Below, piece by piece: positions 1 through 37,904 of a stretch of 37,904 nucleotides of DNA. A model generated the notes under the pieces. The model was not told where the DNA came from and searched no databases. It saw only the letters and a program-made list of their open reading frames with translations. Source of the stretch: Clostridia bacterium (GTDB lineage Bacteria; Bacillota; Clostridia; Christensenellales; Aristaeellaceae); NCBI GenBank assembly GCA_017410455.1, contig JAFQQT010000012.1, positions 1-37,904 on the forward strand, in the 5' to 3' direction. The first letter of the stretch is position 1. Each line of letters begins with the position of its first letter. Made by a program: the position numbers and the translations under genes.

Positions 1-323
1 GCGCAACACCAGCGCGGCTCGCCCTCCGCGAGCCGTGCCCGCGCGGGGCACCCTCCGTGCCCCGTGCGACGCGCAACTCCACCACACTCCCACGCGCGAC
101 CAGCCCCAGGAGAACAAAAAACAAAATCGCGAGAATGGGTTTCGAAAGGGTCGAAGACCCTTCGCGGGTGCAGGGCAGAGCCCTGCCGGAATCCAAGGGC
201 AGCGCCCTTGGCAGGGTACAGGGGCAGCGCCCCTGTCAGGATCCAAGGGCAGCGCCCTTGGCAGGGTGCAGGGGCAGCGCCCTTGGCAGGGTGCAGGGGC
301 AGCGCCCTTGGCCGCCGGAGGCC
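1..323. other. Gene-free region with stacked hairpins
   Basis: I see no credible gene here. Open frames that cross it are repetitive and run antisense into the ABC gene. The region holds a perfect 8-base stem at 15-35 (loop CCCTC plus C) and a perfect 7-base stem at 45-63 with loop CCTCC. A GGGTC/GACCC hairpin follows at 148-160, and then the palindromic repeat array described separately. It lies downstream of the stop of the leftward ABC operon, so it is probably its 3' untranslated region. No clean stem plus T-run terminator in the leftward sense was found directly after the stop. Confidence 0.6.
170..312. repeat. Array of palindromic GGGCAGCGCCC repeats
   Basis: Six palindromes follow one another: 170-186, 193-211, 218-236, 243-261, about 269-286 and about 295-311. 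They share the core GGGCAGCGCCC (AGA instead of AGC-type centre in the first) and are separated by short CAGGGTGCA or CAGGATC linkers. Units 2 and 4 are identical 19-base palindromes. Each copy can fold as a hairpin in RNA from either strand. There is no T-run, so they look more like REP-type extragenic repeats than an intrinsic terminator. They sit directly behind the stop codon of the leftward ABC operon. Confidence 0.75.
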
Positions 324-2171
324 TCACGCGAGCTGCAGCTGGTACAGCTTCTTGTAGATGCCGTCGAGGTCGAGGAGCTCCTGGTGGGTGCCGGACTCGC
401 GGATCTTGCCGTGGTGCATGACGATGATGCGGTCGCAGTGCTGGATGGTGGAGAGGCGATGGGCGACCATGATGGAGGTGCGGCCTTCCATCAGGCGCTG
501 GATGGCCTCCTGGATCCACTGCTCGGTCTCGGTGTCGATGTTGGCGGTGGCTTCGTCGAGGATGAGGATGGTGGGGTCATAGGCCAGGGTGCGGGCGAAG
601 GAGATGAGCTGCCGCTGGCCGGAGGAGAAGGTGGCGCCGCGCTCGGTGACCGCCTCGTGGTAGCCATCGGGCATGCGCTCGATGAAGCGGGATGCGTTGG
701 TGTGCAGGGCGGCCTGGCGGATGTCCTCATCGGTGATGGAATCATCGCGCAGGCGGATGTTGTGGGCGATATCGCCGGTGAAGAGGAAGACGTCCTGCTG
801 CACCTGCCCGATGGCGGAGCGGATCTGCTCGCGGGAGAGCTGGCGGATGTCCACGCCGTCGATGCGGATGGCGCCCTTCTGGATGTCGTAGTAGCGGCCG
901 ATGAGGTTGAGGATGGAGCTCTTGCCCGCGCCCGTAGCGCCCACGAAGGCCACCTTCTGCCCCGGCTCGATGACGAAGGAGACGTCCCGCAGCACCCAGT
1001 GCGCCTTGTCGAGGTTGTCAGGCGTGGGGGTCTTGCCGTCCACGGTCTCGTAAGCGAACCAGACGTGATCGAATTCGATGCGGCCGCGGATGTCGGGCAG
1101 CTTCACGGGCTCAGCCTGCTCCTGCACGTCGGATTCAGTGTCCAGGACGGTGAAGATCTTCTCCGCCGAGGCGATGGCGCTTTGCAGGGTGGTGAACATC
1201 TCCGCCAGCTCCTGGATGGGCTGGAAGAGCTGGCCGATGTACTGGGTGAACATGTACAGCGTGCCGATGGTGATGGCGCCGGAGAAGACCTGCGCGCTGC
1301 CGCCGCCCAGGATGATGGCGGTGGCGGTGATGGAGGCGAAGTAGATCATCGGGCGGAAGACGCCGAAGATCATCATCTCGCGGAAGCCGGCCTTGTACAG
1401 CTCCTGGTTCTTCTCGCCGAACTCATCGCACTTCTCCTCTTCGCGGTTGAAGATCTGGATGATGCGCATGCCGGAAAGGTGCTCGGACAGGAAGGTATTC
1501 AGCGTGGTGATGCGGGTGCGCACGATCTGGTAGCACTTGCGGCTGAGCCTGCGGAAGAAGAAGGTCAGCACTGCCACCACCGGCACCATCACCAGCGAAT
1601 AGAGCGCCATCTTCACATCCAGAATGAGCATCCACGCGATCAGCGCGATGACCTTGACCACGTTGCGGAACAGGCGCACGAGGATGTTGGAGTACAGGTC
1701 GTTGATGGACTCGGTATCATTGGCGATGCGGGTGACGATCCTGCCCACGGGCGTGGTGTCGAAGTAGCGCATGGACAGGCTCTGCACATGGGCCATCACC
1801 TCCATGCGCATGGTGTAAACGATCTTCTGGCCCATCTGCTGGATGAGCAGGTACTGCGTGCGGTTGCACAGGAAGGAAACGATCAGCACGCCCACGTAGA
1901 TGGCGGCGACGGTGAGCACGCCCTGGAAGCGTGCGTCAGGGTCGGCTGCCGCCTGTGCGCCGCTGACGGGCACGATGAAGTCGTCGATGGCGCTGCCCAC
2001 CAGCTCCGGGCGGTAGAGCTCCAGGGCCGTCATCGCCAGCATCAGCACACAGCAGATCAGCACCGTCTTCCAGTAGGGCTTGACGTAGGTGAGCATGCGG
2101 AGGAAGGCGTTGCCCTTGTAGCGCACGTCATTCTCTTCCGTCTTCTTCAGGCCCTTGACGAACTCAGACAT
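324..2171 (-). CDS. ABC exporter subunit (permease-ATPase fusion), catalytic-site half
   Basis: This is a 615-residue half-transporter with an N-terminal six-helix ABC membrane domain (about residues 25-335) and a C-terminal ATPase domain (about 365-610). Walker A is GATGAGKS at 411-418, and the Walker B/catalytic pair is D539-E540. The signature motif is the altered FSSGQ at 515-519 instead of LSGGQ. The start overlaps the end of the upstream ABC gene by 8 bases, so the two are co-translated. Altered signature here plus altered Walker B in the partner is the pattern known from heterodimeric exporters such as TM287/288, where this subunit corresponds to TM288. The substrate is not predictable; drugs, lipids or peptides are possible. 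Confidence 0.93.
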   Translation of the reverse strand: MSEFVKGLKKTEENDVRYKGNAFLRMLTYVKPYWKTVLICCVLMLAMTALELYRPELVGSAIDDFIVPVSGAQAAADPDARFQGVLTVAAIYVGVLIVSFLCNRTQYLLIQQMGQKIVYTMRMEVMAHVQSLSMRYFDTTPVGRIVTRIANDTESINDLYSNILVRLFRNVVKVIALIAWMLILDVKMALYSLVMVPVVAVLTFFFRRLSRKCYQIVRTRITTLNTFLSEHLSGMRIIQIFNREEEKCDEFGEKNQELYKAGFREMMIFGVFRPMIYFASITATAIILGGGSAQVFSGAITIGTLYMFTQYIGQLFQPIQELAEMFTTLQSAIASAEKIFTVLDTESDVQEQAEPVKLPDIRGRIEFDHVWFAYETVDGKTPTPDNLDKAHWVLRDVSFVIEPGQKVAFVGATGAGKSSILNLIGRYYDIQKGAIRIDGVDIRQLSREQIRSAIGQVQQDVFLFTGDIAHNIRLRDDSITDEDIRQAALHTNASRFIERMPDGYHEAVTERGATFSSGQRQLISFARTLAYDPTILILDEATANIDTETEQWIQEAIQRLMEGRTSIMVAHRLSTIQHCDRIIVMHHGKIRESGTHQELLDLDGIYKKLYQLQLA

Positions 2172-4032
2172 GCGCTTCGCCTCCCTTCTTGCGCAGGTCC
2201 ACCCCGGGTTCGGGGTGCGCCTCGTGCAGCTGCTTCTCCAGCTGCTGCTTGTCGAACATGCTCCTGTACAGGCCGTTCAGGGCGATCAGCTCGTCGTGGG
2301 TGCCGTATTCGGCCACGTAGCTGCCGCTGGCAGAAGCGTCATCGTCCAGCACGAGGATGTGGTCCGCATCCTGAATGGTGGAGATGCGGTGGGCGATGAT
2401 GATGGTGATGCGTTCATTCTGCCCGTCCGGCCCGGACCCGCGCACGGTGCGCAGGTTGTCCAGAATGGAGCGCTCGGTGTCCGTGTCCACGGCGGAGAGG
2501 GCGTCATCCAGGATGAGGACGGGGGCGTCCTTCATCAGGGCGCGGGCGATGGAGGAACGCTGCTTCTGGCCGCCGGAGAGGGTCACGCCGCGCTCGCCCA
2601 CCACGGTCTGATACTGGTCGGGGAAGGCGGCGATGTTGTCGTGGATGCAGGCCAGCTGCGCCGCGTGGATGACGGATTCGAGGGATTTGTCCGCCGAGCC
2701 GAAGGCGATGTTGTTCTGCAGCGTGTCCGAGAAGAGGAAGTTGTCCTGGGGCACGCAGGCGATCCCCTCGCGCAGCACCGACAGCGGGTATTCCCGGATG
2801 CTGCGCCCGCCGATGGTGATCATCCCGGGGTCGCTGACGTCGTACAGGCGGGTCAGCAGGCTCGGGATGGTGGTCTTGCCGGTGCCGGTGCGGCCGATGA
2901 TGGCCAGGGTCTCGCCGGGCCTGACCGTCACGGACACGTCCCTGAGGACGGTCACATCCTCATGGCCGGGGTAGGCGAAGGTGAGGCCGTTCAGGCACAG
3001 GTCGCCGGAGAGCTCAGTGAGGCTGTGGTCGGTGTGCTCGTCATCGGTGATGTCGGGCTTTTCATCGAAGATGTGATGGATGCGCCCCATGGAGGCCGTG
3101 CCCTGGGAGATGCTGGTGATGCACTCGCCCACGGCCATCATCGGCCACACCAGCATGCCCACATAGCTGTTGAAGGCCACGAACTGGCCCGCGGTGATCT
3201 CGCCGTGGATGGCCAGGTAGCCGCCGTAGATCAGCGTCGCCAGGCTGGACAGGCCGATGATGATGTCCATCGTGGGCATCATCAGGGCGTGCAGGCGCAC
3301 CACGCGCAGGTTCTTTTCCTGGGTGGCCTGGGTGGTCTTTGCAAAGGCGTGGAGCTCCCGGCGCTCCTGCACGAAGGCCTTGATCACCCGCATGCCGCTG
3401 ATGGTCTCCTGCACCTGATCGCTCAGGGTGGAGAAGGCCGCCTGCCGCTCGCGGAAGCGCTTATGCATCTCGCGCCCGTAGAACACATCGCCCACGGCGA
3501 TGACCAGCAGCGGTACGATTGCCACCGCCGTCAGCCGGGGATCAACGGTGGTGATCATCTGCCCCAGCACCAGGATCATCATCACCGTGGCGTCAAAGGC
3601 GGTGATGATCGTCATGCCCAGCAGCTGGCGCACGGCGAACAGGTCGTTGGTGAAGTGGGCCATCAGGTCGCCGGTCTTGTGCTGGTTGTAATAGCGCATG
3701 GACAGGGTCGAGAGATGCCCGTACATGTCCTGGCGGATCTCCTTCTCGATGGAGCGGGCGGCGCCGAAGATGAAGAAGCGCCAGCAGAACCGCCCGATGG
3801 CGATCGCGCCGCCCATGCCCAGGATCATCCACACGATGCGCATCGCATCCTGCATGGTGAAGGCGGCCGTGGGCGGGTCGGCCATGGCGCCGGTCAGGCC
3901 GTCGATGATGTTGCCGGTGAACTCCGGCACATACACATTCACCTGATCGACCACATAGAGCGCCAGAATGCCCAGCACATACTGCCACCAGTGGCGGGCG
4001 ACATAGCGGCCGGCGAATTTCAGGGTCTTCAT
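2164..4032 (-). CDS. ABC exporter subunit (permease-ATPase fusion), degenerate-site half
   Basis: This 622-residue half-transporter is the first gene of a two-gene leftward operon. A six-helix membrane domain fills roughly residues 10-310. In the ATPase domain, Walker A is GRTGTGKT at 380-387 and the signature is a canonical LSGGQ at 485-489. The Walker B motif ends in D509-D510, so the usual catalytic glutamate is aspartate. That substitution marks the non-hydrolysing composite site in heterodimeric exporters (TM287, LmrC and BmrC type). An H-loop (AHRIST) is present. The start follows a GAGG motif. The product should pair with the overlapping downstream gene in the cytoplasmic membrane. Confidence 0.93.
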   Translation of the reverse strand: MKTLKFAGRYVARHWWQYVLGILALYVVDQVNVYVPEFTGNIIDGLTGAMADPPTAAFTMQDAMRIVWMILGMGGAIAIGRFCWRFFIFGAARSIEKEIRQDMYGHLSTLSMRYYNQHKTGDLMAHFTNDLFAVRQLLGMTIITAFDATVMMILVLGQMITTVDPRLTAVAIVPLLVIAVGDVFYGREMHKRFRERQAAFSTLSDQVQETISGMRVIKAFVQERRELHAFAKTTQATQEKNLRVVRLHALMMPTMDIIIGLSSLATLIYGGYLAIHGEITAGQFVAFNSYVGMLVWPMMAVGECITSISQGTASMGRIHHIFDEKPDITDDEHTDHSLTELSGDLCLNGLTFAYPGHEDVTVLRDVSVTVRPGETLAIIGRTGTGKTTIPSLLTRLYDVSDPGMITIGGRSIREYPLSVLREGIACVPQDNFLFSDTLQNNIAFGSADKSLESVIHAAQLACIHDNIAAFPDQYQTVVGERGVTLSGGQKQRSSIARALMKDAPVLILDDALSAVDTDTERSILDNLRTVRGSGPDGQNERITIIIAHRISTIQDADHILVLDDDASASGSYVAEYGTHDELIALNGLYRSMFDKQQLEKQLHEAHPEPGVDLRKKGGEAHV

Positions 4033-4088
4033 AGCACGATACCTCTTTCGGAATCAGTCGGTGGACGCTGCTTGGTCAGCGTCGCTAT

Positions 4089-4117
4089 ATCATAACACAT
4101 TTTCGCGGGAATGTGTA
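4089..4117 (-). promoter_or_regulatory. Promoter of the ABC exporter operon
   Basis: Read leftward, TACACA (4112-4117) and TATGAT (4089-4094) are separated by 17 bases, about 60 bases before the start codon of the first ABC gene. The -35 matches the consensus at four of six positions. Confidence 0.5.
4095..4116. promoter_or_regulatory. Candidate repressor operator in the ABC promoter
   Basis: ACACATT (4095-4101) and AATGTGT (4110-4116) form a perfect 7-8-7 inverted repeat. It fills the spacer and most of the -35 of the proposed promoter. A dimeric regulator bound here would block polymerase. No regulator gene is adjacent, so the protein partner is unknown. Confidence 0.4.
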
Positions 4118-4171
4118 GCTGTTTTTGGCGAAAATCAGCATAAAAGATTTGAAAAAATCGAATATGAAAAG

Positions 4172-4202
4172 AGAAAAGCCCGCTGCGGGGTGATGCAGCG
4201 GG
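4172..4202 (-). terminator. Terminator of the SGNH hydrolase gene
   Basis: Read leftward, CCCGCTGC (4202-4195) pairs perfectly with GCAGCGGG (4186-4179) and is followed by CTTTTC and a T-rich tail. It lies about 30 bases after the hydrolase stop codon. Confidence 0.75.
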
Positions 4203-4233
4203 ATGGTGCATGGTGCGTGGCCGGAAGCCGCCC

Positions 4234-4875
4234 TCATTCCAGAATGGCCTGTGCCACCTGCGGCCAGATGGCCCGGTAGCCCTCGGGGCGGATGTGCATG
4301 CCCTCGATGGTGTATTCGGCCTTCAGGCGGCCCTGCGCGTCGGTGAGGGGCGCATTGAAGTCGCGCCAGGGCTGGCCGTGGGCGGCGGCGAGGGCCTGCA
4401 GGGCGCGGTTGGCCTCGGCGATGCGCTCGTTGGTGCGGATGCGCAGGCAGGGCTTCATGGCCTGAGTGGCGGCGTCGTAATTGATGGGGTAGTAGGCCAT
4501 GACGATGATCTCCACGCCGGGCAGGCGCTCCTCGATGAGGGTCATGATGCGGTCGTAGCGGGCCATCAGCGCGTCGATGGTGACATGGCCGTCGGAGAGG
4601 TCGTTGGTGCCGATGTTGAGGAAGACGCGCCGGGGCGTCAGATCCGTCACCAGCACGTCGAGGATGGGCAGCATGTCCTCGGTGCGGTAGCCGCCCACGC
4701 CCCGGTTGTACACCGGCGGGCAGCCGGGGAGCTCGCGGGCCCAGGCTTCCACCGGGAACATCTCCATCAGGGATGACCCGGCGAATACGATCCCGCCCTT
4801 TTCGGCGGTGCGGTTGGCTTCGCGGTAGCGTTCGACAAGGCGGCGCTTCTCGGCGCGCCAGGCGGGTTCGGTCAT
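4234..4875 (-). CDS. SGNH/GDSL-family hydrolase (esterase-like)
   Basis: This 213-residue protein has the SGNH hydrolase signature. Block I is GSSL at residues 33-36 (catalytic Ser35; the family GDSL aspartate is Ser). Block III is the GTND motif, and a C-terminal EGMH (His194) supplies the catalytic histidine. The acidic residue three before the histidine is Glu191 where Asp is usual. The family removes acyl groups from sugars, lipids or thioesters. The absence of a signal peptide suggests a cytoplasmic enzyme. The ATG at 4875 was chosen because CAAGGAGG lies just upstream. The reading frame stays open further upstream, but that part has no ribosome binding site and overlaps the divergent gene. 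The natural substrate is unknown. Confidence 0.85.
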   Translation of the reverse strand: MTEPAWRAEKRRLVERYREANRTAEKGGIVFAGSSLMEMFPVEAWARELPGCPPVYNRGVGGYRTEDMLPILDVLVTDLTPRRVFLNIGTNDLSDGHVTIDALMARYDRIMTLIEERLPGVEIIVMAYYPINYDAATQAMKPCLRIRTNERIAEANRALQALAAAHGQPWRDFNAPLTDAQGRLKAEYTIEGMHIRPEGYRAIWPQVAQAILE

Positions 4876-5010
4876 GGGGGAGCCTCCTTGTTTTTTGTTA
4901 TTATTCGTCGCCAAAGGATGAGAATCCTCCTGCGCCTGTGCGTTGGGTACAGGGCGCGCGACATGGTGTTTGTTGTAAAGAGGGAAGAGAAGATCCGAGG
5001 AGGGATTGGA

Positions 5011-5652
5011 ATGGCTCGTCGTCCTGTTTTCGCCGTTGGCGATCAGTTCCGCCCGGTGTATCGCCGGGATGTGGAGTTCCTGTGGTTTGCCGGGATGAGC
5101 GACGCGCAGAAGCGCAGGTGCATCGATTCGCTCCACGAGGCGTACATGACCCGTTTCCCGGGGCAGAAGGTGCTGGAGATTTCTTCTAAGTCCCGTCAGG
5201 CGCTGGGGGTGAAGCTGAGCGCTTTCAACCTGACCAAGTTCGTGCCCAGTCTGGGGCGGAGCGTGCCGGTGGAGTGTGTGTTCCAGGGCGGGAAGGTGTT
5301 CTGGGATGGTGTGGGGCCGTTCACGGAGATGTACGGGTGGCTGCCCATCGATGCCAGGCGGGATCCGCGCCTGAGGAGCTCCGGGCCGGTGAAGGGCTTC
5401 TTCTTCGAGGGCCGGGATTACCCCAACCGGCCGGAATCGGCGTTCTACTGCTGGATCTGGTGCAACGCGCTGCTGGAGCACCCCGAGCTGCACGGGGAGC
5501 TGCTGCAGTACGACGCCTTCACCGACATCGTCTTCAACCCCGAGAAGAGCAGGAACTGCCAGGCCGAGGCCGCGGCGATCTTCGTGACCCTGGCCCGCCG
5601 GGGGCAGCTGGATGCGATCCGCGATTTCGATACCTTCGTCAAGCTCCTGTGA
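5011..5652 (+). CDS. NADAR-domain protein of the DarT1-associated antitoxin type
   Basis: This 213-residue protein starts at the ATG preceded by GAGGAGGG. Its sequence follows the pattern I associate with the DarT1-associated NADAR antitoxins (also called DUF6977): an N-terminal ARRPVF, an LEISSKS-type segment, ALGVKLSAFNL, an FQGGKVF segment, then RDPRLRSSG and a C-terminal FYCWIW helix. NADAR proteins of this group reverse ADP-ribosylation of guanine in DNA placed by DarT1 toxins. No DarT-like gene is visible on either side: the neighbours are the SGNH hydrolase (divergent) and polA. A solitary copy could be a resident immunity gene against DarT1-type phage defence elements or toxins. The family assignment rests on recalled motifs, not on a search. 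Confidence 0.75.
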   Translation: MARRPVFAVGDQFRPVYRRDVEFLWFAGMSDAQKRRCIDSLHEAYMTRFPGQKVLEISSKSRQALGVKLSAFNLTKFVPSLGRSVPVECVFQGGKVFWDGVGPFTEMYGWLPIDARRDPRLRSSGPVKGFFFEGRDYPNRPESAFYCWIWCNALLEHPELHGELLQYDAFTDIVFNPEKSRNCQAEAAAIFVTLARRGQLDAIRDFDTFVKLL

Positions 5653-5660
5653 TGGTCTGA

Positions 5661-5689
5661 GGAGTCCGCCCGGTGCGGCTCCTTTTTTT
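5661..5689 (+). terminator. Terminator after the NADAR gene
   Basis: GGAG-T-CCGC and GCGGCTCC form a GC-rich stem with one bulged T and loop CCGGT, followed by seven T residues, eight bases behind the stop codon. Confidence 0.85.
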
Positions 5690-5690
5690 A

Positions 5691-5719
5691 TTGGCATCGG
5701 CCGCGGAATGTGGTATACT
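5691..5719 (+). promoter_or_regulatory. Promoter of polA
   Basis: TTGGCA (5691-5696) and TATACT (5714-5719) are separated by 17 bases, immediately behind the preceding terminator and 34 bases before the polA start codon. GGAGG (5741-5745) is the ribosome binding site. Confidence 0.8.
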
Positions 5720-5753
5720 GTTGCTGAAACGATCACACCCGGAGGTACTTCCC

Positions 5754-8387
5754 ATGGCCGACACCTTCCTCATTGTCGATGGCAACAGCCTGATGCACCG
5801 CGCCTTCCACGCCCTGCCGCTCATGGACGCGGACGGCGTGTACACCAACGCCATCTACGGCTTCCTGAACATGCTCCTCAAGGTGATCCGCGAGCAGGAT
5901 GTGCGCTATATCGCCGTGTGCTTCGACGAGCACGGCCCCACCTTCCGCCACACCGCCTATGCGGACTACAAGGCCGGCCGCTCCGCCACGCCGGAGGAGC
6001 TGCGGCAGCAGTTCCGCACCATCCGCACGCTGCTGACGGAGATGGGTATCCGCTGGTACACCCTCATGGGCTGGGAGGCGGATGACCTGCTGGGCACCCT
6101 GAGCCTGAAGGCGGAGGCCTCCGATGTGCGCCCCCTGCTGCTCACCGGCGACCGCGACGCCCTGCAGCTGGTGGACGGCACGACGGAATTGATGTTCACC
6201 CGCAAGGGCATCAGCGAAACGATCCTGTTCACCCCCGCCCGGGTGCACGAGGAGTACGGCTTCGGCCCGGAGCAGGTCACCGACTGGAAGGGTCTGGCCG
6301 GCGACAGCAGCGACAACATCCCCGGCATCCCCGGCGTGGGCGACAAGACGGCCGTCAAGCTCCTGCACCAGTATGGTACCCTCGAGAACATCCTCGCCCA
6401 CGCGGGCGAAGTGAATGGCAAGCTGGGCGAGAAGCTGCAGACCTGGCAGGAGCAGGCCCGCATGTGCAGGGAGCTGGCCACCATCCGCCGGGATGCGCCG
6501 GTGGACTTCCGCCTGTCCGACTGCGCCCTGCCGGATCTGCGGGCGGCGATCCCCGCGCTGAAGAAGCTGAAGCTGAACGCGCTCATCAAGCGAATCGACA
6601 GCGAAGCTGCGCCTTCTGGCACGGTTGCGGGCGCTGCTGCATCTGCCGCTGCGGAGGTCGCGCCGCTGGTGCTGCTGCCTTTTGGCGAGCCGGCGGTCAT
6701 TGACACGGTGGAGGGGCTGTCTGCGTGGCTTGCCAGCCTGACGGAGGCGGCGCATCCGCTGGCGCTGCACATCGGCGAAACGGTCATGTCCATCGCTGCG
6801 CAGGATGGCGCGTGGGCGACCATCGGCCTGGGGGGCGACCTGCTCAACCCCGGCCCTGACCCGGCGGAGGTGCTGGCCCTGCTGGCGCCGGTGCTGTGCG
6901 CCCATCCGGCCAGCGGGAGGCCCGCAGCCATTGTCCACGATGGCAAGCGCCTGTGGCATACCCTGCACAAAATGAACCTGCCCCTGCCGGAAAGGTACGG
7001 CTGGGACACGATGCTGGGTGCGTACCTGATCAACCCGCAGGAGAAGAGCTACAGCTACGCGGCCCTGCGCGGCGAAATGCCCGAGGACGCCCGGGGCGTG
7101 GCTTCGCTGGCGGCATGGCAGAAGGTCAGGATTGCGGCGGATCAGATGATGCACCTGATGCAGGACGTGGAAATGCCTCTCTCCCGCGTGCTGTTTGACA
7201 TGGAGGTGCTCGGCTTCACGGTGGACACAGCCTTCCTGCGGCAGCTGGGCGACCGTTACATCGGCCAGATCGAGGAGGCGAAGCAGGGCTTCTTCGCGGC
7301 CTGCAGCCAGATGGCCGGGCAGACTGTCAAGCCCATCAACCTCAACTCCACCCAGCAGCTGGGCGAGCTGCTCTTTGACCAGCTGGGCCTGCCCCACGGG
7401 AAAAAGACCTCCCGCGGCTACTCCACCTCCGCCGAGGTGCTGGAGAACCTGCGGGACATCGCCCCGGAGGTCATCGACCCGCTGCTGCGCTACCGCCAGC
7501 TGACCAAGCTCAACAGCACCTACATCGAGGGCCTGCTGCGCCTGACGGGTGCGTCCGGCCGCGTGCATTCCACCTTCGATCAGGTGGCGACGGCCACGGG
7601 CCGCATCTCCTCCAGCGAACCGAACCTTCAGAACATCCCCGTGCGCACCGAGGAGGGCCGCGAGATCCGCCAGGCCTTCCTGCCCCGGGAGGGCTGGGTG
7701 CTGCTGGATGCGGACTACAGCCAGATTGAACTCCGCCTGATGGCCCACTTCTCCGGGGACGAGGCGATGCTGGACGCCTTCCGCACCGGGCAGGACGTTC
7801 ACGCCCGCACGGCCAGCGAGATCTTCGAGGTGCCCCTTGCCGAGGTGGACGGAACCCTCCGCTCCCGCGCCAAGGCCGTCAACTTCGGCCTCATCTACGG
7901 CATCAGCGCCTTTGGCCTCTCCCGCAACACGGGCGTGACCCAGCAGGAGGCGAAGACCTTCATCAGCCGCTACTTCGCCAAGTATCCGGGGGTCAAGCGC
8001 TTCATGGATACCGCCGCCCAGGACGGCATGGAGAACGGCTACGCCCTGACGCTCATGGGCCGCCGCCGGTATCTGCCGGAATTGCAGTCTGCCAACGCCA
8101 TGGTGCGCGAGTTCGGCAAGCGCGCCGCCATGAACACCCCCGTACAGGGCACGGCGGCGGACATCATCAAGCTGGCGATGGTGCGCGTGCATGAGGCCCT
8201 GCGCCGCGAGGGGCTCAGGAGCCGCCTGATCCTGCAGGTGCACGACGAACTCCTGCTGGAGTGCCCGCCGGAGGAGGCCGCGCAGGCCGCCCGCATCCTG
8301 CAAAGCGCGATGGAGAGCGTCATCACCCTGGCCGTGCCGCTTTCTGCCGAGGTGCATCAGGGCGTGAACTGGGCGGAAGCCAAATAA
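5754..8387 (+). CDS. DNA polymerase I
   Basis: This 877-residue family A polymerase acts in Okazaki fragment maturation and repair. The N-terminal part (about 1-290) is the 5' nuclease, with the DGNSLMHRAF opening and the GVGDKTAVKLL helix-hairpin-helix. The middle region (about 300-480) occupies the 3'-5' exonuclease position but shows no DxE motif, so proofreading is probably lost, as in many Gram-positive enzymes. The polymerase domain has motif A around Asp652-Ala-Asp654-Tyr-Ser, motif B (RSRAKAVNFGLIYG) and motif C His830-Asp831-Glu832. The ATG at 5754 is chosen because GGAGG and a strong promoter sit directly upstream. A long open frame on the opposite strand is a GC-driven shadow. Confidence 0.98.
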   Translation: MADTFLIVDGNSLMHRAFHALPLMDADGVYTNAIYGFLNMLLKVIREQDVRYIAVCFDEHGPTFRHTAYADYKAGRSATPEELRQQFRTIRTLLTEMGIRWYTLMGWEADDLLGTLSLKAEASDVRPLLLTGDRDALQLVDGTTELMFTRKGISETILFTPARVHEEYGFGPEQVTDWKGLAGDSSDNIPGIPGVGDKTAVKLLHQYGTLENILAHAGEVNGKLGEKLQTWQEQARMCRELATIRRDAPVDFRLSDCALPDLRAAIPALKKLKLNALIKRIDSEAAPSGTVAGAAASAAAEVAPLVLLPFGEPAVIDTVEGLSAWLASLTEAAHPLALHIGETVMSIAAQDGAWATIGLGGDLLNPGPDPAEVLALLAPVLCAHPASGRPAAIVHDGKRLWHTLHKMNLPLPERYGWDTMLGAYLINPQEKSYSYAALRGEMPEDARGVASLAAWQKVRIAADQMMHLMQDVEMPLSRVLFDMEVLGFTVDTAFLRQLGDRYIGQIEEAKQGFFAACSQMAGQTVKPINLNSTQQLGELLFDQLGLPHGKKTSRGYSTSAEVLENLRDIAPEVIDPLLRYRQLTKLNSTYIEGLLRLTGASGRVHSTFDQVATATGRISSSEPNLQNIPVRTEEGREIRQAFLPREGWVLLDADYSQIELRLMAHFSGDEAMLDAFRTGQDVHARTASEIFEVPLAEVDGTLRSRAKAVNFGLIYGISAFGLSRNTGVTQQEAKTFISRYFAKYPGVKRFMDTAAQDGMENGYALTLMGRRRYLPELQSANAMVREFGKRAAMNTPVQGTAADIIKLAMVRVHEALRREGLRSRLILQVHDELLLECPPEEAAQAARILQSAMESVITLAVPLSAEVHQGVNWAEAK

Positions 8388-8412
8388 AATTCGGAATTAT
8401 GAATTCGGAATT
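8388..8412. repeat. AT-rich AATTCGGAATT repeat, copy A
   Basis: AATTCGGAATTATG is followed at once by AATTCGGAATT, directly after the polA stop codon. The same motif family recurs at 8801-8825 and, more degenerate, at 15424-15545. Confidence 0.6.
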
Positions 8413-8535
8413 GAAAGACGGCAGAGAAGTTCCTGAAAATCCGGTGGGGAAGCAGGAAAATTTACATTTGTGACGAATACCCCCATTGAGCGCGGCTCTG
8501 CGCGCGACGACATAACGTATAAGGAGCGATTTGCA

Positions 8536-8796
8536 ATGGTTGATATTGGGGATTTCAAGTTTGACACGCAGCTGCTGATCGAGGGCCATGACCTGGACGA
8601 GGACGAGATCTTTGACTACATCACCGAGCACTTTGAGGGCGACTGCCTCCTCGCTGTGGGCGACGACGAGCTGATCAAGATCCACTTCCACACCAACAAG
8701 CCCTGGGAAGTGCTGGAGTACTGCGCGACCCTCGGCGAGATCCACGACATCGTGGTGGAGAATATGCTCCTGCAGGCCGAGGGGCATCATGGCTGA
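8536..8796 (+). CDS. Small stand-alone protein resembling the C-terminal part of FakA/DAK-type kinases
   Basis: This is an 86-residue acidic cytoplasmic protein. The segment IKIHFHTNKPWEVL, followed about ten residues later by GEIHDIVVENMLLQ, resembles the end of the fatty-acid kinase FakA (DegV partner; dihydroxyacetone-kinase-like family), where an HVHT-type motif is followed by an IENMREQ-type segment. The kinase domain itself is absent, so this is not a fatty-acid kinase. It may be a substrate- or partner-binding module acting in trans. AAGGAG precedes the ATG at 8536. The gene is flanked by two copies of an AATTCGG repeat and followed by a terminator, so it is a monocistronic unit between polA and a sigma factor operon. 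Confidence 0.7.
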   Translation: MVDIGDFKFDTQLLIEGHDLDEDEIFDYITEHFEGDCLLAVGDDELIKIHFHTNKPWEVLEYCATLGEIHDIVVENMLLQAEGHHG

Positions 8797-8800
8797 TGGA

Positions 8801-8825
8801 AATTCGGGATGCGGAATTCGGGATT
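8801..8825. repeat. AT-rich AATTCGGGAT repeat, copy B
   Basis: AATTCGGGATGCGG is followed by AATTCGGGATT in the same orientation as the copy at 8388-8412. The two copies bracket the small gene at 8536-8796. Confidence 0.55.
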
Positions 8826-8835
8826 TGATGAAACG

Positions 8836-8866
8836 ACCGTCCGGGGGGATTCCCGGGCGGTTTTTT
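8836..8866 (+). terminator. Terminator after the small FakA-like gene
   Basis: ACCGTCCGGG pairs with CCCGGGCGGT around a short loop (one mismatch/bulge) and is followed by six T residues. Confidence 0.85.
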
Positions 8867-8910
8867 CTTGGCGTTGGACAAATCGGGCGGTATTCGTGTC
8901 TTATAGGGTG

Positions 8911-9010
8911 AAAGGAGGTCGGGCATCGCCCGACGAGCGGGAAGCATTGCCTGCAATGCACCCGCGAAGCCAGCGCCGGGCTTTACGCCCGGTGATGGCC
9001 GGGAAAGGAG
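8911..9010 (+). promoter_or_regulatory. Three tandem hairpins between two Shine-Dalgarno motifs
   Basis: AAAGGAGG occurs at 8911-8918 and again just before the sigma factor start at about 9004-9010. Between them lie three hairpins: 8918-8934 (7-base stem GTCGGGC, loop ATC), 8944-8959 (7-base GCATTGC stem, extended outward by GCGGG 8937-8941 with CCCGC 8961-8965), and 8976-8992 (6-base CCGGGC stem, loop TTTAC). The first copy of the Shine-Dalgarno has no start codon at a usable distance. The structure lies in the untranslated leader of the sigma factor gene and could affect its translation or RNA stability. It could also be an inserted repeat element. Confidence 0.5.
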
Positions 9011-9019
9011 GCCGAGCTT

Positions 9020-9511
9020 ATGACGCGAGAGGATATTCTGTCCGAATGGATGGGGCAGTATGGCGACCTGATCACCCGCACATGCTGCCTGTACCTGGGC
9101 GACAGGGGTCTTGCTGAGGACGCAGCGCAGGAGACCTTCCTGCGGGCGTGGAGGTCGATGGCGCAATTCGAAGGGCGCAACAATGCAACGCCAAAGAGCT
9201 GGCTCATCCGCATCGCCATCAACACCTGCAAGAACATCCGCCGCACCGCCTGGTTCCGCAAGACCGACCGCAGCGTCACCCCGGAGGAGCTGCCCCTGCC
9301 CGCCGCAGAGGAGGACAGGACGCTGCTGCTGACCGTGCAATCCCTGCCGGACCGGCAACGCGAGGTGGTCATCCTGCGCTACTACCACGGCATGAGCCTG
9401 GATGAAACTGCGCGGACGCTGGGGCTGTCCCGCTCGACCGCTTTTCACCGACTGCAGAAGGCATTGAAGAGCCTTCGTATCCAATGGGAAGGAGGCACGG
9501 AGAATGAATGA
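9020..9511 (+). CDS. ECF-type RNA polymerase sigma factor
   Basis: This is a 163-residue sigma-70 family protein of the extracytoplasmic-function type. Region 2 spans about residues 8-75, with the AEDAAQETFLRAWR core-binding/-10 segment and an SWLIRIAINTCKN helix. Region 4 spans about 105-155, with LPDRQREVVILRYYHGMS followed by a helix-turn-helix (LDETARTLGLSRSTAFHRL) that reads the -35. It would direct polymerase to a small stress regulon. The start is fixed by GGGAAAGGAGG. Its last 8 bases overlap the next gene, which encodes a membrane protein with the anti-sigma layout, so the pair forms a classical signalling operon. Confidence 0.95.
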   Translation: MTREDILSEWMGQYGDLITRTCCLYLGDRGLAEDAAQETFLRAWRSMAQFEGRNNATPKSWLIRIAINTCKNIRRTAWFRKTDRSVTPEELPLPAAEEDRTLLLTVQSLPDRQREVVILRYYHGMSLDETARTLGLSRSTAFHRLQKALKSLRIQWEGGTENE

Positions 9512-10559
9512 ACGCGACCTAACCCGTGTGCTGACGGAGCACGTCGCCGACGTGCGCCTCCCGGACGAGGCTGTGCGGCGCATCCGCATGGCTGTAAAGG
9601 AGGAAAAGCCTGTGAAGAAGAAAATGAATGTCGCCCTTGCGCTGGTGATGGCCATGCTGCTGCTGGCGAGCGTCGCCGTGGCGGCGGGGACGGGTATGCT
9701 CGACTTCCTGAGCTGGAAGATGGGGCAAAGCGTGCTGCCCGGCGCGGAGGAGATCGTACTCAGCGACGTGACCCGCGGCGAAACGGAGCATGTCACCTAT
9801 GTGGTGAAGCAGGCGGTGTACGACGGCCGCTCCGTTTCCCTGATGGTGGAGATGCGCCCGAAGGACGAGGGGACGCTGTTGCTGCCCGAGGCATGGGACA
9901 TTGACCTGCCCTATGGCGCGCTGGCCTATGACACGGAGGCGGAGATGATGGCTGATCCCCGCACGATCGCGGAATACGCTGCCGATAACGGCTACACCCG
10001 CATCATCGAGGGTTATGTCGGCTTCGACCTCGACTCGGACGTGATGGGTGTGGACGAATGGCAGGACAATACCGTCACCGTGGTCTACTCTCTGAACGCG
10101 GATGGCGACACGCTGACCCTGCCCATCGTCTATGGCGCTTTTGACAAGGTGACGGATCAGTCCTGGCAGGCGACGGACGAGCTGCTGCTGACCGCCTCCG
10201 CGCCCCTCTGGCAGGTCAGCAGTGAAGAGAGCTTTGATCTGCCGGAATACGGCGTCCGCATCGATGGCGTGCGCATCACCGGTACCGCGCTGCAGAGCTA
10301 CTGGGAGGTGTTCTACACCGTCACCGACGTCGAAAAGGCGCAGAATGGCGGCTTCCGGGTGGAGATGCTGGACGCGGCGGGCAACATGCTGCCCCGGGGC
10401 GTTCTGGGCGTGGGCGGCAGCGGTCTGGCGCAGCACGATGGCGACGAGCTGGTCTGGCATGGCGGCTTCGGCGCGTCTGCGGAAGCCCCTGCACAGCTGA
10501 TCCTCCGCATCCGCAGCTTTGCTGGCGACGCTGCCGATATGCTGGTCAGCCTCGAGTGA
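9504..10559 (+). CDS. DUF4179-like membrane protein, probable anti-sigma factor
   Basis: This 351-residue protein has a charged cytoplasmic N-terminus (1-40), one transmembrane helix (about 41-62) and a large extracytoplasmic C-terminal part rich in beta-type sequence. The layout and the 8-base overlap with the ECF sigma gene suggest that the N-terminus holds the sigma factor and the outer domain senses an envelope signal. The domain pattern resembles DUF4179 proteins, which commonly sit next to ECF sigma genes in Clostridia. No zinc-binding HxxxCxxC anti-sigma motif is visible in the N-terminus. The signal sensed is unknown. A GC-rich hairpin closes the operon. Confidence 0.8.
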   Translation: MNERDLTRVLTEHVADVRLPDEAVRRIRMAVKEEKPVKKKMNVALALVMAMLLLASVAVAAGTGMLDFLSWKMGQSVLPGAEEIVLSDVTRGETEHVTYVVKQAVYDGRSVSLMVEMRPKDEGTLLLPEAWDIDLPYGALAYDTEAEMMADPRTIAEYAADNGYTRIIEGYVGFDLDSDVMGVDEWQDNTVTVVYSLNADGDTLTLPIVYGAFDKVTDQSWQATDELLLTASAPLWQVSSEESFDLPEYGVRIDGVRITGTALQSYWEVFYTVTDVEKAQNGGFRVEMLDAAGNMLPRGVLGVGGSGLAQHDGDELVWHGGFGASAEAPAQLILRIRSFAGDAADMLVSLE

Positions 10560-10564
10560 ACCCC

Positions 10565-10600
10565 GCCCCGCCCGCAGCTCCGGCTCCGGGCGGGGCTTTG
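10565..10600 (+). terminator. Terminator of the sigma/anti-sigma operon
   Basis: A perfect 10-base stem, GCCCCGCCCG (10565-10574) with CGGGCGGGGC (10587-10596), is followed by TTTG. The T tract is short, so it may terminate weakly. Confidence 0.65.
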
Positions 10601-10620
10601 CGATTTGCTCTGCTTGCCCC

Positions 10621-10649
10621 TTGCCTTTTGCGGCGTAATGTGGTATGCT
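10621..10649 (+). promoter_or_regulatory. Promoter of the aldo/keto reductase gene
   Basis: TTGCCT (10621-10626) and TATGCT (10644-10649) are 17 bases apart. The context around the -10 (AATGTGGTATGCTG) closely matches that of the polA promoter. Confidence 0.65.
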
Positions 10650-10746
10650 GTGAGTAGTTGCGGACGCAACATTGTTCCAGGACAGATGGCTGAGCTATGC
10701 GGCGCAGGCTGCCGTGCGCTCTGCCGAACAGAGGAGGAAATCAGCA

Positions 10747-11946
10747 ATGCAATACCGTCCCTTTGGCCGCACGGGCGTGAATATCTCGGCCCTCGGCTTT
10801 GGCTGCATGCGCCTGCCGGAGATTCAGCTGGAGAACGGCGACTGGCAGGTCGATCAGGAGAAGACCAACGAAATGCTCATGCGCGCCTACGAGCTGGGCG
10901 TGAACTACTTCGATACCGCGCTGTACTACTGCCACAGCAACTCCGAGATCGCCATCGGCAAGGCCCTCAAGCCCATCCGCGACAAGGTGTACATCTCCAC
11001 CAAGTGCCCGCTGGAGCTGGTCAAGGCGCCCGGCGATTTCCGTAAGGTGCTGATGGAGAGCCTGCGCAAGCTGGATACGCCCTACATCGACTTCTACCAC
11101 TTCTGGGGCATCAACCAGCGCACCTTCGATGAGAAGATCGTGCCCCTGGGGCTGATCGCCGAGGCGCAGCAGCTGAAGGCCGAGGGGCTCATCCGCCACA
11201 TCAGCTTCTCCTTCCACGACAGCCCGGAGGCACTGAAACACATCATCGACCACGGCTGCGCCCAGGGTCAGGCGGATCTGGCGGCGGGCGCGGATGTGGT
11301 GCTGCCCGACCTGGCCGGCGGCACGGGCCTGGAAACCGTGCTGCTGCAGTACAACCTGCTGGATCGCGCCAACGAGGAGATGATCCAGTACGCGGCGCAG
11401 AAGGGCCTGGGCGTGGTGGTCATGGGCCCCGTGGGCGGCGGCCGCCTGGCAGCCCCCACCGAGCTGGCGGCAAAGCTGGGCACCGAAGCGGTCTCCACCT
11501 ACGAGCTGGCGTTCAGGTTCGTGCTGGGCAACCCCGGCGTGTGCTGCGCCCTCTCCGGCATGCAGAACATCGACATGGTGGAAAAGAACGCGGTGGTCGC
11601 GTCCCTGGAGAACCCCATGAGCGAGGAGGAATGGCGGCGCGTGGGCGAGAGCCTGGAGAACCTGAAGAAGTTCTCCGAGCTGTACTGCACCGGCTGCGGC
11701 TACTGCCAGCCCTGCCCCAAGGGCATCAACATCCCCCGTATCTTCCAGGCCTACACCTACCTGAACGTCTACGGCCTACGCGACCTGGCGAAGAACACCT
11801 GGAACGGCTACCTGAACGACCAGAAGAACCCCGGCGTGCATCCCGACCAGTGCGTTAACTGCGGCTACTGCGAGCGCAAGTGCCCCCAGCACCTGCAGGT
11901 GCGCGAGCTGCTGAAGAGGGTCTCCGGCGTCCTGGCGGGGCTGTGA
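10747..11946 (+). CDS. Aldo/keto reductase with C-terminal 2x[4Fe-4S] domain
   Basis: This 399-residue protein has an aldo/keto reductase barrel (about 1-290) with the catalytic set Asp56, Tyr61, Lys86 and His118. A ferredoxin-like tail carries two cysteine clusters: C314-x2-C317-x2-C320-x2-C323 and C369-x2-C372-x2-C375-x3-C379. Such enzymes are common in anaerobic Clostridia and presumably couple carbonyl reduction to ferredoxin electrons; the physiological substrate is unknown. The ATG at 10747 follows GAGGAGG. Between HIIDHG and ETVLLQYNLLD there is an extra stretch of about 24 residues (roughly 171-194), rich in Ala, Gly and Asp, that I do not expect in this family. No clear terminator follows the gene. 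Confidence 0.92.
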   Translation: MQYRPFGRTGVNISALGFGCMRLPEIQLENGDWQVDQEKTNEMLMRAYELGVNYFDTALYYCHSNSEIAIGKALKPIRDKVYISTKCPLELVKAPGDFRKVLMESLRKLDTPYIDFYHFWGINQRTFDEKIVPLGLIAEAQQLKAEGLIRHISFSFHDSPEALKHIIDHGCAQGQADLAAGADVVLPDLAGGTGLETVLLQYNLLDRANEEMIQYAAQKGLGVVVMGPVGGGRLAAPTELAAKLGTEAVSTYELAFRFVLGNPGVCCALSGMQNIDMVEKNAVVASLENPMSEEEWRRVGESLENLKKFSELYCTGCGYCQPCPKGINIPRIFQAYTYLNVYGLRDLAKNTWNGYLNDQKNPGVHPDQCVNCGYCERKCPQHLQVRELLKRVSGVLAGL

Positions 11947-12050
11947 TGACCAGAAAAAATGACTGTGCATACTCCCAAAACCTTCTCCGGCCATGGGAAA
12001 TGGTGTAAAGGAATTATTTGTCCTTCAAATTGCCGAAAGCCAGTTCAGGC

Positions 12051-12079
12051 TTGCGGTTTTTACACTCTTTTGATAGAAT
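12051..12079 (+). promoter_or_regulatory. Putative promoter of the DAPG-hydrolase-like gene
   Basis: TTGCGG (12051-12056) and TAGAAT (12074-12079) are separated by 17 bases, 36 bases before the start codon, within AT-rich DNA. Confidence 0.45.
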
Positions 12080-12114
12080 GATAGCGAAAAACCTGAATTA
12101 GACAGAGGCATTCT

Positions 12115-12840
12115 ATGGAATTACAAACTTTGCTCAATAAGCCATTACCCACGATACCACCCGAAATAGCTGATGCATTAAAGTTTAATGCCATTACTAA
12201 AACTGCATTTGAGAATAAGAACGAGATTTTGACAAACCCCAAACTTCAAGCAGAAGTCGGCTATACAAAAATGGACGATGGTACATATCTTGTGTCAATG
12301 GTCTGCCCAATGCCTGGGATAACTGTGGATATGATTGAATGGTGGTTTTGGTGGCATACACAGGACAGCCTTCGTTATCAAGTTTGGTATCCTGGCGACC
12401 ATATCAGCATCAAATATCACAAGAAAGACAGGGCATTTTTCGAGCAGCCAAATATGCCTGCGTTCGTTCCAAACACGCAATGCCCTGTTGAGCGAATTGG
12501 TGGCATGAAAATGCCTTTACGCATTGACTTCGTAACCCCAGAAGAGTTTGGCTTTTCCGAACAGGCAATGCGAGAGAACAATATTCCCAAGATTGTTTGT
12601 GCCCGTGTTGGTGCATTCAATAATTTGGTTAAGCATACGGAAATGGCACACATCTTCAAGCAAACCGATGACGGATTGTTTATGATTAGCCGATTTTGGC
12701 TTGGTAAAACAATGACCAATCCGTTGTTGAGAAAACTTATCATCACAGAGGGTATGGCAAAAGGTATGGCAGAACATTGCTGCATTGAATATCGCAATTT
12801 GCGTGAAATTCTCCCGTTACTGTATGCGGAATACAGATAA
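12115..12840 (+). CDS. DAPG/phloretin-hydrolase-like protein, probably acquired
   Basis: This 241-residue protein has the hallmarks of the 2,4-diacetylphloroglucinol hydrolase (PhlG)/phloretin hydrolase family, which cleaves a carbon-carbon bond in acylated phloroglucinols using zinc. The motif MIEWWFWWH (His81) and the C-terminal HCCIEYRNL motif (His221, Glu225, the H-x3-E pair) match the metal-ligand layout of PhlG; Glu110 or a neighbour could be the fourth ligand. The gene is strikingly AT-rich next to its GC-rich neighbours and uses different codons (many AAA, TTT, ATT), so horizontal transfer is likely. Its ribosome binding site is weak (AGAGGC). It has its own promoter and a strong terminator at 12947. 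The real substrate could be a dietary polyphenol or another ketone. Confidence 0.8.
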   Translation: MELQTLLNKPLPTIPPEIADALKFNAITKTAFENKNEILTNPKLQAEVGYTKMDDGTYLVSMVCPMPGITVDMIEWWFWWHTQDSLRYQVWYPGDHISIKYHKKDRAFFEQPNMPAFVPNTQCPVERIGGMKMPLRIDFVTPEEFGFSEQAMRENNIPKIVCARVGAFNNLVKHTEMAHIFKQTDDGLFMISRFWLGKTMTNPLLRKLIITEGMAKGMAEHCCIEYRNLREILPLLYAEYR

Positions 12841-12946
12841 GCCAATTCCAATTTGTCGGGTAGCCGAGAATACATCTCCCTTTGCTTGGTGAGGGCGCAA
12901 TTATACGCACCATTCCGGTGCATGGTGTTTATTGGGTTACATAAGC

Positions 12947-12986
12947 AAACGAGCATCCGGTCTTTTCATCGGATGCTCGTTTGTTC
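12947..12986. terminator. Long perfect hairpin, bidirectional terminator
   Basis: AAACGAGCATCCG (12947-12959) pairs perfectly over 13 bases with CGGATGCTCGTTT (12970-12982), with a 10-base loop. T-rich ends on the right and A-rich on the left let it work on both strands. It closes the AT-rich gene. Confidence 0.8.
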
Positions 12987-13011
12987 GTTGTTGGATAAAT
13001 TATTCCTTCAG

Positions 13012-13041
13012 AAACCTCCCGCCAACCGGAGGAGGTTTTTT
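13012..13041 (+). terminator. Second rightward terminator-like hairpin
   Basis: AAACCTCC (13012-13019) pairs with GGAGGTTT (13031-13038) and runs into six T residues, 30 bases after the previous hairpin. Base composition returns to GC-rich here. Confidence 0.65.
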
Positions 13042-13400
13042 GACGGATGCGGAGTGCGGGAAAGGAGGCACAAGCTGCGATGCCGGTGAGCGGCTTCTTC
13101 TTTCTCAGACCTGAGAAAGAAGCAAAGAGGGCCAGAGGGGGAGGCAAACATGCTGCCCGTCATTGCTTCCCCCTCTGGACTCCCCCCGCTCCTCACGGCA
13201 TATTGAATCGACAACGGGTGCTGCCCACAGGCGCCTCGCGGGGCGTTCCGTTTCGCTCTGCTTCCCTTGTCTGACCGTGTGCGGGATCAAACCCGCACCC
13301 CGCAGCACCGCCGGGCAATGGTGTACGCCATTTCCAGAGGATTGCAGATGTCGATGTGGCTGCGGCACAAGGGAGGGGTGACTGCTTTTCCTCTGTATTC
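13042..13400. other. Gene-free structured region
   Basis: No convincing gene is seen; short frames on both strands lack ribosome binding sites and recognisable domains. The DNA is strongly structured. A 12-base perfect stem lies at 13097-13108/13111-13122 (CTTCTTTCTCAG). A 16-base stem with one wobble pair lies at 13132-13147/13163-13178 (CCAGAGGGGGA core). A 7-base stem GTGCGGG/CCCGCAC lies at 13279-13298. Adjacent stacked stems of this type look like a dispersed intergenic repeat or a structured RNA. The remainder up to the promoter at 13405 shows nothing I can name. Confidence 0.5.
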
Positions 13401-13404
13401 CCGG

Positions 13405-13433
13405 TTTACACGCCTGCCCCGCGGTGCTATAAT
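13405..13433 (+). promoter_or_regulatory. Promoter of the YbaK-like gene
   Basis: TTTACA (13405-13410), a 17-base spacer and a consensus TATAAT (13428-13433) with an upstream TGC. AGGAGG follows before the start codon. Confidence 0.8.
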
Positions 13434-13463
13434 GAACACCATCCCATACAGGAGGAATGAACA

Positions 13464-13937
13464 ATGAGCATTGAACGTGTCCGCGCCTGTTTCCGCGAGC
13501 TGGGCATGGAGGAGCGCATCATGGAATTCACCGTGTCCTCCGCGACGGTGGAGCTGGCGGCCCAGGCCCTGGGCTGCGAGGGCTGCCGCATCGCAAAGAC
13601 CCTGTCCTTCATGACGGCGGATGGCCCCATCCTCATCGTCTGTGCCGGGGACGCGAAGGTGGACAACCCCCGCTACAAGGCCCGCTTCGGCGTGAAGGCC
13701 AGGATGCTCACCCCTGAGGAGGCGGTGACCCTCATCGGCCATGCGGTGGGCGGCGTCTGCCCCTTCGCGGTGAACGAGGGCGTGAAGGTCTACCTGGACG
13801 AATCCCTGCGCCGGTTTGAGACCGTCTACCCCGCCTGCGGCAGCTCCAACAGCGCCATCGAAATGACCATGGACGAGCTGGAAAAGTACTCCGGCGGTAC
13901 CTGGGTGGATGTGTGCAAGGGGTGGCAGGCGCCATAA
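13464..13937 (+). CDS. YbaK/EbsC-family aminoacyl-tRNA deacylase
   Basis: This 157-residue single-domain protein of the YbaK/ProRS-INS family hydrolyses mischarged aminoacyl-tRNAs such as Cys- or Ala-tRNA(Pro) in the cytoplasm. Family features seen are an N-terminal helix, the CRIAKTLSF segment with the conserved lysine (about residue 43), an ILIVCAGDAKVD strand-turn, and GHAVGGVCPFAV (GG-x-P loop) near residues 91-102. The length is typical. The precise tRNA specificity (YbaK, ProX or another subtype) cannot be fixed by eye. It precedes asnS in the same direction but each gene has its own promoter, so linkage is positional rather than one operon. Confidence 0.92.
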   Translation: MSIERVRACFRELGMEERIMEFTVSSATVELAAQALGCEGCRIAKTLSFMTADGPILIVCAGDAKVDNPRYKARFGVKARMLTPEEAVTLIGHAVGGVCPFAVNEGVKVYLDESLRRFETVYPACGSSNSAIEMTMDELEKYSGGTWVDVCKGWQAP

Positions 13938-13958
13938 GGGAGCGTCGACAACTTTTTC

Positions 13959-13987
13959 TTGTACTTTTGGGAAAGCTGTGCTATACT
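13959..13987 (+). promoter_or_regulatory. Promoter of asnS
   Basis: TTGTAC (13959-13964), 17 bases, TATACT (13982-13987). The leader to the ATG is only about 45 bases, too short for a T-box. CGGAGGAA is the ribosome binding site. Confidence 0.8.
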
Positions 13988-14037
13988 GAATTTTAACCCC
14001 GCATTGGGGCAAAACCTACCATTCGGAGGAATCAACC

Positions 14038-15423
14038 ATGAGCGTCATCACCACTCTTGAACTCAAGGACCGCCTGGCCGATCTGCAGGGCCAGTCTGTC
14101 ACCCTGCGCGGCTGGATCCGTAACCACCGCAAGCAGAAGAACATGGGTTTCATCGACTTTTTCGATGGCACCTGCTTCAAGAATCCCCAGGTGGTGTACG
14201 ACAATAATATTGAAGGCTTCGACGCCATTCAGGCTCTGCGCGTGGGCTCTGCCATCACCGTGACCGGCACCGTGGTGCCCTCCTATAAGGATCCCACCAC
14301 CCCCGAGGTGCAGGCGTCCGCCATCATCCTGGAGGGCGACTGCCCCGAGGATTACCCCCTGCAGCCCAAGCGTCACTCCATCGAGTTCCTGCGCGAGATC
14401 GCCTACCTGCGCCCCCGCACCCGCCTGTTCCAGGCCGTGTTCCGCGTGCGCAGCGTGGCCTCCATGGCCATCCACACCTACTTCCAGGAGCGCGGCTATG
14501 TGTACGTCCACACGCCTCTCATCACCGGCAACGACGCCGAGGGCGCGGGCAACACCTTCACCGTGACCACCCTTGACCCCAAGGCGGCGGGCCAGTGGGA
14601 CAAGGACTTCTTCGGCAAGCAGGCGTCCCTGGCCGTCACCGGTCAGCTGGAGGGCGAGACCTTCGCCATGGCCTTCTCCAGGATCTACACTTTCGGCCCC
14701 ACCTTCCGCGCCGAGAACAGCAACACCAAGACCCACGCGGCGGAGTTCTGGATGATCGAGCCGGAAATCGCCTTCTGCGACCTGGATCAGCTGATGGACG
14801 TGGAGGAGGACTTCCTGAAGTACCTGGTGAAGACCGTGCTGGAGAAGTGCCCGGACGAGCTGGCCTTCCTGGATACCTTCGCCGCCGGCGGCAAGGGTAC
14901 CTCCGGCCTGGTGGAGAAGCTCACCGCCCTGGCCGACGCCAGGTGCGCCCGCATCACCCACGACGAGGCCATCACCATCCTCAAGGCCGCCGGCCGCGAC
15001 TGGCAGTTCCCCCCGGAGTACGGCCAGGACACCGCCAAGGAGCATGAAAAGTACCTCACCGAGGAATACTTCCATGGCCCGGTGTTCGTCTACAACTGGC
15101 CCCGCGACATCAAGGCCTTCTACATGTACCAGAACGACGACGACAAGACCGTGGCGGCCGTGGACCTGCTGGTGCCCGGCTCCGGCGAGCTGATGGGCGG
15201 CTCCCAGCGCGAGACCCGCGTCGGCAAGCTCCTGGAGCGCATGGACACCCTGGGCATCTCCACCGAGTCCCTCGATTGGTACGTGAACCTTCGCAAGTTT
15301 GGCGGCTGCACCCACGCGGGCTTCGGCATGGGCTTTGAGCGTCTGCTGATGTACCTCACCGGCATCGAGAACATCCGCGACGTGATCCCCTACGCGCGTA
15401 CGCCCATGAACTGCGAATACTGA
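14038..15423 (+). CDS. Asparaginyl-tRNA synthetase
   Basis: This 461-residue class IIb aminoacyl-tRNA synthetase joins asparagine to tRNA(Asn). An N-terminal OB-fold anticodon-binding domain (about 1-110) is followed by the class II catalytic core. Motif 2 is recognisable around FRAENSNTKTHAAEFWMIE and motif 3 as GFGMGFERLLMYLTG near the C-terminus. The segment GDAEGAGNTF-type (here NDAEGAGNTFTV) and the AsnRS ending IPYARTPMNCEY separate it from AspRS and LysRS. The length fits bacterial AsnRS. Transcription is from the promoter at 13959; no leader attenuator is visible. Confidence 0.98.
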   Translation: MSVITTLELKDRLADLQGQSVTLRGWIRNHRKQKNMGFIDFFDGTCFKNPQVVYDNNIEGFDAIQALRVGSAITVTGTVVPSYKDPTTPEVQASAIILEGDCPEDYPLQPKRHSIEFLREIAYLRPRTRLFQAVFRVRSVASMAIHTYFQERGYVYVHTPLITGNDAEGAGNTFTVTTLDPKAAGQWDKDFFGKQASLAVTGQLEGETFAMAFSRIYTFGPTFRAENSNTKTHAAEFWMIEPEIAFCDLDQLMDVEEDFLKYLVKTVLEKCPDELAFLDTFAAGGKGTSGLVEKLTALADARCARITHDEAITILKAAGRDWQFPPEYGQDTAKEHEKYLTEEYFHGPVFVYNWPRDIKAFYMYQNDDDKTVAAVDLLVPGSGELMGGSQRETRVGKLLERMDTLGISTESLDWYVNLRKFGGCTHAGFGMGFERLLMYLTGIENIRDVIPYARTPMNCEY

Positions 15424-15545
15424 GAATAATTATGAATGATGAATTAGGAATTATGAATTGAGGATGTGGCACCGGGCTTTGGCCTGCATAATGGTATCAC
15501 AAATCAAATTCATAATTCCTAATTCTTAATTCATAATTCCGATTC
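15424..15545. repeat. AT-rich inverted repeat element
   Basis: GAATTAGGAATTATGAATTGA (left arm, from 15441) and its near-perfect complement at 15504-15525 form a stem of about 20 bases around a roughly 42-base GC-richer centre. Further TAATTCATAATTCC-type copies continue to 15545. The element starts directly behind the asnS stop codon and contrasts sharply in composition with its surroundings. Related motifs lie at 8388 and 8801. It could form an RNA hairpin that serves as the 3' end of asnS, or be a small non-autonomous mobile repeat. Confidence 0.65.
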
Positions 15546-15585
15546 CAAATCCCGACTTGCGATTCCTGAAAGGGGGGTGCCGTCC

Positions 15586-16170
15586 GTGAAGCGTGTTGTC
15601 CGCGTGATGCTGCTGACGCTGCTGGCCATTGTCCTGCTGTGCGTGTTTTACATCGCCGTGGTGATGGGGCAGCCGCAGCAGGATGCGGCGGGCAGCCAGC
15701 GCAGCGTCCGGGAAGAGCAGGCGCTGCCGGAGCCGCTGGATGCGCCCGTGATGATTGCAGACGATGCTGCGCTGGGCGATGTGGCTGCTGCATTCCCTGC
15801 GCCGGTGATGTACGCGGCGGGCAAGACGCTGACCTTCGTGTCCGGCGCGTGCGAGGACGTGCCCTTTGAGGATGGCGTGGCGCGCGTCGTCACCCTGACC
15901 TACCTCACTGCGGATTTCGACACCCTCACCGTGCAGAGCATTTATCCCGCCCGGGCGCTGTCGTTGCTGGAGGGGGAGGGGCGCAGCTTCACCGGCGTTA
16001 CGGTGGATACCCTGGCGGGCATCCGCTATGTCGCCATGCAGGATGCTGCCACGGTGCGCATGCACGCCCAGGGGGAGGAGGCGCTCTACGTCTTCACCAC
16101 GCCCCTGGCGGAGTACCGCGTCATCGACCAGTGGACGAACGCGCTGCAGCTCTACCGCCCGGCAGAATGA
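15586..16170 (+). CDS. Membrane-anchored extracytoplasmic protein of unknown function
   Basis: This is a 194-residue protein with a basic N-terminus and one hydrophobic helix (about residues 8-27), after which the chain is exported. It is alanine-rich and acidic, with no cysteine lipobox and no motif I recognise. The GTG at 15586 is preferred because AGGGGGG lies eight bases upstream; a GTG three codons earlier would sit inside the ribosome binding site. It is followed by a strong terminator, then by a lipoprotein gene of similar size in the same direction. The two may act together at the cell surface, but nothing in the sequence gives a function. Confidence 0.7.
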   Translation: MKRVVRVMLLTLLAIVLLCVFYIAVVMGQPQQDAAGSQRSVREEQALPEPLDAPVMIADDAALGDVAAAFPAPVMYAAGKTLTFVSGACEDVPFEDGVARVVTLTYLTADFDTLTVQSIYPARALSLLEGEGRSFTGVTVDTLAGIRYVAMQDAATVRMHAQGEEALYVFTTPLAEYRVIDQWTNALQLYRPAE

Positions 16171-16175
16171 GAAAA

Positions 16176-16220
16176 ACGCATCAGGCTGAAACGAAAGCGC
16201 AGCCTGGTGCGTCTTTATTT
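16176..16220 (+). terminator. Terminator after the membrane-anchored protein gene
   Basis: ACGCATCAGGCTG pairs with CAGCCTGGTGCGT over 13 bases with one G-T pair, followed by CTTTATTT. Confidence 0.85.
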
Positions 16221-16262
16221 GCAGAGGATCCCGAGAGGATCCCGGCAAAGGAGGCATCCGCC

Positions 16263-16844
16263 ATGAAGAAACTGATCCCGCTGCTCCTGTGCATGCTGCT
16301 TCTGCTGAGCGGCTGCAGCCTGGAAAGGCTGATGGCGATGGAGACCCATGAGGCGAATCCCGTCAGCGAAGCCTGCACCGCCCTTGTTTTCGGCGGTCGG
16401 GAGGAGGATGGCGTTGTCCGGGTCGTGACGGACGAGGCGACCATCGCCGCCCTCAGGGACAGCTACCAGTGGACGCACGATCACATGCGCTGCTGCCTGG
16501 AGGGCACGGTCACCGATTATATCGACTTCGTCTGTGGCGACAGCATGGCCCCGTGGGAGCTGAGCAAGCACAAGCTCTATGCGGAGGACGATGTGCTGGC
16601 CTACAACGCCGCCTTCCGCCGGGCGCTGCGTGCCGCCCGGGACAGCGCCATCCCTATGCACCGCACGGTAGTGCAGGTGGAGGACGCCGACTGCCTTGCG
16701 GGCATCCGCGCTGCCCTGCCCGGCTGCATCGCTGCCTGTGACGTGGACGGCTCCGGTACCACGGTGCACATCCTCACCCCGGAACCCCTGACGGCGGAGG
16801 AGCTCTCCGCCCTGCGGCAGCTTGACGGCGTGCGCATCCCCTGA
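16263..16844 (+). CDS. Lipoprotein of unknown function
   Basis: This 193-residue protein has a clear lipoprotein signal: basic MKK, a leucine-rich core and the lipobox LSGC, giving a mature N-terminal cysteine at residue 18. The mature part contains several cysteines (including CC in the RCCLEG segment) and a C-terminal region with LTAEELSAL and RQLDGVRIP that may form a small alpha/beta domain. I do not recognise a family. CAAAGGAGG fixes the start. It lies behind a terminator, with no obvious promoter of its own in the short gap, so expression may depend on read-through from the gene before it. Confidence 0.75.
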   Translation: MKKLIPLLLCMLLLLSGCSLERLMAMETHEANPVSEACTALVFGGREEDGVVRVVTDEATIAALRDSYQWTHDHMRCCLEGTVTDYIDFVCGDSMAPWELSKHKLYAEDDVLAYNAAFRRALRAARDSAIPMHRTVVQVEDADCLAGIRAALPGCIAACDVDGSGTTVHILTPEPLTAEELSALRQLDGVRIP

Positions 16845-16863
16845 CAGACCCTGACGGCAAACG

Positions 16864-16890
16864 AAAAGGCCCGCTCGCCACGGGCCTTTT
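16864..16890. terminator. Bidirectional terminator between convergent genes
   Basis: AAAAGGCCCG (16864-16873) and CGGGCCTTTT (16881-16890) form a perfect 10-base stem with a 7-base loop. The A and T ends suit both the rightward lipoprotein gene and the leftward kinase gene. Confidence 0.9.
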
Positions 16891-16905
16891 GTGATGCGTG
16901 AAATG

Positions 16906-17970
16906 TCAGCACGCCGCTGCGCACTCCTGCACGATGCGGCACAGCAGCGCCCACTGCCGCTCCATGTCGCGCACGAGGGCCAGCTGGGCGCGGCAGCGGT
17001 CGAGGTTGTGGCCCGGGCGGTGGATGCGGAAGTAGACGTCGCCGTTGAGGTGGTCGGTGAGGAAGCGGACGGCGTTTTCCAGCGTCATCAGCTTCGCGCC
17101 CCAGGGGAGGGTTTCGATCTCCGTGGGGGTCAGGCTGTCCCTGCAGGCGGCGAGGAAGCCGCTGGCGAAGGCGCGGTACATGGCCGGATCCACATGCACG
17201 AGGGTCAGGTCGGTCTCGTCCTCGGCGGCGGTGGAGGCGCCCGTGCGGATGGCATCGCCGAAGTCGTGAGCCACAAGGCCGGGCATCACCGTGTCGAGGT
17301 CCATCACGCACAGGGGGCGGCGGGTGACCGCATCCAGCATGACGTTGTTGAGCTTGGTATCGTTGTGGGTCACGCGCAGGGGCAGCTGCCCGGCGCGGTT
17401 CAGCCCGGTGAGGGTATCCGCCTCCGCCTCGTAATGCAGCAGGGCCTCCACCTCGGCCTGCACGGCGGACAGGCGGCCGGCGCGGTCCTCTGCGATGGCC
17501 TGGCGCAGCAGGCGGAAGCGGTCGGGGGTGTCATGGAAGCGGGGGATGGTCTCCGTGAGCGTTTCGGCGGGGAAGTCTGCCATCAGCCGCTGGAACTGCC
17601 CGAAGGCCAGGCCCGCCTGCCGCAGATCCTCCGGGGATTCGGGGGCGTCGGGGCACACGCCATCGATGTAGTCCAGCATGCGGAAGTGCCGTCCGTCGGG
17701 GGTGCGGTGGAAGGTTTCGCCTGCATGGGTGCGGATGAGGCGCAGCGCGTGGCGGGGGTCGGCGTCCTTCGTGTGCAGATGCGCGCACACGGCGGCGAAG
17801 TTGGCCATCAGCCCCGGCACGTCGCGGAAGACATGGTGATTGATCTCCTGCAGCACGAACCGGGTTCCGGCTTCGCTGATGACAAGGTGGGTGCGGTTGA
17901 TGTGGCCGTTGCCCAGGGGTTCGCAGCTGACGATGCTGCCGACGGGAAACTGACGCAGGATGCTTTGCAT
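16906..17970 (-). CDS. APH-family sugar kinase, N-acetylhexosamine 1-kinase (NahK)-like
   Basis: This 354-residue member of the aminoglycoside-phosphotransferase/choline-kinase fold has the catalytic loop His202-Asn-Asp204 followed by TKLNN, and the metal-binding Asp224-Leu-Asp226 (VMDLDTVMPG). The combination HNDTKLNNV plus DLDTVMPG and the length of about 355 residues are those of NahK, which phosphorylates GlcNAc or GalNAc at C1 in the bifidobacterial lacto-N-biose pathway. It probably salvages N-acetylhexosamines for sugar-nucleotide synthesis. CGGAGG precedes the ATG at 17970; the frame is open further upstream but only through promoter DNA. Related kinases act on other sugars, so the substrate is inferred. 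Confidence 0.85.
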   Translation of the reverse strand: MQSILRQFPVGSIVSCEPLGNGHINRTHLVISEAGTRFVLQEINHHVFRDVPGLMANFAAVCAHLHTKDADPRHALRLIRTHAGETFHRTPDGRHFRMLDYIDGVCPDAPESPEDLRQAGLAFGQFQRLMADFPAETLTETIPRFHDTPDRFRLLRQAIAEDRAGRLSAVQAEVEALLHYEAEADTLTGLNRAGQLPLRVTHNDTKLNNVMLDAVTRRPLCVMDLDTVMPGLVAHDFGDAIRTGASTAAEDETDLTLVHVDPAMYRAFASGFLAACRDSLTPTEIETLPWGAKLMTLENAVRFLTDHLNGDVYFRIHRPGHNLDRCRAQLALVRDMERQWALLCRIVQECAAAC

Positions 17971-18024
17971 GAGAGGCCTCCGTATGGCTTGATGAGGGCT
18001 GCTTGCGTGGGTCTGTGCCCTACC

Positions 18025-18053
18025 ATGATAGTGCAGCAAGGGGAGAAAGTCAA
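18025..18053 (-). promoter_or_regulatory. Promoter of the NahK-like gene
   Basis: Read leftward, TTGACT (18048-18053), a 17-base spacer and TATCAT (18025-18030). It is one of two divergent promoters in the 383-base gap 17971-18353. The stretch 18054-18200 between them holds no gene or repeat that I can identify. Confidence 0.75.
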
Positions 18054-18200
18054 GTGGGGGAGACGCTGTCGGCTGCTGGCGGAGCAGGGGAGAAGAGGGC
18101 GCAGGATGCAGCTCCCGGGCGGATGCTGATTTTTCGTGTACTATATGTAAGAAATCGGCAGAAGACACAAGAAATACAGGATTGAGTTGTGCATAATCGA

Positions 18201-18230
18201 TTGACAAAATGTGTATCTGGGATGTATAAT
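18201..18230 (+). promoter_or_regulatory. Strong promoter of the glycan assembly cluster
   Basis: Consensus TTGACA (18201-18206) and consensus TATAAT (18225-18230) are separated by 18 bases. It is the best promoter in the window and drives the eight-gene block that ends at 29408. The transcript should begin near 18237, giving a leader of about 117 bases that contains a small open frame and the inverted repeat CGGGAA-G-TTCCCG (18292-18304). Confidence 0.88.
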
Positions 18231-18244
18231 AATACTGGTTCATT

Positions 18245-18343
18245 ATGCTTATGGACCATGTTGTGATGCCATCGGACAGGGTGGCGTCAGGCGGGAAGTT
18301 CCCGGCTTTCGCGCCGGATATACAGGCATTGAAATGCTTATGA
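18245..18343 (+). CDS. Possible 32-residue leader peptide
   Basis: An open frame starts at an ATG about eight bases after the predicted transcript start and ends in a TGA (18341-18343) that lies inside the Shine-Dalgarno (GAGG) of the dehydratase gene. It has no Shine-Dalgarno of its own, so it would need leaderless-type initiation. A second ATG lies two codons in. The arrangement would allow translational coupling, with a ribosome ending here being delivered to the next start. The composition (MLMDHVVMPSD at the start) matches no known leader peptide. It may be chance. Confidence 0.3.
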   Translation: MLMDHVVMPSDRVASGGKFPAFAPDIQALKCL

Positions 18344-18353
18344 GGTGTATGGA

Positions 18354-20339
18354 ATGCAGGAAAAACAAAAGAAGAAGAAGGGGCGCCGGCATTCGATCAT
18401 GCTGATGCTCTACGACCTGGTGTTGCTTCTGATCTTCGATCTGATGATGCTGATCATCTATCCCAGCAGCGTAACGAAACTCAGCGCTGCCGGCGTGGCC
18501 GCCAACTGTGTGATGAGCTGCGCCAGCGTGATGGGTTGCCGTACGCTGCTGAACATCTATAAGCAGATTTGGCGATATGGTGGTACGACGCAGTACATCC
18601 TCCTGATTATCGCGGATGCTGTGGCCGGGCTGGTGTATCTGGCGATGCTGTATCTGCTGCCCTTTGAAAGGATCACGGCCCTGCGCGCGCTTTCGCTGGT
18701 GGCCATCAACCTCCTGGCAGCCATCACCATCCGCCTGGCTTATCAGTACATGTACGAATACAGCAGCCTCAAGTCGCCGGTGGGCAAGTTCCTGCGCCGC
18801 CTGACCCGCGCCATCACCGGCGTGAAGATCGAGCCGGTGGCATCGGTCAATGGCAGGAAGGCGAACCACCGCATCAACATCGCCATCGTCGGCGCGGGCC
18901 GCGTGGGCGTGATGCTGGCCGATGAGCTGCTCCGGAACCCCTCTGCGGCCTATCAGCCCTGCTGCTTCATCGACATCGACAACGAGAAGATCGGCCGCTA
19001 CATCAGCGGCCTGCAGGTGTTCTCGGAGGCTGAAGTGACCCCGGAGCTGCTGGCGGCCTTCCCCATTCAGGAGATCGTCTTCGCCATGCCCGATGTGGAC
19101 ATGGAGCGCAAGCAGCAGCTCTACAGGCAATACAAGCAGACCGGCTGCAAGGTCAAGGTCTACGACTACCCCGATCCCCAGAAGATGGGCAGCAAGCGCA
19201 CGATGCGCGAGTTCGACGTGACGGAGCTCCTTTTCCGCCGGCAGGTTGAGTTTGTCGATGAGCAGACCGCCAGCTACTACCGCGGCAAGACCGTGCTCAT
19301 CTCCGGCGGCGGCGGCTCCATCGGCAGCGAGCTCTGCCGGCAGATCGCCAAAATGGGACCGAAGCGGCTGGTCATCCTGGACGTGTACGAGAACGGCGCG
19401 TATGACATCCAGCAGGAGCTGCGCATCCGCTACGGCGCGAAGCTGGACCTGGTGGTGGAGATCGCCACGGTCTGTGACCGGGAAGGGCTGGACCACATCT
19501 TCGCCGAGCACAGGCCGGATGTGGTGCTGCATGCGGCGGCCCACAAGCATGTGCCGCTGATGGAGCGCAACTGCGTGGAGGCGGTGAAGAACAACGTCTT
19601 CGGCACGCTGAACATCGTCGAGGCTTCCGAGCGCCACGGCGTGGGCAAGTTCACCATGATCTCCACCGACAAGGCGGTCAACCCCACCAACGTGATGGGC
19701 GCGACCAAGCGCATGTGCGAGATGATCGTGCAGAGCCGCACGGGCACGAAGACGAACTTCTCCGCCACCCGCTTCGGCAATGTCCTGGGCTCCAACGGCT
19801 CCGTCATCCCGCTGTTCAGGCGGCAGATCATGAACGGCGGCCCCGTGACGCTGACGGACAAGCGCATCATCCGCTACTTCATGACCATCCCCGAGGCCAG
19901 CCAGCTGGTGCTGCAGTCCGGCGCGATGGCGAAGAACGGCGAACTCTATGTGCTGGACATGGGCAAGCCCGTCAAGATCCTGGAGCTGGCGGAGAACATG
20001 ATCCGCCTGAGCGGCTTCGAACCCTACAAGGACATCGACATCATCGAAACCGGCCTGCGCCCCGGCGAGAAGCTCTACGAGGAGCTGCTCATCAAGACCG
20101 AGGAGCTGGACAGGACCGCCAGCAGCATGATCTTCGTCGAGCGGGATCAGCCGCTGACGATGGAGGCAATCGCCGGCAAGCTCCGCCGCCTGCAGCAGGC
20201 TGTGGATACCGGCGATGACGAGGCTGTCCGCGCGGCCCTGCATGAGGTGGTGCCCACCTTCAGGACGCCGGAGGAGATCAATGCTTCGGCGGCCGCTGCG
20301 CAGGAGATGCAGGATGTGAAGCAGGCGGCTGCGGGCTGA
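18354..20339 (+). CDS. Membrane-bound UDP-sugar 4,6-dehydratase (PglF/FlaA1/CapD family)
   Basis: This 661-residue protein has four membrane helices in the first 135 residues. A first Rossmann-type domain carries GAGRVG at 180-185, and a catalytic short-chain dehydrogenase-type domain carries GGGGSIG at 318-324. The active site reads STDKAVNPTN-VMGATK (about 437-452). Methionine (448) stands where tyrosine is usual, as is typical of this inverting/retaining UDP-GlcNAc dehydratase group. It would convert UDP-GlcNAc to the 4-keto-6-deoxy sugar, the first step to bacillosamine-type or QuiNAc4N sugars. The ATG at 18354 is spaced eight bases from GAGG; a GTG three codons earlier overlaps that site. 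It is the first gene of the glycan block. Confidence 0.95.
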   Translation: MQEKQKKKKGRRHSIMLMLYDLVLLLIFDLMMLIIYPSSVTKLSAAGVAANCVMSCASVMGCRTLLNIYKQIWRYGGTTQYILLIIADAVAGLVYLAMLYLLPFERITALRALSLVAINLLAAITIRLAYQYMYEYSSLKSPVGKFLRRLTRAITGVKIEPVASVNGRKANHRINIAIVGAGRVGVMLADELLRNPSAAYQPCCFIDIDNEKIGRYISGLQVFSEAEVTPELLAAFPIQEIVFAMPDVDMERKQQLYRQYKQTGCKVKVYDYPDPQKMGSKRTMREFDVTELLFRRQVEFVDEQTASYYRGKTVLISGGGGSIGSELCRQIAKMGPKRLVILDVYENGAYDIQQELRIRYGAKLDLVVEIATVCDREGLDHIFAEHRPDVVLHAAAHKHVPLMERNCVEAVKNNVFGTLNIVEASERHGVGKFTMISTDKAVNPTNVMGATKRMCEMIVQSRTGTKTNFSATRFGNVLGSNGSVIPLFRRQIMNGGPVTLTDKRIIRYFMTIPEASQLVLQSGAMAKNGELYVLDMGKPVKILELAENMIRLSGFEPYKDIDIIETGLRPGEKLYEELLIKTEELDRTASSMIFVERDQPLTMEAIAGKLRRLQQAVDTGDDEAVRAALHEVVPTFRTPEEINASAAAAQEMQDVKQAAAG

Positions 20340-20386
20340 GGTGCGGCCTGAGAATCGACCTTTCCAAAGATGGGAGAGACGGTACT

Positions 20387-22501
20387 GTGGATAAGATCAA
20401 ACAGGTGCTCAGAGGCGTGGCGCGGGACTGGTGGATCGCTGCGCTGGATATCATCGCGGTCAATGCGGCGTACTTCCTGGCGCTGCTGATCCGCTTCTAT
20501 GTGAACTTCGAGTTCCGCCCGACGGTCACCTTCTACCTGACCGACTTTGCGACCTTTGCGCCCTTCTATACGGTGCTGTGCCTGATTGTGTTTGCGGCCT
20601 TCCACCTCTACGGGGGCATGTGGAAGTACGCGGGCCTGAACGACCTGAACCGGATCATTGCCGCCTCCGTGGTGACGACGGCGATGCAGGTGCTGGGTAC
20701 GGTGCTCTTTGTGGGCCGCATGCCGGTGACGTACTACTTCATCGGCGCGCTGATCCAGTTCGTGCTCATTGCCTCCATCCGCTTCGGCTACCGCTTCCTC
20801 CTCATCGAGAAGAAGAAGCTGGAGAACCGCCGCAAAACCGGCGCGGCGACGATGGTCATCGGCGCGGGCGAGGCGGGCCGCTTCATGATCCGCAACCTGG
20901 AGGAGAGCACCTCCTACCGGCCCGTGTGCGTGGTGGACGTGAAGAAGGCCTCCTACGGCCGGATGATGAACGGCATCCCGGTGTGGGGCGGCACGGACGA
21001 TGTGGAGCGTGCGCTGGACGTGTACGGCGTGAAGTGCATCTTCCTGGCCGAACCTCTCATGCAGCCGGAGATCCGCGAGAAGATCGCCCGCCTGTGCCAG
21101 GAGCGCAGGATTGAGCTGCAGGATCTGGGCTACTCCTTCTACATGAACGCCGATGAGCAGCAGGCCCCCGAAGAGCCGCTGAAGCCTGCCGCCAAGGCCG
21201 ACGGCAAGCGCGCCATCCCCTTCAGCCCCCCGGATATCAGCGAGAGCGAGATCTCCGAGGTGGTGGAGGCACTGCGCTCCGGCTGGATCACCACCGGCCC
21301 GCGCACCAAGCTCCTGGAGCGCCGCCTGGCGGCCTTTATCGAGACCGGCCGCGTGGATATCGAGGCCGGCGACGAGTACAGCAACCGCGTGGTGTGCCTC
21401 AACTCCGCCACCGCAGCGGAGGAGCTGAACCTGCGCGTGCTGGGCGTCGGCCCCGGCGACGAGGTGATCGTCCCCGCGCTGACCTACTCCGCCTCCGCTT
21501 CCGCTGCCATCCACTGCGGCGCGACGGTGATCTTCGTTGACGTTCAGAAGGACGGCGACCCGCTCACCCGCGTGCCCGAGATGGACTACGATGCGCTGGA
21601 AGCGGCCATCACCCCCCGCACCAAGGCGGTCGTGGCGGTGGATTACGGCGGCATCGTCTGTGATTATGAGCGGATCTTCGACATTGTGGAGCGCAGGAAG
21701 GCGCTGTTCACGCCCGTGGAATCCGACGGCAGCCCGCTGAAGGATCTGGGCTCCCGCATCCAGAAGGCGCTGGGCCGCGTGGCGGTCATCTCCGACTGCG
21801 CGCATGGCCTGGGCGCTTCCCGCGTGTTCCGGGGCGAGAAGAAGTACACCGGCGCCATTGCCGACATGACCAGCTTCAGCTTCCATGCGGTGAAGAACTT
21901 CACCACCGCCGAGGGCGGCGCCAGCACCTGGCTGCCCATTCCCGGGGTGGACAACGCGGAGATCTACAAGATGTTCCAGCTCCTGTCCCTGCACGGCCAG
22001 AACAAGGACGCCCTGGCCAAGACGAAGCTGGGCGCCTGGGAGTACGACATCATCGGCCCGTGGTACAAGTGCAACATGACAGACATCATGGCCGCCATCG
22101 GCCTGCGCCAGCTGGACCGTTACCCGGGCCTGCTGGAGCGCCGCGTGGAGATGATGAAGAAGTACGACGCGGTCTGCGCCGAGCTGGGCGTGAGCCACCT
22201 GGTGCACCACGTTGCGGGCATGGACAGCTCCAACCACCTCTACATCACCCGCGTGCCGGGCATCACTGCCGGGCAGCGGAACGAGATCATCGAGAAGATG
22301 GCGCAGCGCGGCGTGGCCACCAACGTCCATTACAAGCCCCTGCCCATGATGACCGCCTATGGCCGGGACTGCTCCGCCTATCCCAATGCCAGCGATTACT
22401 ACCACAACCTGATCACCCTGCCGCTGCACACGCTCCTCTCCGATGAGGATGTGGACTATGTGTGCCAGGCCTTCCGCGAGGTCGTGAAGGAATACATCTG
22501 A
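20387..22501 (+). CDS. Fusion of a membrane/Rossmann module with a DegT-type sugar aminotransferase
   Basis: This 704-residue two-part protein has about four membrane helices in residues 15-140 and a nucleotide-binding domain with GAGEAG at 159-164. Together they look like the N-terminal half of CapD-type dehydratases or WbaP-type transferases (CoA_binding_3). A linker rich in Gln, Pro, Glu and Lys (about 255-275) leads to a complete DegT/DnrJ/EryC1/StrS aminotransferase (about 276-704) with D470, H473 and the PLP lysine K503 in SFHAVKNFTTAEGG. It should transfer an amino group to the C4 ketone made by the preceding dehydratase, as PglE does, but held at the membrane. Translation starts at a GTG behind GGGAGAG. 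Stand-alone homologues of about 380 residues are usual; the fusion is not. Confidence 0.9.
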   Translation: MDKIKQVLRGVARDWWIAALDIIAVNAAYFLALLIRFYVNFEFRPTVTFYLTDFATFAPFYTVLCLIVFAAFHLYGGMWKYAGLNDLNRIIAASVVTTAMQVLGTVLFVGRMPVTYYFIGALIQFVLIASIRFGYRFLLIEKKKLENRRKTGAATMVIGAGEAGRFMIRNLEESTSYRPVCVVDVKKASYGRMMNGIPVWGGTDDVERALDVYGVKCIFLAEPLMQPEIREKIARLCQERRIELQDLGYSFYMNADEQQAPEEPLKPAAKADGKRAIPFSPPDISESEISEVVEALRSGWITTGPRTKLLERRLAAFIETGRVDIEAGDEYSNRVVCLNSATAAEELNLRVLGVGPGDEVIVPALTYSASASAAIHCGATVIFVDVQKDGDPLTRVPEMDYDALEAAITPRTKAVVAVDYGGIVCDYERIFDIVERRKALFTPVESDGSPLKDLGSRIQKALGRVAVISDCAHGLGASRVFRGEKKYTGAIADMTSFSFHAVKNFTTAEGGASTWLPIPGVDNAEIYKMFQLLSLHGQNKDALAKTKLGAWEYDIIGPWYKCNMTDIMAAIGLRQLDRYPGLLERRVEMMKKYDAVCAELGVSHLVHHVAGMDSSNHLYITRVPGITAGQRNEIIEKMAQRGVATNVHYKPLPMMTAYGRDCSAYPNASDYYHNLITLPLHTLLSDEDVDYVCQAFREVVKEYI

Positions 22502-22511
22502 GGTGCATGAC

Positions 22512-23132
22512 ATGTACAGGAAGTTTGTGAAGCGTTTTCTGGATATCGTGATCTCGCTGATCGCCCTGCCCTTTGTGGGCCTGGTGATCCTCGTGTTCGC
22601 GCCCATCATCTGGCTGACGGACAAGGGCCCGGTGTTCTACAATGCCACCCGCCGCGGCATGAACGGCAAGACCTTCAAGATGTTCAAGCTCCGTTCGATG
22701 AAGGTGAATTCCCCCGTCCTCAGGAATGCGGATGGCTCCACCTACTCCGGCGACGACGATCCCCGCGTGACGAAGATCGGCCGCATCATGCGCAAGCTGT
22801 CCATCGACGAGCTGCCGCAGATCCTCAACGTCCTCATCGGCGACATGAGCTTCGTCGGCCCCCGTCCCACGCTGGCGACGACCCCCTACGAGCAGCTGGA
22901 CGAGAACCGCAGGAAGCGCCTGACCGTGCGTCCCGGCATCACCGGCTACAGCCAGGCCTACTTCCGCAACTCCATCACCCAGGATCAGAAGGTCATCAAC
23001 GACTGCCACTATGTGGATCATCTGTCCTTCAGCTTTGACGTGAAGATCCTGATCCAGACGGTGCTGAGCGTGGTGCGATCCAGGAACATCAACTATCAGG
23101 AAAGCACCCAGAAGAAGGATGTGGCACAGTAA
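22512..23132 (+). CDS. PglC-like phosphoglycosyl transferase (initiating sugar transferase)
   Basis: This 206-residue monotopic phosphoglycosyl transferase moves a sugar 1-phosphate from a UDP-sugar to undecaprenyl phosphate at the inner membrane face. It has the single re-entrant hydrophobic helix (about residues 10-35), the KTFKMFKLRSMK segment, the catalytic Asp99-Glu100 pair in LSIDELPQ, the MSFVGPRP motif and VRPGITG. The short form lacks the N-terminal membrane/Rossmann module of WbaP-type enzymes, a module that instead sits on the aminotransferase just upstream. The ATG at 22512 is seven bases behind TGAGGTG; a GTG three codons earlier is less likely. Ten bases separate it from the preceding gene. 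Confidence 0.95.
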   Translation: MYRKFVKRFLDIVISLIALPFVGLVILVFAPIIWLTDKGPVFYNATRRGMNGKTFKMFKLRSMKVNSPVLRNADGSTYSGDDDPRVTKIGRIMRKLSIDELPQILNVLIGDMSFVGPRPTLATTPYEQLDENRRKRLTVRPGITGYSQAYFRNSITQDQKVINDCHYVDHLSFSFDVKILIQTVLSVVRSRNINYQESTQKKDVAQ

Positions 23133-23133
23133 T

Positions 23134-24306
23134 ATGAAGCGTCTGCTCATTATCGGCGCCTCTGTCCTGCAGGTGCCCGCCATCCGCAAGGCAAAGGAAA
23201 TGGGCCTGTACGTGGCGGTGGCGGATTTCAATCCCAACGCCATCGGCATCCCGCTGGCGGACGAGTACTACAACGTCTCCACCATCGACGAGGAGGGCGT
23301 GTACGAGGCCGCCAGAGCCTTCCGGGCCGACGGCATCATGACCCTGGCCACCGACATGCCCATGCGCGCCCTAGCCTACGCCTGCGGCAAGCTCGGCCTG
23401 GTGGGCCTGGCCTACGACGCCTCCGTCAAGGCCACGGACAAGGGCGAGATGATCAGGACCTTCGAGGCAGCGGGCGTTCAGCACCCGTGGTACCAGATCG
23501 TCCCTGCGGGTGAAAAGCCTGCAGCGGGCTACACCTTCCCGCTGATCACCAAGCCCACGGACAACTCCGGCAGCCGTGGCGTGATGCTCGTCCACAATGA
23601 GGAGGAGCTGGCGGCTGCGCTGAGCTACTCGTCGGAAAACGGCCGCCGGGGCGACGTGATCATGGAGGAATACATGCAGGGCCCCGAGGTCAGCGTGGAG
23701 GTCATGGTGTCCCACGGCGTCCCCCATGTCCTGCAGATCACCGATAAGCTGACCACCGGCGCGCCCCACTTTGTGGAGATGGGCCATTCCCAGCCCTCCC
23801 GGCTGCCCTCCGCTGCCCAGGACGCCATCCGCGATCTGGCCAGCCGCGCGGCGCTGTCCGTGGGCATCCAGGACGGCCCGGCGCACGTGGAGATCATCCT
23901 GACGGCAAACGGCCCCAAGATGGTCGAGCTGGGCGCGCGCATGGGCGGCGACTGCATCACCACCCATCTGGTGCCCCTGTCCACGGGCATCGACATGGTG
24001 GGCAACACCATCCGTATCGCCCTGGGCGAGGAGCCCGACCTGACGCAGATGCTGCACAAGGGCTCCGCCATCCGCTACTTCAGCGTCCCCTGCGGCGTGA
24101 TCCGCGAGATCACGGGCGTGGAGGAGGCCCGGGCGATTCCGGGCGTCAGGGAAATCACCTTTGTCAAGCACGTGGGCGACACTGCCGGCGACATCGGCAG
24201 CAGCACCGACCGCGTGGGTTTCGTCATCGCCCAGGCCGACACGGCGCAGGAGGCTGTGGAGGTTTGTGAGAGGGCGATGGGCGTGGTGAAGATTGTTGTA
24301 GAGTGA
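23134..24306 (+). CDS. ATP-grasp ligase 1
   Basis: This 390-residue ATP-grasp protein resembles carbamoyl-phosphate-synthase/PurK-type ligases. A Rossmann-like pre-ATP-grasp domain (1-100) precedes the ATP-binding domain, with Lys140 in FPLITKPTDNSG, the hinge MEEY at 177-180 and the VELGARMGGD metal/substrate segment. Such enzymes activate a carboxylate as acyl-phosphate and join it to an amine. It begins one base after the stop of the phosphoglycosyl transferase and is followed by a second, divergent ATP-grasp gene, so it belongs to the same operon. The likely acceptor is the 4-amino sugar made by the upstream enzymes and the donor an amino acid or other acid; this is inferred from context. 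Confidence 0.85.
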   Translation: MKRLLIIGASVLQVPAIRKAKEMGLYVAVADFNPNAIGIPLADEYYNVSTIDEEGVYEAARAFRADGIMTLATDMPMRALAYACGKLGLVGLAYDASVKATDKGEMIRTFEAAGVQHPWYQIVPAGEKPAAGYTFPLITKPTDNSGSRGVMLVHNEEELAAALSYSSENGRRGDVIMEEYMQGPEVSVEVMVSHGVPHVLQITDKLTTGAPHFVEMGHSQPSRLPSAAQDAIRDLASRAALSVGIQDGPAHVEIILTANGPKMVELGARMGGDCITTHLVPLSTGIDMVGNTIRIALGEEPDLTQMLHKGSAIRYFSVPCGVIREITGVEEARAIPGVREITFVKHVGDTAGDIGSSTDRVGFVIAQADTAQEAVEVCERAMGVVKIVVE

Positions 24307-24319
24307 AGGAGATAATCAG

Positions 24320-25591
24320 ATGAAGAAGCTTCTGATTCTGGGCGGCACGTCCGCGTCCCTTGACCTTGTCAGGAACGCGAAGGAAATGGGCGTGTACACC
24401 ATCGTGACGGATGACCAGCCCACAGGTGTGGCCAAGCAGATTGCCGACGAGACCGCCATGGTCAGCACGACCGATATGGAGGGCCTGCTGCAGCTGATCC
24501 GCGACCGTCAGGTGGACGGCGTATTCTGCGGACCGAGCGAGTTCAATATCCGCAACCTGCTGCGCGTGTGCGAGCTGGCGGGCCTGCCCTGCTACACCAC
24601 GACGGAAATCTGGGATCTGTGCGCCAACAAGGACGTGTTCAAGCAGTACTGCCGTCAGTATGACGTGGACTGCACGCCTGAATATGAGCTGACCGCTGAC
24701 ATGACGGATGAAGAGCTTGACCAGATCGACTATCCGATCATCATCAAGCCTGTTGACGGCTGCAGCTCCAAGGGCATCACGGTCTGCATGGACAAGTCGA
24801 ATGTTCGTGAGGCATATGAGAGCGCGATGGCCTTCTCCACCTGCAAGCGCATCATCGCGGAGAAATACATCCAGAACGACGGTGAGCTGTTCTCCGTGCG
24901 CTATCTGCTGCGGGACGGCGAGGCGTATCCCTACTTTGTGATGGATACTTATGTGGCCGATCCCGTACACCGCACCAGTCTGATCAGTGCTCTGACCTAT
25001 GCTCCTTCCAAGTATATGGACTACTACATGAAACACATGGACGCTAATGTCCGCAGGATGCTTAAGGGCATGGGTCTGCGCAATGGTACGGCGTTCATCC
25101 AATCCTTGCCTTGTGATGGGAAAATCTACTTCCATGAGATGGGCTACCGTCTCAGCGGCGGTATGATCTTCAAGCTGACTGAGCCGCTGGTGGGCGTGAA
25201 CGACATGAAGATGATGATTCGTTACGCACTGGGTGGCCAGATGGTAACGGATGAGGAAATCGCGGCGCTGGATGTGACGAAGATGCATCATCTGGCTGCG
25301 CAGCTGATGGTGCCGCTGAGCGCGGGTACGCTGGGTAGAATCGAGGGCCTGGAGCAGGCCATGAGCCACCCGGCGGTGAAGGATTTTATTCAGTACTATC
25401 AGGTGGGCCAGTGCGTTCAGAAGAGCTATATCGGCACGCTGTCCCAGCATTTCGGCCGCTTCTCCATCATCGCGGACACTCGCGAGGAGATCATCGCGAC
25501 CGTCGATGCGATCCAGAAGGAGCTGCGGATCTACGATACGGACGGCAATCGCATGAATGTGATGCAGTTCGATCTGACAAGGATGGGCTGA
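24320..25591 (+). CDS. ATP-grasp ligase 2
   Basis: This 423-residue protein has the same architecture as its upstream neighbour: an N-terminal LILGGTSASLDL pre-ATP-grasp domain, Lys143 in YPIIIKPVDGCSSKG, and an HEMGYRLSGGM segment with the expected metal-binding acidic residue. It is clearly a different subfamily: the C-terminal 120 residues are not alike, so it is not a simple recent duplicate. GAAGGAGAT precedes the start, 13 bases after the first ligase. Two ligases could add two building blocks in series or act on two sugars. Carboxylate-amine ligase chemistry is family knowledge; the substrate is unknown. Confidence 0.85.
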   Translation: MKKLLILGGTSASLDLVRNAKEMGVYTIVTDDQPTGVAKQIADETAMVSTTDMEGLLQLIRDRQVDGVFCGPSEFNIRNLLRVCELAGLPCYTTTEIWDLCANKDVFKQYCRQYDVDCTPEYELTADMTDEELDQIDYPIIIKPVDGCSSKGITVCMDKSNVREAYESAMAFSTCKRIIAEKYIQNDGELFSVRYLLRDGEAYPYFVMDTYVADPVHRTSLISALTYAPSKYMDYYMKHMDANVRRMLKGMGLRNGTAFIQSLPCDGKIYFHEMGYRLSGGMIFKLTEPLVGVNDMKMMIRYALGGQMVTDEEIAALDVTKMHHLAAQLMVPLSAGTLGRIEGLEQAMSHPAVKDFIQYYQVGQCVQKSYIGTLSQHFGRFSIIADTREEIIATVDAIQKELRIYDTDGNRMNVMQFDLTRMG

Positions 25592-25629
25592 ATCCCCGTA
25601 AAGGAAGCCCTGTTTGATGGAGGTTGTCT

Positions 25630-26877
25630 ATGCGGATTCTCAAGCTGTCATCCTACTGTACACCGGAGCAGGTTTCCAGCTCGCATTTGTCCAAGGACCT
25701 GACGGCGGCATATATCAATGCTGGTTTCACCATCGTCAACTATGTTCCTACGCCGACCCGCGGTATTTCGGACGAGGTGCGCCAGAAGTATAAGAAGATC
25801 AAATATGAGGAGCTGGAGGACGGCAAGTTCGTCATTCACCGCTTCCCCATGTTCCGCGAGGGCAGGAACCCCATCCAGCGCGCCATCCGTTATGTGCTGG
25901 TCAACATCATTCAGTACTTCAAGGGCAGCAGGGCGAAGGATGTCGACGTGATCTATGCCGGCAGCACCCCCCCCACCCAGGGCCTGCTGTGCGGTATGGT
26001 CAAGAAGCGCCTGAAGGTGCCCTTCGTGTACAACCTGCAGGATATCTTCCCCGATTCCCTTGTCAATGCGAAGATGACCAAGAAGGGGAGCCTCATCTGG
26101 AAGATTGGCCGGAAGATCGAGGACTTCACCTACCGCAGCGCGGACAGGATCATCGTCATCAGCGAGGGATTCAAGCAGAATATCATGGAAAAGGGCGTCC
26201 CCGAGGAGAAGATCGTCGTTATCCCCAACTGGGTGGACACCGATCAGGTGTACCCCATCGCCCGGGAGGATAACGTGCTCTTCGCGCGCTATGGCCTTGA
26301 TCCCAGCAAGTTCTATGTCTGCTACAGCGGCAACATCGGCCACTCCCAGAACCTGGAGCTCCTGCTGGAGGCGGCGAAGGTGCTGAAGACGGATCTGCCC
26401 GATGTGCACTTTGTCCTGATCGGCGAGGGCGCCGCGAAGGAGGACCTGGAGAAGACGGTGGCTGAGGAGAAGCTCGGCAACGTGACCATCCTGCCCTTCC
26501 AGCCCTACGAGGAGATTGCCCATGTGTTCAGCCTGGGCGACGCGGGCCTGATCATGTCCAAGCCCGGCATCGGCGGCAGTTCCGTGCCCAGCAAGACCTG
26601 GAGCATCATGGCGGCAGAGCGTCCCGTGCTGACCTCCTTCGACACGGACAGCGAGCTGTTCCGCATGGTGGACAGCGTCGGCTGCGGCGTGTGCGCGGAT
26701 CCCAGCAGCGCGGAGGCGCTGGTGGAAGGCGTGAAGAAGCTCCATGCAGACCGCGCGGCGGCGCAGGAGATGGGCAGGAAGGGCCGCGCGTATGTGAAGA
26801 CGTATCTGGACAAGGACGTCTGCACGGGGATGTATGTGGGGACGGTACGGGACGTGTGCGCTCGTGCGAAGAAGTAA
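25630..26877 (+). CDS. GT4 glycosyltransferase (WbuB-like)
   Basis: This 415-residue GT-B fold enzyme has two Rossmann domains. The N-terminal acceptor domain runs to about residue 190 (YAGSTPPTQGLL, YNLQDIFPDS). The donor domain contains the SGNIGHSQNLELLLEA, PFQPYEE and SKPGIGGSSVPSKTW motifs and the final EMGRKGRAYV helix. This pattern is that of WbuB-type transferases, which add N-acetyl-L-fucosamine or related amino sugars to lipid-linked intermediates. It is the only non-initiating glycosyltransferase in the block. GGAGG lies six bases before the ATG; a TTG two codons earlier is less likely. Donor and linkage cannot be read from the sequence. Confidence 0.92.
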   Translation: MRILKLSSYCTPEQVSSSHLSKDLTAAYINAGFTIVNYVPTPTRGISDEVRQKYKKIKYEELEDGKFVIHRFPMFREGRNPIQRAIRYVLVNIIQYFKGSRAKDVDVIYAGSTPPTQGLLCGMVKKRLKVPFVYNLQDIFPDSLVNAKMTKKGSLIWKIGRKIEDFTYRSADRIIVISEGFKQNIMEKGVPEEKIVVIPNWVDTDQVYPIAREDNVLFARYGLDPSKFYVCYSGNIGHSQNLELLLEAAKVLKTDLPDVHFVLIGEGAAKEDLEKTVAEEKLGNVTILPFQPYEEIAHVFSLGDAGLIMSKPGIGGSSVPSKTWSIMAAERPVLTSFDTDSELFRMVDSVGCGVCADPSSAEALVEGVKKLHADRAAAQEMGRKGRAYVKTYLDKDVCTGMYVGTVRDVCARAKK

Positions 26878-27009
26878 ACACCTGCTGGCAAGGTTGCGAA
26901 CCTCCTGTAAGAAGCAGTGCGCATCGGGAACTCGTTTGATGGATGGAACGAGGGAACTGCATGGAGCTGCAGAGGGTTTGCGTGCCGATGAAAGTCAAGG
27001 AGGAAACGA

Positions 27010-28182
27010 ATGGTTTCATCTCGTGGAAGACTGAGTATCCGGCTGAAGATTCCATCTGTTAGCCGCATTATGGATGCGATGTTCATATTCTTCTGCATGT
27101 TTCCCTTTCTGCTGCCCAATCCCATTATCAGCTCGGATCTTCAGCCCTATGCGGCGGTGATGGGAACGCTGATCTGTCTGCGCGATCTGCCACGCGCAGG
27201 CTTTTCGCTGATGCGTAAGAATCACCTGATCATTCTGGGGGTCACGGGTATCGTTGCGCTGATTGTGTTCGTCTTCAGCGGCATGACAATGAATGCGATT
27301 CGCGCGCTGTTCAACTATTATTCGGTGGTCGTGATTCCGGTGGCGATGTGTTTTGTGCTGCGTAGCTACCGTGGCTTTCCTGAAACGATGGTAAAAGCCT
27401 GTATTATGTTGTGGTTTGGCGTATGCACGATTCAGTTTTTTGTGTCGCGCACCTTTGCGCTGGCGTTTGTCAGTGGTGCGCGACATGGTATTTCTTACCG
27501 CGGAATCTGTGGCCTGGCTTCGGAGCCGTCTTTCCTGGGTATCGCATGTTTTTACATGCTGCATCTGATCCGGAAGTTCCGGAAGGGGCAGGTCTTGTAC
27601 ACCATCATAGTGGTTGTCATGGGCTGTCTGTATGCCCAGAGTGCCATGGGTATCATTTTTATCGCTGCATACTGGGTCGTTTTCCTGCTGGACATGACGA
27701 CGACCCGGAAGGGCATCTGGATCTGGTGCGGTACCATTTTGGCGGTCATCGTGGGTGGCTATGTGCTGCTGAATGTGCTGCAAGGTACACGCATCCATCA
27801 GCTTGTTATCGGGTTTCTCAGCAGCGACAGTTCCAGCGTTCTGTCGGACTCCAGCGTCAGCATCCGCCTGAGAGCCATTGTCAACGCACTGCAGGACGCC
27901 TGGGATGCATTGCTGATGCCGCAGGGTTTCGGTCCGCGAATCGGCAGCGGTTATGGCGGCTTCCTGTGCGAGCTGGGTTTCCTGGCGATTCCTGCACTAT
28001 GGCTGATATCCAACATGATGTCCAAGTGCTTCCGGCAGATGAAAAGCCAGGTGCTGTACTTTGTGGTTGTGACATTCCTGCTGTGCAATAACACACAGAT
28101 CGGCAATCCGTTGCTGCTGATGATTGTGGGCATGAACATGTACAGCGCGAATCGTGCCCAACGGCGCGTTGTGAGGAGATGA
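27010..28182 (+). CDS. Wzy-like polysaccharide polymerase
   Basis: This 390-residue integral membrane protein has about ten hydrophobic segments. A larger extracytoplasmic loop between the later helices contains SDSSSVLSDSSVSIRLRA, an arginine-containing loop of the kind found in the O-antigen polymerase/ligase superfamily. The GLASEPSFLGI segment is also typical of Wzy proteins. It would join lipid-linked repeat units outside the membrane. AAGGAGG lies just before the ATG. The 132 bases before it contain no gene or terminator that I can see. The sequence is lower in GC than the enzymes upstream. Wzy proteins are poorly conserved, so the call rests on topology and context as well as motifs. 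Confidence 0.8.
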   Translation: MVSSRGRLSIRLKIPSVSRIMDAMFIFFCMFPFLLPNPIISSDLQPYAAVMGTLICLRDLPRAGFSLMRKNHLIILGVTGIVALIVFVFSGMTMNAIRALFNYYSVVVIPVAMCFVLRSYRGFPETMVKACIMLWFGVCTIQFFVSRTFALAFVSGARHGISYRGICGLASEPSFLGIACFYMLHLIRKFRKGQVLYTIIVVVMGCLYAQSAMGIIFIAAYWVVFLLDMTTTRKGIWIWCGTILAVIVGGYVLLNVLQGTRIHQLVIGFLSSDSSSVLSDSSVSIRLRAIVNALQDAWDALLMPQGFGPRIGSGYGGFLCELGFLAIPALWLISNMMSKCFRQMKSQVLYFVVVTFLLCNNTQIGNPLLLMIVGMNMYSANRAQRRVVRR

Positions 28183-28187
28183 TCATC

Positions 28188-29408
28188 ATGTTCGGAAGGT
28201 ATAAGAAGGTGCTGATGGACATCATGTACAGCATCATCTCCTATGCGCTGCCGACGGTCATGCTGCAGATGGTTGCACAGCCGTTTATTGCCGCGAGGCT
28301 TACCGGCGCGCAGAATGATCTGTTCCTGACGCTGCTCAGCGCAGTTCGTCTGGGTGTTAATGTTTTCATCAGCGTCCTTGCCAACCTCCGGCTGCTGGAA
28401 AAGAAAAACTGCCAGGAAGAGCCCCGACAGGAAAAGAACATCAACTTCATGTTCTGTATCGCATGTACGCTCTGTCTTCTGCTCGCTGGAACATTGACGG
28501 TTGTGTATTGTGACGAACTGAGCTGGTCCGGACTTGCGCTGGTCCTCCTCGTGGCTGCGCTGATCTCTTTTCATGATTATTATGCCATCTGCTTCCGTGT
28601 CAGCATCAATTATCGGAAAGTAATGATCGATAATGCGCTGATCGTTGTGGGTTATGGCGTGGGCCTGCTGTGGTTCCTGGCCATTCCGCGGTGGGAGGTC
28701 GTATTCATCAGCGGTTACCTTTTTGGTTCCGTCTATGTTCTGATATCCAGTGACATGTGGAAAAAGGGGCTGGATTCGAAGGTTCCCGGCAGGCTCTATG
28801 GATCGTATGCGGCGCTCAGCGCATCGTCTGCGTTGACGAACTCGATCACCTATTGTGATAAGCTGCTCATGTATCCGATGCTGGAGAGTGGATCGGTTTC
28901 GTCCTACAATGCAGCGGCGGTGGTCAGCAAGATCATCTCCATCGTAACAGTACCGCTTCGCAATGTGCTCCTCAGCTATGTGGTAAACAGAAAAAAGCTG
29001 GTGCTTCCGCGAAAGCAATTGATGATGCTCCTTGCGCTCGTGCTTGGCGGCAGCCTGATCGTGTATGGCGGTGGTTATGGTGTGAGCCATCTGCTTTGCA
29101 GCCTGCTTTACCCGATGTACTACGGCGTGGCGAAACTGTACATTCCGATCATCATGCTATCCATCGTTTTCGAATCCCTGGCGTCATTGGGCAAGGTGTT
29201 GCTGATGCCTTTTGCAAAAGCCAGTCTGCAGACCATCATTTCGGCTGTTAAGCTGGGCACTTACGTGCTGATGATCATTCTGCTTGAGCTTGTTTTCCCG
29301 CTCGATCTGCTTGGTTTCTGCCTGGCGAGCCTGCTGGCTAACACTGCGATGATGCTGTGTGTGTTCGGGAATTTGCTGAAGCATATCGAACTTACAAACC
29401 ACCGCTGA
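28188..29408 (+). CDS. Wzx-like flippase (MATE/MurJ-type fold)
   Basis: This 406-residue membrane protein has about 11-12 helices and the pattern of polysaccharide flippases. An ISYALPTVMLQMVAQPFIAARL opening is followed by paired helices and polar residues in the early helices. It would move the undecaprenyl-linked repeat unit to the outer face for the polymerase encoded just upstream. The ATG at 28188 is nine bases behind GAGGAG; the ATG at 28179 is in frame but abuts that site. The stop of the polymerase gene lies between the two. A strong terminator follows, so this is the last gene of the block. Base composition is moderate, like the polymerase gene. Confidence 0.85.
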   Translation: MFGRYKKVLMDIMYSIISYALPTVMLQMVAQPFIAARLTGAQNDLFLTLLSAVRLGVNVFISVLANLRLLEKKNCQEEPRQEKNINFMFCIACTLCLLLAGTLTVVYCDELSWSGLALVLLVAALISFHDYYAICFRVSINYRKVMIDNALIVVGYGVGLLWFLAIPRWEVVFISGYLFGSVYVLISSDMWKKGLDSKVPGRLYGSYAALSASSALTNSITYCDKLLMYPMLESGSVSSYNAAAVVSKIISIVTVPLRNVLLSYVVNRKKLVLPRKQLMMLLALVLGGSLIVYGGGYGVSHLLCSLLYPMYYGVAKLYIPIIMLSIVFESLASLGKVLLMPFAKASLQTIISAVKLGTYVLMIILLELVFPLDLLGFCLASLLANTAMMLCVFGNLLKHIELTNHR

Positions 29409-29449
29409 AGCAGAAGTCTGTATGCCCAGTGCAATTTTGCAGATGAAAC

Positions 29450-29501
29450 AAGCGGCTTGCTCACCCTGAACGATTCATTCGGGTGGGTAAGCCGCTTTTT
29501 T
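29450..29501 (+). terminator. Terminator of the glycan assembly cluster
   Basis: AAGCGGCTTGCTCACCC pairs with GGGTGGGTAAGCCGCTT (two non-pairing or wobble positions) around a 14-base loop, followed by a T-run. It lies about 40 bases behind the flippase stop codon. Confidence 0.92.
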
Positions 29502-29582
29502 GTGTTGGCGATGTGCTGTTTGTCGGGCGGGGTGCTGTTGCGATGGCATACGAAAAAACTGCATAACTGTTCTTATGGTCTA

Positions 29583-29611
29583 TTGCGTCGGGATCGAGCT
29601 GCGACTATAAT
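29583..29611 (+). promoter_or_regulatory. Promoter of the Spo0A-C-like gene
   Basis: TTGCGT (29583-29588), a 17-base spacer and a consensus TATAAT (29606-29611). The leader to the ATG is about 85 bases; I see no structure in it beyond the GAGGAAAGAAAGGCAGG ribosome binding region. Confidence 0.7.
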
Positions 29612-29701
29612 GAAAGAGCGCCACTAAGAAGCAAATTGTACTATAAGAATTATTCTGCTGATTCGATTTGATGCGAATGAGGAAAGAAAGGCAGGTACCC
29701 C

Positions 29702-30058
29702 ATGGAAGAGAAGGAAATCAGGGCATATGTAGAGAGGGTGTTGGACACGTTGGGCGTGGGCTGCCGCTACCTGGGGCATGCGCTAGCGATCGACGCTGTC
29801 TGCCAGGCGGTCTGGGATGCTCAGCAGCGGGCCTGTGTCCGCCGGGGACTTCTGCGGCAGATTGCCGAGCGACACCAGTGCAGCTGTCCGCAGGTGGAGC
29901 GGAACCTGCGGACGGTGATCCGCCGGGCATGGCTTGTGAATGAAGCTGGCCTGAAGCGCCTCGCGGCATACCCGCTGACGCAGGAGCCGACGGTCACGGA
30001 GTTTGTGGAGATCCTGGCGGTGCATGTGCTGCGGAGGCGGCCGGAAGACTGGCGCTGA
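29702..30058 (+). CDS. Stand-alone Spo0A C-terminal-type DNA-binding protein
   Basis: This 118-residue protein matches the shape of the sporulation master regulator's effector domain. LGVGCRYLGHALAIDAV corresponds to the helix after the linker, LRQIAERHQCS to the first helix of the helix-turn-helix, and CPQVERNLRTVIRRAW to the recognition helix (compare RVERAIRHAIE in Spo0A). PTVTEFVEILA matches the final PTNSEFIA-type helix. The receiver domain that is phosphorylated in Spo0A is missing, and no partial receiver remains upstream, so this is not a broken spo0A. It could bind 0A-box-like sites without phosphorylation or interfere with Spo0A. It has its own promoter and is convergent with the next gene. 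Confidence 0.8.
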   Translation: MEEKEIRAYVERVLDTLGVGCRYLGHALAIDAVCQAVWDAQQRACVRRGLLRQIAERHQCSCPQVERNLRTVIRRAWLVNEAGLKRLAAYPLTQEPTVTEFVEILAVHVLRRRPEDWR

Positions 30059-30074
30059 GGGCGGAGCGGGACGG

Positions 30075-30317
30075 TCAATCGCCGGGCGTGGGGGATGGCG
30101 GTGCGCTGCACAGGCGGCACACCGTCCGGACAAGCCAGATGAATACGTCGCTGCGGTCGGAGACGTCTTCTTCCACGGCCAGCACGATGGCCTCCTGGGC
30201 GATCGCGTCTGCCCGGGCCATATCGCCGCCGCTGGCCCGCAGGCGATTGCGCGCCAGGCGCAGCATCAGGTCGTAATGCACCCTGAGAAAGGCTTTCAGT
30301 TGCTTGAGGTTTTCCAT
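30075..30317 (-). CDS. Small protein of unknown function, faintly sigma-region-2-like
   Basis: This 80-residue protein reads leftward downstream of the LysR gene. The second ATG (30317) is used because AGGAGA lies seven bases upstream of it and only one base from the first. The helical content, with YDLMLRLARNRL, a DAIAQEAIVLAVEE segment and an IWLVRTVCRLC segment, distantly recalls region 2 of ECF sigma factors, but region 4 is absent and the similarity is weak. The C-terminus ends in a proline-rich tail. It probably shares a transcript with the LysR gene 51 bases upstream and ends 16 bases from the convergent Spo0A-C-like gene. Confidence 0.5.
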   Translation of the reverse strand: MENLKQLKAFLRVHYDLMLRLARNRLRASGGDMARADAIAQEAIVLAVEEDVSDRSDVFIWLVRTVCRLCSAPPSPTPGD

Positions 30318-30368
30318 CTGCATATCTCCTCATATCCGGCTGTATGGCCAGGGCCTTTGGGCCGCGCG

Positions 30369-31262
30369 TCAGGTGGCCTGCAGCAGGCGGATGGCGTACT
30401 CGGTGAAACGGGAAACATACTGCCCGCGCCGGGTCACGATGGCGGGCTGGCGGGTGATGGCCTGCTGCAGCAGAGGAAGCAGCTGCACGCCGGGGTGGTC
30501 GTCTTTCTGGACAAACTGCCGCGGGAGAACTGCCGCGCCCACGCCGGCACGCACCATCTCCCATGCGGTGGCGATGCCCACCACTTCCACCTGAATATCC
30601 GGTTCCAGCCCGGCCTGTGCTGAGAGGCGGGAGAATTGCTGCCGAAGTTCCTGTTGCTGGCTGAGTACCACGAAGGGCAGCGACCGGCAGCTTGCCAGGT
30701 CCACGGGCATGCCATCTGCAGGTGGTGGTGTGAGCAGTTTCAGCATCGATTCCGGTACGGCCAGCACAAGTTCGTCCGGCTCCAGCGGAATCACATTCAG
30801 CACCGATTCATCCACAGGCAGGTTCATGATTGCGAAATCGTAGCTGCCCTCGGTCACGCCCTTGTGCAGCTGGGCGCTGTTAGCCTCGCTGAGCACCACC
30901 TGCAGGTGCGGGAAGTGTTCCCGGAGCTGCCGGATAAAGGGCGGCATCATGTACAGGCTGCGGAAGGGGGACACGCCGATGACCAGCCGCCCCCAGTCCC
31001 CTGTGCGGTATTGCTCCATGGCCCGCAGGAGCTGATCCTCCCCATAGAGCAGCTGCTCGGCCCGGGATGCGAAATGCTCGCCGGCAGCTGTCAGCGTCAG
31101 GGGGGCGGTGCTGCGGTCGAAGAGCTTCACGCCCAGCTCTTCCTCCAGGGCGATGATCTGCTTGCTCAGCGCGGGCTGGGAGATTCCCAGGCTTTCTGCT
31201 GCCTGCGAGAAGCTGCGCACCCGGCTGAGCAGCACTGCGTATTGCAGCTGGCGCGTATTCAT
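30369..31262 (-). CDS. LysR-family transcriptional regulator
   Basis: This 297-residue protein is a typical LysR-type regulator. The N-terminal winged helix-turn-helix (residues 1-60; SFSQAAESLGISQPALSKQI) is followed by a long linker helix and a two-lobed effector-binding domain (about 90-290). It is divergent from the TRAP-like permease gene, a common arrangement in which the regulator controls the neighbouring transporter in response to its substrate and also its own gene. AGGAGG lies before the ATG. The effector is unknown. Confidence 0.95.
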   Translation of the reverse strand: MNTRQLQYAVLLSRVRSFSQAAESLGISQPALSKQIIALEEELGVKLFDRSTAPLTLTAAGEHFASRAEQLLYGEDQLLRAMEQYRTGDWGRLVIGVSPFRSLYMMPPFIRQLREHFPHLQVVLSEANSAQLHKGVTEGSYDFAIMNLPVDESVLNVIPLEPDELVLAVPESMLKLLTPPPADGMPVDLASCRSLPFVVLSQQQELRQQFSRLSAQAGLEPDIQVEVVGIATAWEMVRAGVGAAVLPRQFVQKDDHPGVQLLPLLQQAITRQPAIVTRRGQYVSRFTEYAIRLLQAT

Positions 31263-31294
31263 GGCGCACCCCTCCTGTGTTCTTATTCGCTCCT

Positions 31295-31323
31295 ATTATA
31301 CCCCCCGGATGCGATTTGCGCAA
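31295..31323 (-). promoter_or_regulatory. Promoter of the LysR gene
   Basis: Read leftward, TTGCGC (31318-31323), a 17-base spacer and a consensus TATAAT (31295-31300), 32 bases before the start codon. Confidence 0.75.
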
Positions 31324-31357
31324 GACGGCGGTACACAGAACGAGCGTGAAATAATGG

Positions 31358-31386
31358 TTGACAGGGCTCGGAAAGTGTGCTACATT
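31358..31386 (+). promoter_or_regulatory. Promoter of the TRAP-like permease operon
   Basis: Consensus TTGACA (31358-31363), 17 bases, TACATT (31381-31386). The start codon follows about 58 bases downstream, with GGGAGGGTG as ribosome binding site. Confidence 0.75.
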
Positions 31387-31393
31387 ATTACTT

Positions 31394-31419
31394 GAACGGA
31401 ATGGAGTGTATAACCGTTC
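31394..31419. promoter_or_regulatory. Candidate operator in the permease leader
   Basis: GAACGG (31394-31399) and CCGTTC (31414-31419) form a perfect inverted repeat with a 14-base spacer, just after the expected transcription start. CGGAATG is also repeated at 31397 and 31420. It may be a LysR or other repressor site. Confidence 0.45.
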
Positions 31420-31443
31420 CGGAATGTATGGGAGGGTGATGAG

Positions 31444-32802
31444 ATGCCTTCTGCGCTGATTTATCTGGGAATCATGCTCGCTGTGATCTGCATCTGGTTC
31501 GTGCTGCTCAAGCGGCCGGTCTATGAGGCGGTGCTGCTGAGCTTCATCGTGCTGCTGACGGTAACCGGCAGCTGGGGGAATGTGCTGGGGTACATCGATG
31601 ACGCCCTGAGCACTTCGCTGCTTTATTCGATGACGGCCTTCGTTGCCATGTCGATCATCCTGACCAAAACGAAGGTGATCGACAGCTGCGTGGCGATCAT
31701 CCTGTCCCTGCTGGGCCGTGTGACGGGCGGTGCGGGCTATGTGTCCGTGGTGGCCAGTGCCTTCATGGGTGCACTCTCCGGCAGCGGCCCCGGCAATGTC
31801 ATGGCCACCGGCACGCTGACCATTCCCGCGATGATCAAATCCGGCTTTCCCCGTGAGCTGGCGGCAAATATCGAGAGCAACTCCTCCTACATGGGCAACA
31901 TGATCCCCCCGTCCTCCAACATTGTGGCGGCAATGGGCGCGCTGGTTGCGCTGCATCCCGACATGGGCGTGACGCAGGGGCAGTTCTGGATCGTGCTGTG
32001 GGGTATCTCCGCCTGGTTTGTCATTCAGCGCGTCTCGATGGTCTGGGCATTCTGCAAGTATTACAAGGTAAAGCCCATGTCCCAAGAGGATCTGCCGGAT
32101 CTGAAGACCGTCTTCCGTCAGGGCTGGCAGGGCCTGCTGCTGCCGGTGGTCATCCTGCTGCCGTTTTTGCTGGACTACCTGTTCAAGGACGGCTTCTTCA
32201 CCCAGCGTCTGGGCGTACAGGGCGCCAAATATCTGTCCAGTGCGCTGCTGCTGTTCATCCCTGGCGTTTCTGCGCTCTACACCTGTCTGATCGCCGGGGA
32301 TAAGAAGGTCGTTACCCCCCACAGCATCGCCACCATGTTCTCCAGGGGCGTCAAGTCCATTTCGCCCGCTATTGGCGTGTGTGTGTTCGGCTACATGATC
32401 GGCTCCCTGTTTGATGATCTGGGCGTGGCTGCGGATATGAATGCTTTCATTACGTCCATCGGCTTCAGCCGGCTGGGGATGGTGCTGTTCATCTGCATCC
32501 TCACCTGCTTCCTGGGCATGGTCATTCCCGGCTCGTCGCTGGTGGTGACTTTCGGCACGGTGTTCATCACAACGCTGGAGACCGTGGGCGTGGATCCCAT
32601 GCTGGCAGCGGCGATGCTGCCCTGCATCTGCGGCGTGATGTGCGGCATCACCCCTCCGCTGGGACTGGGCATGTATGCGGGCATGACGCTGGCGGAGTCT
32701 GATTTCGGCAAGACCTTCAGGAACAACCTGTGGTGGGTGGCTGCCCAGTTCATCCTGGAGGTTGCGGTGCTCATGGGCTGGCTGCCCATCCTGGGCCTGT
32801 GA
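31444..32802 (+). CDS. TRAP transporter large permease (DctM-like)
   Basis: This 452-residue membrane protein has about 12 helices in two inverted halves. It carries the hallmark GALSGSGPGNVMATG loop near residues 115-130 followed by TIPAMIKSGF, and the second-half segment with ITPPLGLGMYAGMTLAESD. These are typical of TRAP large subunits, particularly the TAXI-type group. TRAP systems use the sodium gradient and an extracytoplasmic binding protein to import organic acids or amino and sugar acids. No binding-protein gene lies in the window, so the partner is either elsewhere or not used. The gene is followed closely by a small membrane protein and is divergent from a LysR regulator. Confidence 0.88.
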   Translation: MPSALIYLGIMLAVICIWFVLLKRPVYEAVLLSFIVLLTVTGSWGNVLGYIDDALSTSLLYSMTAFVAMSIILTKTKVIDSCVAIILSLLGRVTGGAGYVSVVASAFMGALSGSGPGNVMATGTLTIPAMIKSGFPRELAANIESNSSYMGNMIPPSSNIVAAMGALVALHPDMGVTQGQFWIVLWGISAWFVIQRVSMVWAFCKYYKVKPMSQEDLPDLKTVFRQGWQGLLLPVVILLPFLLDYLFKDGFFTQRLGVQGAKYLSSALLLFIPGVSALYTCLIAGDKKVVTPHSIATMFSRGVKSISPAIGVCVFGYMIGSLFDDLGVAADMNAFITSIGFSRLGMVLFICILTCFLGMVIPGSSLVVTFGTVFITTLETVGVDPMLAAAMLPCICGVMCGITPPLGLGMYAGMTLAESDFGKTFRNNLWWVAAQFILEVAVLMGWLPILGL

Positions 32803-32816
32803 GGGAGGTAACGGGA

Positions 32817-33095
32817 ATGAAAGCAATGATGAAGAAAATCTCCGACGTGCTGAAGCTGGTCTTCGGCTATGGGATGATGATATGCCTGTTCGCCGGTGGC
32901 CTGACCTTTTTCGGCTATGTGGCGGCGCTGATCATTGGCGGCGACACGGCGGCGGCGATCTGCCACTTCATGCATAAGCAGATGATGCCTGTGGTGATCT
33001 ATGCAACGACCATCCTCGTGCTGCTGGGGCTGGTGGCCATGTATCTGGCAGGCGAGGTCGCGCTGACGGCCAGCCGTGACGGAAAGAAAAAGTGA
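32817..33095 (+). CDS. Small two-helix membrane protein, probable permease partner
   Basis: This 92-residue protein has hydrophobic helices at about 15-40 and 55-80 and a basic tail (SRDGKKK). GGGAGGT lies before the ATG, 15 bases after the permease stop, so the two are co-transcribed. TRAP systems normally have a small four-helix subunit (DctQ); this one has only two helices and no DctQ motif that I recognise, but its position suggests it replaces that subunit. The function is inferred from position. Confidence 0.75.
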   Translation: MKAMMKKISDVLKLVFGYGMMICLFAGGLTFFGYVAALIIGGDTAAAICHFMHKQMMPVVIYATTILVLLGLVAMYLAGEVALTASRDGKKK

Positions 33096-33115
33096 GCGCC
33101 ATGAACCGTAAAACC

Positions 33116-33144
33116 TTGTAAAATCCGGTGCTGCGTGGTATGAT
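33116..33144 (+). promoter_or_regulatory. Promoter of the fucokinase gene
   Basis: TTGTAA (33116-33121), 17 bases and TATGAT (33139-33144), 71 bases before the start codon. The -10 has the same GTGGTAT context as two other promoters in the window. Confidence 0.65.
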
Positions 33145-33214
33145 GAACATACTGCGCAGCCCTTTTTTACCGCTGCGCACACCATGCTGAAATACAGACA
33201 GAGAGGGCAATACC

Positions 33215-36112
33215 ATGTCCAACAGATACGCATCCCTGTTCCAGCAGCAGTCCTACAACGACGCCTGGGCCACCCATGAGCAGACGCTCAGCGGCGGCTT
33301 TCCCGTGTGGGACTACATCATCCTGACGGCCTCCAACGAGGACCAAGCGCAGGCATACCGGGAACAGATCGCCTACCGCCTGAAGGGCGGCTACCTGCCT
33401 GACAAGACGCATTATGCTGTGATCCCCGACAGGGACGGTCTGCGCGTGGGAAGCGGCGGCGCGACGCTGGGGGTCATCCGCTATGTGCATGAGCATGCAG
33501 GGACCTTCCGGGGCAAGCGTCTGCTGGTGATCCACTCCGGCGGCGACAGCAAGCGCGTGCCCCAGTATTCCGCCTGCGGCAAGCTCTTTTCGCCCGTGCC
33601 GCGCCTGCTGCCCGATGGGCGGCGCTCCACGCTCTTTGACGAGTTCATCATCGGCATGAGCGGCGTGGCGGCACGCATCTCCGAGGGGATGCTGATCTGC
33701 TCCGGCGATGTGCTGCTGCTCTTCAATCCCCTGCAGATCGACTTCTACTCCCGGGGCGCGGCGGCGCTGTCCATCAAGGAGAACGTGCAGACCGGCAAGG
33801 ACCACGGCGTGTGGCTCAAGGGCGCGGGCGATGAGGTGCAGGCCTTCCTGCACAAGCAGAGCGTGGAGACCCTGACGATGCGGGGCGCGGTGGATGAGCG
33901 CGGCAATGTGGACATCGACACGGGCTCTGTCATCTTTGACGCCAGCATGCTGGAGAGCCTGTGGACGCTCATTGACACGGACGAAAAGTACGACGCGCTG
34001 GTCAACGAGCAGACGCGGCTGTCCTTCTATGCGGACTTCCAGTACCCGCTGGCGGAGGAGGCGACGCTGGAACAGTTCTATCTGGAGAAGCCGGAGGGGG
34101 ACTTCACGCCGGAGCTTCGGCGCGGGCGCGAACTGCTCTGGGAGGCGCTGCGGCCCTACAGGATGAAGCTCATCCGCCTGTCCCCGGCCTCCTTCATCCA
34201 CTTCGGCACCAGCGGCGAGCTGCGGGAGCTGATGGCCGAGGGCGTGGACGGCTACCACTATCTGGGCTGGGCGCGGCGGGTCAACTGCAACCGCGAGTGC
34301 CCCGACTTCGCCGCCAGCAACAGCTACATCTCCCTCCGGGCAACGGTGCAGCCCGGCGCGTATGTGGAGGACAGCTACATCCATCACGGCTCGGTGGTGG
34401 GGGAGGGGAGCATCGTCTCCGGCGTGACGCTGGACGGGCAGACCGTGCCCGCCGGGGCGGCGTTGCATGGGCTGAAGCTGCGGGACGGGCGGTTCGTCGT
34501 GCGCATGTACGCCGTGGGGGAGAACCCCAAGGAGCCGGTCATCTTTGGCAGGCCCATCGAAAAGGCGCTGTGGGATGCGGCGATCTACCCCGTATGCACC
34601 AGCATCCGCGAGGCGGTGGATGCGACGCTGGCGGCGTATGCGGCAGGCTTCCCCGGCGGTGAGGGCTGTCTGAGCCTGAAGGACAGCTTCAATCAGGCGG
34701 ACACCTCCGCCATCATTGACTGGCAGGCGCGCCTGGATGACAAGATCAAGGTGGAGAGCCTGCTGGCGGCCATCGACGCCCGCGAGCCGCTGGAGGAGGC
34801 CGTGAAGGTCTTCCGGGGCGCCATCACCCCCCGCGCGGAGCGGATGCTCCTGCACGAGGCGGAGAAGCTGAACCCGGGCGAACTGGCGGCTTTCGGCCGC
34901 AGGATCCGCATTCACCATGCCCTGTCCATGCTCACGGGCCGGGAGGAGCATGCGTCGGCCTGCTTTGGCACGATCTGCAGCGCCATCCTTGCCGATGCGG
35001 TGCATGGGGTCGCCTGGTCGCCGGATGCACGCATTGCGGTGGATGAGGTGACCCAGCACCTGCCCGTGCGCGTCAACTGGGGCGGCGGCTGGAGCGACAC
35101 GCCCCCCTATTGCATGGAGCATGGCGGCACGGTGCTCAACGCGGCGATCTCCCTCAACGGCGAACTGCCGGTGGAGGCTGTGGTGCGCCGCATCGAGAAG
35201 GGCCGGATCGTGCTGACCAGCGGGGACAATGGCTCCTGGCAGGAGTTCACTGACATCAACCAGCTGCAGGACAGCTCCAACCCCTATGATCCCTTCGCCC
35301 TGCACAAGGCGGCGCTGATCGCCTGCGGGGTGATCCCGTACAAAGAAAAAATCTCCGTGCAGGAAATCACGGAGAGCCTGGGCGGCGGCGTGTACCTGTC
35401 CACGCAGGTGATGGGCATTCCCCGGGGCAGCGGGCTGGGCACGTCCAGCATCCTGGCGGGCGCGTGCGTGAAGGCCATCATGAAGTTCCTGGGCAAAACG
35501 CCCACGGAGAACGAGCTGTACAGCCGCGTGCTGTGCATGGAGCAGCTGATGTCCACCGGCGGCGGCTGGCAGGATCAGGTGGGCGGCCTGGCTCCGGGGA
35601 TCAAGATGGTCACCAGCGAGCCGGGGATGCACCAGGAGATCACCTGCACGCCCCTCAGGATGACCGACGCGGCGATGGCGGAGCTGAACGAGCGCTTCTG
35701 CCTGATCTACACCGGGCAGCGGCGCCTGGCCCGCAACCTCCTGCGGGAGGTGGTGGGGCGCTACATCGCCAGCCAGCCCGACGCGGTGGAGGTGCTGGAG
35801 GAGATCCAGCGGATGGCCGTGCTCATGCGCTACGAACTGGAAAAGGGCAACATCGACGGCTTCGCCCGGCTCCTGAGCGCCCACTGGGAGCAGTCCAAAC
35901 GGCTGGACGGCGGCTGCACCAACACCTGCATCGACCAGCTCTTCCTGGCCATCGACGACCTGATCGACGGCCGGATGATCTGCGGCGCGGGCGGCGGCGG
36001 CTTCCTGCAGGTGGTGCTGAAGAAGGGCGTCACGGCGGAGATGCTGCAGGAGCGGCTGTACGAGGTCTTCCAGGACAGCGGCGCCTGTGTGTGGAAGTGC
36101 GCCTTGGCGTGA
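33215..36112 (+). CDS. Bifunctional L-fucokinase / GDP-L-fucose pyrophosphorylase
   Basis: This 965-residue enzyme of the FKP type makes GDP-L-fucose by salvage: L-fucose is phosphorylated at C1 and then coupled to GMP from GTP. The N-terminal guanylyltransferase half has GSGGATLGVI near residues 79-88 and HSGGDSKRVP, and ends in a left-handed-helix-like segment (TVQPGAYVEDSYIHHGSVV). The C-terminal GHMP kinase half (about 600-965) has VNWGGGWSDTPPY, the ATP-loop PRGSGLGTSS at 736-745 and GAGGGGF near the end. The length matches Bacteroides Fkp (about 950). The AGAGAGGG ribosome binding site is modest. It is monocistronic, ends inside a tandem repeat, and faces an AraC regulator. Confidence 0.93.
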   Translation: MSNRYASLFQQQSYNDAWATHEQTLSGGFPVWDYIILTASNEDQAQAYREQIAYRLKGGYLPDKTHYAVIPDRDGLRVGSGGATLGVIRYVHEHAGTFRGKRLLVIHSGGDSKRVPQYSACGKLFSPVPRLLPDGRRSTLFDEFIIGMSGVAARISEGMLICSGDVLLLFNPLQIDFYSRGAAALSIKENVQTGKDHGVWLKGAGDEVQAFLHKQSVETLTMRGAVDERGNVDIDTGSVIFDASMLESLWTLIDTDEKYDALVNEQTRLSFYADFQYPLAEEATLEQFYLEKPEGDFTPELRRGRELLWEALRPYRMKLIRLSPASFIHFGTSGELRELMAEGVDGYHYLGWARRVNCNRECPDFAASNSYISLRATVQPGAYVEDSYIHHGSVVGEGSIVSGVTLDGQTVPAGAALHGLKLRDGRFVVRMYAVGENPKEPVIFGRPIEKALWDAAIYPVCTSIREAVDATLAAYAAGFPGGEGCLSLKDSFNQADTSAIIDWQARLDDKIKVESLLAAIDAREPLEEAVKVFRGAITPRAERMLLHEAEKLNPGELAAFGRRIRIHHALSMLTGREEHASACFGTICSAILADAVHGVAWSPDARIAVDEVTQHLPVRVNWGGGWSDTPPYCMEHGGTVLNAAISLNGELPVEAVVRRIEKGRIVLTSGDNGSWQEFTDINQLQDSSNPYDPFALHKAALIACGVIPYKEKISVQEITESLGGGVYLSTQVMGIPRGSGLGTSSILAGACVKAIMKFLGKTPTENELYSRVLCMEQLMSTGGGWQDQVGGLAPGIKMVTSEPGMHQEITCTPLRMTDAAMAELNERFCLIYTGQRRLARNLLREVVGRYIASQPDAVEVLEEIQRMAVLMRYELEKGNIDGFARLLSAHWEQSKRLDGGCTNTCIDQLFLAIDDLIDGRMICGAGGGGFLQVVLKKGVTAEMLQERLYEVFQDSGACVWKCALA

Positions 36113-36164
36113 TGCGTCCTGGCGTGATGCGTCCTGGCGTGATATGTCCCGGCGCGATGCGTCA
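36105..36164. repeat. Tandem repeat of a 15-base unit, four copies
   Basis: TGGCGTGATGCGTCC is repeated exactly twice (36105-36119, 36120-36134), then with two changes (36135-36149), then with more (36150-36164). The stop codon of the fucokinase lies in copy 1 and the stop of the convergent AraC gene (36162-36164) at the edge of copy 4, so the array forms the whole 49-base gap. It contains no terminator. The unit length is a multiple of three, and each copy carries an in-frame TGA for the rightward gene. Confidence 0.85.
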
Positions 36165-37025
36165 CCACCGGCGGCGGAATTCGCTGGGGGAGACGCCTTC
36201 GATCTTGCGGAAGGCCCGGGAGAAGTAGTTCGCCTCGGGCATGCCGCACTGCGCGCCGACCTCCTCCACGGACAGGTCGGTGAAGCGCAGCAGCTCCTTG
36301 GCGCGGGAGATGCGCAGGGACAGCAGATAACTGACGATGGTGGAGCCGTACTGCTCCCGGAACAATCGCGTGAGATAGAACTTGTTGAGGTAGAAGTGCT
36401 CAGCAAGGTCGTCCAGCGCGATTTTTTCGTTGTAATGGCTGTCGAGCCAGGCCTTCACATCGGCGATGCGGCTGTGACCGCCTGTGCCGCTGCGGCGGAC
36501 GGCGGGTCGCCAGCTGGCCTGCATCAGGCGGGTCAGCAGGGCGCAGAGGAGCTCGTTGATGCGCATGTCGCGGATGTGGTCGTCGGAGGCGGCGGTGGCG
36601 CGCAGCTGTGCGATCAGGTCAAGATAAGTCGCTCCGTCATCGGGATGGAAGGCGGGCAGGCCGCCGCGCTCGACGTATTTGCGGTAGACGCCGTGCATGG
36701 TGGGGCCATCGAAGTGCGCCCAGGCCAGCGTCCAGAGCTGGTCGGAGGTGGCATGGCTGTAGGGGCGGCGGCAGTCGATGAATACGCAGCTGCCCTTGCT
36801 GAGCGGGTGGGACACGCCCTCGTAGGTCAGCGTGCCAGCGCCGTCCACCACGATGAAGAACAGGTAGGATGCGAGGTCGCTACGCTGGCTGGTATGGGGG
36901 CGCAGGGCGTGGAGCGTGCCCACCTCCTGCAGGTGCATCAGGCAGGCGCGGGCGAATGCGGAAGGGGTGTGCAGGATGCGCTGCGAGTCGACCTGCTGGC
37001 CGTCGCGGAATGTCATTTCGTTCAT
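36162..37025 (-). CDS. AraC-family transcriptional regulator
   Basis: This 287-residue protein has an N-terminal cupin-type sensing domain (about 15-150; HPLSKGSCVFIDCRRPY region) and a C-terminal double helix-turn-helix (about 188-287). IALDDLAEHFYLNKFYLTRLFREQYG is the first motif and SVEEVGAQCGMPEANYFSRAFRKIEG the second. Members of this group sense sugars. It stands convergent with the fucokinase gene and divergent from gmd, so fucose or its derivatives are attractive effectors, but this is not shown by the sequence. GGGAGG precedes the ATG at 37025. Confidence 0.94.
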   Translation of the reverse strand: MNEMTFRDGQQVDSQRILHTPSAFARACLMHLQEVGTLHALRPHTSQRSDLASYLFFIVVDGAGTLTYEGVSHPLSKGSCVFIDCRRPYSHATSDQLWTLAWAHFDGPTMHGVYRKYVERGGLPAFHPDDGATYLDLIAQLRATAASDDHIRDMRINELLCALLTRLMQASWRPAVRRSGTGGHSRIADVKAWLDSHYNEKIALDDLAEHFYLNKFYLTRLFREQYGSTIVSYLLSLRISRAKELLRFTDLSVEEVGAQCGMPEANYFSRAFRKIEGVSPSEFRRRW

Positions 37026-37055
37026 GGGGGTACCTCCCGGGTCGGTGCTGCACCC

Positions 37056-37084
37056 AGTATGACACAGGTTGTGCGATATGTCAA
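37056..37084 (-). promoter_or_regulatory. Promoter of the AraC gene
   Basis: Read leftward, consensus TTGACA (37079-37084), 17 bases, CATACT (37056-37061), 31 bases before the start codon. Confidence 0.75.
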
Positions 37085-37110
37085 GATTGTGCTAATCTAT
37101 CGCAAGATTA
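37069..37110. promoter_or_regulatory. Candidate AraC-type binding region
   Basis: TTGTGCGA (37069-37076) recurs as TTGTGCTA (37087-37094), and TAATCT (37093-37098) faces AGATTA (37105-37110). The repeats cover the -35 of the AraC promoter and lie just upstream of the gmd promoter, so one bound protein could act on both. Confidence 0.4.
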
Positions 37111-37113
37111 CTC

Positions 37114-37142
37114 ATGGCATTCTGCGTGAAATGCAGTATAAT
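37114..37142 (+). promoter_or_regulatory. Promoter of gmd
   Basis: A consensus TATAAT (37137-37142) lies 17 bases after a weak ATGGCA (37114-37119). The weak -35 and the repeats just upstream fit an activator-dependent promoter. Confidence 0.55.
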
Positions 37143-37194
37143 GGTCAACATGCGGCATGTGCCGCCATCAATACGAACACGAGGTGCATTGCAT

Positions 37195-37904
37195 ATGAAG
37201 AAGGCGCTTATCACCGGCATCACCGGTCAGGACGGTTCCTATCTTGCCGAACTCCTGCTGGAGAAGGGCTACGAGGTGCACGGCATCACCCGCCGCGCGT
37301 CCATCAGCAACACGGCCCGCATCGATCACATCCGCAGCCGCATCACCCTGCACGATGGCGACCTGACCGACAGCAGCAGCCTGATCCGCATCATCGGCAT
37401 GGTGCAGCCGGACGAGATCTACAACCTGGCCGCCCAGAGCCATGTGCAGGTTTCCTTCGACGTGCCTGAGTACTCCGGCGACGTGGACGCCCTGGGCGTG
37501 CTGCGCGTGCTGGAGGCCGTGCGCATCCTCGGCCTGAAGGACAAGTGCCGCATCTATCAGGCTTCCACCTCCGAGCTGTACGGCAAGGTGGAGGAGGTTC
37601 CCCAGCGCGAGACCACGCCCTTCCACCCCTACAGCCCCTACGCCGTTGCCAAGCAGTATGGCTTCTGGATGGTGAAGGAGTACCGCGAGGCCTACGGCAT
37701 GTTTGCTGTCAACGGCATCCTGTTCAACCATGAGTCCGAGCGCCGGGGCGAAAACTTCGTCACCCGCAAGATCACCCTGGCTGCCGGCCGCATCGCTGAG
37801 GGCATTCAGGATCATCTGGAACTGGGCAACATGGACAGCCTGCGCGACTGGGGCTATGCGAAGGACTACGTGGAGTGCATGTGGCTGATGCTGCAGCACG
37901 AGAC
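37195..37904 (+). CDS. GDP-mannose 4,6-dehydratase (partial, cut by window end)
   Basis: The first 236 residues of an extended short-chain dehydrogenase are visible. The NADP-binding [12 protein letters not shown] motif is at residues 7-18. A segment [15 protein letters not shown] follows, with catalytic TSELYG and YAVAK (Tyr-x3-Lys) motifs. The family-specific [17 protein letters not shown] and [17 protein letters not shown] segments are characteristic of Gmd. It makes GDP-4-keto-6-deoxymannose, the precursor of GDP-fucose, GDP-rhamnose or GDP-perosamine. It starts at the ATG behind GAGGTG, divergent from the AraC gene. The remainder of about 110 residues and any following fucose synthase lie outside the window. 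Confidence 0.95.

Follow-up and report, generated by a model that had tools for sequence, protein, structure and literature searches.

An eight-gene Wzx/Wzy block with two ATP-grasp ligases predicted to acylate the amino sugar AATGal

Results

Organization of the block

What do two ATP-grasp ligases contribute to a surface-polymer block that encodes 4-amino sugar enzymes and no PglD-like acetyltransferase? This question was raised by the window, i.e., the whole stretch of 37,904 nucleotides analyzed here (Clostridia bacterium, GCA_017410455.1, contig JAFQQT010000012.1). Eight collinear genes, here named A to H, occupy positions 18345-29408 of the forward strand, which carries all the features described below. 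They are flanked by a sigma-70-like promoter (TTGACA-18-TATAAT, 18201-18230, 12/12 consensus matches) and a strong intrinsic terminator (29450-29497, -32.6 kcal/mol, z -7.3, with a T run downstream). These signals confirmed the promoter, the terminator, and the collinear genes described in the earlier note on this DNA, and it is highly probable that the block is an operon.

The enzyme families were evident from the sequence. A (18345-20339, starting at either GTG 18345 or ATG 18354) is a PglF-type membrane UDP-GlcNAc 4,6-dehydratase, with a Polysacc_synt_2 score of 386.6 bits. B is composed of an N-terminal part (20387-21181) with four hydrophobic segments in the hydropathy profile and a PglF-like CoA_binding_3 domain, which scored 22.3 bits in the whole protein and 25.0 bits in the N-terminal part alone (cut-off 25), and a C-terminal PLP aminotransferase (21182-22501). 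C (22503-23132; Bac_transf, 195.4 bits) is a monotopic phosphoglycosyl transferase (PGT) similar to PglC and WcfS, and the only other glycosyltransferase in the block is F, of the GT4 family (25624-26877; Glycos_transf_1, 63.7 bits). D and E are the ATP-grasp ligases, and H (28179-29408) is a flippase of the Wzx fold. G (27010-28182) gave no family match itself and was read as a Wzy-type polymerase from weak Wzy_C matches in three of five aligned members; its five relatives in the loci examined were each accompanied by a relative of H. No uronic-acid or other acid-group gene was found among the eight genes, and no third attaching enzyme was seen in the block. The earlier description, a 4-amino-sugar Wzx/Wzy block that has two ligases but lacks a PglD-like gene, was thus supported. 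Across the whole genome, which is 92% complete, a search with the NeuD/PglD model gave only two partial matches, at 28.3 and 20.6 bits (cut-off 160.8), and the better one was the N-terminal part of B itself.

Identity of the amino sugar

The aminotransferase of B matched Spr1654 (6ewj) with an E value of 1.1e-142 and 479.1 bits in the PDB search, while the next best enzyme gave 1e-49 and 172.8 bits. Moreover, both Spr1654 insertions, 150-164 and 212-217, were present in B when the alignment was read by eye, and the accessible text of PMC5936713 reports them from Spr1654 only. This aminotransferase is therefore of the Spr1654 type and not of the PglE type assumed earlier, and by homology the sugar is most likely UDP-AATGal, which is known with a free amine and does not require PglD. 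A bacillosamine-type sugar was set aside in favor of AATGal, as the match to Spr1654 was far ahead of those to other PDB aminotransferases. According to the available part of PMC13063421, PglF, WcfR, and WcfS together generate undecaprenyl-PP-AATGal in E. coli, and that of PMC10167101 gives AATGal as the source of positive charge in known zwitterionic polymers. Since the amine can stay free in such polymers, the missing PglD proves nothing.

Ligase D is linked to the aminotransferase and the phosphoglycosyl transferase

D (23119-24306) is an L-amino-acid-ligase-like protein, scoring above the gathering score for both ATP-grasp_4 (80.1 bits, cut-off 27) and LAL_C2 (76.4 bits, cut-off 29.4), and its catalytic-type residues did not vary across 24 aligned sequences. 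One scan gave 415 relatives, and the linkage and slot counts refer to the best 80 of these 415 loci, which were selected by D. An AATGal-type aminotransferase was found in 68 of the 80, on the same strand and within 1.5 kb in 49, and a PGT in 73, within 300 bp of D in 61; the aminotransferase was not found in 12 loci within the available locus DNA, nor the PGT in seven at the limits used. A PGT-D fusion was seen once (L186, same contig as L057), with the domain order of PglB2, and a GNAT domain was fused to D in L059 and to the aminotransferase in L128. The linkage of D with both partners spans Bacillota, Bacteroidota, and Planctomycetota. Carriers of D assigned to named species include [Clostridium] citroniae (L137) and Odoribacter laneus (L173).

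The search for the same gene order across genomes that the earlier note had called for found aminotransferase-PGT-D-E-GT4-Wzy-Wzx in two other loci. L130 and L146 have a dehydratase-like gene after Wzx, with 36-39% identity to A over about 280 residues. The L146 gene contains Polysacc_synt_2 and Polysacc_syn_2C (Pfam), which we take to be the CapE/FnlA architecture; these two, therefore, reproduce the window block only in part. Nevertheless, the composition is not unique, as first thought: the 415 relatives of D and the recurring gene order exclude this, similar gene sets in many bacteria indicate that the system is no one-off, and an ATP-grasp domain replacing the acetyltransferase of PglD is known from published descriptions of PglB2. 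A description of D in AATGal clusters was not found among the open-licence papers listed by the searches.

D is optional for AATGal. The 13 aminotransferase loci sampled (our own plus 12 matches of at least 53% from a family sample of 150 genomes, with weaker ones excluded) contained D in only three cases; any ATP-grasp gene within 8 kb was present in five and absent from eight, four of which have a contig end within 2 kb. The PGT sequence did not cleanly separate loci with and without D (five label changes, ten rows without D).

Ligase E and the slot after D

E (24320-25591) scored 24.8 bits for LAL_C2, below the gathering score of 29.4, and its catalytic-type residues were invariant in a 22-row clade, except for E273, which was aspartate in three rows. 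No relatives were matched in phages, and those in plasmids reached at most 28% among the 12 listed of 114. In some relatives of the block, a NeuD/PglD-like acetyltransferase sits in the position that E occupies here. In the 3 kb following D, 39 of the 80 loci had a second ATP-grasp gene, 11 a NeuD/PglD-like gene, none both, and 30 neither (Fisher 4.6e-4); in whole loci, the counts were 46, 11, 0, and 23 (Fisher 2.7e-5), both tests ignoring the relatedness of the loci. Thus, the second ATP-grasp and the full NeuD/PglD-like enzyme exclude each other at the limits used, and this is new; the NeuD profile was seeded from six of the 80 loci, and its 180-bit limit was chosen after the scores were seen. 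Under looser limits, three of the 80 loci (L129, L131, and L162) have a hexapeptide acyltransferase as well as a second ATP-grasp in these 3 kb. The NeuD-like proteins of the slot scored 113.6-154.2 bits, below the curated cut-off of 160.8 (n=6).

On the best D tree (85 rows), whose bootstrap is not yet settled, the slot label changed 24 times, against 35.4 in shuffles, so the labels are clustered. Well-supported branches alone force at least ten changes for the ATP-grasp label and at least five for NeuD, and L170 (NeuD) pairs with L180 (ATP-grasp) as its sister at 100/99. The exclusion together with this repeated switching indicates that, by position, it is E and not D that trades places with the PglD-like enzyme. 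D is no simple PglD replacement, because the acetyltransferase lies within 3 kb downstream of it in 11/80 loci. Of the earlier proposal that the ATP-grasp pair may take the place of PglD, the part concerning E thus agrees with its position, and that concerning D does not.

The E clade included 13 of the 14 loci with two or more organic-acid cassette genes, and the acyl group used by E may be an organic acid rather than an amino acid. In our own genome, the U298 and MmgE/PrpD queries for this cassette gave no match, in searches with no positive control in that genome, and the D-2-hydroxyacid dehydrogenase query gave three relatives at 33-37%. U298 itself gave no match by sequence.

Discussion

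Taken together, these data are best read as a surface polymer made by a Wzx/Wzy-dependent route, which would begin with an acylated AATGal on which D and then E act; from the sequences, we give the whole two-step chain a probability of about 0.4, and D by itself probably acts on AATGal. In this pathway, A would dehydrate UDP-GlcNAc to a 4-keto-6-deoxy sugar, the aminotransferase of B would convert it to UDP-AATGal with a free 4-amine, and D would couple an amino acid to that amine through an amide bond. E would then cap the new amine with a carboxylic acid, be it another amino acid or an organic acid, a step that a NeuD/PglD-like acetyltransferase would perform in sister loci. Next, C would transfer the sugar phosphate to undecaprenyl phosphate, F would add one further sugar, H would flip the unit, and G would polymerize it, with a repeat of about two sugars. 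Groups of this kind are on record: the accessible text of PMC3210612 lists 4-(N-acetyl-D-alanyl)amino, N-acetylglycyl, and N-[(R)-3-hydroxybutyryl]-L-alanyl substituents on 4-amino-4,6-dideoxyglucose in known polymers. The amino-acid or peptide decoration originally suggested survives in part, as an amide-decorated sugar is still the best reading while an organic acid may serve as the cap. The NeuD-like enzyme could also target a sugar of the repeat unit other than the one used by D, which would count against the D-then-E chain.

The slot exclusion would also be expected if E and the NeuD/PglD-like enzyme used the same amine. E would then acylate the 4-amine of UDP-AATGal directly, as a PglD stand-in, and D would act elsewhere, e.g., at another position or on a lipid-linked unit. 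The absence of a second ATP-grasp from all 11 NeuD loci agrees with this, and the cassette shared with the E clade would supply a direct acyl donor; however, it is D that goes with the aminotransferase and the PGT (within 300 bp in 61/80, fused once), and in the loci with neither slot enzyme (30/80 within 3 kb, 23/80 overall) it seems to work alone, and we regard the direct role of E as rather unlikely. Another reading, in our view unlikely, leaves the AATGal amine free in a zwitterionic polymer while the ligases amidate a carboxyl on a different sugar or have a role outside the polymer. It agrees with the positive charge that AATGal gives to known polymers and with relatives such as G083 (L114), which have the aminotransferase and the PGT without an ATP-grasp within 8 kb, but the block offers a single further glycosyltransferase and no uronic-acid gene, and the linkage of D to both partners extends over three phyla.

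That D and E first build an unattached dipeptide or acyl-amino acid, which is joined to the sugar afterwards, is suggested by the grouping of D with L-amino-acid ligases (LAL_C2, 3vot), yet it is quite improbable with no third attaching enzyme in the block and D lacking a second ATP-grasp in 34/80 loci. A bacillosamine-type sugar like that of Campylobacter, on which the ligases would stand in for PglD, has the PglF-like A and the precedent of PglB2 in its favor; it is very improbable given that the aminotransferase resembles Spr1654 far more than other solved PDB aminotransferases and shares its unusual insertions.

Under the two-step reading, AATGal amidation might be widespread: a constant D would add the amino acid, the cap would be interchangeable (E, NeuD-like, or GNAT), E would in some loci come with its own organic-acid cassette, and many predicted zwitterionic polymers of Bacillota and Bacteroidota would have masked or re-dressed amines. 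We put this forward tentatively. Genome screens, as given in the available part of PMC10167101, have used wcfR orthologues and neighboring conserved genes to predict AATGal zwitterionic, hence immune-modulating, polysaccharides. The module is also a candidate route for amino acids onto deoxy sugars; for one such sugar, the N-alanyl deoxyhexose of Prevotella intermedia, which may or may not involve D, the pathway is called unknown by the authors in the accessible text (PMC11969387). If D acylates the AATGal amine, wcfR and its neighbors would cease to predict charge, and D plus the slot enzyme would become a simple marker of which polymers keep it and which do not.

The Campylobacter Pgl pathway (PglF/PglE/PglD/PglC) and the window have the logic of dehydratase, aminotransferase, and PGT in common, but by homology the stereochemistry of the amino sugar differs, and the block lacks PglD. 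In the neisserial PglB2, which makes a glyceramido-acetamido trideoxyhexose, an ATP-grasp domain replaces the acetyltransferase domain and a UDP-4-amino sugar is involved, according to the accessible text of PMC11130364 and PMC6959607 ("proposed" in one). An ATP-grasp in place of PglD's acetyltransferase has thus already been described, and the new part is the exchange between second ligase and NeuD after D. Compared by description rather than sequence, PglB2 and the window both have a PGT working with an ATP-grasp, in the domain order found in the L057/L186 relative; in the window, however, C and D are encoded separately, a second ligase is present, the aminotransferase belongs to the AATGal type, and the product would be a polymer. 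The pneumococcal teichoic acid pathway shares the aminotransferase type with both specific insertions, whereas the available part of PMC5936713 describes no ligase step, and the Spr1654 chain, at 427 residues, is too short to include a membrane part like the one fused in B. Bacteroides fragilis PSA (WcfR/WcfS) is alike by description in its first sugar, AATGal, and its Wzx/Wzy assembly (PMC13063421), but it is a zwitterion in which AATGal provides the positive charge (PMC10167101), contains pyruvylated galactose, and has no ATP-grasp ligase named in the accessible text (PMC13063421). The Enterococcus hirae plasmid capsule cluster NZ_CP068121 carries a dehydratase, a DegT aminotransferase, a sugar transferase, a D-type ATP-grasp (49.5%), a GT4, a polymerase, and a flippase in the window order with other genes interspersed; unlike the window, it has one ATP-grasp, plus an oxidoreductase, an extra glycosyltransferase, an acyltransferase, and capsule regulatory genes. 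Finally, the L-amino-acid ligases (BL00235, PDB 3vot, as well as BacD) resemble D in the ATP-grasp fold, with LAL_C2 present in D, and they join two free amino acids, whereas the context of D points to a sugar amine.

Probable sugar identity and the search for PglD

When the aminotransferase domain of B, the protein in which it follows a membrane part, was compared with PDB entries, the pneumococcal enzyme Spr1654 was the best match (E = 1.1e-142; next-best enzyme, 1e-49). Both Spr1654 insertions were present in the alignment read by eye, and these are described as unique to that enzyme in the portions consulted of its structure paper, where AATGal synthesis is the proposed activity and substrate turnover is left to be established (PMC5936713). 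By its likeness to Spr1654, the product of B is most likely AATGal, a 4-amino sugar with a free amine. Besides the own genome, the 150-genome family sample has full-length fused B in three others (G185, G173, and G156) and a partial copy in G192; G009, which is of the same genus, also carries fused B. According to excerpts of a further report, undecaprenyl-PP-AATGal was obtained in E. coli from PglF, WcfS, and the Bacteroides enzyme WcfR (PMC13063421).

A full NeuD/PglD acetyltransferase was not found in the own genome (92% complete), where two partial matches were detected, one of 28.3 bits to B itself and one of 20.6 bits elsewhere. The earlier note's reading that the block lacks a PglD-like gene is supported, and this absence is no anomaly, because AATGal is the sugar whose amine provides the positive charge of known zwitterionic polymers (PMC10167101, excerpts). 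A divergent APH-family kinase (window 16909-18243, minus strand; Pfam, 78.3 bits) lies immediately upstream of the promoter, and is perhaps an N-acetylhexosamine kinase.

Distribution of the first ligase

Among the 150 genomes (own and relatives), homologues of D, the first ATP-grasp ligase (23119..24306), were detected at 90% identity in G009, 64% in G146 and G054, 54-56% in G123 and G145, and 53% in G099. When genome contigs were scanned once with eight aligned D proteins, 415 relatives were detected, of which the best 80 were retained (loci carry L numbers); these came from Bacillota, Bacteroidota, Planctomycetota, and one deltaproteobacterial bin. An AATGal-type aminotransferase was present in 68 of the 80 (in 49 of them on D's strand and no more than 1.5 kb away), a phosphoglycosyl transferase in 73 (61 within 300 bp), and an additional ATP-grasp in 46 (32 within 400 bp). 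The order aminotransferase, phosphoglycosyl transferase, D, E (second ligase, 24320..25591), F (GT4), G (Wzy-type), and H (Wzx-type) recurred in L130 (30-65% identity) and L146 (33-71%), with G relatives in five loci and H relatives in the same five and L123. This gene order is therefore found in other genomes as well. An annotated capsule cluster on an Enterococcus hirae plasmid resembles the block, and a Parabacteroides distasonis plasmid carries ATP-grasp, sugar transferase, ATP-grasp, and DegT aminotransferase genes consecutively. Of 13 loci in the window's family with an AATGal-type aminotransferase (the own locus and 12 retrieved ones), only 3 contained D, and an ATP-grasp of any kind lay within 8 kb in 5, so D is an optional add-on to the AATGal pathway.

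An 862-aa protein with tandem E-type ATP-grasp units follows two genes of PF14397 ("sugar-transfer associated ATP-grasp") at L181:8565-13064, and at L058:7932-9662, a phosphoglycosyl transferase bears a C-terminal part of about 375 residues, aminotransferase-like by eye.

The slot downstream of D

In the 3 kb that follow D, a second ATP-grasp was present in 39 of the 80 loci and a full NeuD/PglD-like acetyltransferase in 11; no locus had both, and 30 had neither (Fisher, 4.6e-4). The whole-locus counts were 46, 11, 0, and 23 (2.7e-5). These tests ignore kinship, the NeuD profile was seeded from six of the same 80 loci, its 180-bit limit was chosen after the scores were known, and relaxed limits gave three loci in which a second ATP-grasp coexists with a hexapeptide acyltransferase. 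Six NeuD/PglD-like slot proteins tested scored 113.6-154.2 bits with TIGR03570, below its cut-off of 160.8. The slot label needed 24 changes on the best D tree (85 rows; bootstrap still unsettled), against 35.4 when shuffled, indicating that labels are clustered. Well-supported branches alone required at least 10 changes for the ATP-grasp label and at least 5 for NeuD, and the sister rows L170 and L180 carried NeuD and ATP-grasp, respectively, so the difference is not one ancient split. In L054, the G009 locus, both parts of B, C (the phosphoglycosyl transferase), and D were 82-90% identical to the window, whereas the second ATP-grasps showed just 33% and 30% identity, which looks like a recent exchange of the second ligase.

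The second ligase and an organic-acid cassette

At least five of seven cassette genes, encoding a 298-residue protein, a PF15617 C-C lyase, an aldo-keto reductase, MmgE/PrpD, a phosphonopyruvate-decarboxylase-like protein (above cut-off in L137, the sole one tested), and two fumarase-like subunits, were found in 10 of the 80 D loci (L137:5824-12829; L159:9919-16708; L136, L154, L155, L172, L177, L191, L194, and L200). All ten had an E-type ATP-grasp, compared with 21 of the remaining 70 (Fisher, 2.7e-5, kinship ignored). In the E-type tree (45 rows), 13 of 14 loci with at least two cassette genes, all except L136, grouped together with the window's E in a single clade of 22 rows (support 100/99). 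As the cassette is tied to E-type ligases and to this clade, E may join an organic acid instead of an amino acid. Neither the window nor the loci of the four E rows closest to it (L125, L132, L135, and L143) showed the cassette in the locus DNA examined, and searches of the own genome for the 298-aa protein and MmgE/PrpD gave no match. E-type proteins of the clade retain the lysine, glutamate, and Gln/Glu residues of the ATP-grasp site, except that Glu273 is aspartate in three rows. The 298-aa protein (L137:9386-10282) had no match in Pfam, NCBIfam, or PDB; copies in seven other Bacillota/Bacteroidota loci were 72-84% identical to it.

Proposed chemistry and known systems

We propose that D would acylate UDP-AATGal at its 4-amine with an amino acid, and that a second enzyme, E or, in other loci, an acetyltransferase, would cap the amine introduced by D. 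This model would account for the constancy of D and its linkage to the aminotransferase and phosphoglycosyl transferase, for the acetyltransferase substituting the second ligase, and for GNAT domains fused to D (L059:1247-2965, minus strand) and to the AATGal aminotransferase (L128:5797-7500). Such capped aminoacyl amino sugars occur in nature: excerpts of PMC3210612 describe polymers in which 4-amino-4,6-dideoxyglucose bears N-acetylglycyl, N-acetyl-alanyl, or N-(3-hydroxybutyryl)-L-alanyl groups. As F is the only glycosyltransferase of the block besides C, two sugars probably make up the repeat unit; three LCP-family genes lie elsewhere in the own genome, and their products could attach the polymer to the wall.

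The earlier note knew of no such system, which is too strong: replacement of the acetyltransferase by an ATP-grasp domain on a UDP-4-amino sugar is published for PglB2 (PMC11130364 and PMC6959607, in the portions consulted; one says "proposed"). PglB2 joins phosphoglycosyl transferase and ATP-grasp domains in one protein, and the same domain order, with D, was observed at L057:9101-10909 (minus strand; L186 is the same contig). The open-licence papers searched gave no account of D within AATGal clusters, nor of the two-slot pattern.
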